From assembly GCA_947629975.1 (NCBI GenBank), contig CANRFU010000002.1, forward strand, positions 1-52,063: DNA of 52,063 nt, given 5' to 3'. The position numbers and the translations under genes are program-made. Source of the DNA: an uncultured Oscillospiraceae bacterium. Its GTDB lineage: Bacteria > Bacillota > Clostridia > Oscillospirales > Oscillospiraceae. Under the pieces are notes generated by a model, which made no database searches, was not told the origin of the DNA, and saw nothing but the letters and a program-made list of their open reading frames with translations. This document shows, piece by piece, positions 1 through 52,063 of this stretch. Each line of letters opens with the position of its first letter. Position 1 is the stretch's first letter.

Positions 1-46
1 CTTGTGCGCCGCCTGTAATATTAGGGCTATGCCCGAAACTGAAATA

Positions 47-66
47 CCCCCCGCTTTCGCGGGGGG
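47..66. terminator. GC-rich hairpin, likely terminator of an upstream gene
   Basis: An 8-bp perfect stem (CCCCCCGC/GCGGGGGG) with a TTTC loop is followed by ATATTTATT. It lies about 90 bp before the promoter of the PTS operon. The gene it would terminate is outside the window. The rest of positions 1-152 shows no convincing gene. Confidence 0.55.
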
Positions 67-152
67 ATATTTATTGCGCCGTTCGGCAATTTCATTAAAA
101 TCGATTAGTAAAATTTGGCGATTCTGCCATTGCGGCAAATGGGGCGGAATAC

Positions 153-180
153 TTGCACTTGTCGGAAAATTGTGTATAAT
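153..180 (+). promoter_or_regulatory. Sigma-A type promoter for the EIIA gene
   Basis: TTGCAC at 153-158 and a perfect TATAAT at 175-180 are separated by 16 bp. The start codon lies 88 bp downstream, leaving an untranslated leader of about 80 nt. No CRE site or antiterminator element was recognised in it. Confidence 0.65.
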
Positions 181-268
181 ATAACCAAAGAATTACAATA
201 TCCGCCCTATGGAAACTGGCGAAGTCCGACAAGAAAGCCGTCAAACTCATGAAAAAGGAGATAGAGAT

Positions 269-799
269 ATGGGACTGTTTGTTTTTTTGAAGGGCGGCAA
301 GTCCGCTCCGGAGGCCGAACCGGCGCCCGCGCCCGCCCCCGTCGCCTTCCCCGCGGTGCTGGGCGCCCCGTCCGCCGGGATCTGCGTCGCCATGGAGGAC
401 ATCCCCGATCCGGTGTTCTCCGAGGGCGTGCTGGGGGTGTGCTGCGGCGTGGACCCCGCGGAGGGCAAGGTCTGCGCCCCCATTGACGGCGAAATCACCC
501 AGCTCACCGATACCTGCCACGCCGTGGGCATGGAGGCCGCCGGCATCGAGATCCTCATCCATGTGGGGGTCGATACGGTGGAGATGAAGGGCGACGGCTT
601 CACCTGCCTGGTCGGCGAGGGGCAGAAGGTGCGCAAGGGCCAGCCGCTCATCACCATGGACCTGGACAAGATCAGGGCCGCCGGACACCCCGCAACCGTG
701 ATCACCGCCGTCACCAACAGCGACGACTTCGCCGGCGTGACGCAGGTGGCCCAGGGCGCGGTGGAGCCGGGGGCCGATCTGCTCCGCGTCGAGAAATAG
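269..799 (+). CDS. PTS glucose-type EIIA domain protein
   Basis: A soluble phosphocarrier that accepts phosphate from HPr on a histidine and passes it to an EIIB domain. The 176-residue protein begins with a short hydrophobic stretch, then an Ala/Pro linker at about residues 13-29. The EIIA-Glc fold follows, with the two active-site histidines in TCHAVGME (His84) and ILIHVGVDT (His98, the probable phosphorylated residue). The start is the ATG at 269, because AAAAAGGAG lies just upstream; the frame is also open from an ATG at 209 without such a site. It stands alone, with no EIIB or EIIC nearby, 29 bp ahead of HPr. It therefore probably serves permeases encoded elsewhere or has a regulatory role (inference). 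Confidence 0.92.
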   Translation: MGLFVFLKGGKSAPEAEPAPAPAPVAFPAVLGAPSAGICVAMEDIPDPVFSEGVLGVCCGVDPAEGKVCAPIDGEITQLTDTCHAVGMEAAGIEILIHVGVDTVEMKGDGFTCLVGEGQKVRKGQPLITMDLDKIRAAGHPATVITAVTNSDDFAGVTQVAQGAVEPGADLLRVEK

Positions 800-828
800 G
801 GACACAGAATAATACAGGAGGAGATCGC

Positions 829-1089
829 ATGAAAGAGTTCGATTACGCTATCAGGGATCAGCTGGGCATCCACGCCCGGCCCGCCGGTCTGCTGGCCAAG
901 CTGGCCAAGGGATACGGGGACACCGTCATCACCGTCACCAAGGGCGGGAACACCGTGAAGGCCTCCCAGCTGATGAAGCTCATGGGCATGGGGGTCAAGC
1001 AGGGCGACGTGGTCACCGTGTCCGCCGAGGGCCCCGCCGAGGAGGAGGCCATCGCCGCCGCGAAGAAGTTCTTCGAGGAGAATCTGTAA
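829..1089 (+). CDS. ptsH: HPr phosphocarrier protein
   Basis: The general PTS phosphocarrier, 86 residues, the usual family length. It takes phosphate from enzyme I at His15 in LGIHARPA and hands it to EIIA proteins. The regulatory-serine region reads VKASQLMKLMGMGV. A serine sits at numeric position 46, but a one-residue insertion before it means that alignment to the Bacillus LKSIMGVMSLG motif places this Ser one position early, so control by HPr kinase is uncertain. The ATG has AGGAGG seven bases upstream. A strong hairpin follows the gene, before ptsI, so ptsI may be expressed at a different level from the first two genes. Confidence 0.96.
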   Translation: MKEFDYAIRDQLGIHARPAGLLAKLAKGYGDTVITVTKGGNTVKASQLMKLMGMGVKQGDVVTVSAEGPAEEEAIAAAKKFFEENL

Positions 1090-1100
1090 GCGCCGCAAAA

Positions 1101-1130
1101 GGGCGTCTGCCCGTGAGCAGACGCCCTTTT
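1101..1130 (+). terminator. Intrinsic terminator between ptsH and ptsI
   Basis: A perfect 10-bp stem (GGGCGTCTGC/GCAGACGCCC) with a six-base loop is followed by TTTT. It lies 12 bp after the ptsH stop and 29 bp before the ptsI start. It probably lets only part of the transcripts continue into ptsI. Confidence 0.8.
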
Positions 1131-1158
1131 CATCACCACCATATGAGGAGGGAAAACG

Positions 1159-2814
1159 ATGATCGTATTGCAGGGGAAGGGCGTGTCCAAAGGCGTGGCC
1201 GAAGGACCCGTCTGCTTTTTCCGGCGGGCGGACGCCGCGGTGAAAAAGGAGACCGCCTCCGACATCGAGTCGGAAAAGGCCCGCGTGGCCGCCGCCCAGG
1301 AGAAGTCCGTGGCCCAGCTGGAGGCCCTGGCGGACAAGGCCCGGGCGGAGACCGGCGAGGAGACGGCGGTCCTCTTTGAGACCCACGCCATGTTCGTGGA
1401 GGACGAGGACTATGTGGAGGCCATCATGACCGCCCTGGAGGAGGAGCGCTGCAACGCCGAGTACGCCGTGGAGCAGGCGGGCGAGCAGTTCGCCGCCATG
1501 CTGGCCGCCATGGACGACCCCTATATGCAGGGCCGGGCCGCCGACATCAGGGACGTGACCCGGCGCATCCTCAACAACCTGATGGGGGTGGCCGAGGGGG
1601 GCGTGGACTCCGACGTGCCGGTGATCCTGGCCGCCGACGACCTGGCCCCCTCCGAGACCCTCCAGCTGGACAAGAGCAAGATCCTGGGGTTTATCACCAA
1701 GGGGGGCTCCGGCAGCAGCCACACCGCCATCCTGGCCCGGACCATGGGCATCCCCGCCATCTGCGGCCTGGGGGAGAGCTTGAAGGAGGAGTATCAGGGG
1801 CGGCCGGTCTGCATCGACGGCGAGACCGGCCAGGCCGTCCTGGACCCGGACGAGCCGGCGCTGGCCGCGTTCCGGGAGAAGCAGAAAAAGCAGGCGGAGA
1901 TGAGGGAACTGCTCCAGACCATGAAGGGGCAGGAGGACGTGACCCTGGACGGCCGGGAGATGCTGGTGTACTGCAACATCGGCTCCCCCGACGACGTGGC
2001 GGCGGTGCTGGCCAACGACGGCCGGGGCATCGGCCTGTTCCGGTCCGAGTTTCTGTACCTGGCCGCCAGCGACTACCCCGGCGAGGAGGAGCAGTTCCAG
2101 GCGTACAAAAAGGCGGCCGCCGCCATGGAGGGGAGGCGGGTGGTCATCCGCACCCTGGACATCGGGGCGGACAAGCAGGTGGAGTACTTCGGCCTTCAGA
2201 AGGAGGAAAACCCGGCCATGGGGGTGCGGGCCATCCGCATCTGCCTGAACCGGCCGGAGGTGTTCCGCACCCAGCTGCGGGCGCTGTACCGGGCCTCGGC
2301 CTACGGCAAGGTGGCGATCATGTTCCCCATGATCACCTCCGTGTGGGAGGTCAGGGAGTGTAAAGAGGCCTGCCGCAGGGTGATGGCGGAGCTGGACGCC
2401 GAGGGGGTTTCCTACAACAGGGAGACGGAGATCGGCATCATGATCGAGACGCCGGCCTCGGTGTTCGTGGCGGACGCCCTGGCCAGAGAGGTGGACTTCT
2501 TCTCCGTGGGCACCAACGATCTGACCCAGTACACCCTGGCCTGCGACCGCCAGGCCACCGACCTGGGCCGGTTCTTCGACCCCCACCATCCGGCGGTGCT
2601 GCGGGCATTGAAGATGGCCGCCGACGCGGCCCATCGGGCAGGGATCTGGATCGGCATCTGCGGCGAGCTCGCGGCGGACCTTTCCCTGCTGGAGACCTTT
2701 TTGGCCATGGGGATCGACGAGCTGTCCGTATCGCCCTCCGCGGTGCTGCCCCTCCGGGCGGCCATCCGCGGGAGTACCGCCGGGTCCTGTACGCTGGAAA
2801 AGCTGGAATGCTGA
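1159..2814 (+). CDS. ptsI: PTS enzyme I (PEP-protein phosphotransferase)
   Basis: The first enzyme of the PTS. It autophosphorylates from phosphoenolpyruvate and phosphorylates HPr. It has 551 residues against about 570 in the family. The HPr-binding N-terminal domain carries the active-site motif GGSGSSHTAI (His188). The PEP-binding TIM barrel carries GIGLFRSEFLY, the TNDLTQYTLACDRQ signature and the GICGELA motif with the catalytic cysteine (Cys501). The start ATG has GAGGAGGG seven to thirteen bases upstream. It closes the ptsH-ptsI unit and converges on the MalY/PatB gene, with only 12 bp between the stops. Confidence 0.97.
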   Translation: MIVLQGKGVSKGVAEGPVCFFRRADAAVKKETASDIESEKARVAAAQEKSVAQLEALADKARAETGEETAVLFETHAMFVEDEDYVEAIMTALEEERCNAEYAVEQAGEQFAAMLAAMDDPYMQGRAADIRDVTRRILNNLMGVAEGGVDSDVPVILAADDLAPSETLQLDKSKILGFITKGGSGSSHTAILARTMGIPAICGLGESLKEEYQGRPVCIDGETGQAVLDPDEPALAAFREKQKKQAEMRELLQTMKGQEDVTLDGREMLVYCNIGSPDDVAAVLANDGRGIGLFRSEFLYLAASDYPGEEEQFQAYKKAAAAMEGRRVVIRTLDIGADKQVEYFGLQKEENPAMGVRAIRICLNRPEVFRTQLRALYRASAYGKVAIMFPMITSVWEVRECKEACRRVMAELDAEGVSYNRETEIGIMIETPASVFVADALAREVDFFSVGTNDLTQYTLACDRQATDLGRFFDPHHPAVLRALKMAADAAHRAGIWIGICGELAADLSLLETFLAMGIDELSVSPSAVLPLRAAIRGSTAGSCTLEKLEC

Positions 2815-2826
2815 GTCCGGCTCAGA

Positions 2827-4008
2827 TCATGGGCGGGGCCGCCCCTCCCGTTCCCAGGCGTCCACGCCCCGCTTCAGCCGGTCCAGGCCGTCCGCCAGCC
2901 GGGACCGGGGGCAGGCGATGTTCATGCGCAAAAACTGTCTGCCGACGGCCCCGTACTGCCCGCCCTCGGACAGATACAGCCCGGTCCTGGCCCGGATAAA
3001 ATCGGCCAAAGGCGCCGCGTCCTCCGCGACGGCCCCGCAGTCCAGCCACAGCAGATAGGTGGCCTCCGAGGGGACCAGGCGGATCCGGGGCAGGCGGGCG
3101 GCCAGGAAGTCCCGGACGGCCCGCTTGTTCTCATACAGATAGGCGCGCAGTTCATCCAGCCAGGGGCCGCCCCGGGTGAAGGCCGCCACGGCGGCGTCCA
3201 CGGCAAAGGCGTTCCCCTCGGCCACCTCGTCGGTGTTGAGGCCCCGCCAGACCTTGTGGCGCAGGAAGGGGTCGGGCGCCGACACGGCGGCGGTTTGGAG
3301 CCCCGCCATGTTGAAGCACTTGGTGGGGGCGAGACAGGTGACGCTGACGGCCCGGCAGTCCTCCGATGCGGAGGCGAAGGGGACGTACTCCTTCCCCGGG
3401 TCGGTGAGGTCGCAGTGGATCTCGTCGGAAAGGACGACGACGTGGTGCTTCCGGCAGAGCTCTCCCACCCTTGCCAGGGTCTCCCGGTCCCATATCCTGC
3501 CCACCGGATTATGGGGGTTGCACAGGATCATGAGGGTGGTCTGGGGGTCGGAGAGATCCCGCTCCAGGCGGGCAAAATCCATGCTGTAAACGCCGTTTTC
3601 GTAGCGCAAAGGGCTCTCTAAGACGTTCCTTCCGTTGTTGACGATGGAGTTGAAAAAGATGTTGTACACCGGGGTCTGGATGAGCACGTTCTCCCCCGGC
3701 GTGGTCAATTTTCGCACGATGCTGGAGATGGCGGGCACCACCCCGGTGCAGAAGATGAGCCAGTCCCGCTCCATCTCAAAGTGGTGGCGGTCCCTCCACC
3801 AGCCGATGTAGGCGTCCGCCCACTCCTCCGGCACCACGGAGTAGCCGAATACCCCGTGGTCCAGCCGCTTCTGCAGGGCCTCCCGGACGCAGGGGGCGGT
3901 CTGGAAGTCCATATCCGCCACCCACATGGGCAGCTCGTTCTCCGCCACGTCCCATTTCAGGGACTGGGTGCCCCGGCGGTCGATGAGGGCATCGAAATCG
4001 TACCGCAT
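2827..4008 (-). CDS. MalY/PatB-type PLP-dependent C-S lyase or aminotransferase
   Basis: A fold-type I PLP enzyme of 393 residues. MalY/PatB relatives cleave cystathionine or cysteine conjugates to a thiol, pyruvate and ammonia, and some act as aminotransferases. Visible motifs are the N-terminal ELPMWVADMDF signature, NPHNPVGR, SDEIHCDL and the PLP lysine in LAPTKCFNMAG (Lys230). It starts four bases after the end of the upstream DUF3737 gene, so the two are co-transcribed. A second family member lies at 14159-15361 and differs clearly in sequence. The exact substrate cannot be told from the sequence. Confidence 0.9.
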   Translation of the reverse strand: MRYDFDALIDRRGTQSLKWDVAENELPMWVADMDFQTAPCVREALQKRLDHGVFGYSVVPEEWADAYIGWWRDRHHFEMERDWLIFCTGVVPAISSIVRKLTTPGENVLIQTPVYNIFFNSIVNNGRNVLESPLRYENGVYSMDFARLERDLSDPQTTLMILCNPHNPVGRIWDRETLARVGELCRKHHVVVLSDEIHCDLTDPGKEYVPFASASEDCRAVSVTCLAPTKCFNMAGLQTAAVSAPDPFLRHKVWRGLNTDEVAEGNAFAVDAAVAAFTRGGPWLDELRAYLYENKRAVRDFLAARLPRIRLVPSEATYLLWLDCGAVAEDAAPLADFIRARTGLYLSEGGQYGAVGRQFLRMNIACPRSRLADGLDRLKRGVDAWEREGRPRP

Positions 4009-4012
4009 GGGT

Positions 4013-4861
4013 TTACTCCGCGTCCCGGCAGACGATGACCGTTCTGGACGGGTCCACCTTGTCCTTTTCGATGGTCAGTTCCCCGATGGAGGCGGCCCGG
4101 ATGGTGCCACCGGAGGGGTTCAGCACGCTGTCCACGCGGGAGGTGATGTCCGCATCCACGGTGGAGTACTCAAAGGCCAAGGTGGTGTTGATGAGCTTGC
4201 AGTTTTTCATCACCAGGTTGTCGATATAGCACATGCCCTGGAGGCTTTCGACGGTGCAGTTCACCAGGGTGAGGTTTTTGGCGTTCCAGCCCAGGTATTC
4301 CCCGGAAATAAAGGAGTCGTACACCGTCACGTTCTCCGTGTTCCAGAAGGAGTCCTTGGACAGCATATGGGCGTTCCGGATGACCACGTTTTTCGCCCCG
4401 TCGAAGGAGTAGTTGCCCACCAGGGTGAAGCCGTCGACGTCCATGTTCTCGCAGTTCATGGCCAGATAGTCGCCCCTGGCGTGGACGTTCTCCAAACGCA
4501 CGTTTTTGCAGCTCCACAGGGTCTCGGCGGCGTTGGGGAGCTGGACATTTTTCAGGGTGAGCCCGTCGCACCGGCGGAAGTTCTTGGGGGCCTCGATGAC
4601 GGCGTCCTCCACCAGGATATCGTCGGTGTACCACACGCCGGCCCGGGCCATCTCGAACCAGGTGCAGCCGTGGGCCTTCACGTGCTTGCAGTACCACAGG
4701 GGGTACTTCCACTTGAACATGGAGTTCCAGAGTTCGATGTCCCGGCTCTCCTTCAGGGGGGATTCGCCGTCGTCGAAAATGGTGTCGTAAATTTTGAGGC
4801 CCCGGGACATAAACAGGGCCCGCTCCCCGGTGAGGAACTGCTGGCGGATCTCGTTGGTCAT
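4013..4861 (-). CDS. DUF3737 family protein (beta-helix-like)
   Basis: A 282-residue protein recognised as the DUF3737 family, whose function is unknown. It consists of repeated short strands of the type NVxLENVHAxGDYLAMNCENM, as in a right-handed parallel beta-helix. There is no signal peptide, so it is probably cytoplasmic. The start is the ATG at 4861 (MTNEIRQQFL). The frame stays open upstream, with another ATG at 4918 that has no better ribosome binding site. It is the first gene of a two-gene unit with the MalY/PatB gene. That pairing recurs in Firmicutes (from memory) and suggests a shared pathway. Confidence 0.8.
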   Translation of the reverse strand: MTNEIRQQFLTGERALFMSRGLKIYDTIFDDGESPLKESRDIELWNSMFKWKYPLWYCKHVKAHGCTWFEMARAGVWYTDDILVEDAVIEAPKNFRRCDGLTLKNVQLPNAAETLWSCKNVRLENVHARGDYLAMNCENMDVDGFTLVGNYSFDGAKNVVIRNAHMLSKDSFWNTENVTVYDSFISGEYLGWNAKNLTLVNCTVESLQGMCYIDNLVMKNCKLINTTLAFEYSTVDADITSRVDSVLNPSGGTIRAASIGELTIEKDKVDPSRTVIVCRDAE

Positions 4862-4966
4862 GGTATAACTCTCTGCCTTTACTTTAAAAATTCCGGCCTG
4901 CCGGTAGATTCGCTCCATTATACAGCCGGACAGGGAGAAATGCAAATACTTATCGCGCAAAAGCCA

Positions 4967-5011
4967 AAATGCCCGCTGGGCATGGGATCGTCCCATGTCC
5001 GGCGGGCATTT
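4967..5011. repeat. Long near-perfect inverted repeat
   Basis: AAATGCCCGC at 4967-4976 pairs with GCGGGCATTT at 5002-5011, and CATGGGA at 4981-4987 pairs with TCCCATG at 4991-4997. The four bases between these arms can also pair through G-U and G-C. The result is a 21-bp stem with a 3-base loop. On the minus strand it is followed by TTGGCTTTT. It separates the divergent DUF3737 gene from the lysis cassette, and could be a terminator, an attenuator or a module boundary. Confidence 0.7.
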
Positions 5012-5068
5012 GCACGCTTTCCGTCAACCGCCGCCGCGCCCGCGGAGGGGTTGAGAGGAGGTGAGCAG

Positions 5069-5323
5069 ATGGAGAGCATCGCCGCTGCCGTCATCACCGG
5101 TGGGCTGGCCCTGGCCGGCACCCTGGCGGGCAGCTATTTTGCCAACCACAAAAACCTGGCGCTGATCCAGTACAGGCTGGAACAGCTGGAGGAAAAGGTG
5201 GACAGGCACAACAACATCATCGCGCGGACTTATGAATTGGAGAAGCGGATGGAGCTTCAGGCGAAGGAACTGGCGGTGGAAAATCACCGCATCAAGGACC
5301 TGGAGAGGCGGGCGGAGCAATGA
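5069..5323 (+). CDS. Small membrane-anchored coiled-coil protein, XhlA-like lysis protein
   Basis: An 84-residue protein with one N-terminal membrane segment (about residues 4-23, AAAVITGGLALAGTLAGSYF), followed by a charged coiled coil (RLEQLEEKVDRHNNIIARTY). This layout and its place ahead of a holin-like gene and an endolysin resemble the XhlA/haemolysin-type accessory proteins of Firmicute phages. The start ATG has a perfect AGGAGGTG six bases upstream; the longer open frame upstream is non-coding. Sequence similarity was judged by eye only. A short GC hairpin (5323-5341) lies between this gene and the next. Confidence 0.65.
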   Translation: MESIAAAVITGGLALAGTLAGSYFANHKNLALIQYRLEQLEEKVDRHNNIIARTYELEKRMELQAKELAVENHRIKDLERRAEQ

Positions 5324-5415
5324 CCCGGCCGGAGGCCGGGTGCACGGGCGGGCGACCCGTCCGCCCGGACGAGCGGGCAGGGGCCGCCGGCCCCCGCGGA
5401 GAGAGGAGCGTTATC

Positions 5416-5610
5416 ATGAGAGATCTGCTTTGCAAGAGGCTGGCCGCGCTGCTGAGCGTGAAGAGCCTGGTGACCATCATCCTGACCGTGGTCTTTGCCA
5501 TCCTCACGGTGATGGGCAGGATCGAACAGTCCTACATGACCATCTACACGGTCATCATCAGTTTCTATTTCGGGATCCAGACCACCAAAACGGGAGGCGG
5601 TGACGAATGA
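5416..5610 (+). CDS. Holin-like small membrane protein
   Basis: A 64-residue protein with an N-terminal positive patch (MRDLLCKRL). It has one or two hydrophobic helices (VKSLVTIILTVVFAILTVMG and MTIYTVIISFYFGIQ) and a polar tail. It overlaps the start of the endolysin gene by four bases (ATGA), the usual arrangement of a holin with its endolysin. GAGAGGAG precedes the ATG. Its role as a holin is inferred from size, topology and position. Confidence 0.65.
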   Translation: MRDLLCKRLAALLSVKSLVTIILTVVFAILTVMGRIEQSYMTIYTVIISFYFGIQTTKTGGGDE

Positions 5611-6371
5611 CCGAGGCGCAGCTGCGGCAGAGCACCGTTGAGATCATGCGGGGCTGGCTGGGCGGCAAACAGGGCGGCGCCATCCACCGGGAGATCGTAG
5701 ACACCTACAACAGCTACAAGCCCCACCCCAGGGGTCACGCCCTGACCATGAGCGACGCCTGGTGCGCGGGCACCGTGTCCGCCGCCGCCATCCGGGCGGG
5801 CCTGACGGACATCATGCCGGTGGAGTGCTCCTGCACCCGGATGATCGAGCTGTACAAGAGCAAGGGCCGCTGGGTGGAGGCCGACGACTACATCCCGGCC
5901 CCCGGAGATTTGATTTTCTATGACTGGGACGACACCGGCAAGGGCGACTGCACCGGCCAGCCCGACCACGTGGGCATGGTGGAGTCGGCGTCCGGCGCGG
6001 TCATGACGGTGATCGAGGGCAACTACAACAGCATGGTCCAGCGGCGGCCCCTGAAGGTCAACAGCCGGTACATCCGGGGCTTTGGCTGCCCGGACTATGC
6101 GAAAGCGGCGGGGAGCATGCCTCCCCAGGCCGGAAGCGGAGGGAACGACATGGAGTATGAGCAGTGGAAAGAGCACATGGAGCGGTACCGCGCGGAGCTC
6201 CAGTCCAGGCCGGGGAGCGGCTGGAGCGAGGCGGACCGGGCCTGGGCCGTGGATGCCGGCCTGTTCCGGGGCGGGACCGGGAACGAGGGCTGCATGTGGC
6301 AGGATCTCCTCACCCGGGAGCAGGCCGCCGCCCTGTTCCACCGGGAGGCTGAGAGGACGGGCACGGCATGA
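5607..6371 (+). CDS. CHAP-domain peptidoglycan hydrolase (endolysin-like)
   Basis: A 254-residue protein without signal peptide, as expected for an endolysin exported through a holin. The N-terminal cysteine-peptidase domain (about residues 10-165) shows the catalytic cysteine in SDAWCAGTVSAAA, the histidine in QPDHVGMVE and the later acidic/Asn region VIEGNYN. The C-terminal part (about 190-254) contains WAVDAGLFRGG...LTREQAAALFHREAE, a short repeat like those found at the end of cell-wall proteins and clostridial phage lysins. It overlaps both neighbours by four bases, so the cassette is translationally coupled. Confidence 0.82.
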   Translation: MTEAQLRQSTVEIMRGWLGGKQGGAIHREIVDTYNSYKPHPRGHALTMSDAWCAGTVSAAAIRAGLTDIMPVECSCTRMIELYKSKGRWVEADDYIPAPGDLIFYDWDDTGKGDCTGQPDHVGMVESASGAVMTVIEGNYNSMVQRRPLKVNSRYIRGFGCPDYAKAAGSMPPQAGSGGNDMEYEQWKEHMERYRAELQSRPGSGWSEADRAWAVDAGLFRGGTGNEGCMWQDLLTREQAAALFHREAERTGTA

Positions 6372-6667
6372 GGGGCAAACGGGAACAGGCGCCGGAGAGA
6401 CTCCGGCGCCTGCCGTCTTTCGCAAATGTGATCATCGCGGTGTGCATCGGCGTGAGCCTGTTCATCACCCTGGCGGCGGTGTGGGAATACCACCGGCTGG
6501 ACACGGTGATGCCGGCCGGCGCCCTCACCGCCCTGCTGGGGCTGTGGGGCGGCGAGCTGCTGATCGTGGCCGCGCGGCAGGTGCTCGGGAGCAACGCGGT
6601 GGGGCGGAGCCGCCGGACGGCCGGCGGAAACGGGGACGGCGGCCCGGCGGAGAGCCCCGGGATCTGA
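6368..6667 (+). CDS. Small two-helix membrane protein at the end of the lysis cassette
   Basis: A 99-residue protein, not recognised. It has a basic N-terminus and two hydrophobic segments (about 20-41, NVIIAVCIGVSLFITLAAVW, and 49-67, PAGALTALLGLWGGELLIV), then a polar Arg/Gly-rich tail. The start overlaps the endolysin stop (ATGA), so it belongs to the same operon. It could be a second holin, an antiholin or a membrane accessory protein. Confidence 0.6.
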   Translation: MRGKREQAPERLRRLPSFANVIIAVCIGVSLFITLAAVWEYHRLDTVMPAGALTALLGLWGGELLIVAARQVLGSNAVGRSRRTAGGNGDGGPAESPGI

Positions 6668-6691
6668 GAAGGATGACGGGCGGGTGGAGGC

Positions 6692-6808
6692 TTACGTGGA
6701 GCTGAAGGCCCGGAACAGGCAGACGGCCGCCACGATCACCACCACCGACAGGACGATGATGCAGATCTGACGCAGGTAGTTGTTTTTGGGTTCAGGTGTT
6801 TTGGACAT
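6692..6808 (-). CDS. 38-residue single-pass membrane peptide downstream of cls
   Basis: The peptide has a short polar N-terminus (MSKTPEPKNNYLRQ), one hydrophobic helix (ICIIVLSVVVIVAAVCLF) and a short tail. GAGGGGG lies nine bases before the ATG and overlaps the end of cls, which stops 11 bases upstream. It is therefore probably co-translated with cls. No family was recognised. A helper or regulator of cardiolipin synthase is an inference from position only. Confidence 0.6.
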   Translation of the reverse strand: MSKTPEPKNNYLRQICIIVLSVVVIVAAVCLFRAFSST

Positions 6809-6819
6809 AGATATCCCCC

Positions 6820-8334
6820 TCAGCACAGCGGCGCCAGGATGCGCAGGACCCCGTCCAGCGTCCAGCTCCAGAAGCCGCTTTTCACGTTCTTGCCCAGTTC
6901 CATCTGCCGGCACTTCTCCTGGGTGGCCAGGAAGTCGGCCTTCACGTCTTTCAGCAGGGAGGCGCCGTAGAACAGGGAGTTGTTCTCAAAGTGGAGGAAC
7001 AGGGAGCGGTAGTCCAGGTTCACGGTGCCCACGGTGCCCACCACGTCGTCCACCACGCAGGCCTTGGCGTGGACGAAGCCGGGGACGTACTCATAGATCT
7101 TCACCCCGGCCTCCAGCAGCACGGGATAGAAGCTGTGGGACATGCGGAACACCAGCGCCTTGTCGGGCACGCCGGGCATGATGATCCGCACGTCCACCCC
7201 CCGGCGGGCAGCCCGGCAGAGGGCGTCCATCAGGGCGTCCCCCGGCATGAGGTAGGGGGTGAAGAACCAGGCGTAATGCTTCGCCTGGGACAGCAGCTCG
7301 ATATACAGCTCGTTGCTGGCGGCGCTGGGGCGCAGGGGGGAGTCGTAGTAGCTGAGGATATAGCCGTCGGCGGGGGCCGTCTCAGCCGCTGCCGGGACGG
7401 AGAGCAGATCTGCGGGGATGGGGTCGCCGGAGAAGGCATTCCAGAACTCGGTGAACATCCGGGCGTAGCCCTCCACCGCCTCGCCGGTGAGGCGGAAGCC
7501 AATGTCCTTCCAGTGGCCGAACTTCTCCACCCGGTTGATATACTCGTCGGCCAGATTGACGCCGCCGCTGAAGGCCACCAGCCCGTCGATGATGAGCATC
7601 TTGCGGTGATCCCGGTAGTTGATGGTGCCCCGGATGGAGCGCAGGGGGTTGAAGGGGATGCACTTGATCCCCTTTTCCCGCAGTTCCTTCACATTCTGAT
7701 CGGAGTAGGTGGAGATGCTGCCCAGATCGTCGTACATCACCCGGACGTCCACGCCCCGGGCGGCCTTTTCCGCCATGATGTCCACCATGGAGTCCCACAT
7801 GACCCCCCGCTCCACGATAAAGTACTCCACGAAGATGTACTTCTCCGCCTTCTTCATCTCCTCCAGCATGACGGGGAAGAGCAGATCGCCCAGGGGATAG
7901 TACGTCGCCTCCCGGTTCACATAGAGGGGGCAGCCGGTGAGGGTGTGGAGGTAGCGGAAGGTCTCTGCCATGCGGGGATCCTCCCGGCCCAGGGCGTCGC
8001 AGAGGTCCCCGGCGCCGTCCGTCCCGCCGGGCCAGGCCTCCACGGCGGCCAGCCGCTTTTGCAGGGGCTTGGTGGACCTCCGGTTGCCCACGATCAGGTA
8101 CAGCAGGGCGCCGGCCAGGGGGAAGGTGAGGATCACCAGCAGCCAGAGGATCTTATAGGTGCCCTCGTCCCGCTTGGTGATGATGAACAGCACCGCCAGC
8201 AGGGCAAAAATGGACAGGGCGAAGGTGATGAGTCCGGCCCAGGGGGCCAGCCAGCGCGCCAGGAGAAAGATCCACAGCAGCTGGAGCAGGAGGGCGGGGA
8301 GGATGGTGAGTACGCGCCGGATGATCTTTTTCAT
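6820..8334 (-). CDS. cls: Cardiolipin synthase
   Basis: A membrane phospholipase D-superfamily enzyme that joins two phosphatidylglycerols to give cardiolipin and glycerol. It has 504 residues, the normal length. Two N-terminal membrane helices (about 10-52 and 61-82) are followed by two HKD catalytic motifs: DHRKMLIID (His243, Lys245, Asp250) and VHAKACVVD (His422, Lys424, Asp429). Each is followed by a Gly-x-Asn stretch (SGGVN, GTVN). It lies 24 bp downstream of the CmpB-like gene on the same strand and is followed by a 38-residue membrane peptide. The three probably form one operon. Confidence 0.93.
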   Translation of the reverse strand: MKKIIRRVLTILPALLLQLLWIFLLARWLAPWAGLITFALSIFALLAVLFIITKRDEGTYKILWLLVILTFPLAGALLYLIVGNRRSTKPLQKRLAAVEAWPGGTDGAGDLCDALGREDPRMAETFRYLHTLTGCPLYVNREATYYPLGDLLFPVMLEEMKKAEKYIFVEYFIVERGVMWDSMVDIMAEKAARGVDVRVMYDDLGSISTYSDQNVKELREKGIKCIPFNPLRSIRGTINYRDHRKMLIIDGLVAFSGGVNLADEYINRVEKFGHWKDIGFRLTGEAVEGYARMFTEFWNAFSGDPIPADLLSVPAAAETAPADGYILSYYDSPLRPSAASNELYIELLSQAKHYAWFFTPYLMPGDALMDALCRAARRGVDVRIIMPGVPDKALVFRMSHSFYPVLLEAGVKIYEYVPGFVHAKACVVDDVVGTVGTVNLDYRSLFLHFENNSLFYGASLLKDVKADFLATQEKCRQMELGKNVKSGFWSWTLDGVLRILAPLC

Positions 8335-8358
8335 AATGTTCCCTCCATTGGATCGCGG

Positions 8359-9639
8359 TCACGCGTCGCTGTCGGCGCTGACCATGTTCTGCCAGCGGTT
8401 TTCCACAAAGTCGTCGTCATAGGCGCTGTCGATGAACTCCTCCAGGATGTTGGAGGGAGGCAGGTCCTTCTGCCGCTCGTTGTAGCGCAGCATGACCGAC
8501 ATGGTGAACAGGCCGTTCAGCGTCATCAGCACGATGATGAGCCAGGTGAGCACTTTGGCCGTCACCGGGGGGAATTTCTCGATGAACCGCTCCAGCGGCG
8601 GGTAGGCGATCTTCACCCAGATCAGCCCCAGGACGCCCCAGAAGAACATGAACAGCACATTGGTCCGCCCGCCGATATTCAGCGGCATGTAGCTGTAGTC
8701 CCAGAACACCTTGCCGAAAACCAGTTCGGTGAACACGCTGCACATGTATTCGAAAGCGCCGCCCAGCAGGCCGCCCGCCAGCAGGACCCAGCGGTCGTCC
8801 TTGTCCTTGAGGCGGATCAGGCTCACCGTCAGCAGCACGGCGCCGATGCCCCACACAAAGCTGAAGGGGCCGAAGATCACGCTGGACCGGCTCATCCACG
8901 TGCCGCCCACCACGCGGCAGTAGAGGGTCTCGATGAGGTCCCCCAGAAAGGCCGAGATGAGGAACACCCACACCAGCTTGTCCAGGCTCATGCCCTTGGC
9001 GAAGACGATCCCGCTCCGCGTGTGCTCGTCCTGGATGCCGGGATAGGCCTTCTCCAGGCGCTTCCAGACGGTCCTGGAGATCATGGCGGACAGCTCGTCG
9101 GTCTGGCCCTTTTCCATCTGCCGCTCGAAACTGTCCTGGCCCTTCCGCATGGCGAAGACCACGGCGACGAAGTCCACCAGGATCAGCAGCCACGCCACGA
9201 TCTGGATCACCGCCAGGACGGTGGAGGGGATCATGACCGCCAGCATCATCAGCACGGGCTGGAACAGAAGGTAGATCACCAGGATGACCCCGGCGGCCAG
9301 GGCGTTGAGCAGCAGGCCCTGCCAGGTGCCGCTGGGGGCCGCCTCCAGCCATTTGGCGTTTTTGGTCAGCCTGCCGCCGAAGAAGCCCAGCACGGCCCGG
9401 GTGAGCACCAGGCTGGCCAGGGTGATCACGTACATCGCCGCGTAGTTCCGCCCCAGCGGGGGCAGGGCGACGGAGATGCTGGAAAAGACCAGGCCCACCT
9501 CAAAGTCGATGGGCAGGGTGAGAAGGCCCCGGTTGATGAATTTCTTCTCCTTGACGGCGAAGAAGATCACCTCCGCCGCCCAGGCCAGAAAGCCGTAAAT
9601 CAAAAGGAACAGCGTCTGCTGTTCGGAATTGAAGGTCAT
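8359..9639 (-). CDS. CmpB-type putative ABC transporter permease, internally duplicated
   Basis: A polytopic membrane protein of 426 residues resembling the ABC_trans_CmpB family (PF06541, from memory). The motif occurs twice. The first copy is near the N-terminus (FLAWAAEVIFFAVKEKKFINRG). The second is in the C-terminal half (FLGDLIETLYCRVVGGTWMSRS then FGPFSFVWGIG), followed by FEYMCSVFTE and WDYSYMPLNIGG. A charged loop (about 170-215) separates the halves. No ATPase gene is adjacent, so transport is uncertain. A CIRCE operator lies 89 bp upstream of its start, on the far side of which is hsp20. Confidence 0.75.
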   Translation of the reverse strand: MTFNSEQQTLFLLIYGFLAWAAEVIFFAVKEKKFINRGLLTLPIDFEVGLVFSSISVALPPLGRNYAAMYVITLASLVLTRAVLGFFGGRLTKNAKWLEAAPSGTWQGLLLNALAAGVILVIYLLFQPVLMMLAVMIPSTVLAVIQIVAWLLILVDFVAVVFAMRKGQDSFERQMEKGQTDELSAMISRTVWKRLEKAYPGIQDEHTRSGIVFAKGMSLDKLVWVFLISAFLGDLIETLYCRVVGGTWMSRSSVIFGPFSFVWGIGAVLLTVSLIRLKDKDDRWVLLAGGLLGGAFEYMCSVFTELVFGKVFWDYSYMPLNIGGRTNVLFMFFWGVLGLIWVKIAYPPLERFIEKFPPVTAKVLTWLIIVLMTLNGLFTMSVMLRYNERQKDLPPSNILEEFIDSAYDDDFVENRWQNMVSADSDA

Positions 9640-9727
9640 CGCGCTCAGCTCCTCTTGTGGATTATGGCTATGTTACCACAAAATTCCCGTGAGCGCAAGA
9701 CAAACATTGCGCGGCGGCCCGGAGGAT

Positions 9728-9754
9728 TTAGCACTCAAATGGCGAGAGTGCTAA
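9728..9754. promoter_or_regulatory. CIRCE operator (HrcA binding site)
   Basis: A perfect match to the consensus: TTAGCACTC at 9728-9736, nine bases, then GAGTGCTAA at 9746-9754. HrcA binds this inverted repeat and represses heat-shock genes. The site lies between the divergent CmpB-like gene and hsp20. On the minus strand a weak promoter (TTGTTG, 17 bp, TGTAAA) ends just before it, so it could act on either side. Confidence 0.93.
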
Positions 9755-9764
9755 AATTTACAAT

Positions 9765-9793
9765 TTGTTCAAATCGATGCAACAAAATATACG
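9765..9793 (+). promoter_or_regulatory. Candidate hsp20 promoter
   Basis: TTGTTC at 9765-9770 and TATACG at 9788-9793 have 17-bp spacing. They lie just downstream of CIRCE and 110 bp before the hsp20 ATG. The leader contains a GC-rich hairpin at about 9837-9873 (GGCCCG/CGGGCC outer stem) that does not cover the ribosome binding site. The -10 match is moderate. Confidence 0.4.
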
Positions 9794-9903
9794 ATATCAG
9801 GCAATATAGTAAAGGCGTAAAGAAAAAAGACCCAGCGGCCCGACGCCAGGCGCGAAACGCCGCGGCGCGGGCCCAACATCAAATCAAAACGGAGGTATTT
9901 ACC

Positions 9904-10359
9904 ATGTTTGAACTGAGACCCTTCAATCGCCGCAATCAGATGACCTACAACCCCTTCCGGGAGATGGACGAATTTGAGAAGCGCTTCTTCGGCGAGCCCT
10001 TCAACAGCTTCTTCCGGGACGGCGGCTTGAGCGAGTTCAAGACCGACATCAAGGACGAGGGCGACTCCTTCCTGCTGGAGGCCGACCTGCCCGGCTTCGA
10101 CAAGAAAGACATCCACCTGGACCTGAACGACGGGGTCCTCACCATCCAGGCCGAGCGCCACTCGGAGCACGAGGAGGAGGACAAGAAGTCCAAGTACGTG
10201 CGGGTGGAGCGCTCCTACGGCCAGTACAGCCGCCAGTTCGACGTGTCCGGCGTGGACACCGACAACATCAAGGCCAAGTACGACAACGGCGTGCTGAAGG
10301 TGACCCTGCCCAAGCAGCAGACCGTCCTGCCCGAGCCCAAGCGGCTGGAGATCGAATAA
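9904..10359 (+). CDS. Hsp20/alpha-crystallin small heat-shock protein
   Basis: An ATP-independent chaperone that holds unfolding proteins. The 151-residue protein has a short N-terminal arm (NPFREMDEFEKRFFG). The alpha-crystallin domain runs from about residue 42 to 140, with the strands EADLPGFDKKDI and DNGVLKVTLPK. It lacks the usual C-terminal I-x-I motif in clear form, ending PKRLEIE. The ATG has CGGAGG eight bases upstream. The perfect CIRCE upstream puts it under HrcA control (inference). A strong terminator follows. Confidence 0.95.
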   Translation: MFELRPFNRRNQMTYNPFREMDEFEKRFFGEPFNSFFRDGGLSEFKTDIKDEGDSFLLEADLPGFDKKDIHLDLNDGVLTIQAERHSEHEEEDKKSKYVRVERSYGQYSRQFDVSGVDTDNIKAKYDNGVLKVTLPKQQTVLPEPKRLEIE

Positions 10360-10370
10360 CGCACAGAGAA

Positions 10371-10406
10371 AGCGGCGGCGCGTGAAAACGCGCCGCCGCT
10401 TTTTTT
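10371..10406. terminator. Intrinsic terminator after hsp20, overlapping the pcrA stop
   Basis: A 13-bp perfect stem (AGCGGCGGCGCGT/ACGCGCCGCCGCT) with a GAAA loop is followed by six T on the plus strand. On the minus strand it is followed by TTTCTC, so it may also serve pcrA, whose stop codon lies in the T tract. Confidence 0.9.
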
Positions 10407-12555
10407 ATATCCGCTCCAGCTTCGCCTTGAAGGAGATCTGGCGGGGGGTGGCCATGCCGTCGAACTGCACCAGGTGGGCGGACTTGTCCGTGTCCACGTC
10501 CAGCACGGCGCCCTCCCCGAACAGGGCGTGGCGCACCCTCGTCCCGATGGGGAAGATGTATGCCTCTGTGTTCTCCGGCAGGGCCCGGGTACTGGCTTCG
10601 ATATAACTCCGGGCCTCCTCCACCAGCCCCTGGGGCGGCGGCTGGGTGAAGGTGAGCAGGGCCGGGTCGATATCCAGCAGGAACCGGGAGGGATACCGGG
10701 GGGCGTTGTCGAAGGTCCGGCCCCCCGCCTCGGAGAGGTACAGGGCCTTTTTCGCCCGGGTCACGGCCACGAAGGCCAGACGGCGCTCCTCCTCCATCCC
10801 CGCCAGGGTGGCGGTCTTCCGGGAGGGGAAGATCCCCTCATTCATGCCGCAGAGGAACACATAGGGGAACTCGAGCCCCTTGGCGGCGTGGACGGTCATC
10901 AGCTTGATCTTGTCGCCCGCGTCGGCCTCGTCGGCGTTGGTGAGCAGGGCCACGTGGGACAGGTAGTGCTCCAGGCCGACCTCCTCGCCGCAGGTGGTCT
11001 CGTACTCATGGACGGACTGCTTCAGCTCCGCCAGGTCGTCCAGTCGGTCCTGGGCTCCCTCGGTGCGGAGCATCCTCTCGTAGCCGCTGTCGTTCAGGAG
11101 GGCGGAGAGCACCTCGGACACGGGCCGGCCCTCATACCCGGCGGCGTACCGCTCCACCAGGGAGACCAGGGAGGCGGCCTTTGTACCTTTGAAAATGTCG
11201 TCCTCCAAGGTTTGGGTCAGGGCCTCGTAGAGGGTGCAGCCGCGCTCCGCGGCGAAGTCCCGCAAAAAGGCCATCCGGCGTTTGCCCAGGTTGCGCCTGG
11301 GCACGTTGGCCACCCGGAGGAAGGACAGGTCGTCCTTGTAGGCGATGAGCCGCAGATAGCTGAGGGCGTCCTTGACCTCCTTCCGGGCGAAAAACTGTAC
11401 CCCGCTGTAGATGTGGTAGGGCAGCTTCTCCCGGAGGAAGGCCTCCTCCACCGTCCGGGTGACGTAGTGGGCCCGGTAGAGCACCGCCATGTCCCCCCAG
11501 GGCGCCCCCCGGCCGTGGAGCAGGCGGGCCCGCTCCGCGATCATGGCGGCCTCCTCCTGGTTGGTGCCGGCGTAGCCGCACAGCACCTCCTCCCCGGAGG
11601 GCAGAGTGGGGATCAGCTCTTTTTTCAGCCGGTTCCGGTTCTTGTCGATGAGGGAGTTGGCGGCCGCCAGGATCTCCGGGGTGGAGCGGTAGTTCTCCAT
11701 CATCATAATGGTTTTGCACGGGGCGAAGTGTTTGTGGAAGTCCAGCAGGTACTTCACGTCGGCCCCCCGCCAGGTGTAGATGGTCTGGTCCGGGTCGCCC
11801 ACGATGAACAGGTTTTTGTGATACCCGCACAGGGCCTCCATCAGCTCGTACTGGAGCTGGTCGATGTCCTGGAACTCGTCGATCATGATGTATTCCAGCC
11901 GCCGCTGCCACTTGAGTTTGACGTCCTCGTGCTCCTGGAAGATGTACAGGGTGAACTTGATGAGGTCGTTGTAGTCCAGGCCGAAGCACTTCTTCTCCTG
12001 GTACAGGTAGCCGTAGAAGATGATGTCCTTCGCCCCCACGGCGTGGTCGTACTTCTCCCGCAGCTCGTCCAGGGACAGGGCGATCATATCCCTGTAGTAG
12101 TCGGGCCGCTTGAACAGCTTCTGGATCTCGATCATGTCCCGGGCGGCGGAGAAGGTCATGTCCCGGAGGGACAGCCCCCGTTCCTCGTAGATGATGCGGA
12201 GCATATCGTCGATGTCCGAGTTGTCCAGCACCAGGAAGCTCTTGGGGTACTGGACCGCGTGGCTGTCCTCCTGGAGGATGGACACGCAGAAGCCGTGGAA
12301 GGTGTTGATAAAGCCGGTGTCGTTGTCCCCGGTGAGAGCGTGGATGCGCTGGCGCATCTCGTGGGCGGACTTATTCGTAAAGGTGACGCAGAGGATGTTC
12401 CCCGGCAGGATGCCCAGCTCGTTCACCAGGTACGCGAACCGGTGGGACAGCGCCCTGGTCTTGCCCGAGCCCGCCCCGGCGATGACCCGCACGAACCCCT
12501 CGGTAGAGGTGACCGCCTCCCGCTGGGCGGGGTTCAGGTGTTCCAGAATGTCCAT
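10405..12555 (-). CDS. pcrA: UvrD/PcrA-family ATP-dependent DNA helicase
   Basis: A superfamily 1A 3'-5' helicase involved in repair and in clearing replication blocks. It has 716 residues. Visible motifs are LNPAQREAV (Q motif), Walker A GAGSGKT at about 27-33, IDEFQDIDQLQYE (motif II), VGDPDQTIYTWRGA (motif III), ENYRST (motif IV), MTVHAAKGLEFPYVF (motif V) and AVTRAKKALYLS (motif VI). The C-terminus has a small Tudor-like segment (GTRVRHALFGEGAV) typical of PcrA. The start is the ATG at 12555, because AAAAGGAGG lies eight bases upstream; the open frame 27 bases further up has none. Confidence 0.95.
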   Translation of the reverse strand: MDILEHLNPAQREAVTSTEGFVRVIAGAGSGKTRALSHRFAYLVNELGILPGNILCVTFTNKSAHEMRQRIHALTGDNDTGFINTFHGFCVSILQEDSHAVQYPKSFLVLDNSDIDDMLRIIYEERGLSLRDMTFSAARDMIEIQKLFKRPDYYRDMIALSLDELREKYDHAVGAKDIIFYGYLYQEKKCFGLDYNDLIKFTLYIFQEHEDVKLKWQRRLEYIMIDEFQDIDQLQYELMEALCGYHKNLFIVGDPDQTIYTWRGADVKYLLDFHKHFAPCKTIMMMENYRSTPEILAAANSLIDKNRNRLKKELIPTLPSGEEVLCGYAGTNQEEAAMIAERARLLHGRGAPWGDMAVLYRAHYVTRTVEEAFLREKLPYHIYSGVQFFARKEVKDALSYLRLIAYKDDLSFLRVANVPRRNLGKRRMAFLRDFAAERGCTLYEALTQTLEDDIFKGTKAASLVSLVERYAAGYEGRPVSEVLSALLNDSGYERMLRTEGAQDRLDDLAELKQSVHEYETTCGEEVGLEHYLSHVALLTNADEADAGDKIKLMTVHAAKGLEFPYVFLCGMNEGIFPSRKTATLAGMEEERRLAFVAVTRAKKALYLSEAGGRTFDNAPRYPSRFLLDIDPALLTFTQPPPQGLVEEARSYIEASTRALPENTEAYIFPIGTRVRHALFGEGAVLDVDTDKSAHLVQFDGMATPRQISFKAKLERI

Positions 12556-12639
12556 GGCGCGCCTCCTTTTCGCCGGATCCATGCCCTTGCTGCTAACATA
12601 GCAGAAAAGCGGCGGATTGTCAAATGAGGGCCGCCGGGT

Positions 12640-12668
12640 TTGACTTGCGGGGGAAACCGGGGTATAAT
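12640..12668 (+). promoter_or_regulatory. Strong promoter for the aldehyde dehydrogenase gene
   Basis: TTGACT at 12640-12645 and a perfect TATAAT at 12663-12668 have 17-bp spacing. The start codon is 47 bp downstream. It lies in the 160-bp space between the divergent pcrA and this gene. Confidence 0.85.
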
Positions 12669-12715
12669 TGCTTCAAACAAGCTCCCCGCCGGGGCGGGGC
12701 CAGGAGGGATCGGGC

Positions 12716-14095
12716 ATGACGGAACAGGACATCAGAGCCATCGTGGAGAAGCAGCGGACGCGGTTCTATACCGGGGCCACCCTGGACGTGGAGGAGCGCA
12801 TCAAGGCCCTGAAGACGCTGCGGGCAGCCATCGCCGCCCACGAGGGGGAGATCAACGCCGCCCTCAAAGCCGATCTGGGCAAGAGCGCCGCCGAGAGCTA
12901 TCTGTGCGAAGTGGGCATGACCCTGTCCGAGATCACCTATATGCTGAAGCACATCCGGGCCTTAGCCAAAGAGCGGACGGTGCGGACCCCCCTGGCCCAG
13001 TTCTCCGCCCGGAGCTGTCGGAAGCCGTCCCCCTACGGGGTGACCCTCATCATGAGCCCGTGGAACTACCCCTTCCTGCTGACCATGGAGCCGCTGGTGG
13101 ACGCCCTCAGCGCCGGCAACACCGCCGTGGTGAAGCCCAGCGCCTATTCCCCCAACACCAGCGCGGTGATCCGGAAGGTCTTGGAGCGGTGCTTCCCCCC
13201 GGAGTACGTGGCGGTGGTCACCGGGGGACGGGCGGAGAACACTGCCCTGCTGGAGCAGAAATTCGACTACATCTTCTTCACCGGCAGCCAGGCGGTGGGG
13301 AAGGAGGTCATGCGGAAGGCGGCGGAGCATCTGACCCCCGTGACCCTGGAGCTGGGGGGCAAGAGCCCCTGCATCGTGGAGAAGTCCGCCAATTTGAAGC
13401 TGGCGGCAAAACGCATCGTGTTCGGGAAGTTCCTGAACTGCGGCCAGACCTGCGTGGCCCCGGACTATATCCTGTGCGACCCGGCCGTGAAGGACAGGCT
13501 CATCGCGCAGATCAAGGTCCAGATCGCGAAGCAGTTCGGCATCCGGCCCCTGGAGAACATGGACTACGGCAGGATCGTCAACGAAAAGCACTTCCGGCGG
13601 CTGCTGGGGCTCATCGACCCGGCCAAGGTGGCCCACGGGGGCTCCTCCAACGGGGAGACCCTGCGCATCGAGCCCACGGTGCTGGATCACGTCACCTGGG
13701 ACGACCCGGTGATGGGGGAGGAGATCTTCGGTCCCATCCTGCCGGTGCTGACCTATGACAGCATCGATGAGGTCATCCAGACGGTGAACAGCCGCCAGCA
13801 CCCCCTGGCCCTGTACCTGTTCACCTCCGACAAGGGAGTGGCCCGGAAGGTCATGGGCCGGTGCGGGTTCGGAGGCGGCTGCGTCAATGACGTGGTCATC
13901 CACCTGGCCACCAGTGAGATGGGTTTCGGCGGCTTCGGGGAGAGCGGCATGGGCTCCTACCACGGCAGGGCCGGGTTCGACGCCTTCACCCACTACAAGA
14001 GCATCGTGGACAAGAAGACCTGGATCGACCTGCCCATGCGCTACCAGCCTTACAAGAAGGGGAAAAGCCGGACCGTCCGTTTTTTCCTGAAATAG
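12716..14095 (+). CDS. NAD(P)-dependent aldehyde dehydrogenase (class 3 / fatty-aldehyde type)
   Basis: Oxidises an aldehyde to the acid. The 459-residue length fits the short class-3 group, which lacks the N-terminal extension of class 1/2 enzymes. Key parts are the PWNYPF cofactor-site motif, FFTGSQAVGKEV, LELGGKSP with the general-base glutamate (about Glu212) and NCGQTCVAPD with the catalytic cysteine (about Cys246). The start is the ATG at 12716 with AGGAGGG ahead of it. It is a single gene with its own promoter and terminator. The substrate cannot be inferred. Confidence 0.92.
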   Translation: MTEQDIRAIVEKQRTRFYTGATLDVEERIKALKTLRAAIAAHEGEINAALKADLGKSAAESYLCEVGMTLSEITYMLKHIRALAKERTVRTPLAQFSARSCRKPSPYGVTLIMSPWNYPFLLTMEPLVDALSAGNTAVVKPSAYSPNTSAVIRKVLERCFPPEYVAVVTGGRAENTALLEQKFDYIFFTGSQAVGKEVMRKAAEHLTPVTLELGGKSPCIVEKSANLKLAAKRIVFGKFLNCGQTCVAPDYILCDPAVKDRLIAQIKVQIAKQFGIRPLENMDYGRIVNEKHFRRLLGLIDPAKVAHGGSSNGETLRIEPTVLDHVTWDDPVMGEEIFGPILPVLTYDSIDEVIQTVNSRQHPLALYLFTSDKGVARKVMGRCGFGGGCVNDVVIHLATSEMGFGGFGESGMGSYHGRAGFDAFTHYKSIVDKKTWIDLPMRYQPYKKGKSRTVRFFLK

Positions 14096-14110
14096 CAGAG
14101 ACCGCGTGAA

Positions 14111-14143
14111 AAAGGGCGCGTCCGCCTGGCGGACGCGCCCTTT
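14111..14143. terminator. Terminator between the convergent ALDH and MalY/PatB genes
   Basis: AAAGGGCGCGTCCGCC and GGCGGACGCGCCCTTT form a 14-16 bp stem. The A/T flanks on both sides fit use in both directions. The ALDH stop is 16 bp to the left and the second MalY/PatB stop 16 bp to the right. Confidence 0.8.
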
Positions 14144-14158
14144 CGCGGGCATTTTGGG

Positions 14159-15361
14159 TCAATCGGCGTTGAACACGTATTTGTCCAGCCGGTCAAAGGC
14201 CTCCTGTACCCGGGACAGGGGCAGGGCCAGGTTTATGCGGATGTGGCTCGGGCCGTGGAAGGGCCGCCCGTCCTGCCAGACCACCCCCACGTCCCAGCCG
14301 GCGGCCAGCAGCTCGTCCATGGTCTTCCCGTGGGCGGAGAGCCACTCCCCGCAGTCCAGGAACAGCATATAGGTGCCCTGGGGCCGGGTGACCTTGACGC
14401 CCTCAAAGTGATCGCGGATGTAATCGCAGGCGTAGGCCGCGTTGCCGGAGAGCACCTGCCGCAGCTCCTCCAGCCACTCCTCCCCGCCGGGGGAGTAGGC
14501 CCCGATGAGCGCGTGCATGGACAGCACGTTCATGGAGTTGTAGTGGCTCAGGGAGGACTCCTTGTCCACCCGCTCCCGGAGGGCCTTGTTCCAGATGATG
14601 TGGTAGCTGCCCACCAGCCCCGCCAGGTTGAAGGTCTTGGAGAGGGCGTAGAGGGCCACGGTGCGGTCTCTGGCGTCCTCCGACACCGACTGGGTGGGGA
14701 TGTGCCTGTGGCCGTCCAGGGTAAGGTCGGACCAGATCTCGTCAGACACCACCAGCACGTCGTGCTTTTTGAACAGCTCCATGGCCTGTTCCAGCTCCGC
14801 CCGCTCCCACACCCGGCCGGCGGGGTTGTGGGGGGAACAGAGGATGGCGGCGTGGATCTTGTTGTCCACGATCTTTCGCTCCATGTCGGCGTAGTCCATG
14901 CGGTACACGCCGTGTTCATCCTGGACCAGCGGGCTGTGGACAATGCGGTAGCCGTTGTTCTCCAGCGCCCCGGTGAAGCCCACATAGGTGGGGGAGTGGA
15001 CCAGCACGTTGTCCCCCCGGGAACACATCACGTTCAGGGCGGACACCACGCCCCCCAGCACGCCGTTCTCGTAGCTGATGCAGTCCTTTGTCAGGCCGGT
15101 GACGCCGTTGCGGCGTTCCTGCCAGCCGATGATGGCGTTGTAATATTCCTCGCTGGGGTAGAAGTAGCCGAAGGCGGGGTGTTCGATCCGGCGGACCATG
15201 GCCCCGGTGATGGCCTCCGGCGCGGGGAAGTTCATGTCCGCCACCCACATGGGGATGGGGTCGAAGCCCTCCCGGGGGGCGGGGTAGGTCCTGCCCACCG
15301 CGTCCAGGGCGATGGCGTCCCGCCCCCGGCGGTCCAGGACGGTGGTGAAGTCGTATTTCAT
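14159..15361 (-). CDS. Second MalY/PatB-type PLP-dependent C-S lyase or aminotransferase
   Basis: A 400-residue homologue of the protein at 2827-4008, in the same PLP fold-type I family. Motifs are IPMWVADMNFPAPEA, SPHNPAGRVW, SDEIWSDLTL and the PLP lysine in ALSKTFNLAG (Lys242). Its N-terminus carries about seven residues that the other copy lacks (TYPAPRE region). GGGAGG lies about ten bases before the ATG and a TATAAT box reads on the minus strand at 15400-15395. It is monocistronic, convergent with ALDH. The two paralogues probably have different substrates. Confidence 0.9.
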   Translation of the reverse strand: MKYDFTTVLDRRGRDAIALDAVGRTYPAPREGFDPIPMWVADMNFPAPEAITGAMVRRIEHPAFGYFYPSEEYYNAIIGWQERRNGVTGLTKDCISYENGVLGGVVSALNVMCSRGDNVLVHSPTYVGFTGALENNGYRIVHSPLVQDEHGVYRMDYADMERKIVDNKIHAAILCSPHNPAGRVWERAELEQAMELFKKHDVLVVSDEIWSDLTLDGHRHIPTQSVSEDARDRTVALYALSKTFNLAGLVGSYHIIWNKALRERVDKESSLSHYNSMNVLSMHALIGAYSPGGEEWLEELRQVLSGNAAYACDYIRDHFEGVKVTRPQGTYMLFLDCGEWLSAHGKTMDELLAAGWDVGVVWQDGRPFHGPSHIRINLALPLSRVQEAFDRLDKYVFNAD

Positions 15362-15427
15362 GGGGTACGGCCTCCCTTTTTGTAAGATAAGTTGATTATA
15401 CTACAGGATTTGGCGGAAGGGAAGGAC

Positions 15428-15462
15428 AAAAAGGAGCTGCCAGCCACGCTGGCAGCTCCTTT
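15428..15462 (-). terminator. Intrinsic terminator of the uracil permease gene
   Basis: A perfect 15-bp stem (AAAGGAGCTGCCAGC/GCTGGCAGCTCCTTT) with a three-base loop is followed on the minus strand by TTTTTG. It lies 24 bp after the permease stop. Confidence 0.9.
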
Positions 15463-15485
15463 CGTGCGTATTCGGTTCCGGCGGA

Positions 15486-16874
15486 TCAATACTGCCCCAG
15501 GGAGCCGGAGGGACGGTGCTCGTCCTTGGCGGGCTCGCCGAAGGTGTAGTCCTTGCCGGGGAGGACGGCGTTGAGCAGGATGCCGGCGATGGCGGCGATG
15601 GCCAGACCGGTCAGGGTGACGGTGGCGCCGCCGACGGTGAAGGACAGGCCGTTGGAGAAGCCCAGGCCGCAGACCAGGACGGTGGCGGCCACGATCAGGT
15701 TGCGGGAGTTGGTGAAGTCCACCTGGTTCTCCACCAGGTTGCGCACGCCGATGGCGGAGATCATGCCGTAGAGGATGAAGGACACGCCGCCGATGATGGC
15801 GGAGGGCATGGAGCCGATGACGGCGGCGAACAGGGGGGAGAAGGAGAGGATCAGGGCGTAGACGGCGGCCAGCCGGATGACACGGGGGTCATACACGCGG
15901 GAGAGGACCAGCACGCCGGTGTTCTCGCCATAGGTGGTGTTGGCGGGGCCGCCGAACAGGCCGGCCAGAGAGGTGGCCAGGCCGTCGCCGATCAGGGTGC
16001 GGTGCAGGCCGGGATCCTCCAGGAACTTTTCGCCCACGGTGGCGGAGATGGCGGACATATCGCCGATGTGCTCCATCATGGAGGCGATGGCGATGGGGGC
16101 CATGACCAGGATGGCGGACAGGTCGAACTTGGCCACGGAGCCGGAGAAGTCGGTGAAGAAGGGCTGGAGGCCCACGATCTTGGCGCCCTGGATGCTGGAG
16201 AAGTCGATGAGCTGAGGCCCGCCGGCCAGGGTGACGACCAGGGCGACGAGATAGCTGCCCACCACGCCCAGCAGGATGGGGATGATCTTGATCATGCCCT
16301 TGCCCCAGATGTTGGCCGCCACGATGATGACGATGGCCACCAGGGCCAGCCACCAGCAGGTGGAGGCGTTGGTCACGGCGGAGGGGGCCAGGTTCAGGCC
16401 GATGCAGATGATGATGGGACCGGTGACCACGGGAGGCAGGAAACGCATCACCTTGTGGACGCCCACCAGCTTGACCAGCAGGGCCAGCACCAGGTAGAGC
16501 AAGCCGGCCACCACGATGCCGCCGCAGGTGTACTGGAGCTTTTCAGCCTGGGACATGCCGGCGTAGATGCCCTCACTCATGCCGCCCATGGCCGCGAAGC
16601 CGCCCAGGAAGGCGAAGGAGGAGCCCAGGAAGGCGGGCACCTTCAGCTTGGCGCACAGATGGAACAGCAGGGTGCCGAAGCCGGCGAAGAACAGGGTGGT
16701 CTGGATGGACAGGGGCATACCGATGGCCTCGCCGGCGGCGTTGGTCTGGCTGTTCACCAGGATGGGCACCAGGATGGTGGCGCCGAACATGGCGAACATG
16801 TGCTGCAGGCCCAGCAGCAGCATCTTGGGGACGCCCAGCGTTCTGGCGTCGCGGACGGGTTCTTGATTGTTCAT
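15486..16874 (-). CDS. uraA: Uracil permease of the NCS2 family
   Basis: A proton-coupled nucleobase importer with about 14 membrane segments, 462 residues. It opens with QHMFAMFGATILVPI, the typical NCS2 start. The substrate-site motifs are PANTTYGENTGVL in the middle and GGVSFILYGMISAIGVRNLVE near the end, which favour uracil over xanthine. It follows the purine permease gene on the same strand, separated by 76 bp containing a hairpin. Assignment to uracil is from memory of UraA/PyrP sequences. Confidence 0.9.
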   Translation of the reverse strand: MNNQEPVRDARTLGVPKMLLLGLQHMFAMFGATILVPILVNSQTNAAGEAIGMPLSIQTTLFFAGFGTLLFHLCAKLKVPAFLGSSFAFLGGFAAMGGMSEGIYAGMSQAEKLQYTCGGIVVAGLLYLVLALLVKLVGVHKVMRFLPPVVTGPIIICIGLNLAPSAVTNASTCWWLALVAIVIIVAANIWGKGMIKIIPILLGVVGSYLVALVVTLAGGPQLIDFSSIQGAKIVGLQPFFTDFSGSVAKFDLSAILVMAPIAIASMMEHIGDMSAISATVGEKFLEDPGLHRTLIGDGLATSLAGLFGGPANTTYGENTGVLVLSRVYDPRVIRLAAVYALILSFSPLFAAVIGSMPSAIIGGVSFILYGMISAIGVRNLVENQVDFTNSRNLIVAATVLVCGLGFSNGLSFTVGGATVTLTGLAIAAIAGILLNAVLPGKDYTFGEPAKDEHRPSGSLGQY

Positions 16875-16909
16875 AGGGATCGCTCACTTTCTCATGTATT
16901 CCGTGGAAA

Positions 16910-16935
16910 CGCCCTCCGCCTTTCGACGGAGGGCG
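16910..16935 (-). terminator. Hairpin between the two permease genes
   Basis: CGCCCTCCG and CGGAGGGCG form a 9-bp stem with an eight-base loop, followed on the minus strand by TTTCC. It lies 16 bp after the purine permease stop. It is probably a moderate terminator that partly separates this gene from uraA. Confidence 0.6.
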
Positions 16936-16950
16936 CGTCGCTGCGCTTGC

Positions 16951-18393
16951 TCAGAAGGCCAGGAAGAACTTCACCAGGAAGATGGCGGAGATCACATAGG
17001 TGAGGACGGACACGTCCTTGGCGCGGCCGGTGAAGAGCTTGATGACGGTGTAGGAGATGAGCCCCAGGCCGATGCCGTGGCCGATGGAGCCGGAGATGGG
17101 CATGGCCAGCAGCATGATGAACACGGGCACGGCGATAGCCATGTCGCTCAGGTCGATGTTCTTCAGCCCGCCCAGCATCAGGATGCCCACATAGATCAGG
17201 GCGGCGGAGGTGGCGGCGGCGGGGATGATGGCCGCGATGGGGCTGATGAACATGCAGGCCAGGAACAGGACGCCGGTGGTGAGGGCGGTGAGGCCGGTGC
17301 GGCCGCCGGCCTCCACGCCGGAGGCGGACTCCACGAAGGTAGTGACGGTGGAGGTGCCAGTGCAGGCGCCCACCAGGGTGCCTACCGCGTCGGACACCAG
17401 GGTCTCGCGCATCTGGGGCATATTGCCCTTGTCGTCCACCATCTTGGCCCGGTTGGCGGTGGCGATGACGGTGCCGATGGTGTCGAACATGTCGATCATG
17501 CAGAAGGTGATGATCAGGATGATGACGGTGCCCCAGCCGATGGAGAACAGGGTGGCGAAGTCAAACTTGAACAGGGTGGTCTTGGCCATATCGGCGAAGG
17601 GGGGCAGCCAGCTGGCGGTGGCCAGGCTGGCAAAGGGATTCTGGTGCAGGAAGATGAACTGGCCCAGCCAGTTGATGACGGAGGCGGCCAGCATGCCGAT
17701 GAGCACCGCGCCCTTGACCTGATAGTGGGCCAGGATGATGATGGCGAACAGGCCGATGAACATGGTGATGACGGTGAGGACCATGGCGGGCCAGTACTCG
17801 CCCAGCTTCTCCTTGGCGGAGCTGGCGGCCAGGGCGCCGAAGAAGTCACGCATCACGTAGTACTCGCCGGAGGCGCCCTCGCCGGCGTTGGAGCCGAAGC
17901 CGATGTTCATCAGCATCAGGCCGATGGCGGGGCCGATGCCCAGCCGGACGCCCAGAGGAATGGCCTCCACGATCTTCTGGCGGATGTTGAAGATGGACAG
18001 CAGCAGGAACACGATGCCCTCCACCAGGATGATGCACAGACCCGCCTGCAGGCCGGCCAGCATGGAGCAGCCGGCGGCGCCGGCGATCTGGGCGATGACC
18101 ACGGCGAAGTAGGAGTTCAGGCCCATGCCGGGGGCCAGCGCGAAGGGCTTGTTGGCAAGGAACGCCATGCAGAACATGGCCACGGCGGAGGCCAGACAGG
18201 TGGCCATGAATACGCCGTTCCAGGCGGCGGCGGCGTCATCGCCAAAGGCGCCAAACGCGCCCTGGCCGAAGCCTACGATCAGGTTGGGGTTCAGCGCGAT
18301 GATGTAGGCCATGGTCATGAAGGTGGTCAGACCGGCTACGATCTCGGTGCGGACATTGGTACCGTTCTCCTGGAGCTTAAAAATTTTGTCCAT
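16951..18393 (-). CDS. AzgA/PbuG-type adenine/guanine/hypoxanthine permease
   Basis: An NCS2-superfamily purine importer of 480 residues. It begins with the typical RTEIVAGLTTFMTMAYIIALNP. Further motifs are APGMGLNSYFA, GTSTVTTFVESASGVEAGGRTGL and DMFDTIGTV, all diagnostic of the AzgA branch. A 70-residue loop around GEGASGEYYVMRDFFGA is longer than in many relatives. The start is the ATG at 18393 with GGGAGGGAG about ten bases upstream; the frame is open for 23 further codons. A promoter and an inverted repeat precede it. Confidence 0.9.
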   Translation of the reverse strand: MDKIFKLQENGTNVRTEIVAGLTTFMTMAYIIALNPNLIVGFGQGAFGAFGDDAAAAWNGVFMATCLASAVAMFCMAFLANKPFALAPGMGLNSYFAVVIAQIAGAAGCSMLAGLQAGLCIILVEGIVFLLLSIFNIRQKIVEAIPLGVRLGIGPAIGLMLMNIGFGSNAGEGASGEYYVMRDFFGALAASSAKEKLGEYWPAMVLTVITMFIGLFAIIILAHYQVKGAVLIGMLAASVINWLGQFIFLHQNPFASLATASWLPPFADMAKTTLFKFDFATLFSIGWGTVIILIITFCMIDMFDTIGTVIATANRAKMVDDKGNMPQMRETLVSDAVGTLVGACTGTSTVTTFVESASGVEAGGRTGLTALTTGVLFLACMFISPIAAIIPAAATSAALIYVGILMLGGLKNIDLSDMAIAVPVFIMLLAMPISGSIGHGIGLGLISYTVIKLFTGRAKDVSVLTYVISAIFLVKFFLAF

Positions 18394-18421
18394 AAAGATT
18401 GTACTCCCTCCCATTTTTTCT

Positions 18422-18472
18422 GGATTCTCTTTCCCTCTGTGGGCCGAGACGTAAAGACCCACGAAAGAATCC
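18422..18472 (-). promoter_or_regulatory. Inverted repeat at the transcription start of the purine permease
   Basis: GGATTCTCTTTC at 18422-18433 pairs with GAAAGAATCC at 18463-18472 (one two-base bulge). Inside it GTGGG at 18439-18443 pairs with CCCAC at 18458-18462. The repeat begins right after the -10 box, so it could be a DNA operator or the first hairpin of the leader RNA. The conserved core of the known purine riboswitch was not seen. Confidence 0.55.
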
Positions 18473-18473
18473 T

Positions 18474-18502
18474 ATCATATCGACGGTCAAATGTCCACTC
18501 AA
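18474..18502 (-). promoter_or_regulatory. Promoter of the purine permease gene
   Basis: Read on the minus strand, TTGAGT (18502-18497) and TATGAT (18479-18474) are separated by 17 bp. The predicted start of transcription falls at about 18467, inside the inverted repeat, leaving a leader of about 70 nt. Confidence 0.65.
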
Positions 18503-18554
18503 TTTTCGCTGTTTTTTGCCGGGTTTTTGCGGCGGTTTCCGGCAAATTTTCCCG

Positions 18555-18591
18555 AAAAAATCCCGCCCGGATCATCTCCGGGCGGGATTTT
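18555..18591 (-). terminator. Intrinsic terminator after the GtrA-like gene
   Basis: AAAATCCCGCCCGG and CCGGGCGGGATTTT form a 14-bp stem with a short loop. On the minus strand the stem ends in TTTTTT. It closes the long minus-strand GH3/GtrA block. Confidence 0.9.
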
Positions 18592-18618
18592 GAACTTGCA
18601 GGTCCGGGCCGAAAGGAC

Positions 18619-19215
18619 TCAGTCGGCCTTCTTCTGGCCCCAACCGGGGGCGAAGATGGTCTTGTCCACGATAAAGATGATGACCATGGACACGCCGCCG
18701 GTGACCACGGTGGTCACGATGGCGCTGACGGTGTTCCGCAGGGCCTCGTTGTGGATCAGGGCCACGGTTACAGGGTTCCACACGCAGGTGAACAGGTTCA
18801 TCACCAGGAACACCACCACGGTGGCCAGGAAGTGGCAGATGATCTGCGGCATCACCGGGCCGTGGCTCTTGAAGGTCACGTTCCGCTGCAGCGGGAAGTT
18901 GATGCACTCGCCGAAGAAAATGGCGGTCAGATTGGCCAGGGTGAAGGCCAGGCCGCTGTTCACCAGGAAGCTGCCGTCGGCGGCCGTCTCCAAGGCGTTC
19001 CCTAGGATGGACAGCTTGAAGTCCACCCCGAACAGGGTCACGGGGATGCCGGGCCACAGCCACTCCACGTCGCCCACCAGGTTGTGGTAGAGGGTGGGCA
19101 GGAAAATCAGGATCAGGGCCTTGATGGCGGTCACCACATAGCTGAAGATGATGAACAGGCCGCCCTCACGGATCCACTTTGCCGCCTTCGGATGCTTTTC
19201 CATCCATTCTTTCAT
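18619..19215 (-). CDS. GtrA-family membrane protein
   Basis: A 198-residue protein with four predicted membrane segments, the layout of the GtrA/DPMS family. Members are thought to move lipid-linked sugars or help modify teichoic acids and other envelope glycans. The family landmark is the second-helix region FFGECINFPLQRNVTFKS. An unusually long extracytoplasmic loop (about residues 43-78) separates helices 1 and 2. It follows the GH3 gene by 19 bp and is the last gene of the block. A role in envelope glycan handling is inferred. Confidence 0.8.
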   Translation of the reverse strand: MKEWMEKHPKAAKWIREGGLFIIFSYVVTAIKALILIFLPTLYHNLVGDVEWLWPGIPVTLFGVDFKLSILGNALETAADGSFLVNSGLAFTLANLTAIFFGECINFPLQRNVTFKSHGPVMPQIICHFLATVVVFLVMNLFTCVWNPVTVALIHNEALRNTVSAIVTTVVTGGVSMVIIFIVDKTIFAPGWGQKKAD

Positions 19216-19234
19216 GTTGATTTGCCTCCCTTTT

Positions 19235-21655
19235 TTATTCCATACTGTTGGCCTTTTTCTGCACCTTGCGCTGCCGGAAGAAGCCGCCGATCACGCCGCC
19301 CACGCCCTTGAAGAAGTGGCCGTTGACGATCTTCAAAATGCTGTGGCACATCTCTTGGCTGCACATGCCGCCCGCCATCTTCCCGATGGCCCGGAAGGGC
19401 ATATTGTAGATGAAGGTGATGTTCAGATCGGGCTTGCCCTTCTCCATGCTCTTGTTCAGCATGTTGGTCATGATCTTGTAGACCTGACGGGCGGGCCAGC
19501 TCTTGGCGTAGTACAGCTGGCAGATGGCGTCGTTCATCTCCAGCTCGCCCTCCAGCCAGTGGCCGTCGGGGATGGGGTGGCCCAGCAGCTCGGTGAACTC
19601 CTCGTCGGACACGGCCAGGATGTCGCCCTTGGCGTAGCTGGGCAGCTTGGCCATATCATAGGGGGCGGGGGCGCCGGTGCCCTTCACCGTGACGGTCCCG
19701 GTGAGCTTGATGTCGGCTACGGAGGCGCCGATCAGGATGTCGTACTCGCCGCCGTCGATCTCAAACTTGTCGGTCTTCACGTTGAAGTACCGGAAGGCCT
19801 TGTCGTCCAGCTTGATGGTGACCTGCTTGCTCTCGCCGGCCTTCAGGAACACCTTGGCGAAGCCCTTCAGCTCCTTGGCGGGGCGGTAGATCGTGGGCTT
19901 CTTGGCGTGGACGTACAGCTGGGCGATCTCGGCGCCGTCCACCTTGCCGGTGTTCTTGATGGTGAAGGTGGCCTCGGTGGGGGACACCTTCAGATCGCTG
20001 TACTCAAAGGTGGTGTAGCTCAGGCCGTAGCCGAAGGGGAACAGCACGGGGACCTTGGCGGTCTCGAAGTAGCGGTAGCCCACATACAGGCCCTCGCGGT
20101 ACTCCACGGTGCGCTCCTTGGCGGGGAAGTAGGGGGCGGAGGGGGTGTCCTCATAGGCCATGGGATAGGTCTCGGACAGCTTGCCGGAGGGGTTCACCTC
20201 GCCCAGGATGACCTTCAGCACGGCGCTGGCGCCGGCCTGGCCGCACAGATAGCCGTGGACCATGGCCTTGCACTTGTCCAGCCAGGGCATCTCCACCGAG
20301 GAGCCGGCGGACATGACGATGATGACGTTGGGATTGACCTCCGCCACCGCGTTCAGCAGGTCGATCTGGCTCTGGGGCAGCTTCATGTGAGCGCGGTCCA
20401 GGCCCTCGGACTCGCTGATCTCGTCCAGGCCCAGGTAGAGCAGGACGTAGTCGCCCTGCTTGGCCAGTTCAACGGCCTTGGCCTGCATCTCGGGGTCGCC
20501 CGCGCCGGAGCGGGGATAGCCGGCCTCGAAGCCCACCACGTTCAGGTCGAAGTTGCCGATCACGTCCATGGTGTGGTCCAGCTTGGTGCAGTTGACCACG
20601 GAGGAGCCGGCGCCCTGATACCGGGCCTGCTTGGCGAACTCGCCGATGACGGCCACTTTGGAACCCTTCGCAAGAGGAAGGATGTTGTTTTCATTCTTGA
20701 GAAGGACGATGGACTGCTCGCTGGCCTTCATGGCCATGGCGTGATGGGCGTCCACGTCGAAGCCCTTGCCGATGTGGGGATCCACGGCGGCACGGGTGGA
20801 GAGGACCACGTCCAGCAGCTCGTCCACGCGCTGGTCCACCAGGGCCTCGCTGATCTTGCCGTCCTTCACGGCCTGGATCAGCTCCTCGTCGGAGTCGCCG
20901 CCGGTGGAGGGCATCTCCAGGTGGGAGCCGGCCGCCACGCCGGCCACATGGTCGTTGGAGGCGCCCCAGTCGGAGACCACGAACCCGTCGAAGCCCCACT
21001 GATCCCGGAGGATCTCCTGGAGCAGGTGATGGTTCTCGTTGGCGTAGACGCCGTTGATCATGTTGTAGGAGGACATGAGGGACTTGGGATGGGACTCCTT
21101 TACCGCGATCTCGAACCCGGTGAGGTAGATCTCACGGAGGGTCCGCTCGTCCACCACGGAGTCGGACGCCTGGCGGCGCAGCTCGGTGTTGTTGGCGGCG
21201 AAGTGCTTGGGGCAGGCGGACACGCCGTTTTCCTGGATGCCGCGGACATACCCGGAGGCCATTTTGCCCGCTAAGTATGGGTCCTCGCAGAAATACTCGA
21301 AGTTGCGGCCGCAGAGGGGGGAGCGCTTGATGTTCATGCCGGGGCCCAGCAGCACGCACACGTCCTGGGCGGCGGCCTCCTCGCCCAGATAGCGGCCGAT
21401 CTCCTCGCCCAGGGCGGGGTCCCAGGAGTTGGCGATGGTGGCGGCGGTGGGGAAGCAGGTGGCGGGGACGGAGCCGTTCAGGCCCAGCTGGTCGCCGGCG
21501 CCCTCCTGCTTGCGGATGCCGTGGGGGCCGTCCGACAGGGTCATGTTGGGCACGCCCTTGGCCTTCACGCTGCGGCTCTGCCAGAAGTCCTTGCCGGACA
21601 GCAGGTAGCACTTCTCCTCCAGGGTCAGCTTGGAGACGATGTCTTGGTGTTTCAC
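19235..21655 (-). CDS. Glycoside hydrolase family 3 (beta-glucosidase-like), cytoplasmic
   Basis: An 806-residue retaining exo-glycosidase in normal GH3 order. The TIM-barrel domain has KHFAANNTE (about 150-158) and the nucleophile in GFVVSDWGA (Asp229). It is followed by the alpha/beta sandwich (SEQSIVLLKNENNILPL, YLGLDEISESEG) and a fibronectin III-like domain (IKNTGKVDGAEIAQLYV). A further C-terminal tail of about 130 residues starts at PYDMAKLPSYAKGD and contains conserved hydrophobic Gly/Met segments. There is no signal peptide, so the substrate is probably an imported oligosaccharide. GGGAGGT stands just before the ATG. Confidence 0.93.
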   Translation of the reverse strand: MKHQDIVSKLTLEEKCYLLSGKDFWQSRSVKAKGVPNMTLSDGPHGIRKQEGAGDQLGLNGSVPATCFPTAATIANSWDPALGEEIGRYLGEEAAAQDVCVLLGPGMNIKRSPLCGRNFEYFCEDPYLAGKMASGYVRGIQENGVSACPKHFAANNTELRRQASDSVVDERTLREIYLTGFEIAVKESHPKSLMSSYNMINGVYANENHHLLQEILRDQWGFDGFVVSDWGASNDHVAGVAAGSHLEMPSTGGDSDEELIQAVKDGKISEALVDQRVDELLDVVLSTRAAVDPHIGKGFDVDAHHAMAMKASEQSIVLLKNENNILPLAKGSKVAVIGEFAKQARYQGAGSSVVNCTKLDHTMDVIGNFDLNVVGFEAGYPRSGAGDPEMQAKAVELAKQGDYVLLYLGLDEISESEGLDRAHMKLPQSQIDLLNAVAEVNPNVIIVMSAGSSVEMPWLDKCKAMVHGYLCGQAGASAVLKVILGEVNPSGKLSETYPMAYEDTPSAPYFPAKERTVEYREGLYVGYRYFETAKVPVLFPFGYGLSYTTFEYSDLKVSPTEATFTIKNTGKVDGAEIAQLYVHAKKPTIYRPAKELKGFAKVFLKAGESKQVTIKLDDKAFRYFNVKTDKFEIDGGEYDILIGASVADIKLTGTVTVKGTGAPAPYDMAKLPSYAKGDILAVSDEEFTELLGHPIPDGHWLEGELEMNDAICQLYYAKSWPARQVYKIMTNMLNKSMEKGKPDLNITFIYNMPFRAIGKMAGGMCSQEMCHSILKIVNGHFFKGVGGVIGGFFRQRKVQKKANSME

Positions 21656-21725
21656 TTCATATTACCTCCCAATCCTGCCGGCGGCAGGAGATTTAACAGT
21701 GTCAGCGCAAAAACACGCTTTTTGT

Positions 21726-21760
21726 GTCTGCCCCCTCCCCGCGCGGGGGAGGGGGCAGAC
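21726..21760. repeat. Strong GC hairpin between the two GH3 genes
   Basis: GTCTGCCCCCTCCCC and GGGGAGGGGGCAGAC form a near-perfect 15-bp stem. On the minus strand it is followed by ACAAAAAGCG and not by a T run. It could therefore be an RNA-stability element or weak terminator between the anchored GH3 and the second GH3. Confidence 0.6.
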
Positions 21761-21796
21761 CGGGAAGCTCAGGTCGGATCAGGGCTCAGGCTGCCA

Positions 21797-24700
21797 TCAG
21801 GCGGCCTTTTTCTTGCCCTTCTTGACGATGACAACGATGCCGATGACCTCGATGATGATGGCGACGGCGGCCACAGCCACGTCAATGCCTACGAAGGTCT
21901 TGGTCATCTTGTCCATACCGCCGGTGGGATCGCCATTGGCGTAGTAGCCGGAGTTGCCCACGGTGTACAGGATGTTCTTGCAGGCCTGACGCATCGCCAG
22001 CAGGACGGTGGGGCTCTGGTTGTCGAACCGGTTGGAGGCGGCGGAGCCGAAGCCCAGCATCAGGTCGTTGCCGTTGTGGACGGCCATGTCGGAGTTCATG
22101 TAGCCATAGGAGCCGTTATAGTCGGTCTCCACCAGGCCCACGAAGCCCCACTCGCCGCGGAGCACGTTGTTCAGCAGGTTGCCGTTGCCGCCGCTCCACT
22201 TGGTGCCGATGAAGTTGAAGGAGCTCATGCAGGCCAGGGCCTTGCCGGTGTAGTTCTTCACAGCGATCTCAAAGGGCTTGAGGTAGATCTCGCGGATGGC
22301 CTGTTCGGAGGCCCAGGTCAGCAGCAGGGAGCAGCGGTTGGTCTCCTGGTCGTTGACGGCGAAGTGCTTGATGTAGGGATACACGCCCTTGCTGCCGGCG
22401 CCGTTGATCTCGGCGGAGGCCAGCTTGCCGGCCAGGACGCCGTCCTCGGAGAAGTACTCGAAGTTACGGCCGGCGAAGGCGCTGCGGTGGTTGTTCATGG
22501 CGGGGCCGTACCAGCCGTAGTTGTAGCACTCGGCGTACTCCTGGCCCATAGCGGCGCCCATTTCTTCCATCAGGGCGGTGTTCCAGGTCTGAGCCATGAG
22601 GACCTCGGTGGGATAGGCGGTGCCGTAGGCGTGGGTCATGAAGTTGGACACGCCGGCGGGGCCGTCGCAGTCAGAGGTCTGGATCTTGCCCACGGAGTCG
22701 ATCTTGGCGGTCTGCCAGCCGCCCAGGTTGATCATCGTGACCATGTCGGTGAAGGAAAGCTGATCCAGCAGCTTATCCCAGTCAGGATCGTCATAGGCCT
22801 TGCCGGTCAGGTTGGCCAGCTTCAGGCCGTTCTGAGCCTCCAGAGTGGGAGCCACATCGTCCGGGTTGTCATAGTCGGCGGAGTTGTAGCCGGCGTTGTT
22901 GTTCTTCTCGATCTCGCTGCGCACGTCGGCACTCATCTCGAGATTGGCGGGAGCAGCGGTGGCCTCGTCATAGTTGGCGAAGTGATCGGCGCGGGACAGC
23001 TGCACGAAGTCGCCCCGGGAGTAATCCTGGAACTGGTTGTGGACAGGGGACTTGTCGCTGGGACGGCCGTCGCTGTAATCGACAGCTGCCTGAGTGAAGG
23101 TCTCCTCATCCAGTACGGTGTGGGAGTCGGAGCGGATGGACACGGTGTAGTCGCCGGCCTCCAGCACGTACTTGCCCTCGCCGGAGTCGTCATAGCAGGC
23201 CAGATCCTCTTTGGGGATCTCGAAGGTGACGGTCTCGGAGGCGCCCGCCGCGATCTCGGCGGTCTTGGCGAAGTCCACCAGGTTGACGCTGGCCTTCTCG
23301 ATGCCGCCGTTGGTGTAGGGCGGGGTGAAGTAGACCTCGACCACGTCCTTGCCGGCCACGGCGCCGGTGTTCTTCACCTCGACGGACATGGTGATGTTGT
23401 CGCCGCTGGCGTCGAAGCTGGTGATGGACTGCTCGAAGGTGGTGTAGCTCAGGCCGTAGCCGAAGGGATAGAGCACCTCGTCCTCATAGTTGATGAGTCC
23501 CTCCTCGGCGGCGGTCTCATAGAACTTGTAGCCGTTGTAGATGCCCTCCACGTAGTTCACGAAAGCCAGGTTGCCGGGATAGGAAGCGTCTGCCTTCACA
23601 ATGGCCTCGCGGAGGTCGTTCACGTTGCTGTAGGAGAAGTTGCCGATGTTGTTGAAGGTGGGGGTGGCGGTCAGATCGCGGACATAGGTGTCAACGGTGT
23701 GGCCGGAGGGGTTGACCTCGCCCTTGATGATCTTGCCCAGGGCGTTGAAGCCGGTGGCGCCGGTGCCGGGGGCCAGGATGACGGCGCCGATCTGGGGATA
23801 GTCCTCCACCCAGCCCAGCTCCATGGCGTTGTTGGCGTTGACGACCAGGATGACCTTGTCGAAGTTCTGGCACACGATGTCGATCATGGCCTCTTCGGTG
23901 TTGGAGGGCTCCAGATAGTGCTCGCCCTCGTCGAAGTCGTTGTAGTCGCCGTTGTTGGTGTAGGAACTGGCCATATAGGCGTAGTTGCTGTTGCCCTGGG
24001 TGACGTTGCCGTTCTCATCGACGCCGACCATCTGGCTGGCGATGTTGAAGCCCTCGGGATCGGTGATGAGCTTGTACATATCGGTGGGAAGGTCGGCGCC
24101 CTCGCCGCCGGAACGGCCCAGAACGATGAGGGCCACGTCGGAGAAGCCGGTGGCCTGGGAGATCACCGCGTCGGTGTAGTAATCAGCGGTGGGCTCGGGC
24201 AGGGTCCAGTCGGCGCCGCCGATGCCCAGACCGCCGCCGCCGCCGCGGCTGGCGCGGTAGTCGGTGTACATCTTGGTCAGGTCTTCGTTGGTGGAGTAGC
24301 CGGCGTTCTTCAGGGAGTCAAGGATGCCGATGTTGCCGGAGGTGTCGGCGGAGCCGGAGCCGGTGCCGCCGTAGATGGGGTTGGTGGAGTCCCAGCCGAA
24401 GACGTTCAGATTGGTCACGTCGGAGGACAGGGGGAGCAGTCCGTTGTTTTCCACCAGGACCATGCCCTCTTCGCCGATCTCCTGGATGACCTCTTTACTG
24501 TGCTGGATGGTGGCATCCTCAAGGTGAGCGGTGTTGTTCATGAACATGGCGATGTTGTTCTTCAGCGGTCCAAAGCATACCAGATTGGCGATGATCAGGA
24601 TGGCCAGGATAGCGGCCACCACGCCGCTGACGCTGATGATGCCCTTCTTGACCACGATGCCGACGATCACCAGAACGATGGCGACCACCAGCACGGCCAG

Positions 24701-24811
24701 AATGGCGTAGATGTGGTTGATGCACAGGTGGATGTAGTTCGCGACGTCGGCTTCACTGACGCCCATTCCACCAAGCGGGCCTTTCAGCCAGTTAACTAAA
24801 AGTTGTTCCAT
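21797..24811 (-). CDS. Membrane-anchored GH3 glycosidase with circularly permuted domain order
   Basis: A 1004-residue protein. Two N-terminal membrane helices (about 32-54 and 60-82) and one C-terminal helix (about 974-996, then KKGKKKAA) anchor it. The order is reversed from standard GH3. First comes the alpha/beta sandwich (GMVLVENNGLLPLS, LGRSGGEGADLP, about 100-430), then a fibronectin III-like domain (SYTTFEQ to VEVKNTGAVAGKDVVEVYF, about 440-600), then the TIM barrel (about 630-950). The barrel has KHFAVND at about 815 and the probable nucleophile Asp897 in GLVETDYNGS. Such permutation is known in some ruminal GH3 enzymes. AGGAGG precedes the ATG, and LytTR-like repeats lie upstream. 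Confidence 0.88.
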   Translation of the reverse strand: MEQLLVNWLKGPLGGMGVSEADVANYIHLCINHIYAILAVLVVAIVLVIVGIVVKKGIISVSGVVAAILAILIIANLVCFGPLKNNIAMFMNNTAHLEDATIQHSKEVIQEIGEEGMVLVENNGLLPLSSDVTNLNVFGWDSTNPIYGGTGSGSADTSGNIGILDSLKNAGYSTNEDLTKMYTDYRASRGGGGGLGIGGADWTLPEPTADYYTDAVISQATGFSDVALIVLGRSGGEGADLPTDMYKLITDPEGFNIASQMVGVDENGNVTQGNSNYAYMASSYTNNGDYNDFDEGEHYLEPSNTEEAMIDIVCQNFDKVILVVNANNAMELGWVEDYPQIGAVILAPGTGATGFNALGKIIKGEVNPSGHTVDTYVRDLTATPTFNNIGNFSYSNVNDLREAIVKADASYPGNLAFVNYVEGIYNGYKFYETAAEEGLINYEDEVLYPFGYGLSYTTFEQSITSFDASGDNITMSVEVKNTGAVAGKDVVEVYFTPPYTNGGIEKASVNLVDFAKTAEIAAGASETVTFEIPKEDLACYDDSGEGKYVLEAGDYTVSIRSDSHTVLDEETFTQAAVDYSDGRPSDKSPVHNQFQDYSRGDFVQLSRADHFANYDEATAAPANLEMSADVRSEIEKNNNAGYNSADYDNPDDVAPTLEAQNGLKLANLTGKAYDDPDWDKLLDQLSFTDMVTMINLGGWQTAKIDSVGKIQTSDCDGPAGVSNFMTHAYGTAYPTEVLMAQTWNTALMEEMGAAMGQEYAECYNYGWYGPAMNNHRSAFAGRNFEYFSEDGVLAGKLASAEINGAGSKGVYPYIKHFAVNDQETNRCSLLLTWASEQAIREIYLKPFEIAVKNYTGKALACMSSFNFIGTKWSGGNGNLLNNVLRGEWGFVGLVETDYNGSYGYMNSDMAVHNGNDLMLGFGSAASNRFDNQSPTVLLAMRQACKNILYTVGNSGYYANGDPTGGMDKMTKTFVGIDVAVAAVAIIIEVIGIVVIVKKGKKKAA

Positions 24812-24910
24812 TGCGTTTCCTCCTGCTTTTCCAAATTTTTCAGGAAATTCACTCCGGCGGGAGGCTCGCCATTGCGGATGGATTTTATCACAAATTTTAC
24901 GGTTGTGTTA

Positions 24911-24970
24911 CAAAACTGCACAAACTGCACGTTTTGAAGCACAAACTGCAAATAGCCCCGTCAAATTGCA
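24911..24970 (-). promoter_or_regulatory. Direct repeats resembling LytTR binding sites upstream of the anchored GH3
   Basis: GCACAAACTGCA occurs at 24918-24929 and again at 24939-24950, exactly 21 bp apart (two DNA turns). Related units are AACTGCA at 24914-24920 and AATTGCA at 24964-24970. On the minus strand the core reads TGCAGTTTG. LytTR regulators bind pairs of nine-base repeats containing CAGTT spaced 21-22 bp apart. The GH3 start codon is 100 bp downstream, and TAAAAT boxes with poor -35 elements lie between, as in an activated promoter. Confidence 0.6.
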
Positions 24971-25032
24971 CAAAATTGACCCCGGCCGTGTGCGTAAAGC
25001 GGCGGCCGGGGTCGTGGAAAGGGGCGGAGGGC

Positions 25033-26355
25033 TCAGTTGTCCTGGTTCAGCGGAATGACGACGGTCAGTTCGAACCAGCCGTCCCTGGTGTTGATGCTCA
25101 TGGAGCCGCCGTATTTCTGGGCGGTGTAGCGGATGGATTTCAGCCCGTAGCCGTGGCGGTCCGGGTCGGCCTTGGTGGTTTTGGGCAGGCCGTCCTCCTC
25201 CAGGACGGGCGGGGCGTCGCAGTAGTTCTCGCACTGGATGAACAGCAGATCCTTCCGGCTGTAGACCATCAGATGGACCAGCCGCCTGGACTTGTCCGCG
25301 ATGCGCAGCTCGCACTCGATGGCGTTGTCCAGGATGTTGCCGAAGAGGGAGCTCAGGTCCACCACGTTCATGAAGCTGAGCAGGGCGCCGTCGGCCACGC
25401 AGGTGAGGGCGATGTTGTGCCGGGCGCAGTAGAGGCTCTTGCCGGTGAGCACCGTGTCCAGCACCGGGTTGCCGGTCTTGTTCTGGGCCTCGTACTCCCG
25501 GATCTCGTTTTCCATCTCGTCCAGGAAGGCGGAGCGGCGCTCCGGGTCGGTCTCCGCCCGGAGATAGGCGATCTGGTGCTTCAGGTCGTGGAATTTGTGG
25601 TTGATGAGGTCGATGCTCTCCCGGGACTGCCGGTACTGGACGTACTGGTTCTGCAAAATGCTCTGGATGGAGCTCAGCTCCTGCCGGGCGTGGAGTTCGG
25701 AGCGCTGGAGGTGGTAGGCGAACAGCGCCGCCACGCCGGCCAGGTCGGACAGGGTGCGGATGGTGTGGATATCCGCCACGATGCCGGTGGAGAAGGGGGT
25801 GTCGCTGAGCACGAAGCTCAGGTTGCCCACGCAGAAGGAGGCCAGGCCGATGGCCAGGGGGAGGATCAGCTCGTGGGGACGGCTGGGCAGGGGGGAACGG
25901 GGTTCCTCCCGCCACGTCTCCGCCAGGTAGATGACGCCGAAGAACAGCCCATAGATGGGGAACAGGAAGGCCGCCGCGAAAGGCGCGCTCCACAGGTGGA
26001 AGGCCTCGGCGCAGTAGTAGTAGATCTGCCACTCCAGGGAGGCGGCCAGCTCCGCCAGCAGAAAGGCCCGGACGGTGACATACACCGCGGGGACGGCTTT
26101 GATGTCGCAGCAGAGCCAGATGAGCCCCAGCATGATCAGCGCGGCCACCCCCATGCAGGGGAACCAGTACATCAGCGGCAGGGTGCCGGTGGCGTGCAGG
26201 AAGAGGCACTGGATGGCCAGTGTCGCCAGCAGCGTGACGGGGAGGGCGATCCTGTTCATGCCGGGCCGCTTGGGCGCGCGCAGGATGAAGACCAGGCAGG
26301 CGCACCACTCGGCCAGGGCGGTGAACAGCCGGGGGATGTTGGGGGTGACGTTCAT
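25033..26355 (-). CDS. GHKL-type sensor histidine kinase (AgrC/VirS-like)
   Basis: A 440-residue membrane sensor. The N-terminal half has about six membrane segments (to about residue 215). A coiled linker (QRSELHARQELSSIQSILQ) leads to the dimerisation helix, with the likely phosphorylated histidine in NHKFHDLKHQ (His256). A GHKL ATPase domain follows, with the N box GNILDNAIEC and G box GYGLKSIRYTAQKYGG. The ATG overlaps the response regulator stop by four bases, so they are translated together. The signal is unknown; AgrC-like kinases often detect peptides. Confidence 0.9.
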   Translation of the reverse strand: MNVTPNIPRLFTALAEWCACLVFILRAPKRPGMNRIALPVTLLATLAIQCLFLHATGTLPLMYWFPCMGVAALIMLGLIWLCCDIKAVPAVYVTVRAFLLAELAASLEWQIYYYCAEAFHLWSAPFAAAFLFPIYGLFFGVIYLAETWREEPRSPLPSRPHELILPLAIGLASFCVGNLSFVLSDTPFSTGIVADIHTIRTLSDLAGVAALFAYHLQRSELHARQELSSIQSILQNQYVQYRQSRESIDLINHKFHDLKHQIAYLRAETDPERRSAFLDEMENEIREYEAQNKTGNPVLDTVLTGKSLYCARHNIALTCVADGALLSFMNVVDLSSLFGNILDNAIECELRIADKSRRLVHLMVYSRKDLLFIQCENYCDAPPVLEEDGLPKTTKADPDRHGYGLKSIRYTAQKYGGSMSINTRDGWFELTVVIPLNQDN

Positions 26356-27062
26356 CGCCGCGCCCCCCCCACATAGCCGGCCAGGGCCTCCAGGAAGGGG
26401 GCCCGGCGGCCCCGGCTGATGAGCAGGCTGTCCCCCTTGACCCGGGCGCAGTTCTCCTGGATGCCGTCCACATGCTCCAGGTTCACCAGGTAGCCCTTGT
26501 TGCAGCGGAAGAAGCCCATGCCCTCCAGGTCCTGTTCCGCCTGCTGGATGGTGCCCGAGACCTGATACACCCCGGAGCGGGTGTGGTAAAGCAGCTGGTG
26601 GCCCTGGCTCTCCACATAGTAGAGGTCGCCGGCCTCCAGGCGCATGGCGCCCCCCTTGACGGGGAGGGTCACGTAGGCCTTGCGCCGGGCCCGGATGCGG
26701 GAGACGGCGCGGTTCAGCCGCTGGGTGAAGGAGAAGTAGCTCACCGGCTTGAGCACATAGTCCAGGGCGTCCACCTCGTAGCCCTTGATGGCGTACTGGG
26801 CCATGTTGGTGATGAAGATGATGACCACGGCCGGGTCCATCCGGCGGATGTAGCCCGCCGCCGTCATGCCGTCCATGACGGGCATCTCCACATCCATCAG
26901 GATGATGTCGAACTGGGAGTTGTAGGCCGCCACCAGCTTCTCCCCGTCGGGAAAGACAGCGGTGGTGAACGCCTGGGTGGACTCCCGGCCGAAGGTCTCG
27001 ATGAATTGACAAAGCTGCTGGGCGCACGCGGGGTCATCCTCTGCGATGGCGATCCGGATCAC
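26352..27062 (-). CDS. LytTR-type response regulator
   Basis: A 236-residue transcription regulator. The receiver domain (1-125) has AEDD at 8-10, the phosphorylated aspartate in IILMDVEMP (Asp56), Thr in FITNMA and Lys in YVLKPVSY. The LytTR DNA-binding domain (about 130-236) has LYYVESQGHQLLYHT and FFRCNKGYLVNLEHV. The start is a GTG with GAGAGGAG upstream. It overlaps its kinase gene by four bases and follows the PepV-type gene by 37 bp. Its likely target, the repeats at 24911-24970, lies downstream of the kinase gene. Confidence 0.93.
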   Translation of the reverse strand: MIRIAIAEDDPACAQQLCQFIETFGRESTQAFTTAVFPDGEKLVAAYNSQFDIILMDVEMPVMDGMTAAGYIRRMDPAVVIIFITNMAQYAIKGYEVDALDYVLKPVSYFSFTQRLNRAVSRIRARRKAYVTLPVKGGAMRLEAGDLYYVESQGHQLLYHTRSGVYQVSGTIQQAEQDLEGMGFFRCNKGYLVNLEHVDGIQENCARVKGDSLLISRGRRAPFLEALAGYVGGARR

Positions 27063-27099
27063 GGCGTTCGGCTCCTCTCAAAACACGCTTTCGCGCGGT

Positions 27100-28506
27100 T
27101 TACGCGCACATATCTATAATAATGTGGGTGAACATTTTGGCGGACAGCATCAGATCCTCCACCTTTACCCGCTCGTCCGGCCCGTGGAGGCAGGTGTCGA
27201 AGCCGGGCATGGTGCAGCCGAAGGCCACGCCGCCGGGGATGTCGTGGACATAGGTGCCCCCTCCCGTGGCCAGGCACTCCCCCTTGACGCCGGCGTACTC
27301 CTCGTACCGCCGCAGCAGGGTCCTGACGAAATCGGAGTCCGCCGGGGTGTGGTGGGGCTTCCCCTGGCCCTCGGGGCACGCGAAGGCGAAGCCCTTCCCC
27401 TCAAAGGCGGCCCTGGCCACGTTCAGACAGTTCTCCTCGGTGGCGCACAAGGGCACTCGGGAGTCGAAACGGCCCGTCATCCCGGTGTCGGAGAACTCCA
27501 GGATGCTGAAGGCCACCGTCAGCGGCCCGGCGATGGGCTCCTCCTGGGCGATGCCCAGGGCCTCCCCCCGCCAGTCCCCGTGGGGCAGCAGGGCGTTGAG
27601 GGCCTCCAGCGACTCTTTGGCGGGGCCGTCCGCCAGGGGCAGGGCGCACAGCAGGGCCACCAGCCCCGTGACGGCGTTGTTGCCCCCCTGGGGGAAGGCG
27701 GCGTGAGAGCCGGCGCCCTTGGCGTGGATGACGGTGAGGCCGTCCTCAAGGGCAAAGGTGAAGGTGACCCCGGTGCGGGAGGTGACCTTCCGGGCGACGG
27801 GCTGGATGTCGTACATGGAGAGGCCCTCCACGGCGGCGGAGGCGTCCCCCGGCAGGACGTTGAAGCGGATGCCCCCGTGGAGCCGGCGCAGCCGGGGAAG
27901 GGCGGCCTGCTCCGGCCACGAGCGGGTGAAGGAGGGCCGGAAGCCGCCCTTTTCCGTGTTGATCACCGGGAAGCCCGAGTCGGGGGTGAAGGTGGCGGGG
28001 GCGAAGGGGTTGCGGGCAAAGTACCAGGCGATGTCCCGGGAACCCGTCTCCTCGTTGGTGCCCATGATGACCTTGCAGTTCTTCCTGAGGGGCACGCCCA
28101 GATCCTTCACCGCCTTCAGGGCCAGCAGGGAGGCCACGACGGGGCCCTTGTCGTCGTCGGTGCCCCGGCCGTAGATGAGGCCGTCGTTGACGATGGGGGA
28201 GAAGGGGGGAGTCACGGTCCACCCCTCGCCGGGGGGCACCACGTCCAGGTGGCCCAGGATGTGGAGGGCGTCCTCCCCGCCGTTCAGGTCGGCGGTGCCC
28301 ACATAGCCCTCGTGGTCCGTGGGGATGAGGCCCCACTCCTCCGCGATCTTCAGCGCCTCTTTCAGCGCGGCGGCGGGGCCGGGGCCGAAGGGGGCGCCGG
28401 GGGCGGGGGCGCCCTCCACGCTGTCAATGGATACCAGCCGTTTGACCGCCCCGATCAAAAGGGGTTCCTTGCCGGCGAAGTATTCTTCGATCTGTGCTTT
28501 CTCCAT
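27100..28506 (-). CDS. pepV: M20-family dipeptidase, PepV/Sapep type
   Basis: A cytoplasmic dizinc dipeptidase of 468 residues, the normal PepV length. Metal-site motifs are GHLDVVPPG (His86, Asp88), [10 protein letters not shown] (about Asp117-119) and NEETGSRD with the catalytic Glu and a zinc ligand (about 152-153). A long insert (about 180-300) forms the lid domain seen in PepV. The ATG has GAGGAGAGG upstream. It lies directly ahead of the LytTR pair on the same strand, so it may share their transcript. Confidence 0.88.
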
Positions 28507-28718
28507 ATGTATCCTCTCCTCAAAAGGGCGGCCGCCGCCCTGGGATATGCATCCCCTCTATTCTATCCCTTTTTTTCGTCGAAAACAAGGGGAAAAAGGG
28601 GAGGACGCGGGAATCCGCAAAAAACGGCGGCCGCCGCCCGCTGGCGGACAGGCCAAAAGATGGGGCCGCCTCCGGCCGATTTTATTTACAAATTCCTCTT
28701 TTTTCTCCCCGGGAACTA
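28507..28718. other. Intergenic region between divergent pepV and secA
   Basis: No gene is seen here. Two palindromic GC clusters of nearly the same sequence (GGCGGCCGCCGCC) occur at about 28527-28540 and 28626-28639. Each could form a hairpin; their role is unknown. Confidence 0.5.
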
Positions 28719-28727
28719 TGCTATACT
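28719..28727 (+). promoter_or_regulatory. Extended -10 promoter element for secA
   Basis: TGCTATACT gives an extended -10 box (TG-N-TATACT) 68 bp upstream of the secA ATG. The -35 region is only a T run, as tolerated with extended -10 promoters. Confidence 0.5.
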
Positions 28728-28794
28728 ATGTTAAGTTAAACTGGGTTTTCATACCTTGTATGTAGTTTATACCATGTAGAAAGGAACAGAAGCC

Positions 28795-31578
<2,784 letters not shown>

Positions 31579-31609
31579 GCTCGTCCCGTCCGCTGAGAGG
31601 AGGATCTGC

Positions 31610-32422
31610 GTGAAGATCACGGAACAAGTCCGCAAAGGTGTCACATTCCTGGCCGCCGACGGCATCGCCGCCGCCGGGGGGACGGCCCACGGGTTCTCCA
31701 CCCGGCTGGGGGGCGTGTCAGAGGGGATGTGGGCCTCCCTGAACCTGGGGGTGAACCGGGGGGACGACCCCGACCACGTCCGGGAGAACTACCGCCGGTT
31801 CCTGGCCGCCATCGGCGCGGAGGGGAACGTGCTGGCCATGACCCATCAGGTCCACGGGGGGGCCGTGCGCACCATCACCACCGCCGACCTGAAGGACGAC
31901 CCCTACCAGAGGCCGGACTATGAGGCCGACGGCCTGATGACCGCCCTCCCCGGCGTGACCCTGATGGTCTACGCCGCCGACTGCATCCCCATCCTGTTCT
32001 ACGACCCGGTCCGCCGGGTGATCGCCGCCGTCCACGCGGGCTGGCGGGGCACCGCCGCCGGCATCGTGTCCAACGCGGTGGCCCGGATGCGGGTGGTGTA
32101 CGACTGTAAGCCGGAGGACATCCTGGCCGCCATCGGCCCCGGCATCTGCCCCCAGTGTTTCGAGACCCATGAGGACGTGCCCAACGCCATGACCTCCACC
32201 CTGGGCACCGAGGTGCTGGACTACATTAAAATCAAGCCCAACGGCAAGTTCGCGGTGGACCTGAAGGGCATCAACGCCAAGCGGCTGGAGCTGGCGGGGC
32301 TGGACCCCGCCCACATCGCCGTCTGCGATGAGTGCACCGCCTGCCTGCCGGAGCGCTACTGGAGCCACCGCAGGCTGGGCGCCAACCGGGGCACCATGGC
32401 CGCCGCCATCCAGCTGGTATGA
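31610..32422 (+). CDS. pgeF: PgeF/YfiH/LACC1-family purine nucleoside phosphorylase (polyphenol oxidase fold)
   Basis: A 270-residue enzyme of the multicopper-oxidase-like LACC1 family. Members act on adenosine and inosine, and YfiH/PgeF also edits the muropeptide precursor. The conserved metal-site residues are visible: THQVHGG (His82), YAADCIPI (Cys125) and VHAGWRGT (His142). The start is a GTG with GAGAGGAGG seven bases upstream. Its stop overlaps the ATG of the next gene (ATGA), so the two are coupled. Confidence 0.92.
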   Translation: MKITEQVRKGVTFLAADGIAAAGGTAHGFSTRLGGVSEGMWASLNLGVNRGDDPDHVRENYRRFLAAIGAEGNVLAMTHQVHGGAVRTITTADLKDDPYQRPDYEADGLMTALPGVTLMVYAADCIPILFYDPVRRVIAAVHAGWRGTAAGIVSNAVARMRVVYDCKPEDILAAIGPGICPQCFETHEDVPNAMTSTLGTEVLDYIKIKPNGKFAVDLKGINAKRLELAGLDPAHIAVCDECTACLPERYWSHRRLGANRGTMAAAIQLV

Positions 32423-33972
32423 GACGGACGCTGGCTGCGCTGCTGGCAGTGTGCCTGGCCCTGGGACTGGCGGGGTGCGGCGGACCCGAGCCGGACCCCA
32501 CCGGTACGCCGGAGCCGACCCCGACCCCCTTTTCCGAGCCGGTCCCCTCCCACCCGCCGGAGGCGGCCGCGTTCACCCTGGCCTACGATCCCAACGCCTC
32601 CATGGACCCCATCCGGGGGGACAGCCAGGTGAACCGGGAGCTGATCGGCCTGGTGTACCAGGGCCTCTATGGGCTGGACAACGACTTTCAGCCCCGGCCC
32701 GTGCTGTGCCAGTCCAGCCAGGTGAGCGAGGACGGCCTGACCTGGGTGTTCCGCCTGGCGGGCGGGATCCTCTTCTCCGACGGCACCCCCCTCACCGCCG
32801 ACTATGTGGCGAACGCCCTCAACGCCGCCCGGACCAGCTCTGTGTACTCCTCCAGGCTGGCCGCCGTCACCGGCATCACCGCCGGCGACGGCGCGGTGAC
32901 CATCACCCTGTCCGCGCCCAACGGTGATCTGCCCGCCCTGCTGGACGTGCCCGTCACCCTGGAGCGGGAGGGGGCCATCGCCCGGGGCACCGGCTGTTAC
33001 CAGTTCCAGCGGCGGGAGGACGGCGAGCTGTACCTGGGGGTGAATCCCTATCACGCGGGCGGCGTCCCGCCCTTCGCGGAGATCCCCCTGATCCAGGTGA
33101 CCACCGCCGACGAGCGGACCTCCGCCTTCAACACCGGCCAGGTGACGGCGGTCACCACCGACCTGACGGGGTCCTACGCCCTGGGCTACACCGGCAGCTG
33201 CGAGACCGTTGACTACCCCACCACCGACCTGCTGTATGTGGGCTTCCAGACCGGGCGGGGCCCCTGCCGGTCCGCTATGGTCCGCCTGGCGCTCTCCCGG
33301 GCCTTTGACCGGGCGGCGCTGGTGAGCGCGCTCCTGGCGGGCCGCGGAGAGGCGTCCTCCCTGCCGGTCTCCCCACGCTCGGCGGATCACGCCGCCGGCA
33401 GCGCCCTGGCGCCGGACCACGACGAGGCGGCGGCCGCCGCCCTGCTGGACGAGGCGGGGTACTATCTGGACCGGGAGGACAACCTCCGCTACGACAGGAG
33501 CGAGCCGCTGACCCTCACCCTGCTGGTGAACAGCGACAGCGAGACCAAGCAGGACATCGCCAAGCGGCTGGCGGAGGATCTGGGCCGCCTGGGGGTGACG
33601 GTGCGGGTGACCAGCATGGCCTGGGCGGAGTATCTGCCCGCCCTGTCCGCCGGGGAGTTCGACCTGTATATTGGGGAGACCATCCTCCCAGGGGACTTTG
33701 ACTTCTCCGTCCTGCTCACCGGGCAGCTCAACTACGGCGGCTACCAGGGTGAGGAACTGCCCCAGCTCCTGTCCGCGTGGCGGTCCGCGTCCGGGGAGGA
33801 GCGGCCGGCCGCCGCCGCCCGCCTGTGGGAGAAGTTCGCACAGGAGGTCCCCTTTGCCCCCCTGTGCTTCAAAAACGGGTCCCTGCTGATCCGCTGGGGG
33901 ATGGCGTCCAATCTGCAGCCCACAAGGGCCAACCCCTTCTATCGCATAGAGGAATGGGCGGTGACCCGATAA
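32419..33972 (+). CDS. Family 5 extracellular solute-binding lipoprotein (oligopeptide/nickel type)
   Basis: A 517-residue lipoprotein with signal peptide MRRTLAALLAVCLALGLAGC and lipobox LAGC, then a Pro/Thr-rich linker (about 22-45). The SBP_bac_5 domain is recognised by the regions GLVYQGLYGLDN, WVFRLAGGILFSDGTPL and YVANALNAA. No permease or ATPase genes are adjacent, so the transporter partner must be elsewhere or the protein has a sensing role. It is translationally coupled to pgeF. Confidence 0.88.
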   Translation: MRRTLAALLAVCLALGLAGCGGPEPDPTGTPEPTPTPFSEPVPSHPPEAAAFTLAYDPNASMDPIRGDSQVNRELIGLVYQGLYGLDNDFQPRPVLCQSSQVSEDGLTWVFRLAGGILFSDGTPLTADYVANALNAARTSSVYSSRLAAVTGITAGDGAVTITLSAPNGDLPALLDVPVTLEREGAIARGTGCYQFQRREDGELYLGVNPYHAGGVPPFAEIPLIQVTTADERTSAFNTGQVTAVTTDLTGSYALGYTGSCETVDYPTTDLLYVGFQTGRGPCRSAMVRLALSRAFDRAALVSALLAGRGEASSLPVSPRSADHAAGSALAPDHDEAAAAALLDEAGYYLDREDNLRYDRSEPLTLTLLVNSDSETKQDIAKRLAEDLGRLGVTVRVTSMAWAEYLPALSAGEFDLYIGETILPGDFDFSVLLTGQLNYGGYQGEELPQLLSAWRSASGEERPAAAARLWEKFAQEVPFAPLCFKNGSLLIRWGMASNLQPTRANPFYRIEEWAVTR

Positions 33973-34002
33973 CACCCATCACTGAGAGAATGGAGAATGG
34001 AA

Positions 34003-37000
34003 ATGAGCCAGGTATTTCGCTGCTTTGTGGAGAAACGGAAGGGCTTTGACGTGGAGGCCCGGCGCCTGCTGCGGGAGCTGCGGGACCAGCTGGGCGTCCG
34101 CGCCCTGCTGAACGTCCGCCTGCTGAACCGCTACGACGTGGAGGGCATCAGCCGGGAGGTGTACGAACAGGCCAAGACCACCGTGTTCTCCGAACCCCAG
34201 GTGGACGTGGTGTACGATGAGGACTTCCCCATGCCCCTGGCGGCGGGGGCGCTGCTGGCGGTGGAGGCCCTGCCGGGGCAGTTCGACCAGCGCTCCGACT
34301 CCGCCGCCCAGTGCATCCAGCTGCTGGCGGGGGTGGAGAAGCCCCTGGTGGCCAACGCAAGGGTCTATCTGCTCCAGGGCGGCTTTTCGGGGGAGGAGCT
34401 GGAGAAGATTAAGGGCTACCTCATCAACCCGGTGGAATGCCGGGAGGCCGCGCTGGGCAAGCCGGAGACGCTGGCCGTGGACCACCCCGCCCCGGCGGAT
34501 GTGCCCGTCATCGAAGGGTTCACCGGGCTGGACGAGAGCGACCTCGCCGCCCTGCTGGAGCGGTACGGCCTTGCCATGGACCTGGCCGATCTGAAGTTCC
34601 TCCAGGACTACTTCAAAAACGAGGAGAGGCGGGACCCCACCGTCACCGAGGTGCGGGTAGTGGACACCTACTGGTCCGACCACTGCCGCCACACCACCTT
34701 CTCCACCCATCTGGACGACATCGAGATCGGCGATGCGGATGTGAAGGCCGCCTACGAGCGCTATCTGGCCGCCCGGGTGGAGGTCTACGGGGAGGAAAAG
34801 GCCGCCAAGCGGCCCAAAACGCTCATGGACATCGCCACCCTGGGCACGAAAGTGCTGAAAAAGCGGGGCCAGCTGCCCGAGCTGGACGAGAGCGAGGAGA
34901 TCAACGCCTGCTCCATCCACGTCCCCGCTGAGGTGAACGGCGAGACCCAGGACTGGCTGCTCATGTTCAAGAACGAGACCCACAACCACCCCACCGAGAT
35001 CGAGCCCTTCGGCGGCGCGGCCACCTGCATCGGCGGCTGCATCCGGGACCCCCTGTCCGGCCGGGCCTTCGTCCACCAGGCCATGCGGGTCACCGGCGGC
35101 GGCGACCCCACCGTGCCCATGAGCGCCACCATCGAGGGCAAGCTGCCCCAGCGGAAGCTGGCTCAGACGGCGGCGGCGGGCTATTCCTCCTACGGCAACC
35201 AGATCGGCCTGGCCACCGGCCACGTGGCGGAGGTCTACCACGAGGGCTACATCGCCAAGCGGCTGGAGTGCGGCGCGGTGGTGGCGGCGGCCCCCGCCGA
35301 CCATGTGCGCCGGGAGCGCCCCGCGCCCGGGGACGTGGTCATCCTGCTGGGCGGCCGCACCGGCCGGGACGGCATCGGCGGGGCCACCGGCTCCTCCAAG
35401 AGCCACAACAAAAAATCGCTGACCACCATGGCCAGCGAGGTGCAGAAGGGCAACGCCCCCGAGGAGCGCAAGCTCCAGCGGCTGTTCCGGGACGGGGCGG
35501 TCACCCGGCTCATCAAGCGGTGCAACGACTTCGGTGCCGGCGGCGTCAGCGTCGCCATCGGCGAGCTGGCCGACGGGCTGGAGATCGACCTGGACGCGGT
35601 GCGGAAAAAGTACGAGGGCCTGGACGGTACCGAGCTCGCCATCTCCGAGAGCCAGGAGCGGATGGCGGTGGTGGTGGCCCCCGAGGACGAGGAGCAGTTC
35701 ATCGCCGCCGCCACGGCGGAGAACCTGGAGGCCTACCGGGTGGCCGTGGTCACCGAGAGCCCCCGGATGGTGATGACCTGGCGGGGCCAGACGGTGGCCG
35801 ACCTCTCCCGCGCGTTTCTGAACACCAACGGCGCGGTGAAGCACGCCGCCGTCTCCGTGGCGAAGACCGACCGGGCCGCCCTGGGCCAGCCCCGGTTCCA
35901 CAGTCTGCGGGAGATGGCGGCCAGCCTGAAGACCGCCTCCCGCCGGGGCCTTGTGGAGCGGTTCGACGGCTCCATCGGCGCGGGGAGCATCCTCATGCCC
36001 TTCGGCGGCCGGACCCAGACCACCCCGGCCCAGGCCATGGCGGCCCTGCTGCCCGCCATGCCGGGGGAGGAGACCGACCAGGCCAGCGTCATGGCCTACG
36101 GCCTGGACCCGGACCGGATGACGGCGGACCCCTATGCCGGGGCCATGGACAGCGTGGTCACCTCCCTGACCAAGATCGTAGCCGCCGGCGCGGACTACAA
36201 GGACGCATACCTCACTCTCCAGGAGTTCTTTGAGAAGCTGCGGGACGACCCCGCCCGCTGGGGCAAGCCCTTCGCCGCCCTGCTGGGGGCCCTGGAGGCC
36301 CAGCTGGACTACGGCTGCGCCGCCATCGGCGGCAAGGACTCCATGTCCGGCTCCTTCCTGGACAAAGACGTGCCCCCCACCCTGATCTCCTTCGCCATCG
36401 CCCCCATCAAGGCGGCGGACGTCCTGTCCCCTGAGTTCAAGGAGGCGGGCCACCCGGTGTATGTCTTCGGCGGCGACGCGCCGGAGAGCACCAGGGCCGA
36501 GTGGGATGCGTTCCACGCGCTGGCCCAGGCCGGAAAAGTCAGAGCCGCGTGGGCTGTGGAGGAGAGCATCGCCGAGGCGGTGATGAAGATGTCCTTCGGC
36601 AACCGTGTCGGCTTCCGCTCCGAGGCGGAGTTGACGGATGAGATGTGGCACATCCCCTTCTACGGGGCCATTGTGGCCGAGCTGACGGAGGAGATCGACT
36701 GCCCCTATGCCCGGCGCGTCGGCGTCACCACCACCGAGCCGGCAATTACGCTGGGTGATGATTCCGCCGCAATCAACGAACTGTTATCGCTGAACGAGGG
36801 CGTTCTGGAGGACGTGTACCCCACCAGGGCCGGCAGCGCCGAGCCGGTGGAGACCATCTCCTGGGACAAGCGCTCCCCGGCGGTGTTCTCCGGGAAGATC
36901 GCCCGGCCCAGGGTGGTCATCCCCGTGTTCCCCGGCACCAACTGCGAGTACGACTCGGTCCGGGCCTGCCTGCGGGCGGGAATGGACGCCGAGACGGTGG

Positions 37001-37701
37001 TCATCCGCAACCTGACCCCGGAGGATCTGACCGCATCCGCCGCCGACCTGGAGGCGGCCGTCAAGCGCTCCCAGATCGTCTTCCTGCCCGGCGGCTTCTC
37101 CGGCGGCGACGAGCCCGACGGCTCCGCCAAGTTCATCGTGTCCTTCCTCCGCAACCCCCGCCTCACCGACGCAGTCCACGACCTGCTGAACTACCGGGAC
37201 GGCCTGATGCTGGGCATCTGCAACGGCTTCCAGGCCCTGGTCAAGCTGGGCCTGGTCCCCTACGGCGAGATCCGCCCGGCGGAGGAGAACGGCCCCACCC
37301 TGACCTACAACCTCATCGGCCGGCACCAGAGCCGGTATGTCACCACCCGGGTGGCGTCGGTCCAGTCCCCCTGGATGCTGAAATCCCACGTGGGCGACCT
37401 TCACGCCGTCCCCGTGTCCCACGGCGAGGGCCGCTTCGCGGCCTCCCCGGAGCTGGTCAGACAGCTCATCGCGAACGGCCAGGTGGCCACCCAGTACGTG
37501 GATCTGAACGGCGTGCCCTCCATGGACATCGCCGCCAACCCCAACGGCTCGGTCATGGCCATCGAGGGCATCTTCTCCCCCGACGGCCGGGTCTTCGGCA
37601 AGATGGGCCACACCGAGCGGGCGGGGCGGCACATCGCGAAAAACGTCCCCGGGGACAAGCTCCAGCCCATCTTTGAGAGCGGGGCGCTGTATTTCCGCTG
37701 A
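34003..37701 (+). CDS. purL: Phosphoribosylformylglycinamidine synthase, single-chain
   Basis: Catalyses the fourth step of purine synthesis, FGAR plus glutamine and ATP to FGAM. The 1232-residue chain contains synthetase and glutaminase domains in one. Motifs are DHCRHTTF, the ATP-site NETHNHPTEIEPFGGAATCIGG, GATGSSKSH and a second synthetase-domain region GGKDSMSG. The C-terminal amidotransferase has PGTNCEYDS, LGICNGFQALV with the catalytic cysteine and HGEGRF. The ATG at 34003 is preferred, because the GGAG at 33992 is seven bases away; the ATG six bases earlier is too close. No other pur gene is nearby. Confidence 0.97.
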   Translation: MSQVFRCFVEKRKGFDVEARRLLRELRDQLGVRALLNVRLLNRYDVEGISREVYEQAKTTVFSEPQVDVVYDEDFPMPLAAGALLAVEALPGQFDQRSDSAAQCIQLLAGVEKPLVANARVYLLQGGFSGEELEKIKGYLINPVECREAALGKPETLAVDHPAPADVPVIEGFTGLDESDLAALLERYGLAMDLADLKFLQDYFKNEERRDPTVTEVRVVDTYWSDHCRHTTFSTHLDDIEIGDADVKAAYERYLAARVEVYGEEKAAKRPKTLMDIATLGTKVLKKRGQLPELDESEEINACSIHVPAEVNGETQDWLLMFKNETHNHPTEIEPFGGAATCIGGCIRDPLSGRAFVHQAMRVTGGGDPTVPMSATIEGKLPQRKLAQTAAAGYSSYGNQIGLATGHVAEVYHEGYIAKRLECGAVVAAAPADHVRRERPAPGDVVILLGGRTGRDGIGGATGSSKSHNKKSLTTMASEVQKGNAPEERKLQRLFRDGAVTRLIKRCNDFGAGGVSVAIGELADGLEIDLDAVRKKYEGLDGTELAISESQERMAVVVAPEDEEQFIAAATAENLEAYRVAVVTESPRMVMTWRGQTVADLSRAFLNTNGAVKHAAVSVAKTDRAALGQPRFHSLREMAASLKTASRRGLVERFDGSIGAGSILMPFGGRTQTTPAQAMAALLPAMPGEETDQASVMAYGLDPDRMTADPYAGAMDSVVTSLTKIVAAGADYKDAYLTLQEFFEKLRDDPARWGKPFAALLGALEAQLDYGCAAIGGKDSMSGSFLDKDVPPTLISFAIAPIKAADVLSPEFKEAGHPVYVFGGDAPESTRAEWDAFHALAQAGKVRAAWAVEESIAEAVMKMSFGNRVGFRSEAELTDEMWHIPFYGAIVAELTEEIDCPYARRVGVTTTEPAITLGDDSAAINELLSLNEGVLEDVYPTRAGSAEPVETISWDKRSPAVFSGKIARPRVVIPVFPGTNCEYDSVRACLRAGMDAETVVIRNLTPEDLTASAADLEAAVKRSQIVFLPGGFSGGDEPDGSAKFIVSFLRNPRLTDAVHDLLNYRDGLMLGICNGFQALVKLGLVPYGEIRPAEENGPTLTYNLIGRHQSRYVTTRVASVQSPWMLKSHVGDLHAVPVSHGEGRFAASPELVRQLIANGQVATQYVDLNGVPSMDIAANPNGSVMAIEGIFSPDGRVFGKMGHTERAGRHIAKNVPGDKLQPIFESGALYFR

Positions 37702-37716
37702 GGACCGCTTTGGCGC

Positions 37717-37752
37717 AAAAAGGGACCGCTCCGGCCGGAGCGGTCCCTTTTT
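37717..37752. terminator. Bidirectional terminator between purL and the YerC-like gene
   Basis: An 18-bp perfect palindrome (AAAAAGGGACCGCTCCGG/CCGGAGCGGTCCCTTTTT) lies between the two converging stops. It has five A on one side and five T on the other, so it works in both directions. Confidence 0.92.
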
Positions 37753-37757
37753 GCAGA

Positions 37758-38057
37758 TCAGCTTTGCCTGGCCTCTTTCCTCCGCTCGATGGCCTCCCGG
37801 AAGCCGCCCTTCCCGAAGGAGAAGATGCGGTTCACCCGGCTGATGGTGGCGGAGCTGGCTCCGGTCTTTTCCAGGATCTCGGTGTACACCAGGCCCTCGT
37901 CCAGCAGCAGGGCCACGTCGAACCGCTGCTCCATGGCCCGCAGTTCGCCCACGGTGCACAGATCGTCAAAAAAAGCCTGACATTCCTCCATGTTTTTCAA
38001 CTGTAAAATGCTCTCGTAGAGCGCCAGACTGCGCTCTTTGTTCCCCATCCTAGGCAT
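37758..38057 (-). CDS. YerC/YecD-type TrpR-related regulator
   Basis: A 99-residue DNA-binding protein of the Trp-repressor superfamily. The helix-turn-helix is in RFDVALLLDEGLVYTEILEKTGASSATISRVNR, where the TGASSATISRVNR recognition helix matches the YerC group. The start is the ATG at 38057, with GAGGAGGAG upstream; an ATG 12 codons earlier lacks one. The role of YerC proteins is poorly known; a link to purine or polyamine metabolism cannot be read from the sequence. It has its own promoter at 38148-38120. Confidence 0.88.
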   Translation of the reverse strand: MPRMGNKERSLALYESILQLKNMEECQAFFDDLCTVGELRAMEQRFDVALLLDEGLVYTEILEKTGASSATISRVNRIFSFGKGGFREAIERRKEARQS

Positions 38058-38119
38058 GGCGGTCTCCTCCTCTGTATATCGTCTTTGCGGCAAGATGCGG
38101 CGCCCCCGCGAATATCCTT

Positions 38120-38148
38120 ATTTTAACACAAAAGTTGAATAAAGTAAA
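38120..38148 (-). promoter_or_regulatory. Promoter of the YerC-like gene
   Basis: On the minus strand TTTACT (38148-38143) and TAAAAT (38125-38120) are separated by 17 bp. The ATG is 63 bp downstream. Confidence 0.65.
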
Positions 38149-38179
38149 CTGTTTTTTGCTTCTCATTCCGGCGAAAGTG

Positions 38180-38188
38180 TGGTATACT
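38180..38188 (+). promoter_or_regulatory. Extended -10 promoter of the phosphoesterase gene
   Basis: TGGTATACT forms a TG-N-TATACT extended -10 box, 29 bp before the ATG at 38217. No good -35 box was seen at standard spacing. Confidence 0.5.
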
Positions 38189-38216
38189 GGTTCCATTCTG
38201 CGAGAGGAGGGCGGCC

Positions 38217-39335
38217 ATGGGAGGGAAAGCGACTGTGATCCGTCCGGCGATCGAGCCGGGCCGCCGGGTGCTGGCCGTCAGCGACATCCACGGCAACCTG
38301 CCCTTCCTGAAGGGCCTGCTGAAGACGGTCTGTTTCTCCCGCGACGATGTGCTCATCCTCATCGGCGACATTCTGGAGAAGGGCAGCCAGAGCCTTGACA
38401 CCCTTCGGTATGTGATGGAGCTGTGCAGGGAGCACACCGTCTACCCCCTCTGCGGCAACTGCGACCACATCGACCGCACCTTTCTGGAGGGCGGCTCCGG
38501 CGTGGACGCCGACCTGACCCCCGTGTTCCGGTTCTGGAGAGAGCGGGCCCTCATCAACCAGCTGGGGGCGGAGCTGGGCCGCCCGCCTGTGGAGAGCGAG
38601 GCCGAGCTGCCCGCCCTCCGGGCCGCCATCCGGGAGCATTACCCGGAGGAGACCGCCTTCCTCTGCAATCTGCCCCACATCCTGGAGGCGGGGAATTTCA
38701 TCTTCGTCCACGGCGGCATCCCCCGGGAGGACCGGCTGGAGGAACTGTCCGCCTACCGCTGCATGAAGAACGACGATTTCATGGGCCAGGGCCTGTCCTT
38801 CCGCAAGTGGGTGGTGGTGGGCCACTGGCCGGTGACCCTGTACCGCGCCGATATCCCCGTCGCCCGGCCCCTGATCGACAGGGAGCGGCATATCGTGTCC
38901 ATCGACGGGGGGTGCGTCCTCAATCTGGACGGCCAGCTGAACGCCCTCATCATCCCGGACATCACCGGGGACGACATGAGCTATGCGGCCTATGACGGTC
39001 TCCCCGTGGTGGTGGCGGAGGACGGCCAGGCCCCTTTGGAGGACCCCGTCAACATCCGCTGGAGCGACAGCGCCGTGGAGGTCCTCCGGGAGGAGGGGGA
39101 CTGCGCCTGGTGCCGCCACGTCAGTTCCGGCCGGGAGCTGTGGATTCTGAAGGAGTACCTCTACCCCCGCCGGGCCGACGGCCGCATCCACTGCGAGGAC
39201 GCCACCGACTATCTGCTGCCCGTATCCCCCGGGGACCGGCTGTCCCTGGTCCGCCGGAGCAGCCGGGGCTGCCTGATGAAAAAAGACGGGGTCACCGGCT
39301 GGTATCTGGGCCGGTTCCGCGCGGTAGACAAATAA
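38217..39335 (+). CDS. Calcineurin-like metallophosphoesterase
   Basis: A 372-residue cytoplasmic phosphatase. The dimetal motifs are AVSDIHGN (Asp23, His25), LIGDILEKG (Asp51), GNCDH (Asn81, Asp83, His84), FVHGGIP and VGHWPVT. The C-terminal 120 residues (from EDGQAPLEDPVN on) form an extra domain not recognised. Substrate unknown; relatives include serine/threonine phosphatases and diadenosine-tetraphosphate hydrolases. GAGAGGAGGG precedes the ATG. Confidence 0.85.
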   Translation: MGGKATVIRPAIEPGRRVLAVSDIHGNLPFLKGLLKTVCFSRDDVLILIGDILEKGSQSLDTLRYVMELCREHTVYPLCGNCDHIDRTFLEGGSGVDADLTPVFRFWRERALINQLGAELGRPPVESEAELPALRAAIREHYPEETAFLCNLPHILEAGNFIFVHGGIPREDRLEELSAYRCMKNDDFMGQGLSFRKWVVVGHWPVTLYRADIPVARPLIDRERHIVSIDGGCVLNLDGQLNALIIPDITGDDMSYAAYDGLPVVVAEDGQAPLEDPVNIRWSDSAVEVLREEGDCAWCRHVSSGRELWILKEYLYPRRADGRIHCEDATDYLLPVSPGDRLSLVRRSSRGCLMKKDGVTGWYLGRFRAVDK

Positions 39336-39541
39336 CCAGCTTGACCGATAATTTTTCCGTCAAGTTTTCCCCCACAAAATCCGACAAAATATTACATTTT
39401 TGGGAGGAGTTTGTGAGCGGGAAGGGCCGGTTTTCAACAACTTCCACCGGAACTTCCACAACCTTTTTCAAAAAACAGCGGTAGACATAATATCTGTCAA
39501 GGGGGGAATCCGCCGTCTTTTCCCACAAAAATGACAGACGG
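39336..39541. other. AT-richer intergenic region left of the insertion sequence
   Basis: No gene is seen. The stretch is clearly less GC-rich than its surroundings. CTGTCA (39494-39499) can pair with TGACAG (39532-39537), and GCCGTC (39512-39517) with GACGGC (39537-39542), as alternative stems. The ACAAAA motif recurs several times. Before the insertion it was probably continuous with the upstream region of miaB. Confidence 0.5.
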
Positions 39542-39567
39542 CGACAAAATCCGGCCTTTTGTCCGCC
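39542..39567. repeat. 26-bp direct repeat, left flank of the insertion sequence
   Basis: CGACAAAATCCGGCCTTTTG plus TCCGCC; the same 26 bases recur at 40628-40653. It abuts the left end of the element exactly. Its core GACAAAA/TTTTGTC is an inverted repeat. Confidence 0.85.
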
Positions 39568-40627
39568 TGTAGGTTTGTCAATGATATTGGACAGCGAAGG
39601 CAACAGGAGAAAGCCAGTGGAGCGGTCTCATCGGCAGGTTATTGGAGCGGCGGTTGTGGGCTGAGAGCTGGATCGCAAAGTCCTCCAGGGAGTAAAAGGC
39701 GTGGCAGGAATAGAAGCGCTTCTGATCCTCCCGGTGGCTGCGCTCCACCTTGCCATTGTGTCTGGGTGTGTACGGTCGAATCAGCTTGTGCCGAACGCCC
39801 AGTTCCATAGCCGTCTGCTCAAAAAGAGTGAGACGGTCTTTCTTGGTGTTGGAGAAGCGATTGGTGAACTCAAAGCCATTATCGGTTTGGACACATTCCA
39901 CTTTGATCCCTTTACGGGCAAACCACTTATACAACCGTCTGAGGAAATCCGCCGAGGAATAGGTGGATTGTTCGGGATAGGCCCACAGAAACCGCAGCCT
40001 GGTGAACTCGTCGATGGCGGTGTACTGGTATAGGCGCAGTTCCGGGTCTGTGACGCAGCGGCGGGGGACCACCTTCACATCCACCTGGACTCGCTGGCCG
40101 GGATAGGTCATCTGCTGATAGGGCTTGGGCTGATAAGCTTTCTTAGCCTTCTTCGCCGGGAACATCCCCAGTTTCCGCATAACATGGTACAGGCTTTCCG
40201 GGCGGCGGGAATATCCCCGTTCCTGCATGTGGCTCCACAGCTCAATGAGGCCCAGCCTCGGGTTCCTTCGTCTCATGTCCCGGATAAGTTTCAGTTCTTC
40301 CTCTGTGTGCTGCCTTGGATGATGATGCGGACGGCGGGACCGGCACGCCAGGGACTCCACACTCCCGTCCCAGCGGGCCCGCCAGAAATAGATGTATGAT
40401 CTGCTCTTGTTATACTTCCGGCTGGCTCGCCCCACACCAAATTTCTCCGCATACTTCATTAGGGATTGCCGATAGGCCATGTCCTGTGTTATACTCTTGC
40501 TCATGAGGGGTCCGGTCTCCTTTCGGTTCGTTGGTGTGTGGTAACTCAACTATAACCGATTTGACCGGACCCTTCATATTTTCTTTTACCTATCCCTCCC
40601 TTGTCCAAGATCTATTGTAATCCTACA
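39568..40627 (-). mobile_element. IS481-type insertion sequence, 1060 bp
   Basis: The terminal inverted repeats both begin TGTAGG and share TTGGACA 20 bases in. The left one is 39568-39593. The right one is the complement of 40602-40627. About 19 of 26 positions match. Between them is a single complete DDE transposase gene on the minus strand. The element is flanked by perfect 26-bp direct repeats that abut both ends. Size and single reading frame fit the IS481 family. It looks intact and recently inserted. Confidence 0.88.
39578..40504 (-). CDS. IS481-family transposase
   Basis: A 308-residue DDE transposase. The N-terminal helix-turn-helix region (about 10-60) contains KFGVGRASRKYNKSRSYIYFW. 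The integrase core has the three acidic residues Asp142 (QVDVKVV), Asp208 (VQTDNGFEF) and Glu254 (HNGKVERSH). The stop lies inside the left terminal repeat. The start ATG at 40504 has AAGGAG 12 bases upstream, a long spacing; an in-frame ATG 15 codons earlier is possible. No frameshift or internal stop is present. Confidence 0.92.
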   Translation of the reverse strand: MSKSITQDMAYRQSLMKYAEKFGVGRASRKYNKSRSYIYFWRARWDGSVESLACRSRRPHHHPRQHTEEELKLIRDMRRRNPRLGLIELWSHMQERGYSRRPESLYHVMRKLGMFPAKKAKKAYQPKPYQQMTYPGQRVQVDVKVVPRRCVTDPELRLYQYTAIDEFTRLRFLWAYPEQSTYSSADFLRRLYKWFARKGIKVECVQTDNGFEFTNRFSNTKKDRLTLFEQTAMELGVRHKLIRPYTPRHNGKVERSHREDQKRFYSCHAFYSLEDFAIQLSAHNRRSNNLPMRPLHWLSPVAFAVQYH

Positions 40628-40653
40628 CGACAAAATCCGGCCTTTTGTCCGCC
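40628..40653. repeat. 26-bp direct repeat, right flank of the insertion sequence
   Basis: An identical copy of 39542-39567, starting at the first base after the right end of the element. The bases beyond the repeat differ on the two sides. Confidence 0.85.
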
Positions 40654-40721
40654 GCCCTTGTGTCCCGCGCGATTTTGTGGTATCATATCCTCTCACCACA
40701 CAGCATATGGAGGGAATCCCC

Positions 40722-42134
40722 TTGGAGCGAACCACTCCCGTCATCCCCGCCGGGGAGATCCGGCGGCAAAGAGAATACTGCGGGGAGCTGCGGGCCCGCA
40801 ACGCCGCCCTGCCCGTCCCGCCCACCGCCTGGGTGGACACCTACGGCTGCCAGCAGAACGAGGCCGACTCCGAGCTGATCCGGGGGATGCTGGCCGACAT
40901 GGGCTACGCCGCGGCGGACAGCGGGGAAGGGGCCGACGTGATCGTCATCAACACCTGCGCCATCCGGGAGCACGCGGAGCAGCGGGTATTCGGCAACCTG
41001 GGCGCCCTGGTCCACGGCAAGCGGAGAAACCCCGGCCAGATCATCTGCGTGTGCGGCTGCATGGCCCAGGAGGAGCATGTGGCGGAGCGCATCCGGCAGT
41101 CCTACCGGCATGTGGACCTGGTGTTCGGCCCCCAGTCCCTGTGGAGGTTCCCGGAGCTGTTCCGCCGGGTGTATCTGCGCCGCGGCCGGGTGTTCGACCG
41201 GGACGAGTCCGCCGGGGCCATCGCGGAGGGGCTGCCGGTGCGCCGGTCCGGCTCCATCAAGGCCTGGGTGTCCATCATGTACGGCTGCAACAACTTCTGC
41301 ACCTACTGCATCGTCCCCTACGTCCGGGGCCGGGAGCGCAGCCGGGAGCCGGAGGTCATCCTCAGCGAGATCCGGGAACTGGCGGAGCAGGGGTATAAGG
41401 ACATCACCCTGCTGGGCCAGAACGTGAACTCCTACGGCAAGGACCTGGGGGAGGATGTGGACTTTCCCGCCCTTCTGGAGCGGGCCAACGCCATCCCTGG
41501 GGACTTCCTGCTGCGGTTCATGACCTCCCACCCCAAGGACGCCGGCGAGCGCCTGTTCGATGTCATGCGGGACTGCGAAAAGGTGGCCCCCGTCATCCAC
41601 CTGCCCTTCCAGTCGGGGAACACGCGGGTGCTGGCCGCCATGAACCGGCGGTACACCCGGGAGCAGTACCTGGACAAGGTCCGCGCCCTGCGGGAGCGCA
41701 TCCCGGACGTGGTGCTCACCAGCGACGTGATCGTGGGCTTCCCCGGGGAGACGGAGGCGGAGTTCGGGGACACCCTCTCCCTCATCCGGGAGGTCCGGTT
41801 CGACGCCCTGTTCACCTTCATCTACTCCCCCCGGAAGGGCACCCCGGCGGCGGAGATGCCCGACCCCTTCTCCCGGGCGGAAAAGCAGGTGTGGTTCGAC
41901 CGCCTGGTGGAGGAGCAGAACGCCATCTCCCTGGAGAAGCACCGGGCCTACATCGGCAAGACCCTCCGCTGCCTCATCGACGGGAGGGGGGAGGACCCCC
42001 GCAGCAACCTCAGCGCCCGCACCGCCGGCAACCGGCTGGTGCACCTGAACGGGGATGAGTCCCTCATCGGCCGGTTCCGGGAGGTCCGGATCACCGGGTG
42101 CTCCACCTGGGCGCTGTTCGGGGAACTGGTATAG
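40722..42134 (+). CDS. miaB: tRNA-2-methylthio-N6-dimethylallyladenosine synthase
   Basis: A radical-SAM methylthiotransferase that modifies A37 of tRNAs reading codons that begin with U. The N-terminal cluster cysteines are in DTYGCQQNEAD (Cys43), VINTCAIREHAE (Cys79) and VCGCMAQEE. The radical-SAM motif is MYGCNNFCTYCIVP (Cys189, 193, 196). GQNVNSYG and a C-terminal TRAM domain follow. The start is probably the TTG at 40722, because GGAGGG lies seven bases before it. An in-frame ATG at 40707 is itself part of that ribosome site and has none upstream. The insertion sequence sits about 95 bp upstream and may alter expression. Confidence 0.93.
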   Translation: MERTTPVIPAGEIRRQREYCGELRARNAALPVPPTAWVDTYGCQQNEADSELIRGMLADMGYAAADSGEGADVIVINTCAIREHAEQRVFGNLGALVHGKRRNPGQIICVCGCMAQEEHVAERIRQSYRHVDLVFGPQSLWRFPELFRRVYLRRGRVFDRDESAGAIAEGLPVRRSGSIKAWVSIMYGCNNFCTYCIVPYVRGRERSREPEVILSEIRELAEQGYKDITLLGQNVNSYGKDLGEDVDFPALLERANAIPGDFLLRFMTSHPKDAGERLFDVMRDCEKVAPVIHLPFQSGNTRVLAAMNRRYTREQYLDKVRALRERIPDVVLTSDVIVGFPGETEAEFGDTLSLIREVRFDALFTFIYSPRKGTPAAEMPDPFSRAEKQVWFDRLVEEQNAISLEKHRAYIGKTLRCLIDGRGEDPRSNLSARTAGNRLVHLNGDESLIGRFREVRITGCSTWALFGELV

Positions 42135-42161
42135 ATCCATTCGTCTTTGCAAGGAGCCGCT

Positions 42162-42665
42162 ATGACCAGACAGGACATCACCATCCAATGGCTGGCTTAC
42201 GGCGCGGCGCTCATCCTGGCCGCGACGGTGAATTACTATGTCCTGGCGCCCATGCCCATGGCGCTGCCGCTGATGATGCCGGCGGCGGCGGTGGCGGGGG
42301 GCGTGCTGGAGGGGCCCGCGTTCGGCGCCCTCTACGGGGCGCTGGCCGGGCTGATGATGGCCGGGCTGGGCCACGCCGGCGATGGCTGCATCCTGGCCTG
42401 CGGGCTGGCGGGCTGGCTGGCGGGACTGGCCGCCCAGCATGTGCTCCGCCGGGATCTGCTGGGCCACATGATCTGTTCCGCCGCCGTCCTGGCGGCCTGG
42501 GAGGCGTGGCAGGTGGGCAGCCGCCTGCTGGCGGGGCTGGCCCCGCTGGAGGTGCTGGCCGGGGTCGCCCTGCCGGAGCTGGGCTGGTCCCTGGCGCTGA
42601 CCCTGCCGGTCTATTGGGTCGAGCGGTTCTGCTGCGTCCGGTTTGGGAGGATAGCTCATGAATGA
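42162..42665 (+). CDS. mreD: MreD-like rod-shape membrane protein
   Basis: A 167-residue hydrophobic protein with about five membrane segments. Its size, topology and position directly before penicillin-binding protein 2, which it overlaps by eight bases, are those of MreD of the elongasome. Sequence alone is weakly diagnostic. mreB and mreC are not in the window. AAGGAG precedes the ATG at 42162. Confidence 0.7.
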   Translation: MTRQDITIQWLAYGAALILAATVNYYVLAPMPMALPLMMPAAAVAGGVLEGPAFGALYGALAGLMMAGLGHAGDGCILACGLAGWLAGLAAQHVLRRDLLGHMICSAAVLAAWEAWQVGSRLLAGLAPLEVLAGVALPELGWSLALTLPVYWVERFCCVRFGRIAHE

Positions 42666-44724
42666 TCCCTTTGAGTTCCTGCGCCAGCAGGAGGTAAAAA
42701 CCGAGCGGGAGGCCAAGCGGCTGAAGCTCCGCACCCAGGTGCTGATGACGATATTCTGCGGGGTCCTCCTGGCCTTTTTCGCGGTGCTGTTCCAGCTCCA
42801 GATCGTCAACGGCGAGAGCTATCTGCCCATCCACTACCAGAGCACTATCAGCGAGCGGGAGCGGGTGGACAGCTCCCGGGGAGAGATCTTGGACCGCTAC
42901 GGCCGGGTGCTGGCCGCCAACGCCATGAGCTACCATGTGTCGCTGGACATGACGGATATGGGGGAGCGCCGCAACGAGATCATTTCCTCCCTGTTGGAGC
43001 TTTGCAAGGAGCAGGGGGTGGAGTGGGCCGAGGCCATGCCCATCTCCAAGACCGCCCCCTGGACCTATACCGACGAGGAGCCCTTCTGCTATGAGGGGGA
43101 GAACGAGGCCGGGGAAAAGGAACTGAAGCTCACCTATCTGGGCAGCCTGGCCCAGGCGCGGGGCTGGGTGAAGGACGCCGCCAGGGACTCCCCCGACGCG
43201 GACACCCTGTTCACCGCCATGTGCCTGGACTTCGGCCTCATCGGGGAGGGGGAGAGCCCCGACCCGTCCGACCGGGAGGTGGCCGGGGTGCTGTACGCCC
43301 TCTACCTCCGGGCGGAGCAGATCAACTACCTGGAGTATGTCTTTGCGGAGGATGTGGACATCACCTTCATCTCCAAGGTCAAGGAGCGGGGGCTGGACGG
43401 GGTGGAGTTCAAGACCGACACCACCCGGCGCTATCTCACCGACTACGCCGCCCACGTGATGGGGACGGTGAGCGCCATCCAGCCCGAGGAGACGAGCTAC
43501 TACACCGCCCTGGGCTACCCTCTGGATGCCAGGGTGGGCCGCAGCGGGGTGGAACTGGCCTTTGAGCGCTGGCTCCACGGCGGCAGCGGCGTCCGGATCA
43601 CCGAGAAGAACGAGGACGGCAAGATCGTGGGCCAGAGCTGGGAGGGCGGCGAGGCCCCCCAGGCCGGGGGCAACGTGTACCTCACCTTGGACATGGCCCT
43701 CCAGCAGACCACGGAGGACCTGCTGACGCAGTTTGAGTCCACCCTGGAGGAGGCCGGCGGGGCCGCCGCCGTGGTGGTGGATATGACCGGCGGGGTGCTG
43801 GCCATGGCCTCCTACCCCGAGTTCTCCGCCTCCCAGCTGAACCGGGCCACCCAGGGGCTCTACGCCCCAGGCTCCACCTTTAAGATGTGTACCGCCGCCG
43901 CCGCCCTCAGCGAGGGGGTCATCACCACCACCGATACGGTGGAGTGCACCGGCCGGTACCGCTACTATACCAGCCCCCAGCCTGCCTGCTGGATCAATCC
44001 CGGCAACCACGGCCTGGAGAACGTCACCGAGGCCATCACCGACTCCTGCAACATCTTCTTCTACGATGTGGGCCGCCGGACGGGCATTGCCAAGCTGGCC
44101 GAGTACGCTGCCAAATTCGGCCTGGGCCAGTACACCGGCATCGAGATCGACGAGGCGCAGGGGCGGATCGCCGGGCCGGAGACCTCCGCGGCCCTGGGCC
44201 TGACCTGGAGCGACGGCAACACCCTCAGCGCCGCCATCGGCCAGGACAACAACCAGTTCACCCCGCTCCAGCTGGCCAACTATGTGGCCACCCTGGTCAA
44301 CGGCGGCAGCTGTTACGAGGCACATCTGCTCAAGGAGGTCCGCTCCGCCGACAACAGCCAGGTCCTTTACCAGCATCAGCCCCTGATCCGGAGCAGCATC
44401 GAGCTCGCCCCCGCTGCTCTGGCGGCCATCAAGCAGGGGATGTACGACCTGAGCAAGACCGCGGCCATGAACCAGTACTTCAGGGACCTGCCCGTGGAGG
44501 TGGGCTGCAAGACCGGCACCGCCGAGGTGGCCGAGTCCACCGCCAACGCCGTGTTCGTCTGCTTCGCCCCCTATAACGACCCCCAGGTGGCCGTCTGCCT
44601 GGTGGCCGAGAAGGGCGCGTCCGGCGGCAACCTGGCGCAGATCGCCGCCGGCATCCTGAATCAGTATTTCTCCACCGGCAGTTCGCTGGACAGCTCCTCC
44701 CCCGAAAACACCCTGATCCGCTGA
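42658..44724 (+). CDS. mrdA: Penicillin-binding protein 2 (class B transpeptidase)
   Basis: The elongasome peptidoglycan transpeptidase, 688 residues. One N-terminal membrane helix (about 27-50) is followed by the pedestal domain (SSRGEILDRYGRVLA). The transpeptidase domain has STFK (Ser406), SCN (463-465) and KTGTAE (618-623). The region from about 110 to 240 is longer than in many relatives. The start overlaps the MreD-like gene by eight bases, so they are coupled. A hairpin terminator follows. Confidence 0.93.
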   Translation: MNDPFEFLRQQEVKTEREAKRLKLRTQVLMTIFCGVLLAFFAVLFQLQIVNGESYLPIHYQSTISERERVDSSRGEILDRYGRVLAANAMSYHVSLDMTDMGERRNEIISSLLELCKEQGVEWAEAMPISKTAPWTYTDEEPFCYEGENEAGEKELKLTYLGSLAQARGWVKDAARDSPDADTLFTAMCLDFGLIGEGESPDPSDREVAGVLYALYLRAEQINYLEYVFAEDVDITFISKVKERGLDGVEFKTDTTRRYLTDYAAHVMGTVSAIQPEETSYYTALGYPLDARVGRSGVELAFERWLHGGSGVRITEKNEDGKIVGQSWEGGEAPQAGGNVYLTLDMALQQTTEDLLTQFESTLEEAGGAAAVVVDMTGGVLAMASYPEFSASQLNRATQGLYAPGSTFKMCTAAAALSEGVITTTDTVECTGRYRYYTSPQPACWINPGNHGLENVTEAITDSCNIFFYDVGRRTGIAKLAEYAAKFGLGQYTGIEIDEAQGRIAGPETSAALGLTWSDGNTLSAAIGQDNNQFTPLQLANYVATLVNGGSCYEAHLLKEVRSADNSQVLYQHQPLIRSSIELAPAALAAIKQGMYDLSKTAAMNQYFRDLPVEVGCKTGTAEVAESTANAVFVCFAPYNDPQVAVCLVAEKGASGGNLAQIAAGILNQYFSTGSSLDSSSPENTLIR

Positions 44725-44764
44725 AAAGATCCCGTGGCATCGGCGTCGATGTCACGGGATCTTT
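44725..44764. terminator. Intrinsic terminator after mrdA
   Basis: AAAGATCCCGTG and CACGGGATCTTT form a 12-bp stem that can extend through GCATC/GATGT. It lies between converging stops (mrdA and the GNAT gene) and may serve both. Confidence 0.85.
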
Positions 44765-44783
44765 ATGCACATATCGATAACTA

Positions 44784-45617
44784 TCAGTCGAATCCAAGCC
44801 CGAAATAACCATGGGGAGAGGCCTTCCACCGGGAGGGGGGCGCCGCGAACAGCCACCGCGCTCCGGCGAAGGGGACGCCGTCCTCCGCGGAGGCGGGGAT
44901 GCGGACCTCCGCCGTCCGCCCGCACAGGGCGGACAGGGCCGCAGCCCCCTGCTCCTCGTCCCCGGGGGCGCACAGCAGTTCCTTGACCACCGGGCGGCCC
45001 GGCCAGTTCTCCACGGCGGCGCAGCCGGGGCCGTGGGCCAGCTCCAGCCGGTACAGCCCGCTGCCGGGATGGGGGCACATGGCGGTTTGATACGCCAGCT
45101 CCCCTGCGGAGAACCGCACATGAGTATGCCCCGCCAGCAGCTCCTCCCGCAGTTCGGCGTACTCCTCCGGGGAGACGGGGGAGAGGGGCGCCGGGGCCGG
45201 CTCCGCCCGCAAAATTCTGTGGTAAAAGCCCGCCTCGAACCCGCGCCGGGCGAAAAACCGAAACAGGGAGGGCTCCGCCGGCACGGTGAGCAGGCAGTCG
45301 TACCCCCGGCGGCGGGCGTACTCGGCGGCGTAGTCCAGCAGATGGGCGGCATAGCCCCTGCCCCGGACGCCGGGATCGGTGGCCAGGGCGTAGACGTACC
45401 CCGCTTTGACGCTCCAGCCGTCCGGGAAGACCAGCGCTGCCTCCGGCAGGGCCAGCATGGAGCGCACTTCGCCCTCCTCCGTGAGCACCAGGGGGGCCTC
45501 CGCCCCGCACAGTTCATAAAACCGCCGCTGGAAGGCGGCGCCGTCCCCGAAGGTCCTCTCCCAGAGGGCCTCCGCGGAGGGAAACTCGCCGGGACGGGCG
45601 GGGCGCAGCTCGATCAT
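44784..45617 (-). CDS. GNAT-family N-acetyltransferase
   Basis: A 277-residue protein with an N-terminal GNAT domain. The acetyl-CoA loop is LATDPGVRGRGYAAHLLDY (Q/RxxGxG/A type), followed by FRFFARRGFEAGF. A second, degenerate GNAT-like half follows (about 150-277), as in other double-GNAT proteins. The substrate is unknown. The start is the ATG at 45617 with CGGGAGGTC upstream. It overlaps the stop of the DUF2156 gene by four bases, so the pair is an operon. Confidence 0.87.
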   Translation of the reverse strand: MIELRPARPGEFPSAEALWERTFGDGAAFQRRFYELCGAEAPLVLTEEGEVRSMLALPEAALVFPDGWSVKAGYVYALATDPGVRGRGYAAHLLDYAAEYARRRGYDCLLTVPAEPSLFRFFARRGFEAGFYHRILRAEPAPAPLSPVSPEEYAELREELLAGHTHVRFSAGELAYQTAMCPHPGSGLYRLELAHGPGCAAVENWPGRPVVKELLCAPGDEEQGAAALSALCGRTAEVRIPASAEDGVPFAGARWLFAAPPSRWKASPHGYFGLGFD

Positions 45618-46540
45618 GGCCTGACCTCCCGGGCGATGTATTTTTCCAGCAGGATGTCCGGGTAATAGGACAGCTTCGCCTTCCTGAGGCCCTCCAGCCC
45701 CATGTCGTCTTCCCGGTTGAGCCATTTGACCCGGGGATGGGCCTCCCGGACCCGGCGGGCCATCTCCCGGTTGACGGCGGCGTAGGCCCCCTGCACGTCC
45801 CCGAAGGACTTCTCAAAGTTCACGTCAAAGCACTCCGGGGTGATGAGCCCCCCCAGGGAGAAGGCGATGGGCCGCCCCTCCGCCCGGAGGAGCACCCCCT
45901 CCATGCCCAGCTCGTCCATGTGCTCCAGGGCGTCCAGCAGCACGGCGGACTCCTCGGAGATGGTGTCCTCCCCGGCGGCGATCTCCCGCCGCTCCTCCGC
46001 CAGATGGAGCAGGTTCCACTGCCGCTCCAGGTCCATGCACTCCCCCACGTTGGCGGCGGTCACCGGCTCGGAGGTCCAGTCGGGGAACCGGGCGTCGAAA
46101 TGGCTGATGTGGTTGCGCTTGGCGTGAAGCTTCTTTCCCGGCAGGTCGGCCAGGCGGTTCACGTCGTACAGGTAGTCGAAGCTGTCCCGGTGGGCCTCAA
46201 ACGAAAACCGGCCGGGGCAGGCCTCCTCGATGGCGGCCTTTTGCTCCGCTGTGACGCACACCAGCAGCGGGGAGACGCCCTGGACGGCGGCGTCCTCCCC
46301 GATGGCGTCCAGGGCGGGGGCCAGGGGGCCGGAGCCCGCGGGGTAGAGCCAGGCCGGCCCGAGACTGCCCACCACCCGGATCAGCAGCCGGTCCCCGGAC
46401 CGGGCGATCCGCTGGGTGTAAATCTTCCGCCACAGGTAGACGGAGGCAAAACAGTATTCCAGCGACAGGGCCGGTTCGGCGGCCAGCAGGGGGGCGGCCC
46501 ACCGCCGGTCGGCCAGCTCGGGATCTTTGAAGGATAGCAT
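45614..46540 (-). CDS. DUF2156 protein (phosphatidylglycerol lysyltransferase C-terminal-like)
   Basis: A 308-residue soluble protein resembling the C-terminal GNAT-fold domain of MprF-type aminoacyl lipid synthases (DUF2156). Recognisable stretches are FASVYLWRKIY near the start and KLHAKRNHISHF. No membrane segment is present, so if it transfers an amino acid or acyl group the target is unclear. The chosen start is the ATG at 46540, with AAAGGAG 12 bases upstream. It is followed by the coupled GNAT gene. Confidence 0.8.
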   Translation of the reverse strand: MLSFKDPELADRRWAAPLLAAEPALSLEYCFASVYLWRKIYTQRIARSGDRLLIRVVGSLGPAWLYPAGSGPLAPALDAIGEDAAVQGVSPLLVCVTAEQKAAIEEACPGRFSFEAHRDSFDYLYDVNRLADLPGKKLHAKRNHISHFDARFPDWTSEPVTAANVGECMDLERQWNLLHLAEERREIAAGEDTISEESAVLLDALEHMDELGMEGVLLRAEGRPIAFSLGGLITPECFDVNFEKSFGDVQGAYAAVNREMARRVREAHPRVKWLNREDDMGLEGLRKAKLSYYPDILLEKYIAREVRP

Positions 46541-46612
46541 AGGGAAGCGACGCTCCTTTGTGTTCGTTTGGGATATCATATCATACCGATAGGAAAAGCG
46601 CAACCAGGGGCG

Positions 46613-46991
46613 CGAAAAATCCCCGCGTCCTCCGGAACGCGGGGCAAACTTTCAGATGGGGCTTGCATTTTCGCCGGAAAGGGAGTAGAATTAAATCGGA
46701 AACATAGATCGCGGCAGGCCGCGGGGTGCGCCAACACCCCACGGCCCTGTACGAGTGCACACCCACTCAGCACAGCAATCACAGATTGCACCACGGGCTT
46801 ATTATATCCGTTTTTCCCCGTTATTGCAAGCACAACGGTATAATGGCCGTGCTTTGCGTTGGCTTTTGTCAAGGCGGTGTTGAGTTATACGCTCGACACC
46901 GCCTTTTATGTTTCCCGAAAGGGCGCTTGGGGCGGGGCTTCCCGCCCCCGGCGGCCGGACGGGAGAAAAAATGAATCGGAGGTAAAAAAGC
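46613..46991 (+). repeat. Conserved promoter-leader unit, copy 1
   Basis: A non-coding block repeated before each of three surface-protein genes (copies at 48487 and 50049). It contains a GC hairpin (46621-46644), the promoter at 46663-46691, then about 300 nt of predicted leader RNA with five stems. These are 46717-46746, 46775-46789, 46792-46851, 46871-46905 (14 bp, followed by TTAT, terminator-like) and 46929-46948. ATCGGAGGTAAAAAAGC precedes the ATG. Stems are kept between copies while loops vary. No known riboswitch was recognised. Confidence 0.85.
46663..46691 (+). promoter_or_regulatory. Promoter in leader copy 1
   Basis: TTGCAT and TAGAAT with 17-bp spacing. The same boxes and spacing occur in all three leader copies, although the spacer differs at two bases. 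That conservation supports real use. Confidence 0.75.
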
Positions 46992-48476
46992 ATGAAAAAA
47001 CGAGCCGTAGCACTGTTCCTGTCAGTCCTGCTCCTGTTTACGCTCTGTCCCACTGTTTTCGCGGAGGACGTACCCACGTCGGGGAAATGCGGCGACAACC
47101 TTACGTGGCGCTATGACGAGGGCACCAAGACCCTGACCGTCAGCGGTACGGGACCAATGGATGATTATGGTGCAGATTATTCCTATGATTATACACCCTG
47201 GTTTGATCTGCAGCATGAGGAAGCGATCCGTTCCGTCGTGATCGAGCCGGGTGTGACCAGCATTGGGAACGGCGCGTTTCAGTGGTGCGAGGCTTTGACC
47301 AGCGTAACGATCCCCGACACAGTGACCAGCATTGAAGATGGTGCATTTTATTTTTGCACTGCTCTGCCCACCGTGACGATTCCCCAAAGTGTGACCAATA
47401 TTGGCATCGACGCATTTTCAATCTGTAAGAATTTGACATCAATCAACGTTGATGCAGCAAATAAGAATTACACGTCTGTTGACGGAGTACTGTTCTCCAA
47501 GGATATGATGGTGTTGTATAAGCATCCGGGAGGAAAGTCTGGATCCTATCAGGTTCCCTCCGGTGTGACCAGCATTGCAGAAAATGCGTTTGCGGTCTGC
47601 GAATCCCTGACCAGTGTGACGATTCCTGAGAGCGTGACCAGTATTGGGGAAGGCGCTTTTGCGGAATGTTCCTCTCTGACCAGCGTAACGATTCCCGGGG
47701 GTGTGACCAGTATTGGGGCGTATACGCTCGAGCTGTGCGAATCCCTTACCAGCGTGACGATCCCTGCCAGCGTGACCAGCATAGGCGGATTTGCGTTTTA
47801 TGACTGTGACGCGCTGAAGGACGTCTATTACGGCGGCAGCGAGAGCCAGTGGGCGCAGATCGACATCGACAATTCTCAATATGGCAACTACTCCTTGACT
47901 AAGGCCGCTATCCACTACAACAGCGGCGCCGCCGACCCCAAGCCCTCCACCGGCTTCACCGACGTGCCCGCCAACGCCTACTACGCCAACGCGGTGAAGT
48001 GGGCGGTGGAGAACAAGATCACCACCGGCGCCACCGCCACCACCTTCGACCCCAACGGGAACTGCACCCGGGCCCAGATCGTCACCTTCCTGTGGCGGGC
48101 CTATGGCGAGCAGGAGCCCCAGTCCATGGTCAGCCCCTTTTCCGATGTGACCGACCCCAACGCCTATTACTATAAGGCGGTCCTCTGGGCGGTGGAAAAG
48201 AAGATCACCACCGGCGCCACCGCCGCCACCTTCGATCCCAACGGCACCTGCACCCGCGGCCAGGCGGTGACCTTCCAGTGGCGGGCGGCCGACAAACCCC
48301 CCGCGTCCGGCGGCAAGACCTTCGGCGATGTGGCCGATGGGGCGTTCTACGCCGACGCGGTGAAGTGGGCGGTGGAGAACAAGATCACCACCGGCGCTAC
48401 CGCGACCACCTTCGATCCCAACGGCACCTGCACCCGGGGCCAGATCGTGACCTTCCTCTACCGGGATCTGGCGTAA
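46992..48476 (+). CDS. Secreted leucine-rich-repeat (BspA type) protein with SLH anchor
   Basis: A 494-residue surface protein. The signal peptide is about residues 1-24 (ending TVFAED). Residues about 30-315 hold BspA-like LRR_5 repeats of the form SVTIPxxVTSIGxxAFxxCxxLT, repeated about seven times. Three SLH repeats follow (about 320-494: FTDVPANAYYANAVKWAVEN, FSDVTDPNAYYYKAVLW, FGDVADGAFYADAVKWAVEN), each with the ITTG(A/T)TATTFDPNG(N/T)CTR type loop. SLH domains bind pyruvylated wall polymers. BspA repeats often mediate adhesion. The SLH part is nearly identical to that of the next gene. Confidence 0.9.
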   Translation: MKKRAVALFLSVLLLFTLCPTVFAEDVPTSGKCGDNLTWRYDEGTKTLTVSGTGPMDDYGADYSYDYTPWFDLQHEEAIRSVVIEPGVTSIGNGAFQWCEALTSVTIPDTVTSIEDGAFYFCTALPTVTIPQSVTNIGIDAFSICKNLTSINVDAANKNYTSVDGVLFSKDMMVLYKHPGGKSGSYQVPSGVTSIAENAFAVCESLTSVTIPESVTSIGEGAFAECSSLTSVTIPGGVTSIGAYTLELCESLTSVTIPASVTSIGGFAFYDCDALKDVYYGGSESQWAQIDIDNSQYGNYSLTKAAIHYNSGAADPKPSTGFTDVPANAYYANAVKWAVENKITTGATATTFDPNGNCTRAQIVTFLWRAYGEQEPQSMVSPFSDVTDPNAYYYKAVLWAVEKKITTGATAATFDPNGTCTRGQAVTFQWRAADKPPASGGKTFGDVADGAFYADAVKWAVENKITTGATATTFDPNGTCTRGQIVTFLYRDLA

Positions 48477-48494
48477 CAGCTTCAAAGACGGCGC

Positions 48495-48523
48495 AAAGCC
48501 CCGCGTTCTTCGGAACGCGGGGC
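48495..48523 (+). terminator. Hairpin after the first SLH gene
   Basis: GCCCCGCGTTC/GAACGCGGGGC with a TTCG tetraloop lies 19 bp after the stop. The tail is AAACTTT, so termination may be partial. Confidence 0.6.
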
Positions 48524-48540
48524 AAACTTTCAGATGGGGC

Positions 48541-48569
48541 TTGCATTTTCGCCGGAAAAAGAGTAGAAT
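48541..48569 (+). promoter_or_regulatory. Promoter in leader copy 2
   Basis: TTGCAT and TAGAAT with 17-bp spacing, as in copies 1 and 3. Confidence 0.75.
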
Positions 48570-48864
48570 CAAATCGGAAACATAAATTGCGGCAGGCCGC
48601 GGGGTGTTGGCGCACCCCACCGCCCTGTATGAGTACGCACACCACTCAGCACAGCAATCACAGATTGCGCAACGGGCCTATTATATCCGTTTTCCCGTTT
48701 TATTGCAAGTGGTATAACAGGCCGTGCTTTGCGTTGGCTTTTGTCAAGGCGGTGTTGAGTTACACGCTCGACGCCGCCTTCATGTTTCCCGAAAGGGCGC
48801 TCGGGGCGGGGAGAGCCCGCCCCCGGCGGCCGGACGGGAGAAAAAATGGATCGGAGGTAAAAGC

Positions 48865-50046
48865 ATGAAAAAGCGCATCCTGACACTGCTCCTGGCCGCC
48901 GTCATGGTGGTGGCGCTGGTCCCTGCCGTGTTCGCGGAGGACGCTCCCCATGGATTGACTCCTGATGAGGTCGCGGAATTACATCCCCTTTCTGTATCCG
49001 ACGGGCTCCTCCCAAAGCTGTACGGCGACTCGCCCATTACGCTGAAGACCCCAGATCCTTTTGCAGAAAATGATGACGGGTTCACAACGGATACGCATGA
49101 GCGCTATTTAGTTATCAAGGAAGGCACGCCCTTCACCGTGGAAAACCTCGCGCCTGCCAGTGATAACACCTATGTCACGATTTGCCTGTCCTGCTATTCT
49201 TATGAAAGCCCCGGCGTCTACACCTCAGATGGCTACTACGAGAGCTGCTACCTTACCGAAAGCGGTGAGTTTGTCCCCGAATGGGTCGGTCCGGAGGAGG
49301 AGCTCTACGGCGGTTGGGTGGAACTGCGGTCGGGCGAGTCTGTGGAGTTCTCCCTGCCCTATGATGAGCATGGGCAGGATACTGTCTATTTGCTCACGAT
49401 ATATCATGAGTACCCTGATTACGAATATGAGTACTGGACTTATTTTACCATGCTGGTGGACGACGACCTGTACGCCCAACTGACCGAGAGTACAGATCCT
49501 GCCCCCGGCCCTGATGTGCCCGCCTTCACCGACGTGTCCGCCAACGCCTACTACGCCGACGCGGTGAAGTGGGCGGTGGAGACCGAAGTCACCAACGGCT
49601 ATCCGGACGGCAGATTCGACCCCAACGGGAACTGCACCCGGGCCCAGATCGTCACCTTCCTGTGGCGGGCCTATGGCGAGCAGGAGCCCCAGTCCATGGT
49701 CAGCCCCTTCTCCGATGTGACCGACCCCGGCGCCTATTACTATAAGGCGGTCCTCTGGGCATCGGAGAACGACATCACCTCCGGCACGGACGACACCCAC
49801 TTCTCCCCCAATGCGACCTGCACCCGGGGCCAGGCGGTGACCTTCCAGTGGCGGGCGGCCGACAAACCCTCCGCGTCCGGCGGCAAGACCTTCGGCGACG
49901 TGGCCGATGGGGCGTTCTACGCCGACGCGGTGAAGTGGGCGGTGGAGAACGAGATCACCACCGGCACCACCGCGACCACCTTCGATCCCAACGGCACCTG
50001 CACCCGCGGCCAGATCGTGACCTTCCTCTACCGGGATCTGGCGTAA
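48865..50046 (+). CDS. Secreted protein of unknown domain with SLH anchor
   Basis: A 393-residue surface protein. The signal peptide (MKKRILTLLLAAVMVVALVP, cut after VFAED region) is similar to that of the first cassette. The middle part (about 30-215) is acidic and rich in Tyr, Ser and Asp, with beta-strand-like stretches such as NTYVTICLSCYSYESPG and VELRSGESVEFSLPYDEHG; it is not recognised. Three SLH repeats (about 218-393) are nearly the same as in the previous gene at DNA level, except the second SLH loop (SENDITSGTDDTHFSPNAT). The start ATG has CGGAGGTAAAAGC upstream. Confidence 0.88.
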   Translation: MKKRILTLLLAAVMVVALVPAVFAEDAPHGLTPDEVAELHPLSVSDGLLPKLYGDSPITLKTPDPFAENDDGFTTDTHERYLVIKEGTPFTVENLAPASDNTYVTICLSCYSYESPGVYTSDGYYESCYLTESGEFVPEWVGPEEELYGGWVELRSGESVEFSLPYDEHGQDTVYLLTIYHEYPDYEYEYWTYFTMLVDDDLYAQLTESTDPAPGPDVPAFTDVSANAYYADAVKWAVETEVTNGYPDGRFDPNGNCTRAQIVTFLWRAYGEQEPQSMVSPFSDVTDPGAYYYKAVLWASENDITSGTDDTHFSPNATCTRGQAVTFQWRAADKPSASGGKTFGDVADGAFYADAVKWAVENEITTGTTATTFDPNGTCTRGQIVTFLYRDLA

Positions 50047-50064
50047 CAGCTTCAAAGACGGCGC

Positions 50065-50093
50065 AAAGCCCCGCGTTCCGAAGAACGCGGGGC
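50065..50093 (+). terminator. Hairpin after the second SLH gene
   Basis: GCCCCGCGTTC/GAACGCGGGGC with a CGAA loop lies 21 bp after the stop, followed by AAACTTT. It corresponds to the hairpin after the first SLH gene. Confidence 0.6.
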
Positions 50094-50110
50094 AAACTTT
50101 CAGATGGGGC

Positions 50111-50139
50111 TTGCATTTTCGCCGGAAAAAGAGTAGAAT
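50111..50139 (+). promoter_or_regulatory. Promoter in leader copy 3
   Basis: TTGCAT and TAGAAT with 17-bp spacing; sequence identical to copy 2 in this region. Confidence 0.75.
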
Positions 50140-50439
50140 CAAATCGGAAACATAAATTGCGGCAGGCCGCGGGGTGTTACCAGCACCCCACGGCCCTGTA
50201 CGAGTGAACGCACCACTCAGCACAGCAATCTATGATTGCACCACGGGCTTATTATATCCGTTTTTCCCCGTTATTGCAAGCATAACGGATTTGAGCCGTG
50301 CTTCGCATTGACTTTTGTCAGGCGGTGTTGAGTTTTACGCTCGACACCGCCTTTTATGTTTCCCGAAAGGGCGCTCGGGGCGGGATAAACCCGCCCCCGG
50401 CGGCCGGACGGGAGAAAAATGAATTGGAGGTAAAAAAGC

Positions 50440-51279
50440 ATGAAAAAACGCATCCTGTCAATGTTTTTGGCTACCGCGTTGATCCTGGCCCTGTGCGCCG
50501 GATGTGGTGACGGACAGTCTGCTGTCACCGAGGCCCCCACCGCGCCCTCGCCTACAGAGGCACCGCCCACGGAAGTGCTGGCTACGGAGGCTCCCACCGA
50601 AGCGCCGCCTACGGAGGAGCCTATCAGCGAGGAGATTACTGTTGGCACCGAGGAGGAACTGCTGGCCGCCCTGGAGGGCAATGCGTCGGTCATTCATCTC
50701 AGCGGGGACATTGAATTGAGCGAGAGCGATAATATCTTGATAATCGACCGTTCTGTCGCTCTTGACCTGAACGGGCATACGTTTCCACCCACGCTGGGTA
50801 ATGGTACCCGAGTTAGCACGACCGTGTCTGTAGAGGCCCTTGGCTGTAATGTGACCATTTGCAACGGCGCTGCCGTTGAGTACCCTGATCGCTTCGATAT
50901 TATTTCTAATGGGATATTGACCGTCGACAATCTAACTCTTGATCTTCTACAAGTATATGGAGGCGAGGCAACTGTTTTAAACAGTTCTATAGATGAGCTT
51001 ATGGTGAACTGCGGCTGCGCAATAGAGCATATAGAGAATACCATTGTAACAAGATACATTTTAATGGAAAGCATTGCCCTCATAGAGAACGCCGGTGACG
51101 AAGAACTCATAAAATACTATAAAGAGTCTGGTCTATACACCGATCCATATATCGTGATGCCAGACGGAACGCGTTTTACCCTCAATGAGGAAAATGCCGA
51201 TCAAATATCTGACTTCGTACCTAATGATACGTTTTATCAAAAGAATGCTCCAATTGACGGGTTGTCAGAACGGCAGTAA
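50440..51279 (+). CDS. Lipoprotein with repetitive beta-structured domain, SLH repeats missing
   Basis: A 279-residue protein behind the third leader copy. The signal peptide starts like its neighbours (MKKRILSMFLATALILALCAGC) but carries a lipobox (LCAGC), so it is lipid-anchored. A Thr/Pro/Glu-rich linker (about 28-65) follows. The next region (about 70-240) has repeated short strands (VIHLSGDIELSESDNI, VALDLNGHTF, NVTICNGAAVEY, ILTVDNLTLDLLQVYGG), suggesting a parallel beta-helix. From about 50850 the DNA is much more AT-rich than the cassette neighbours, which suggests a foreign module. No SLH repeat is present; a fragment of one lies downstream. Confidence 0.85.
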   Translation: MKKRILSMFLATALILALCAGCGDGQSAVTEAPTAPSPTEAPPTEVLATEAPTEAPPTEEPISEEITVGTEEELLAALEGNASVIHLSGDIELSESDNILIIDRSVALDLNGHTFPPTLGNGTRVSTTVSVEALGCNVTICNGAAVEYPDRFDIISNGILTVDNLTLDLLQVYGGEATVLNSSIDELMVNCGCAIEHIENTIVTRYILMESIALIENAGDEELIKYYKESGLYTDPYIVMPDGTRFTLNEENADQISDFVPNDTFYQKNAPIDGLSERQ

Positions 51280-51285
51280 GCGGAA

Positions 51286-51357
51286 TTGCATACGGATACG
51301 CGTGAACACTATCACCCGCGGCCAGATCGTGACCTTCCTCTACCGGGATCTGGCGTA
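51286..51357 (+). pseudogene. Remnant of an SLH surface-protein gene
   Basis: From 51313 the sequence is identical to the end of the second SLH gene, encoding TRGQIVTFLYRDLA and stop, and the identity continues past the stop to about 51383. Just upstream, CGGATACGCGTGAACACTAT (51292 region) resembles CGGATACGCATGAGCGCTAT from the variable part of the second gene, but in another frame. The piece therefore looks like what remains after an internal deletion of a fourth cassette, or of the tail of the third gene. Confidence 0.75.
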
Positions 51358-51376
51358 ACAGCTTCAAAGACGGCGC

Positions 51377-51404
51377 AAAGCCCTCCCCAACCGGGGAGGG
51401 CTTT
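51377..51404. terminator. Terminator between the SLH cassettes and rny
   Basis: AAAGCCCTCCCC and GGGGAGGGCTTT form a perfect 12-bp stem with an AACC loop. It lies 13 bp after the rny stop on the minus strand and also faces the cassettes. Confidence 0.85.
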
Positions 51405-51417
51405 GATCTTGCGTGAT

Positions 51418-52063
51418 TTACTTCGCGTACTCGATGGCCTTGGTCTCCCGGATCAGGTTGACCTTGATCTGGCCGGGGTACTCCAGCTCGTCCTCGATCT
51501 TCTTGGCGATCTCCCGGGCGAGAAGGACCAGCCGGTCCTCGGAGACCTCCTCGGGCTTGACCATGATCCGCACCTCGCGGCCGGCCTGGATGGCGTAGGC
51601 CTTGTCCACGCCGGGGAAGGAGGAGGTGAGCTCCTCCAGCTTTTCCAGGCGCTTGATGTAGTACTCTACGTTCTCCTTGCGGGCGCCGGGGCGGGCGGCG
51701 GAGATGGCGTCGGCCGCCTGGACCAGGCAGGCCACGATGGTCTTGGCCTCCACATCGCCGTGGTGGGCCTCGATGGCGTGGACCACGGCCTCTCTCTCCT
51801 TGTACTTCCGGGCCAGCTCCACGCCGATCTGCACGTGGGAGCCCTCCACCTCGTGGTCGATGGACTTGCCCAGGTCGTGGAGCAGGCCGGCCCGCTTGGC
51901 CTCGGTCACGTTGGCGCCGATCTCGGCGGCCAGCAGGCCCGCCAGGTGGGACACCTCGATGGAGTGGTTCAGCACGTTCTGGCCGTAGCTGGTGCGGTAG
52001 TGCTGGCGGCCCAGCAGCTTGACCAGCTCGGGGTTCAGGCCGTGGACGTTGGTCTCGAACACG
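51418..52063 (-). CDS. rny: Ribonuclease Y, C-terminal part (cut by the window end)
   Basis: The last 215 or so residues of the membrane-associated endoribonuclease that starts mRNA decay in Firmicutes. The HD domain is visible: [14 protein letters not shown], then the metal-binding [10 protein letters not shown] (HD pair) and [13 protein letters not shown]. The conserved C-terminal region with [17 protein letters not shown] and VKVNLIRE-like ending ([17 protein letters not shown]) completes it. The N-terminal membrane helix, coiled coil and KH domain lie beyond the window. Confidence 0.95.

Follow-up and report, generated by a model that had tools for sequence, protein, structure and literature searches.

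Locus organisation

The window analysed here, a 52,063-nucleotide stretch of DNA from an uncultured Oscillospiraceae bacterium, carries three successive units, each composed of a leader and the gene behind it (Table 1). Direct comparison revealed that the three leaders are 87-90% identical over approximately 390 bases, and that the coding part common to them is restricted to the first codons (MKKR...). The SLH tails of units 1 and 2 are 90.5% identical over 525 ungapped bases, and the tail together with the next leader forms a block of 948 bases at 89% identity, whilst a 71-base remnant of the tail end lies behind unit 3's own stop codon. The middles of the three units are mutually unrelated: LRR_5 repeats in unit 1, an orphan in unit 2, and no Pfam family in unit 3. 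A reading made from the DNA letters alone (hereafter the sequence-only reading) had described the locus in these terms, with a common leader and signal-peptide start in three units, a near-identical SLH tail in the first two, a tail fragment after the third, and unrelated middles, and this description holds.

Searching with the unit 2 middle returned no match but itself among 156 scored candidates, and the unit 2 protein found none in viral contigs. For the unit 3 protein, the search matched itself, one protein with 84% identity and one with 47%. Position 46613, where the region described by the sequence-only reading starts, is the left edge of leader 1, directly 5' of a G+C-rich hairpin. The gene upstream of leader 1 lies on the minus strand (45614-46603), and a plus-strand gene lies upstream of leaders 2 and 3.

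Table 1 Features of the three-unit locus, in window coordinates. Sequences of antisense sites are read on the minus strand.
Feature	Position	Strand	Basis
Leader 1	46617-46991		Direct comparison
Sense promoter-like site, leader 1 (TTGCAT-17-TAGAAT)	46663-46691	+	Sequence scan
RNA element copy 1	46698-46915	+	Covariance model match, 201.5 bits
Copy 1 parts	P1 5' strand 46698-46707; P2 46715-46749; P3 46753-46768; putative antiterminator strand ~46765-46773; P4 46775-46789; terminator-like hairpin 46874-46902; P1 3' strand 46906-46915	+	
Antisense promoter-like site, leader 1 (TTGCAA-17-TATAAT)	46801-46829	-	Sequence scan
Unit 1 gene, 494 aa: predicted signal peptide, BspA-type LRR_5 repeats, three SLH domains	46992-48476	+	ORFs, Pfam
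Unit 1 SLH tail	47950-48476		Direct comparison
Leader 2	48495-48864		Direct comparison
Sense promoter-like site, leader 2 (TTGCAT-17-TAGAAT)	48541-48569	+	Sequence scan
RNA element copy 2	48576-48789	+	Covariance model match, 192.7 bits
Copy 2 parts	P2 48593-48627 (loop TTGGCG); P3 48631-48647; putative antiterminator strand ~48644-48652; P4 48654-48668; terminator-like hairpin 48749-48777; P1 3' strand 48780-48789	+	
Antisense promoter-like site, leader 2 (TTGCAA-17-TATAAT)	48680-48708	-	Sequence scan
Unit 2 gene, 393 aa: predicted signal peptide, orphan middle, three SLH domains	48865-50046	+	ORFs, Pfam (only SLH matched), search with middle
Unit 2 SLH tail	49520-50046		Direct comparison
Leader 3	50065-50439		Direct comparison
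Sense promoter-like site, leader 3 (TTGCAT-17-TAGAAT)	50111-50139	+	Sequence scan
RNA element copy 3	50146-50363	+	Covariance model match, 214.2 bits
Copy 3 parts	P1 5' strand 50146-50155; P2 50163-50198; P3 50202-50218; putative antiterminator strand ~50215-50223; P4 50225-50239; terminator-like hairpin 50322-50350; P1 3' strand 50354-50363	+	
Antisense promoter-like site, leader 3 (TTGCAA-17-TATAAT)	50251-50279	-	Sequence scan
Predicted antisense RNA, leader 3	~50244 down to ~50150	-	Ends predicted
Unit 3 gene, 279 aa: predicted lipoprotein (by N-terminus), no Pfam family	50440-51279	+	ORFs, Pfam, protein search
SLH tail-end remnant, 71 bases, 100% identical to 50001-50071	51313-51383	+	Direct comparison

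A conserved RNA element in each leader

Each leader holds a discrete element of 214-218 bases that has a promoter-like site and a terminator-like hairpin of its own. Of 300 genomes sampled from the bacterial family, 104 gave a match to the element family, across 52 of 106 sampled genera, and named contigs carrying it are labelled Oscillospiraceae and Clostridia; it is also present in some distant families, and several copies occur per genome. We analysed 84 copies, namely every match at E 1e-15 in 81 sources (the window and 80 fetched loci), the loci having been picked from search lists with a preference for high scores and different genomes and with many listed matches left unfetched. A further 40 loci, all outside the window's family, were taken from a longer list.

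As a plain MAFFT alignment was too noisy for P2, a covariance-model alignment was used instead. Across the 84 copies, 94.3% of cells are paired, changes on both sides occur in 40 of 45 base pairs, and the covariation score is 0.504, a value that none of 500 shuffles reaches and that drops to 0.070 or less once partners are slid; this alignment was fitted to the structure, and the copies are related, so that shuffle counts here and below are not probabilities. Helix P1 joins both ends of the element. P1 reached at least 10 of 11 in 29 of 38 other-family loci versus 212 of 1900 shuffles; at least 9 of 11 was reached in 34 of 38, but also in 944 of 1900 shuffles, little more than chance would give, as the scan picks out the best of many positions.

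No Rfam 15 family reached threshold at the element, either in the window region or in the elements of five relatives' loci, the sole sub-threshold overlap being RF01074 on the minus strand (48736-48790; 24 bits where 40 are needed, E 0.7). A literature search covering a minority of subscription journals found no description of the element; key-word searches of two ncRNA surveys (PMC11109978 and PMC8632094) gave no relevant match, and those of PMC5394118, PMC3753616, PMC7430163 and PMC4737173 gave no account of it. A strict DNA pattern, which fits the real spacing badly, returned no match over the fetched loci. One copy (L086) has lost its terminator half.

Promoter-like sites on both strands

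The sense promoter-like site ends 6-12 bases upstream of the element and scores at least 8/12 in 81 of 84 copies versus 452 of 4200 shuffles. We quote this cut-off because 7/12, attained in 84/84 copies, is also reached by many shuffles (1526/4200). Approximately 100 bases into the element lies an antisense promoter-like site pointing back. In 83 of 84 copies its best match falls at one fixed position, never scoring below 8/12 there, a count that is partly ascertainment since the model (R1) was built solely from copies holding the site; by scan, it is missing from its place in copy L092:2483. Of those 83, 79 have a -35 beginning with TTG, 77 have an exact TATAAT as the -10, and 79 have a spacer of 17 bases, the spacer being 16 in two and 18 in two; the exact TTG and TATAAT occur together in 75/84 copies and in none of 4200 shuffles. 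A promoter-blind model, free of this ascertainment, gave an antisense site of at least 8/12 in 40/40 other-family loci (269/2000 shuffles) and an exact one in 32/40 (2/2000 shuffles). The predicted antisense RNA has a U-rich end, after P2 on the antisense strand, in 79/83 copies (a count without control).

Terminator-like hairpin and putative antiterminator

The terminator-like hairpin precedes the ribosome-binding site, with 96.7% of cells paired (helix 5) and U-rich tails, and its 5' arm is complementary to a putative antiterminator strand (ACTCARCAC in the window type). When regions were shuffled as an initial control, many copies scored little better than chance (z close to 0 or positive), as G+C-rich regions give strong chance duplexes; pairing with the own versus a swapped arm, and folding, provide better controls. 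In the former, for which 79 of 84 copies could be used (five had no anchor and were dropped), pairing with the copy's own arm is seen at 388 of 474 variable positions, compared with a shuffled mean of 332 and a maximum of 364 in 5000. Predicted folds of transcripts cut right after the terminator 5' arm contain the antiterminator helix in 71/84 cases versus 62/252 with a swapped arm. Several distant groups show just 3-5 consecutive pairs from the antiterminator anchor. Full-length predicted folds contain the terminator helix in 68/84, suggesting that the ON state would rest on kinetics.

Variable loops on conserved stems

Across 87 close pairs of copies, identity is 0.48-0.58 in the P2, P3 and P4 loops versus 0.88-1.00 in their stems. 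The copies in the window follow this pattern, with different loops on nearly identical stems, and among 37 within-genome pairs no two copies have all three loops in common. The terminator loop is equally variable (0.58), so loop variation may partly reflect relaxed constraint. The P2 loop carries the U-turn motif YUNR, on one strand or the other, in 55/84 copies (shuffled mean 26.9, maximum 38); the motif is at the shuffled level in the P3 loop and not enriched in the P4 loop, where YTGG is slightly enriched. TTGGCG or its complement occurs in the P2 loop of 15/84 copies, TTGGCG being the loop of leader 2.

Genes behind the element

An exported-looking N-terminus was found downstream of the element in 67 of 81 cases, compared with 26 of 150 other frames, and the downstream proteins carry SLH domains in 30/81 and LRR_5 in 16/81. 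One other-family copy (L341) precedes a TnpB-like gene, and L343 looks alike by eye. A scan of genome contigs with unit 2 led to SLH relatives, of whose loci 4/40 hold the RNA element, two of them from one assembly. We found no indication of replication-initiator control, the downstream genes being mostly exported-looking and leader 3 finding no match by sensitive blastn in the plasmid collection. It found none in phages either. A copy of another type (L172) gave one partial match among phages, at 76% over 111 bases (E 8e-8), in an unannotated phage record.

A probable antisense attenuator

We posit that the leaders are copies of one conserved RNA element, each of which likely controls the gene that follows by antisense-RNA transcription attenuation. 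At the sequence level, the element combines opposed promoter-like sites with overlapping predicted transcripts, a terminator-like hairpin in the leader, and a putative, mutually exclusive antiterminator, the last being weaker in some distant groups. The sense RNA would start at the first base of the element and, if undisturbed, its antiterminator strand would pair with the emerging 5' arm of the terminator, allowing transcription into the gene. The antisense RNA, with three hairpins and a predicted length of approximately 95 bases, would make first contact by loop-loop kissing with the sense RNA and would next mask the antiterminator strand, whereupon formation of the terminator would keep the gene off. 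Since copies differ in their loops but scarcely in their stems, each antisense RNA may chiefly target the leader that encodes it. Between close relatives, an array of one to three such cassettes was gained or lost at this site, and the SLH tails have likely recombined.

A wider proposal, which we advance tentatively and judge somewhat doubtful in its full form, partly because specificity in engineered pT181 attenuators was not set by the loop alone (PMC3753616), is that dispersed, self-contained antisense attenuators, each with a loop barcode, set surface and exported proteins on or off across the bacterial family and beyond. Duplicates would at first silence each other in trans like incompatible plasmids, becoming independent only after loop divergence, and the hypervariability of the loops would record selection for independent switches.

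Alternative explanations

The sequence-only reading had instead taken the constant leader and tail as recombination flanks of surface-antigen cassettes that swap their middles. Comparison of cassette number in related genomes, as it had suggested, agrees with part of this: the same site holds three cassettes in one relative (G000), one in another (G031), and no leader by blastn with leader 3 in 28 other loci of the genus (30 loci fetched, 36 matching genomes), where the gap between the two flanking genes is 45-716 bases in 22 and 1035 in one, the second gene being out of view in five. The single cassette of G031 joins a unit 1-like BspA middle to a quite different SLH tail. Between units 1 and 2, the tails share an identical 95-base run (48045-48139) among 60-base blocks at 68-78%, with differences falling on all codon positions, and thus appear mosaic and likely recombined. 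The orphan middle of unit 2 and the tail remnant behind unit 3 also fit such exchange. The part that finds no support is the account of the leader: in many other genomes its copies stand at numerous sites ahead of genes that are unrelated and mostly exported, with RNA structure and promoter-like sites conserved. Used as a nucleotide query across this genome (98 contigs, 93% complete), the leader revealed no other copies, silent or not. The sequence-only reading had named absence of leader copies elsewhere, together with fixed gene order and content in relatives, as evidence against itself; the former was found, the latter was not. We regard recombination flanks as a less likely explanation for the constant leader and tail, albeit one compatible with an attenuator; leaders before unrelated genes, covarying structure and promoter-like sites on both strands point to selection on RNA function.

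That function could in principle be that of a ligand-sensing riboswitch or a protein-bound attenuator, the TATAAT-like block being an RNA motif and not a promoter. Many riboswitches resemble the element in their covarying multi-helix structure, closing P1 and terminator-like hairpin before the start codon; moreover, P1 pairs with the U-tract of the terminator and closes the whole RNA, which a plain attenuator does not need, and it lacks a clear role in the antisense model. However, the near-fixed 17-base spacing (79/83) with variable letters between the blocks is a promoter signature, few parts vary as much as the hairpin loops, and no Rfam family scored above threshold at the element, making this explanation quite improbable.

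We rank lower a small MITE-like mobile element with terminal inverted repeats GGAAACATAAA/TTTATGTTTCC that lands before genes by chance: its inverted ends, several copies per genome, occurrence in some distant families and one or two copies before TnpB-like genes would suit this, but the sense promoter-like site is conserved despite lying outside the ends (81/84 at no less than 8/12), 67/81 copies precede exported-looking proteins, and the internal hairpins covary. Least credible of all is that the antisense-strand promoter serves a divergent upstream gene, as the minus-strand gene upstream of leader 1 might suggest, since leaders 2 and 3 keep the site despite a plus-strand gene upstream, it is in place in 83/84 copies, and a U-rich antisense end follows P2 in 79/83.

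Comparison with known systems

The described cases of antisense attenuation are, in the main, a handful of plasmid rep genes and isolated examples such as icsA. In pT181 and pIP501, opposed RNAs overlap and a terminator precedes the rep gene; a U-turn loop is reportedly important in pIP501, a result attributed to Heidrich and Brantl in 2003. The element has the same apparent attenuation logic. It differs from these plasmid systems in that P1 joins both its ends and in that, instead of a rep gene, it precedes mostly exported-protein genes in bacterial genome assemblies, with several dispersed copies per genome. SLH and BspA surface proteins would be the regulated cargo here and not the new part; what is new is one RNA family of the same apparent logic, in 104/300 sampled genomes, mostly before surface or exported proteins and absent from Rfam 15. 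If the antisense attenuator reading is correct, one can test directly how these bacteria control many of their envelope proteins, and it would explain in concrete terms how surface genes could come under independent control after duplication.

For the icsA/RnaG system of Shigella, PMC5394118 describes convergent promoters 120 bases apart, a kissing complex, and an antisense-induced intrinsic terminator in the icsA leader. That system involves one virulence-plasmid gene and a 450-base antisense RNA, whereas here a family of compact 220-base modules is matched in 52/106 sampled genera of one bacterial family. For pT181, antisense-RNA transcription attenuation with a kissing hairpin is described in PMC3753616, as are engineered attenuators in which the kissing hairpin was altered and the scaffold kept. 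According to the same paper, the common loop is 5'-TTGGCG-3', the same six letters as the P2 loop of leader 2, and the loop alone did not decide specificity, as loop and upper stem had to differ. Those are laboratory constructs, whereas the copies described here form a natural series in which loops differ on nearly identical stems; if they act as we propose, nature supplies many different-loop attenuators of the kind that synthetic biology has had to make independent by hand (PMC3753616).

Array architecture and its neighbourhood

As the sequence-only reading had described, the array contains three leaders, a pair of similar SLH tails and a tail remnant of 71 bases, and the middles are unrelated. 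By Pfam, BspA-type repeats and SLH are found in unit 1 and SLH in unit 2, and unit 3, a predicted lipoprotein, is without a known family. Among 5.8 billion proteins, the middle of unit 2 (product residues 25-208) had no match but itself at the search sensitivity used. On one side the array is flanked by a phosphatidylglycerol-lysyltransferase-like gene and on the other by an HD-domain gene (Pfam), which we take to resemble ribonuclease Y. No leader copies beyond these three were found in the rest of the window's genome (98 contigs, 93% complete, the window being one entire contig), in which SLH repeats gave 38 matches on 15 contigs, the window's included; most of its SLH genes seem to be under control other than the leader.

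Coordinates of features in the window and in fetched loci (L-numbers)
Feature	Position	Observation
Unit 2 gene (middle: product residues 25-208)	48865-50046	
P1, example	50146-50155 / 50354-50363	first bases of the RNA pair with the terminator's U-tract; both-sided changes in 10/10 pairs
DNA palindrome	37715-37754	40 bases, 100% self-complementary (self-comparison)
DNA palindrome	14111-14143	33 bases, 97% self-complementary (self-comparison)
Direct repeat	20003-20038 / 23432-23467	36 bases, 97% identical, 3.4 kb between copies (self-comparison)
Tandem element pair (G014)	L092:2483-2713 / 3642-3872	~1.2 kb apart; each 5' of a paralogous exported-looking protein
Long element variant, first genome	L189:85-333	~249 bases; 26 bases 5' of a gene without an exported-looking N-terminus, its product without a Pfam family
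Long element variant, second genome	L190:501-748	~249 bases; 26 bases 5' of a gene without an exported-looking N-terminus

The leaders contain a conserved structured RNA element

Alignment of 22 copies revealed that the leader contains a discrete unit, hereafter the element, which in the window starts at or near GGAAACATAAA and finishes with ...ATGTTTCC. The window elements lie ~75 bases upstream of a start codon that has a ribosome-binding site, and rule-picked start codons lie mostly 60-175 bases from the other copies. With the leader as blastn query, 15 of 42 genomes in the genus gave a match, the window's own counted. A covariance model built from the whole element, run at E 0.001 and counting the window's own genome, matched 29/42 genomes of the genus, 104/300 sampled genomes of the family (52/106 genera), 50/295 of the order and 10/291 of the class; the order and class samples overlap the window's own family or order, and matches at the weak end (E near 1e-4) could have arisen by chance. 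The element is also present in 4 of 40 named contigs fetched via SLH protein, and no Rfam 15 family matched it at threshold.

Five helices (P1, P2, P3, P4 and a terminator hairpin) were assessed across 84 copies, comprising all matches of this model at E 1e-15 in 81 sources. In total, 94.3% of helix cells are paired, 40/45 base pairs show both-sided changes, and the covariation score is 0.504 vs 0.058-0.070 with slid partners, the alignment having been fitted to the tested structure, towards which pairing counts lean. Compensation is clearest by eye in P1, where GGAAACATAAA pairs with TTTATGTTTCC in one group of copies, GAAAAACAAAAA with TTTTTGTTTTTC in a second and CGAGGCAAAT with ATTTGCCTCG in a third. 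We consider it virtually certain that the leader holds a real conserved RNA element.

Promoter-like sites lie on both strands

A sense promoter-like site (TTGCAT-17-TAGAAT in the window) scores at least 8/12 in 81/84 copies, compared with 452/4200 shuffles, with a spacer of 17 in 76/84 and TTG in 77 copies. An antisense site, ~100 bases into the element, is in place in 83/84; among these 83, TTG is found in 79, exact TATAAT in 77, and the spacer is 17 in 79, 16 in 2 and 18 in 2. Exact TTG and exact TATAAT occur together in 75/84 copies and in 0/4200 shuffles.

Because the training copies of the whole-element model already carry the antisense site, we built a promoter-blind model from the element's first ~100 bases, stopping before the antisense -10, on 30 copies from the window's family. 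This model matched 49/394 genomes of the order, and 40 loci, all outside the window's family, were fetched. The antisense site was found at the expected place (at least 8/12) in 40/40 of these loci (shuffles 269/2000), and in the exact form TTG...TATAAT in 32/40 (shuffles 2/2000). P1 was paired at 10/11 positions or better in 29/38 (shuffles 212/1900), and 22/31 downstream frames were exported-looking.

Predicted antiterminator and antisense attenuation

The terminator's 5' arm (TGTGTTGAGT) has its complement in a strand formed by the 3' side of P3 and the linker (ACTCARCACA), and the two change together, as ACCTACACA with TGTGTAGGT in another group of copies and CTCCCACACA with TGTGTGGGG in a further one. 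Each copy's own antiterminator-arm pairing totals 388/474 vs a maximum of 364 in 5000 re-pairings (79/84 copies), with pairing runs of just 3-5 bases in some distant groups. When truncated right after the terminator's 5' arm, the RNA is predicted to fold the antiterminator helix in 71/84 copies, including all three of the window, vs 62/252 with swapped arms. At full length, the terminator helix is predicted in 68/84, so that the element would have a built-in kinetic choice between reading through and terminating. The predicted antisense RNA repeats the letters of the terminator's 5' arm, some copies having a G-U difference, and would mask the antiterminator strand. We think it probable that the element would work by antisense attenuation.

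Genes downstream of the element

An exported-looking N-terminus follows the element in 67/81 copies vs 26/150 other frames (at least 200 aa, from the same loci), as called by a simple hydrophobicity rule on rule-picked start codons; 3/84 copies are without a usable downstream frame. Pfam families among the 81 scanned products were SLH (30), LRR_5 (16), copper amine oxidase N-terminal domain (7), transglutaminase-like (5) and LysM (4). Exceptions include one PemK-like match (1/81) and L341, a locus from another family, where a TnpB-like gene comes after the element; its HTH_OrfB_IS605 match (PF12323), tested on 40 residues, is on the locus minus strand, ~350 bases inward of the element's end. 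A second locus, L343, looks similar by eye, and some insertion sequences may also be accompanied, or controlled, by the element.

Cassettes are gained and lost between relatives

One relative, G031, has the same flanks as the window's array around a single cassette, which combines a signal peptide like that of unit 2, a middle like that of unit 1 and a different SLH tail. The leader was absent by blastn from the 28 other genus loci fetched: the flanking genes lie 45-716 bases apart in 22 of them and 1035 in one, the second flanking gene being out of view in 5. The site is empty even in G026, whose flanking protein has the highest similarity (91%). Within the window, the unit 1 and unit 2 tails show identical runs (up to 95 bases) interspersed with divergent blocks, and their differences fall on all three codon positions (19, 14 and 17), a pattern as gene conversion would leave. 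The G031 cassette, the empty loci and the mosaic tails therefore support gain and loss of cassettes at this site, and likely their recombination. Of the surface-variation locus first proposed, this much stands; programmed surface variation would be a step beyond it.

Loop diversity and comparison with engineered attenuators

Among 87 close pairs of copies, loop identity is 0.58 in P2, 0.48 in P3 and 0.55 in P4 vs 0.88-1.00 in the stems; the terminator loop is likewise 0.58 identical and the middle stretch 0.73. The P2 loops of the window read CGCCAA, TTGGCG and TTACCAG. A U-turn motif on either strand occurs in 55/84 P2 loops (shuffled mean 26.9, maximum 38). Neither the P3 U-turn (28/84, shuffled mean 28.0) nor YUNR in the P4 loop (46 of 84 copies, mean 37.6, maximum 52) exceeds shuffles; YTGG in P4 is slightly enriched (11 vs a shuffled maximum of 8). 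All three loops are common to 0/37 within-genome pairs of fetched copies, and one or two loops to 3/37, including the tandem pair of L092, which has the same P2 and P3 loops in both copies and a single-base difference between its P4 loops.

It is conceivable that the loops serve as specificity barcodes between copies, and we lean against it; a simple loop barcode is disfavoured because, according to PMC3753616, the specificity of engineered attenuators is not decided by the loop alone. In that study, their kissing hairpins share the loop TTGGCG, the very letters of one P2 loop in the window.
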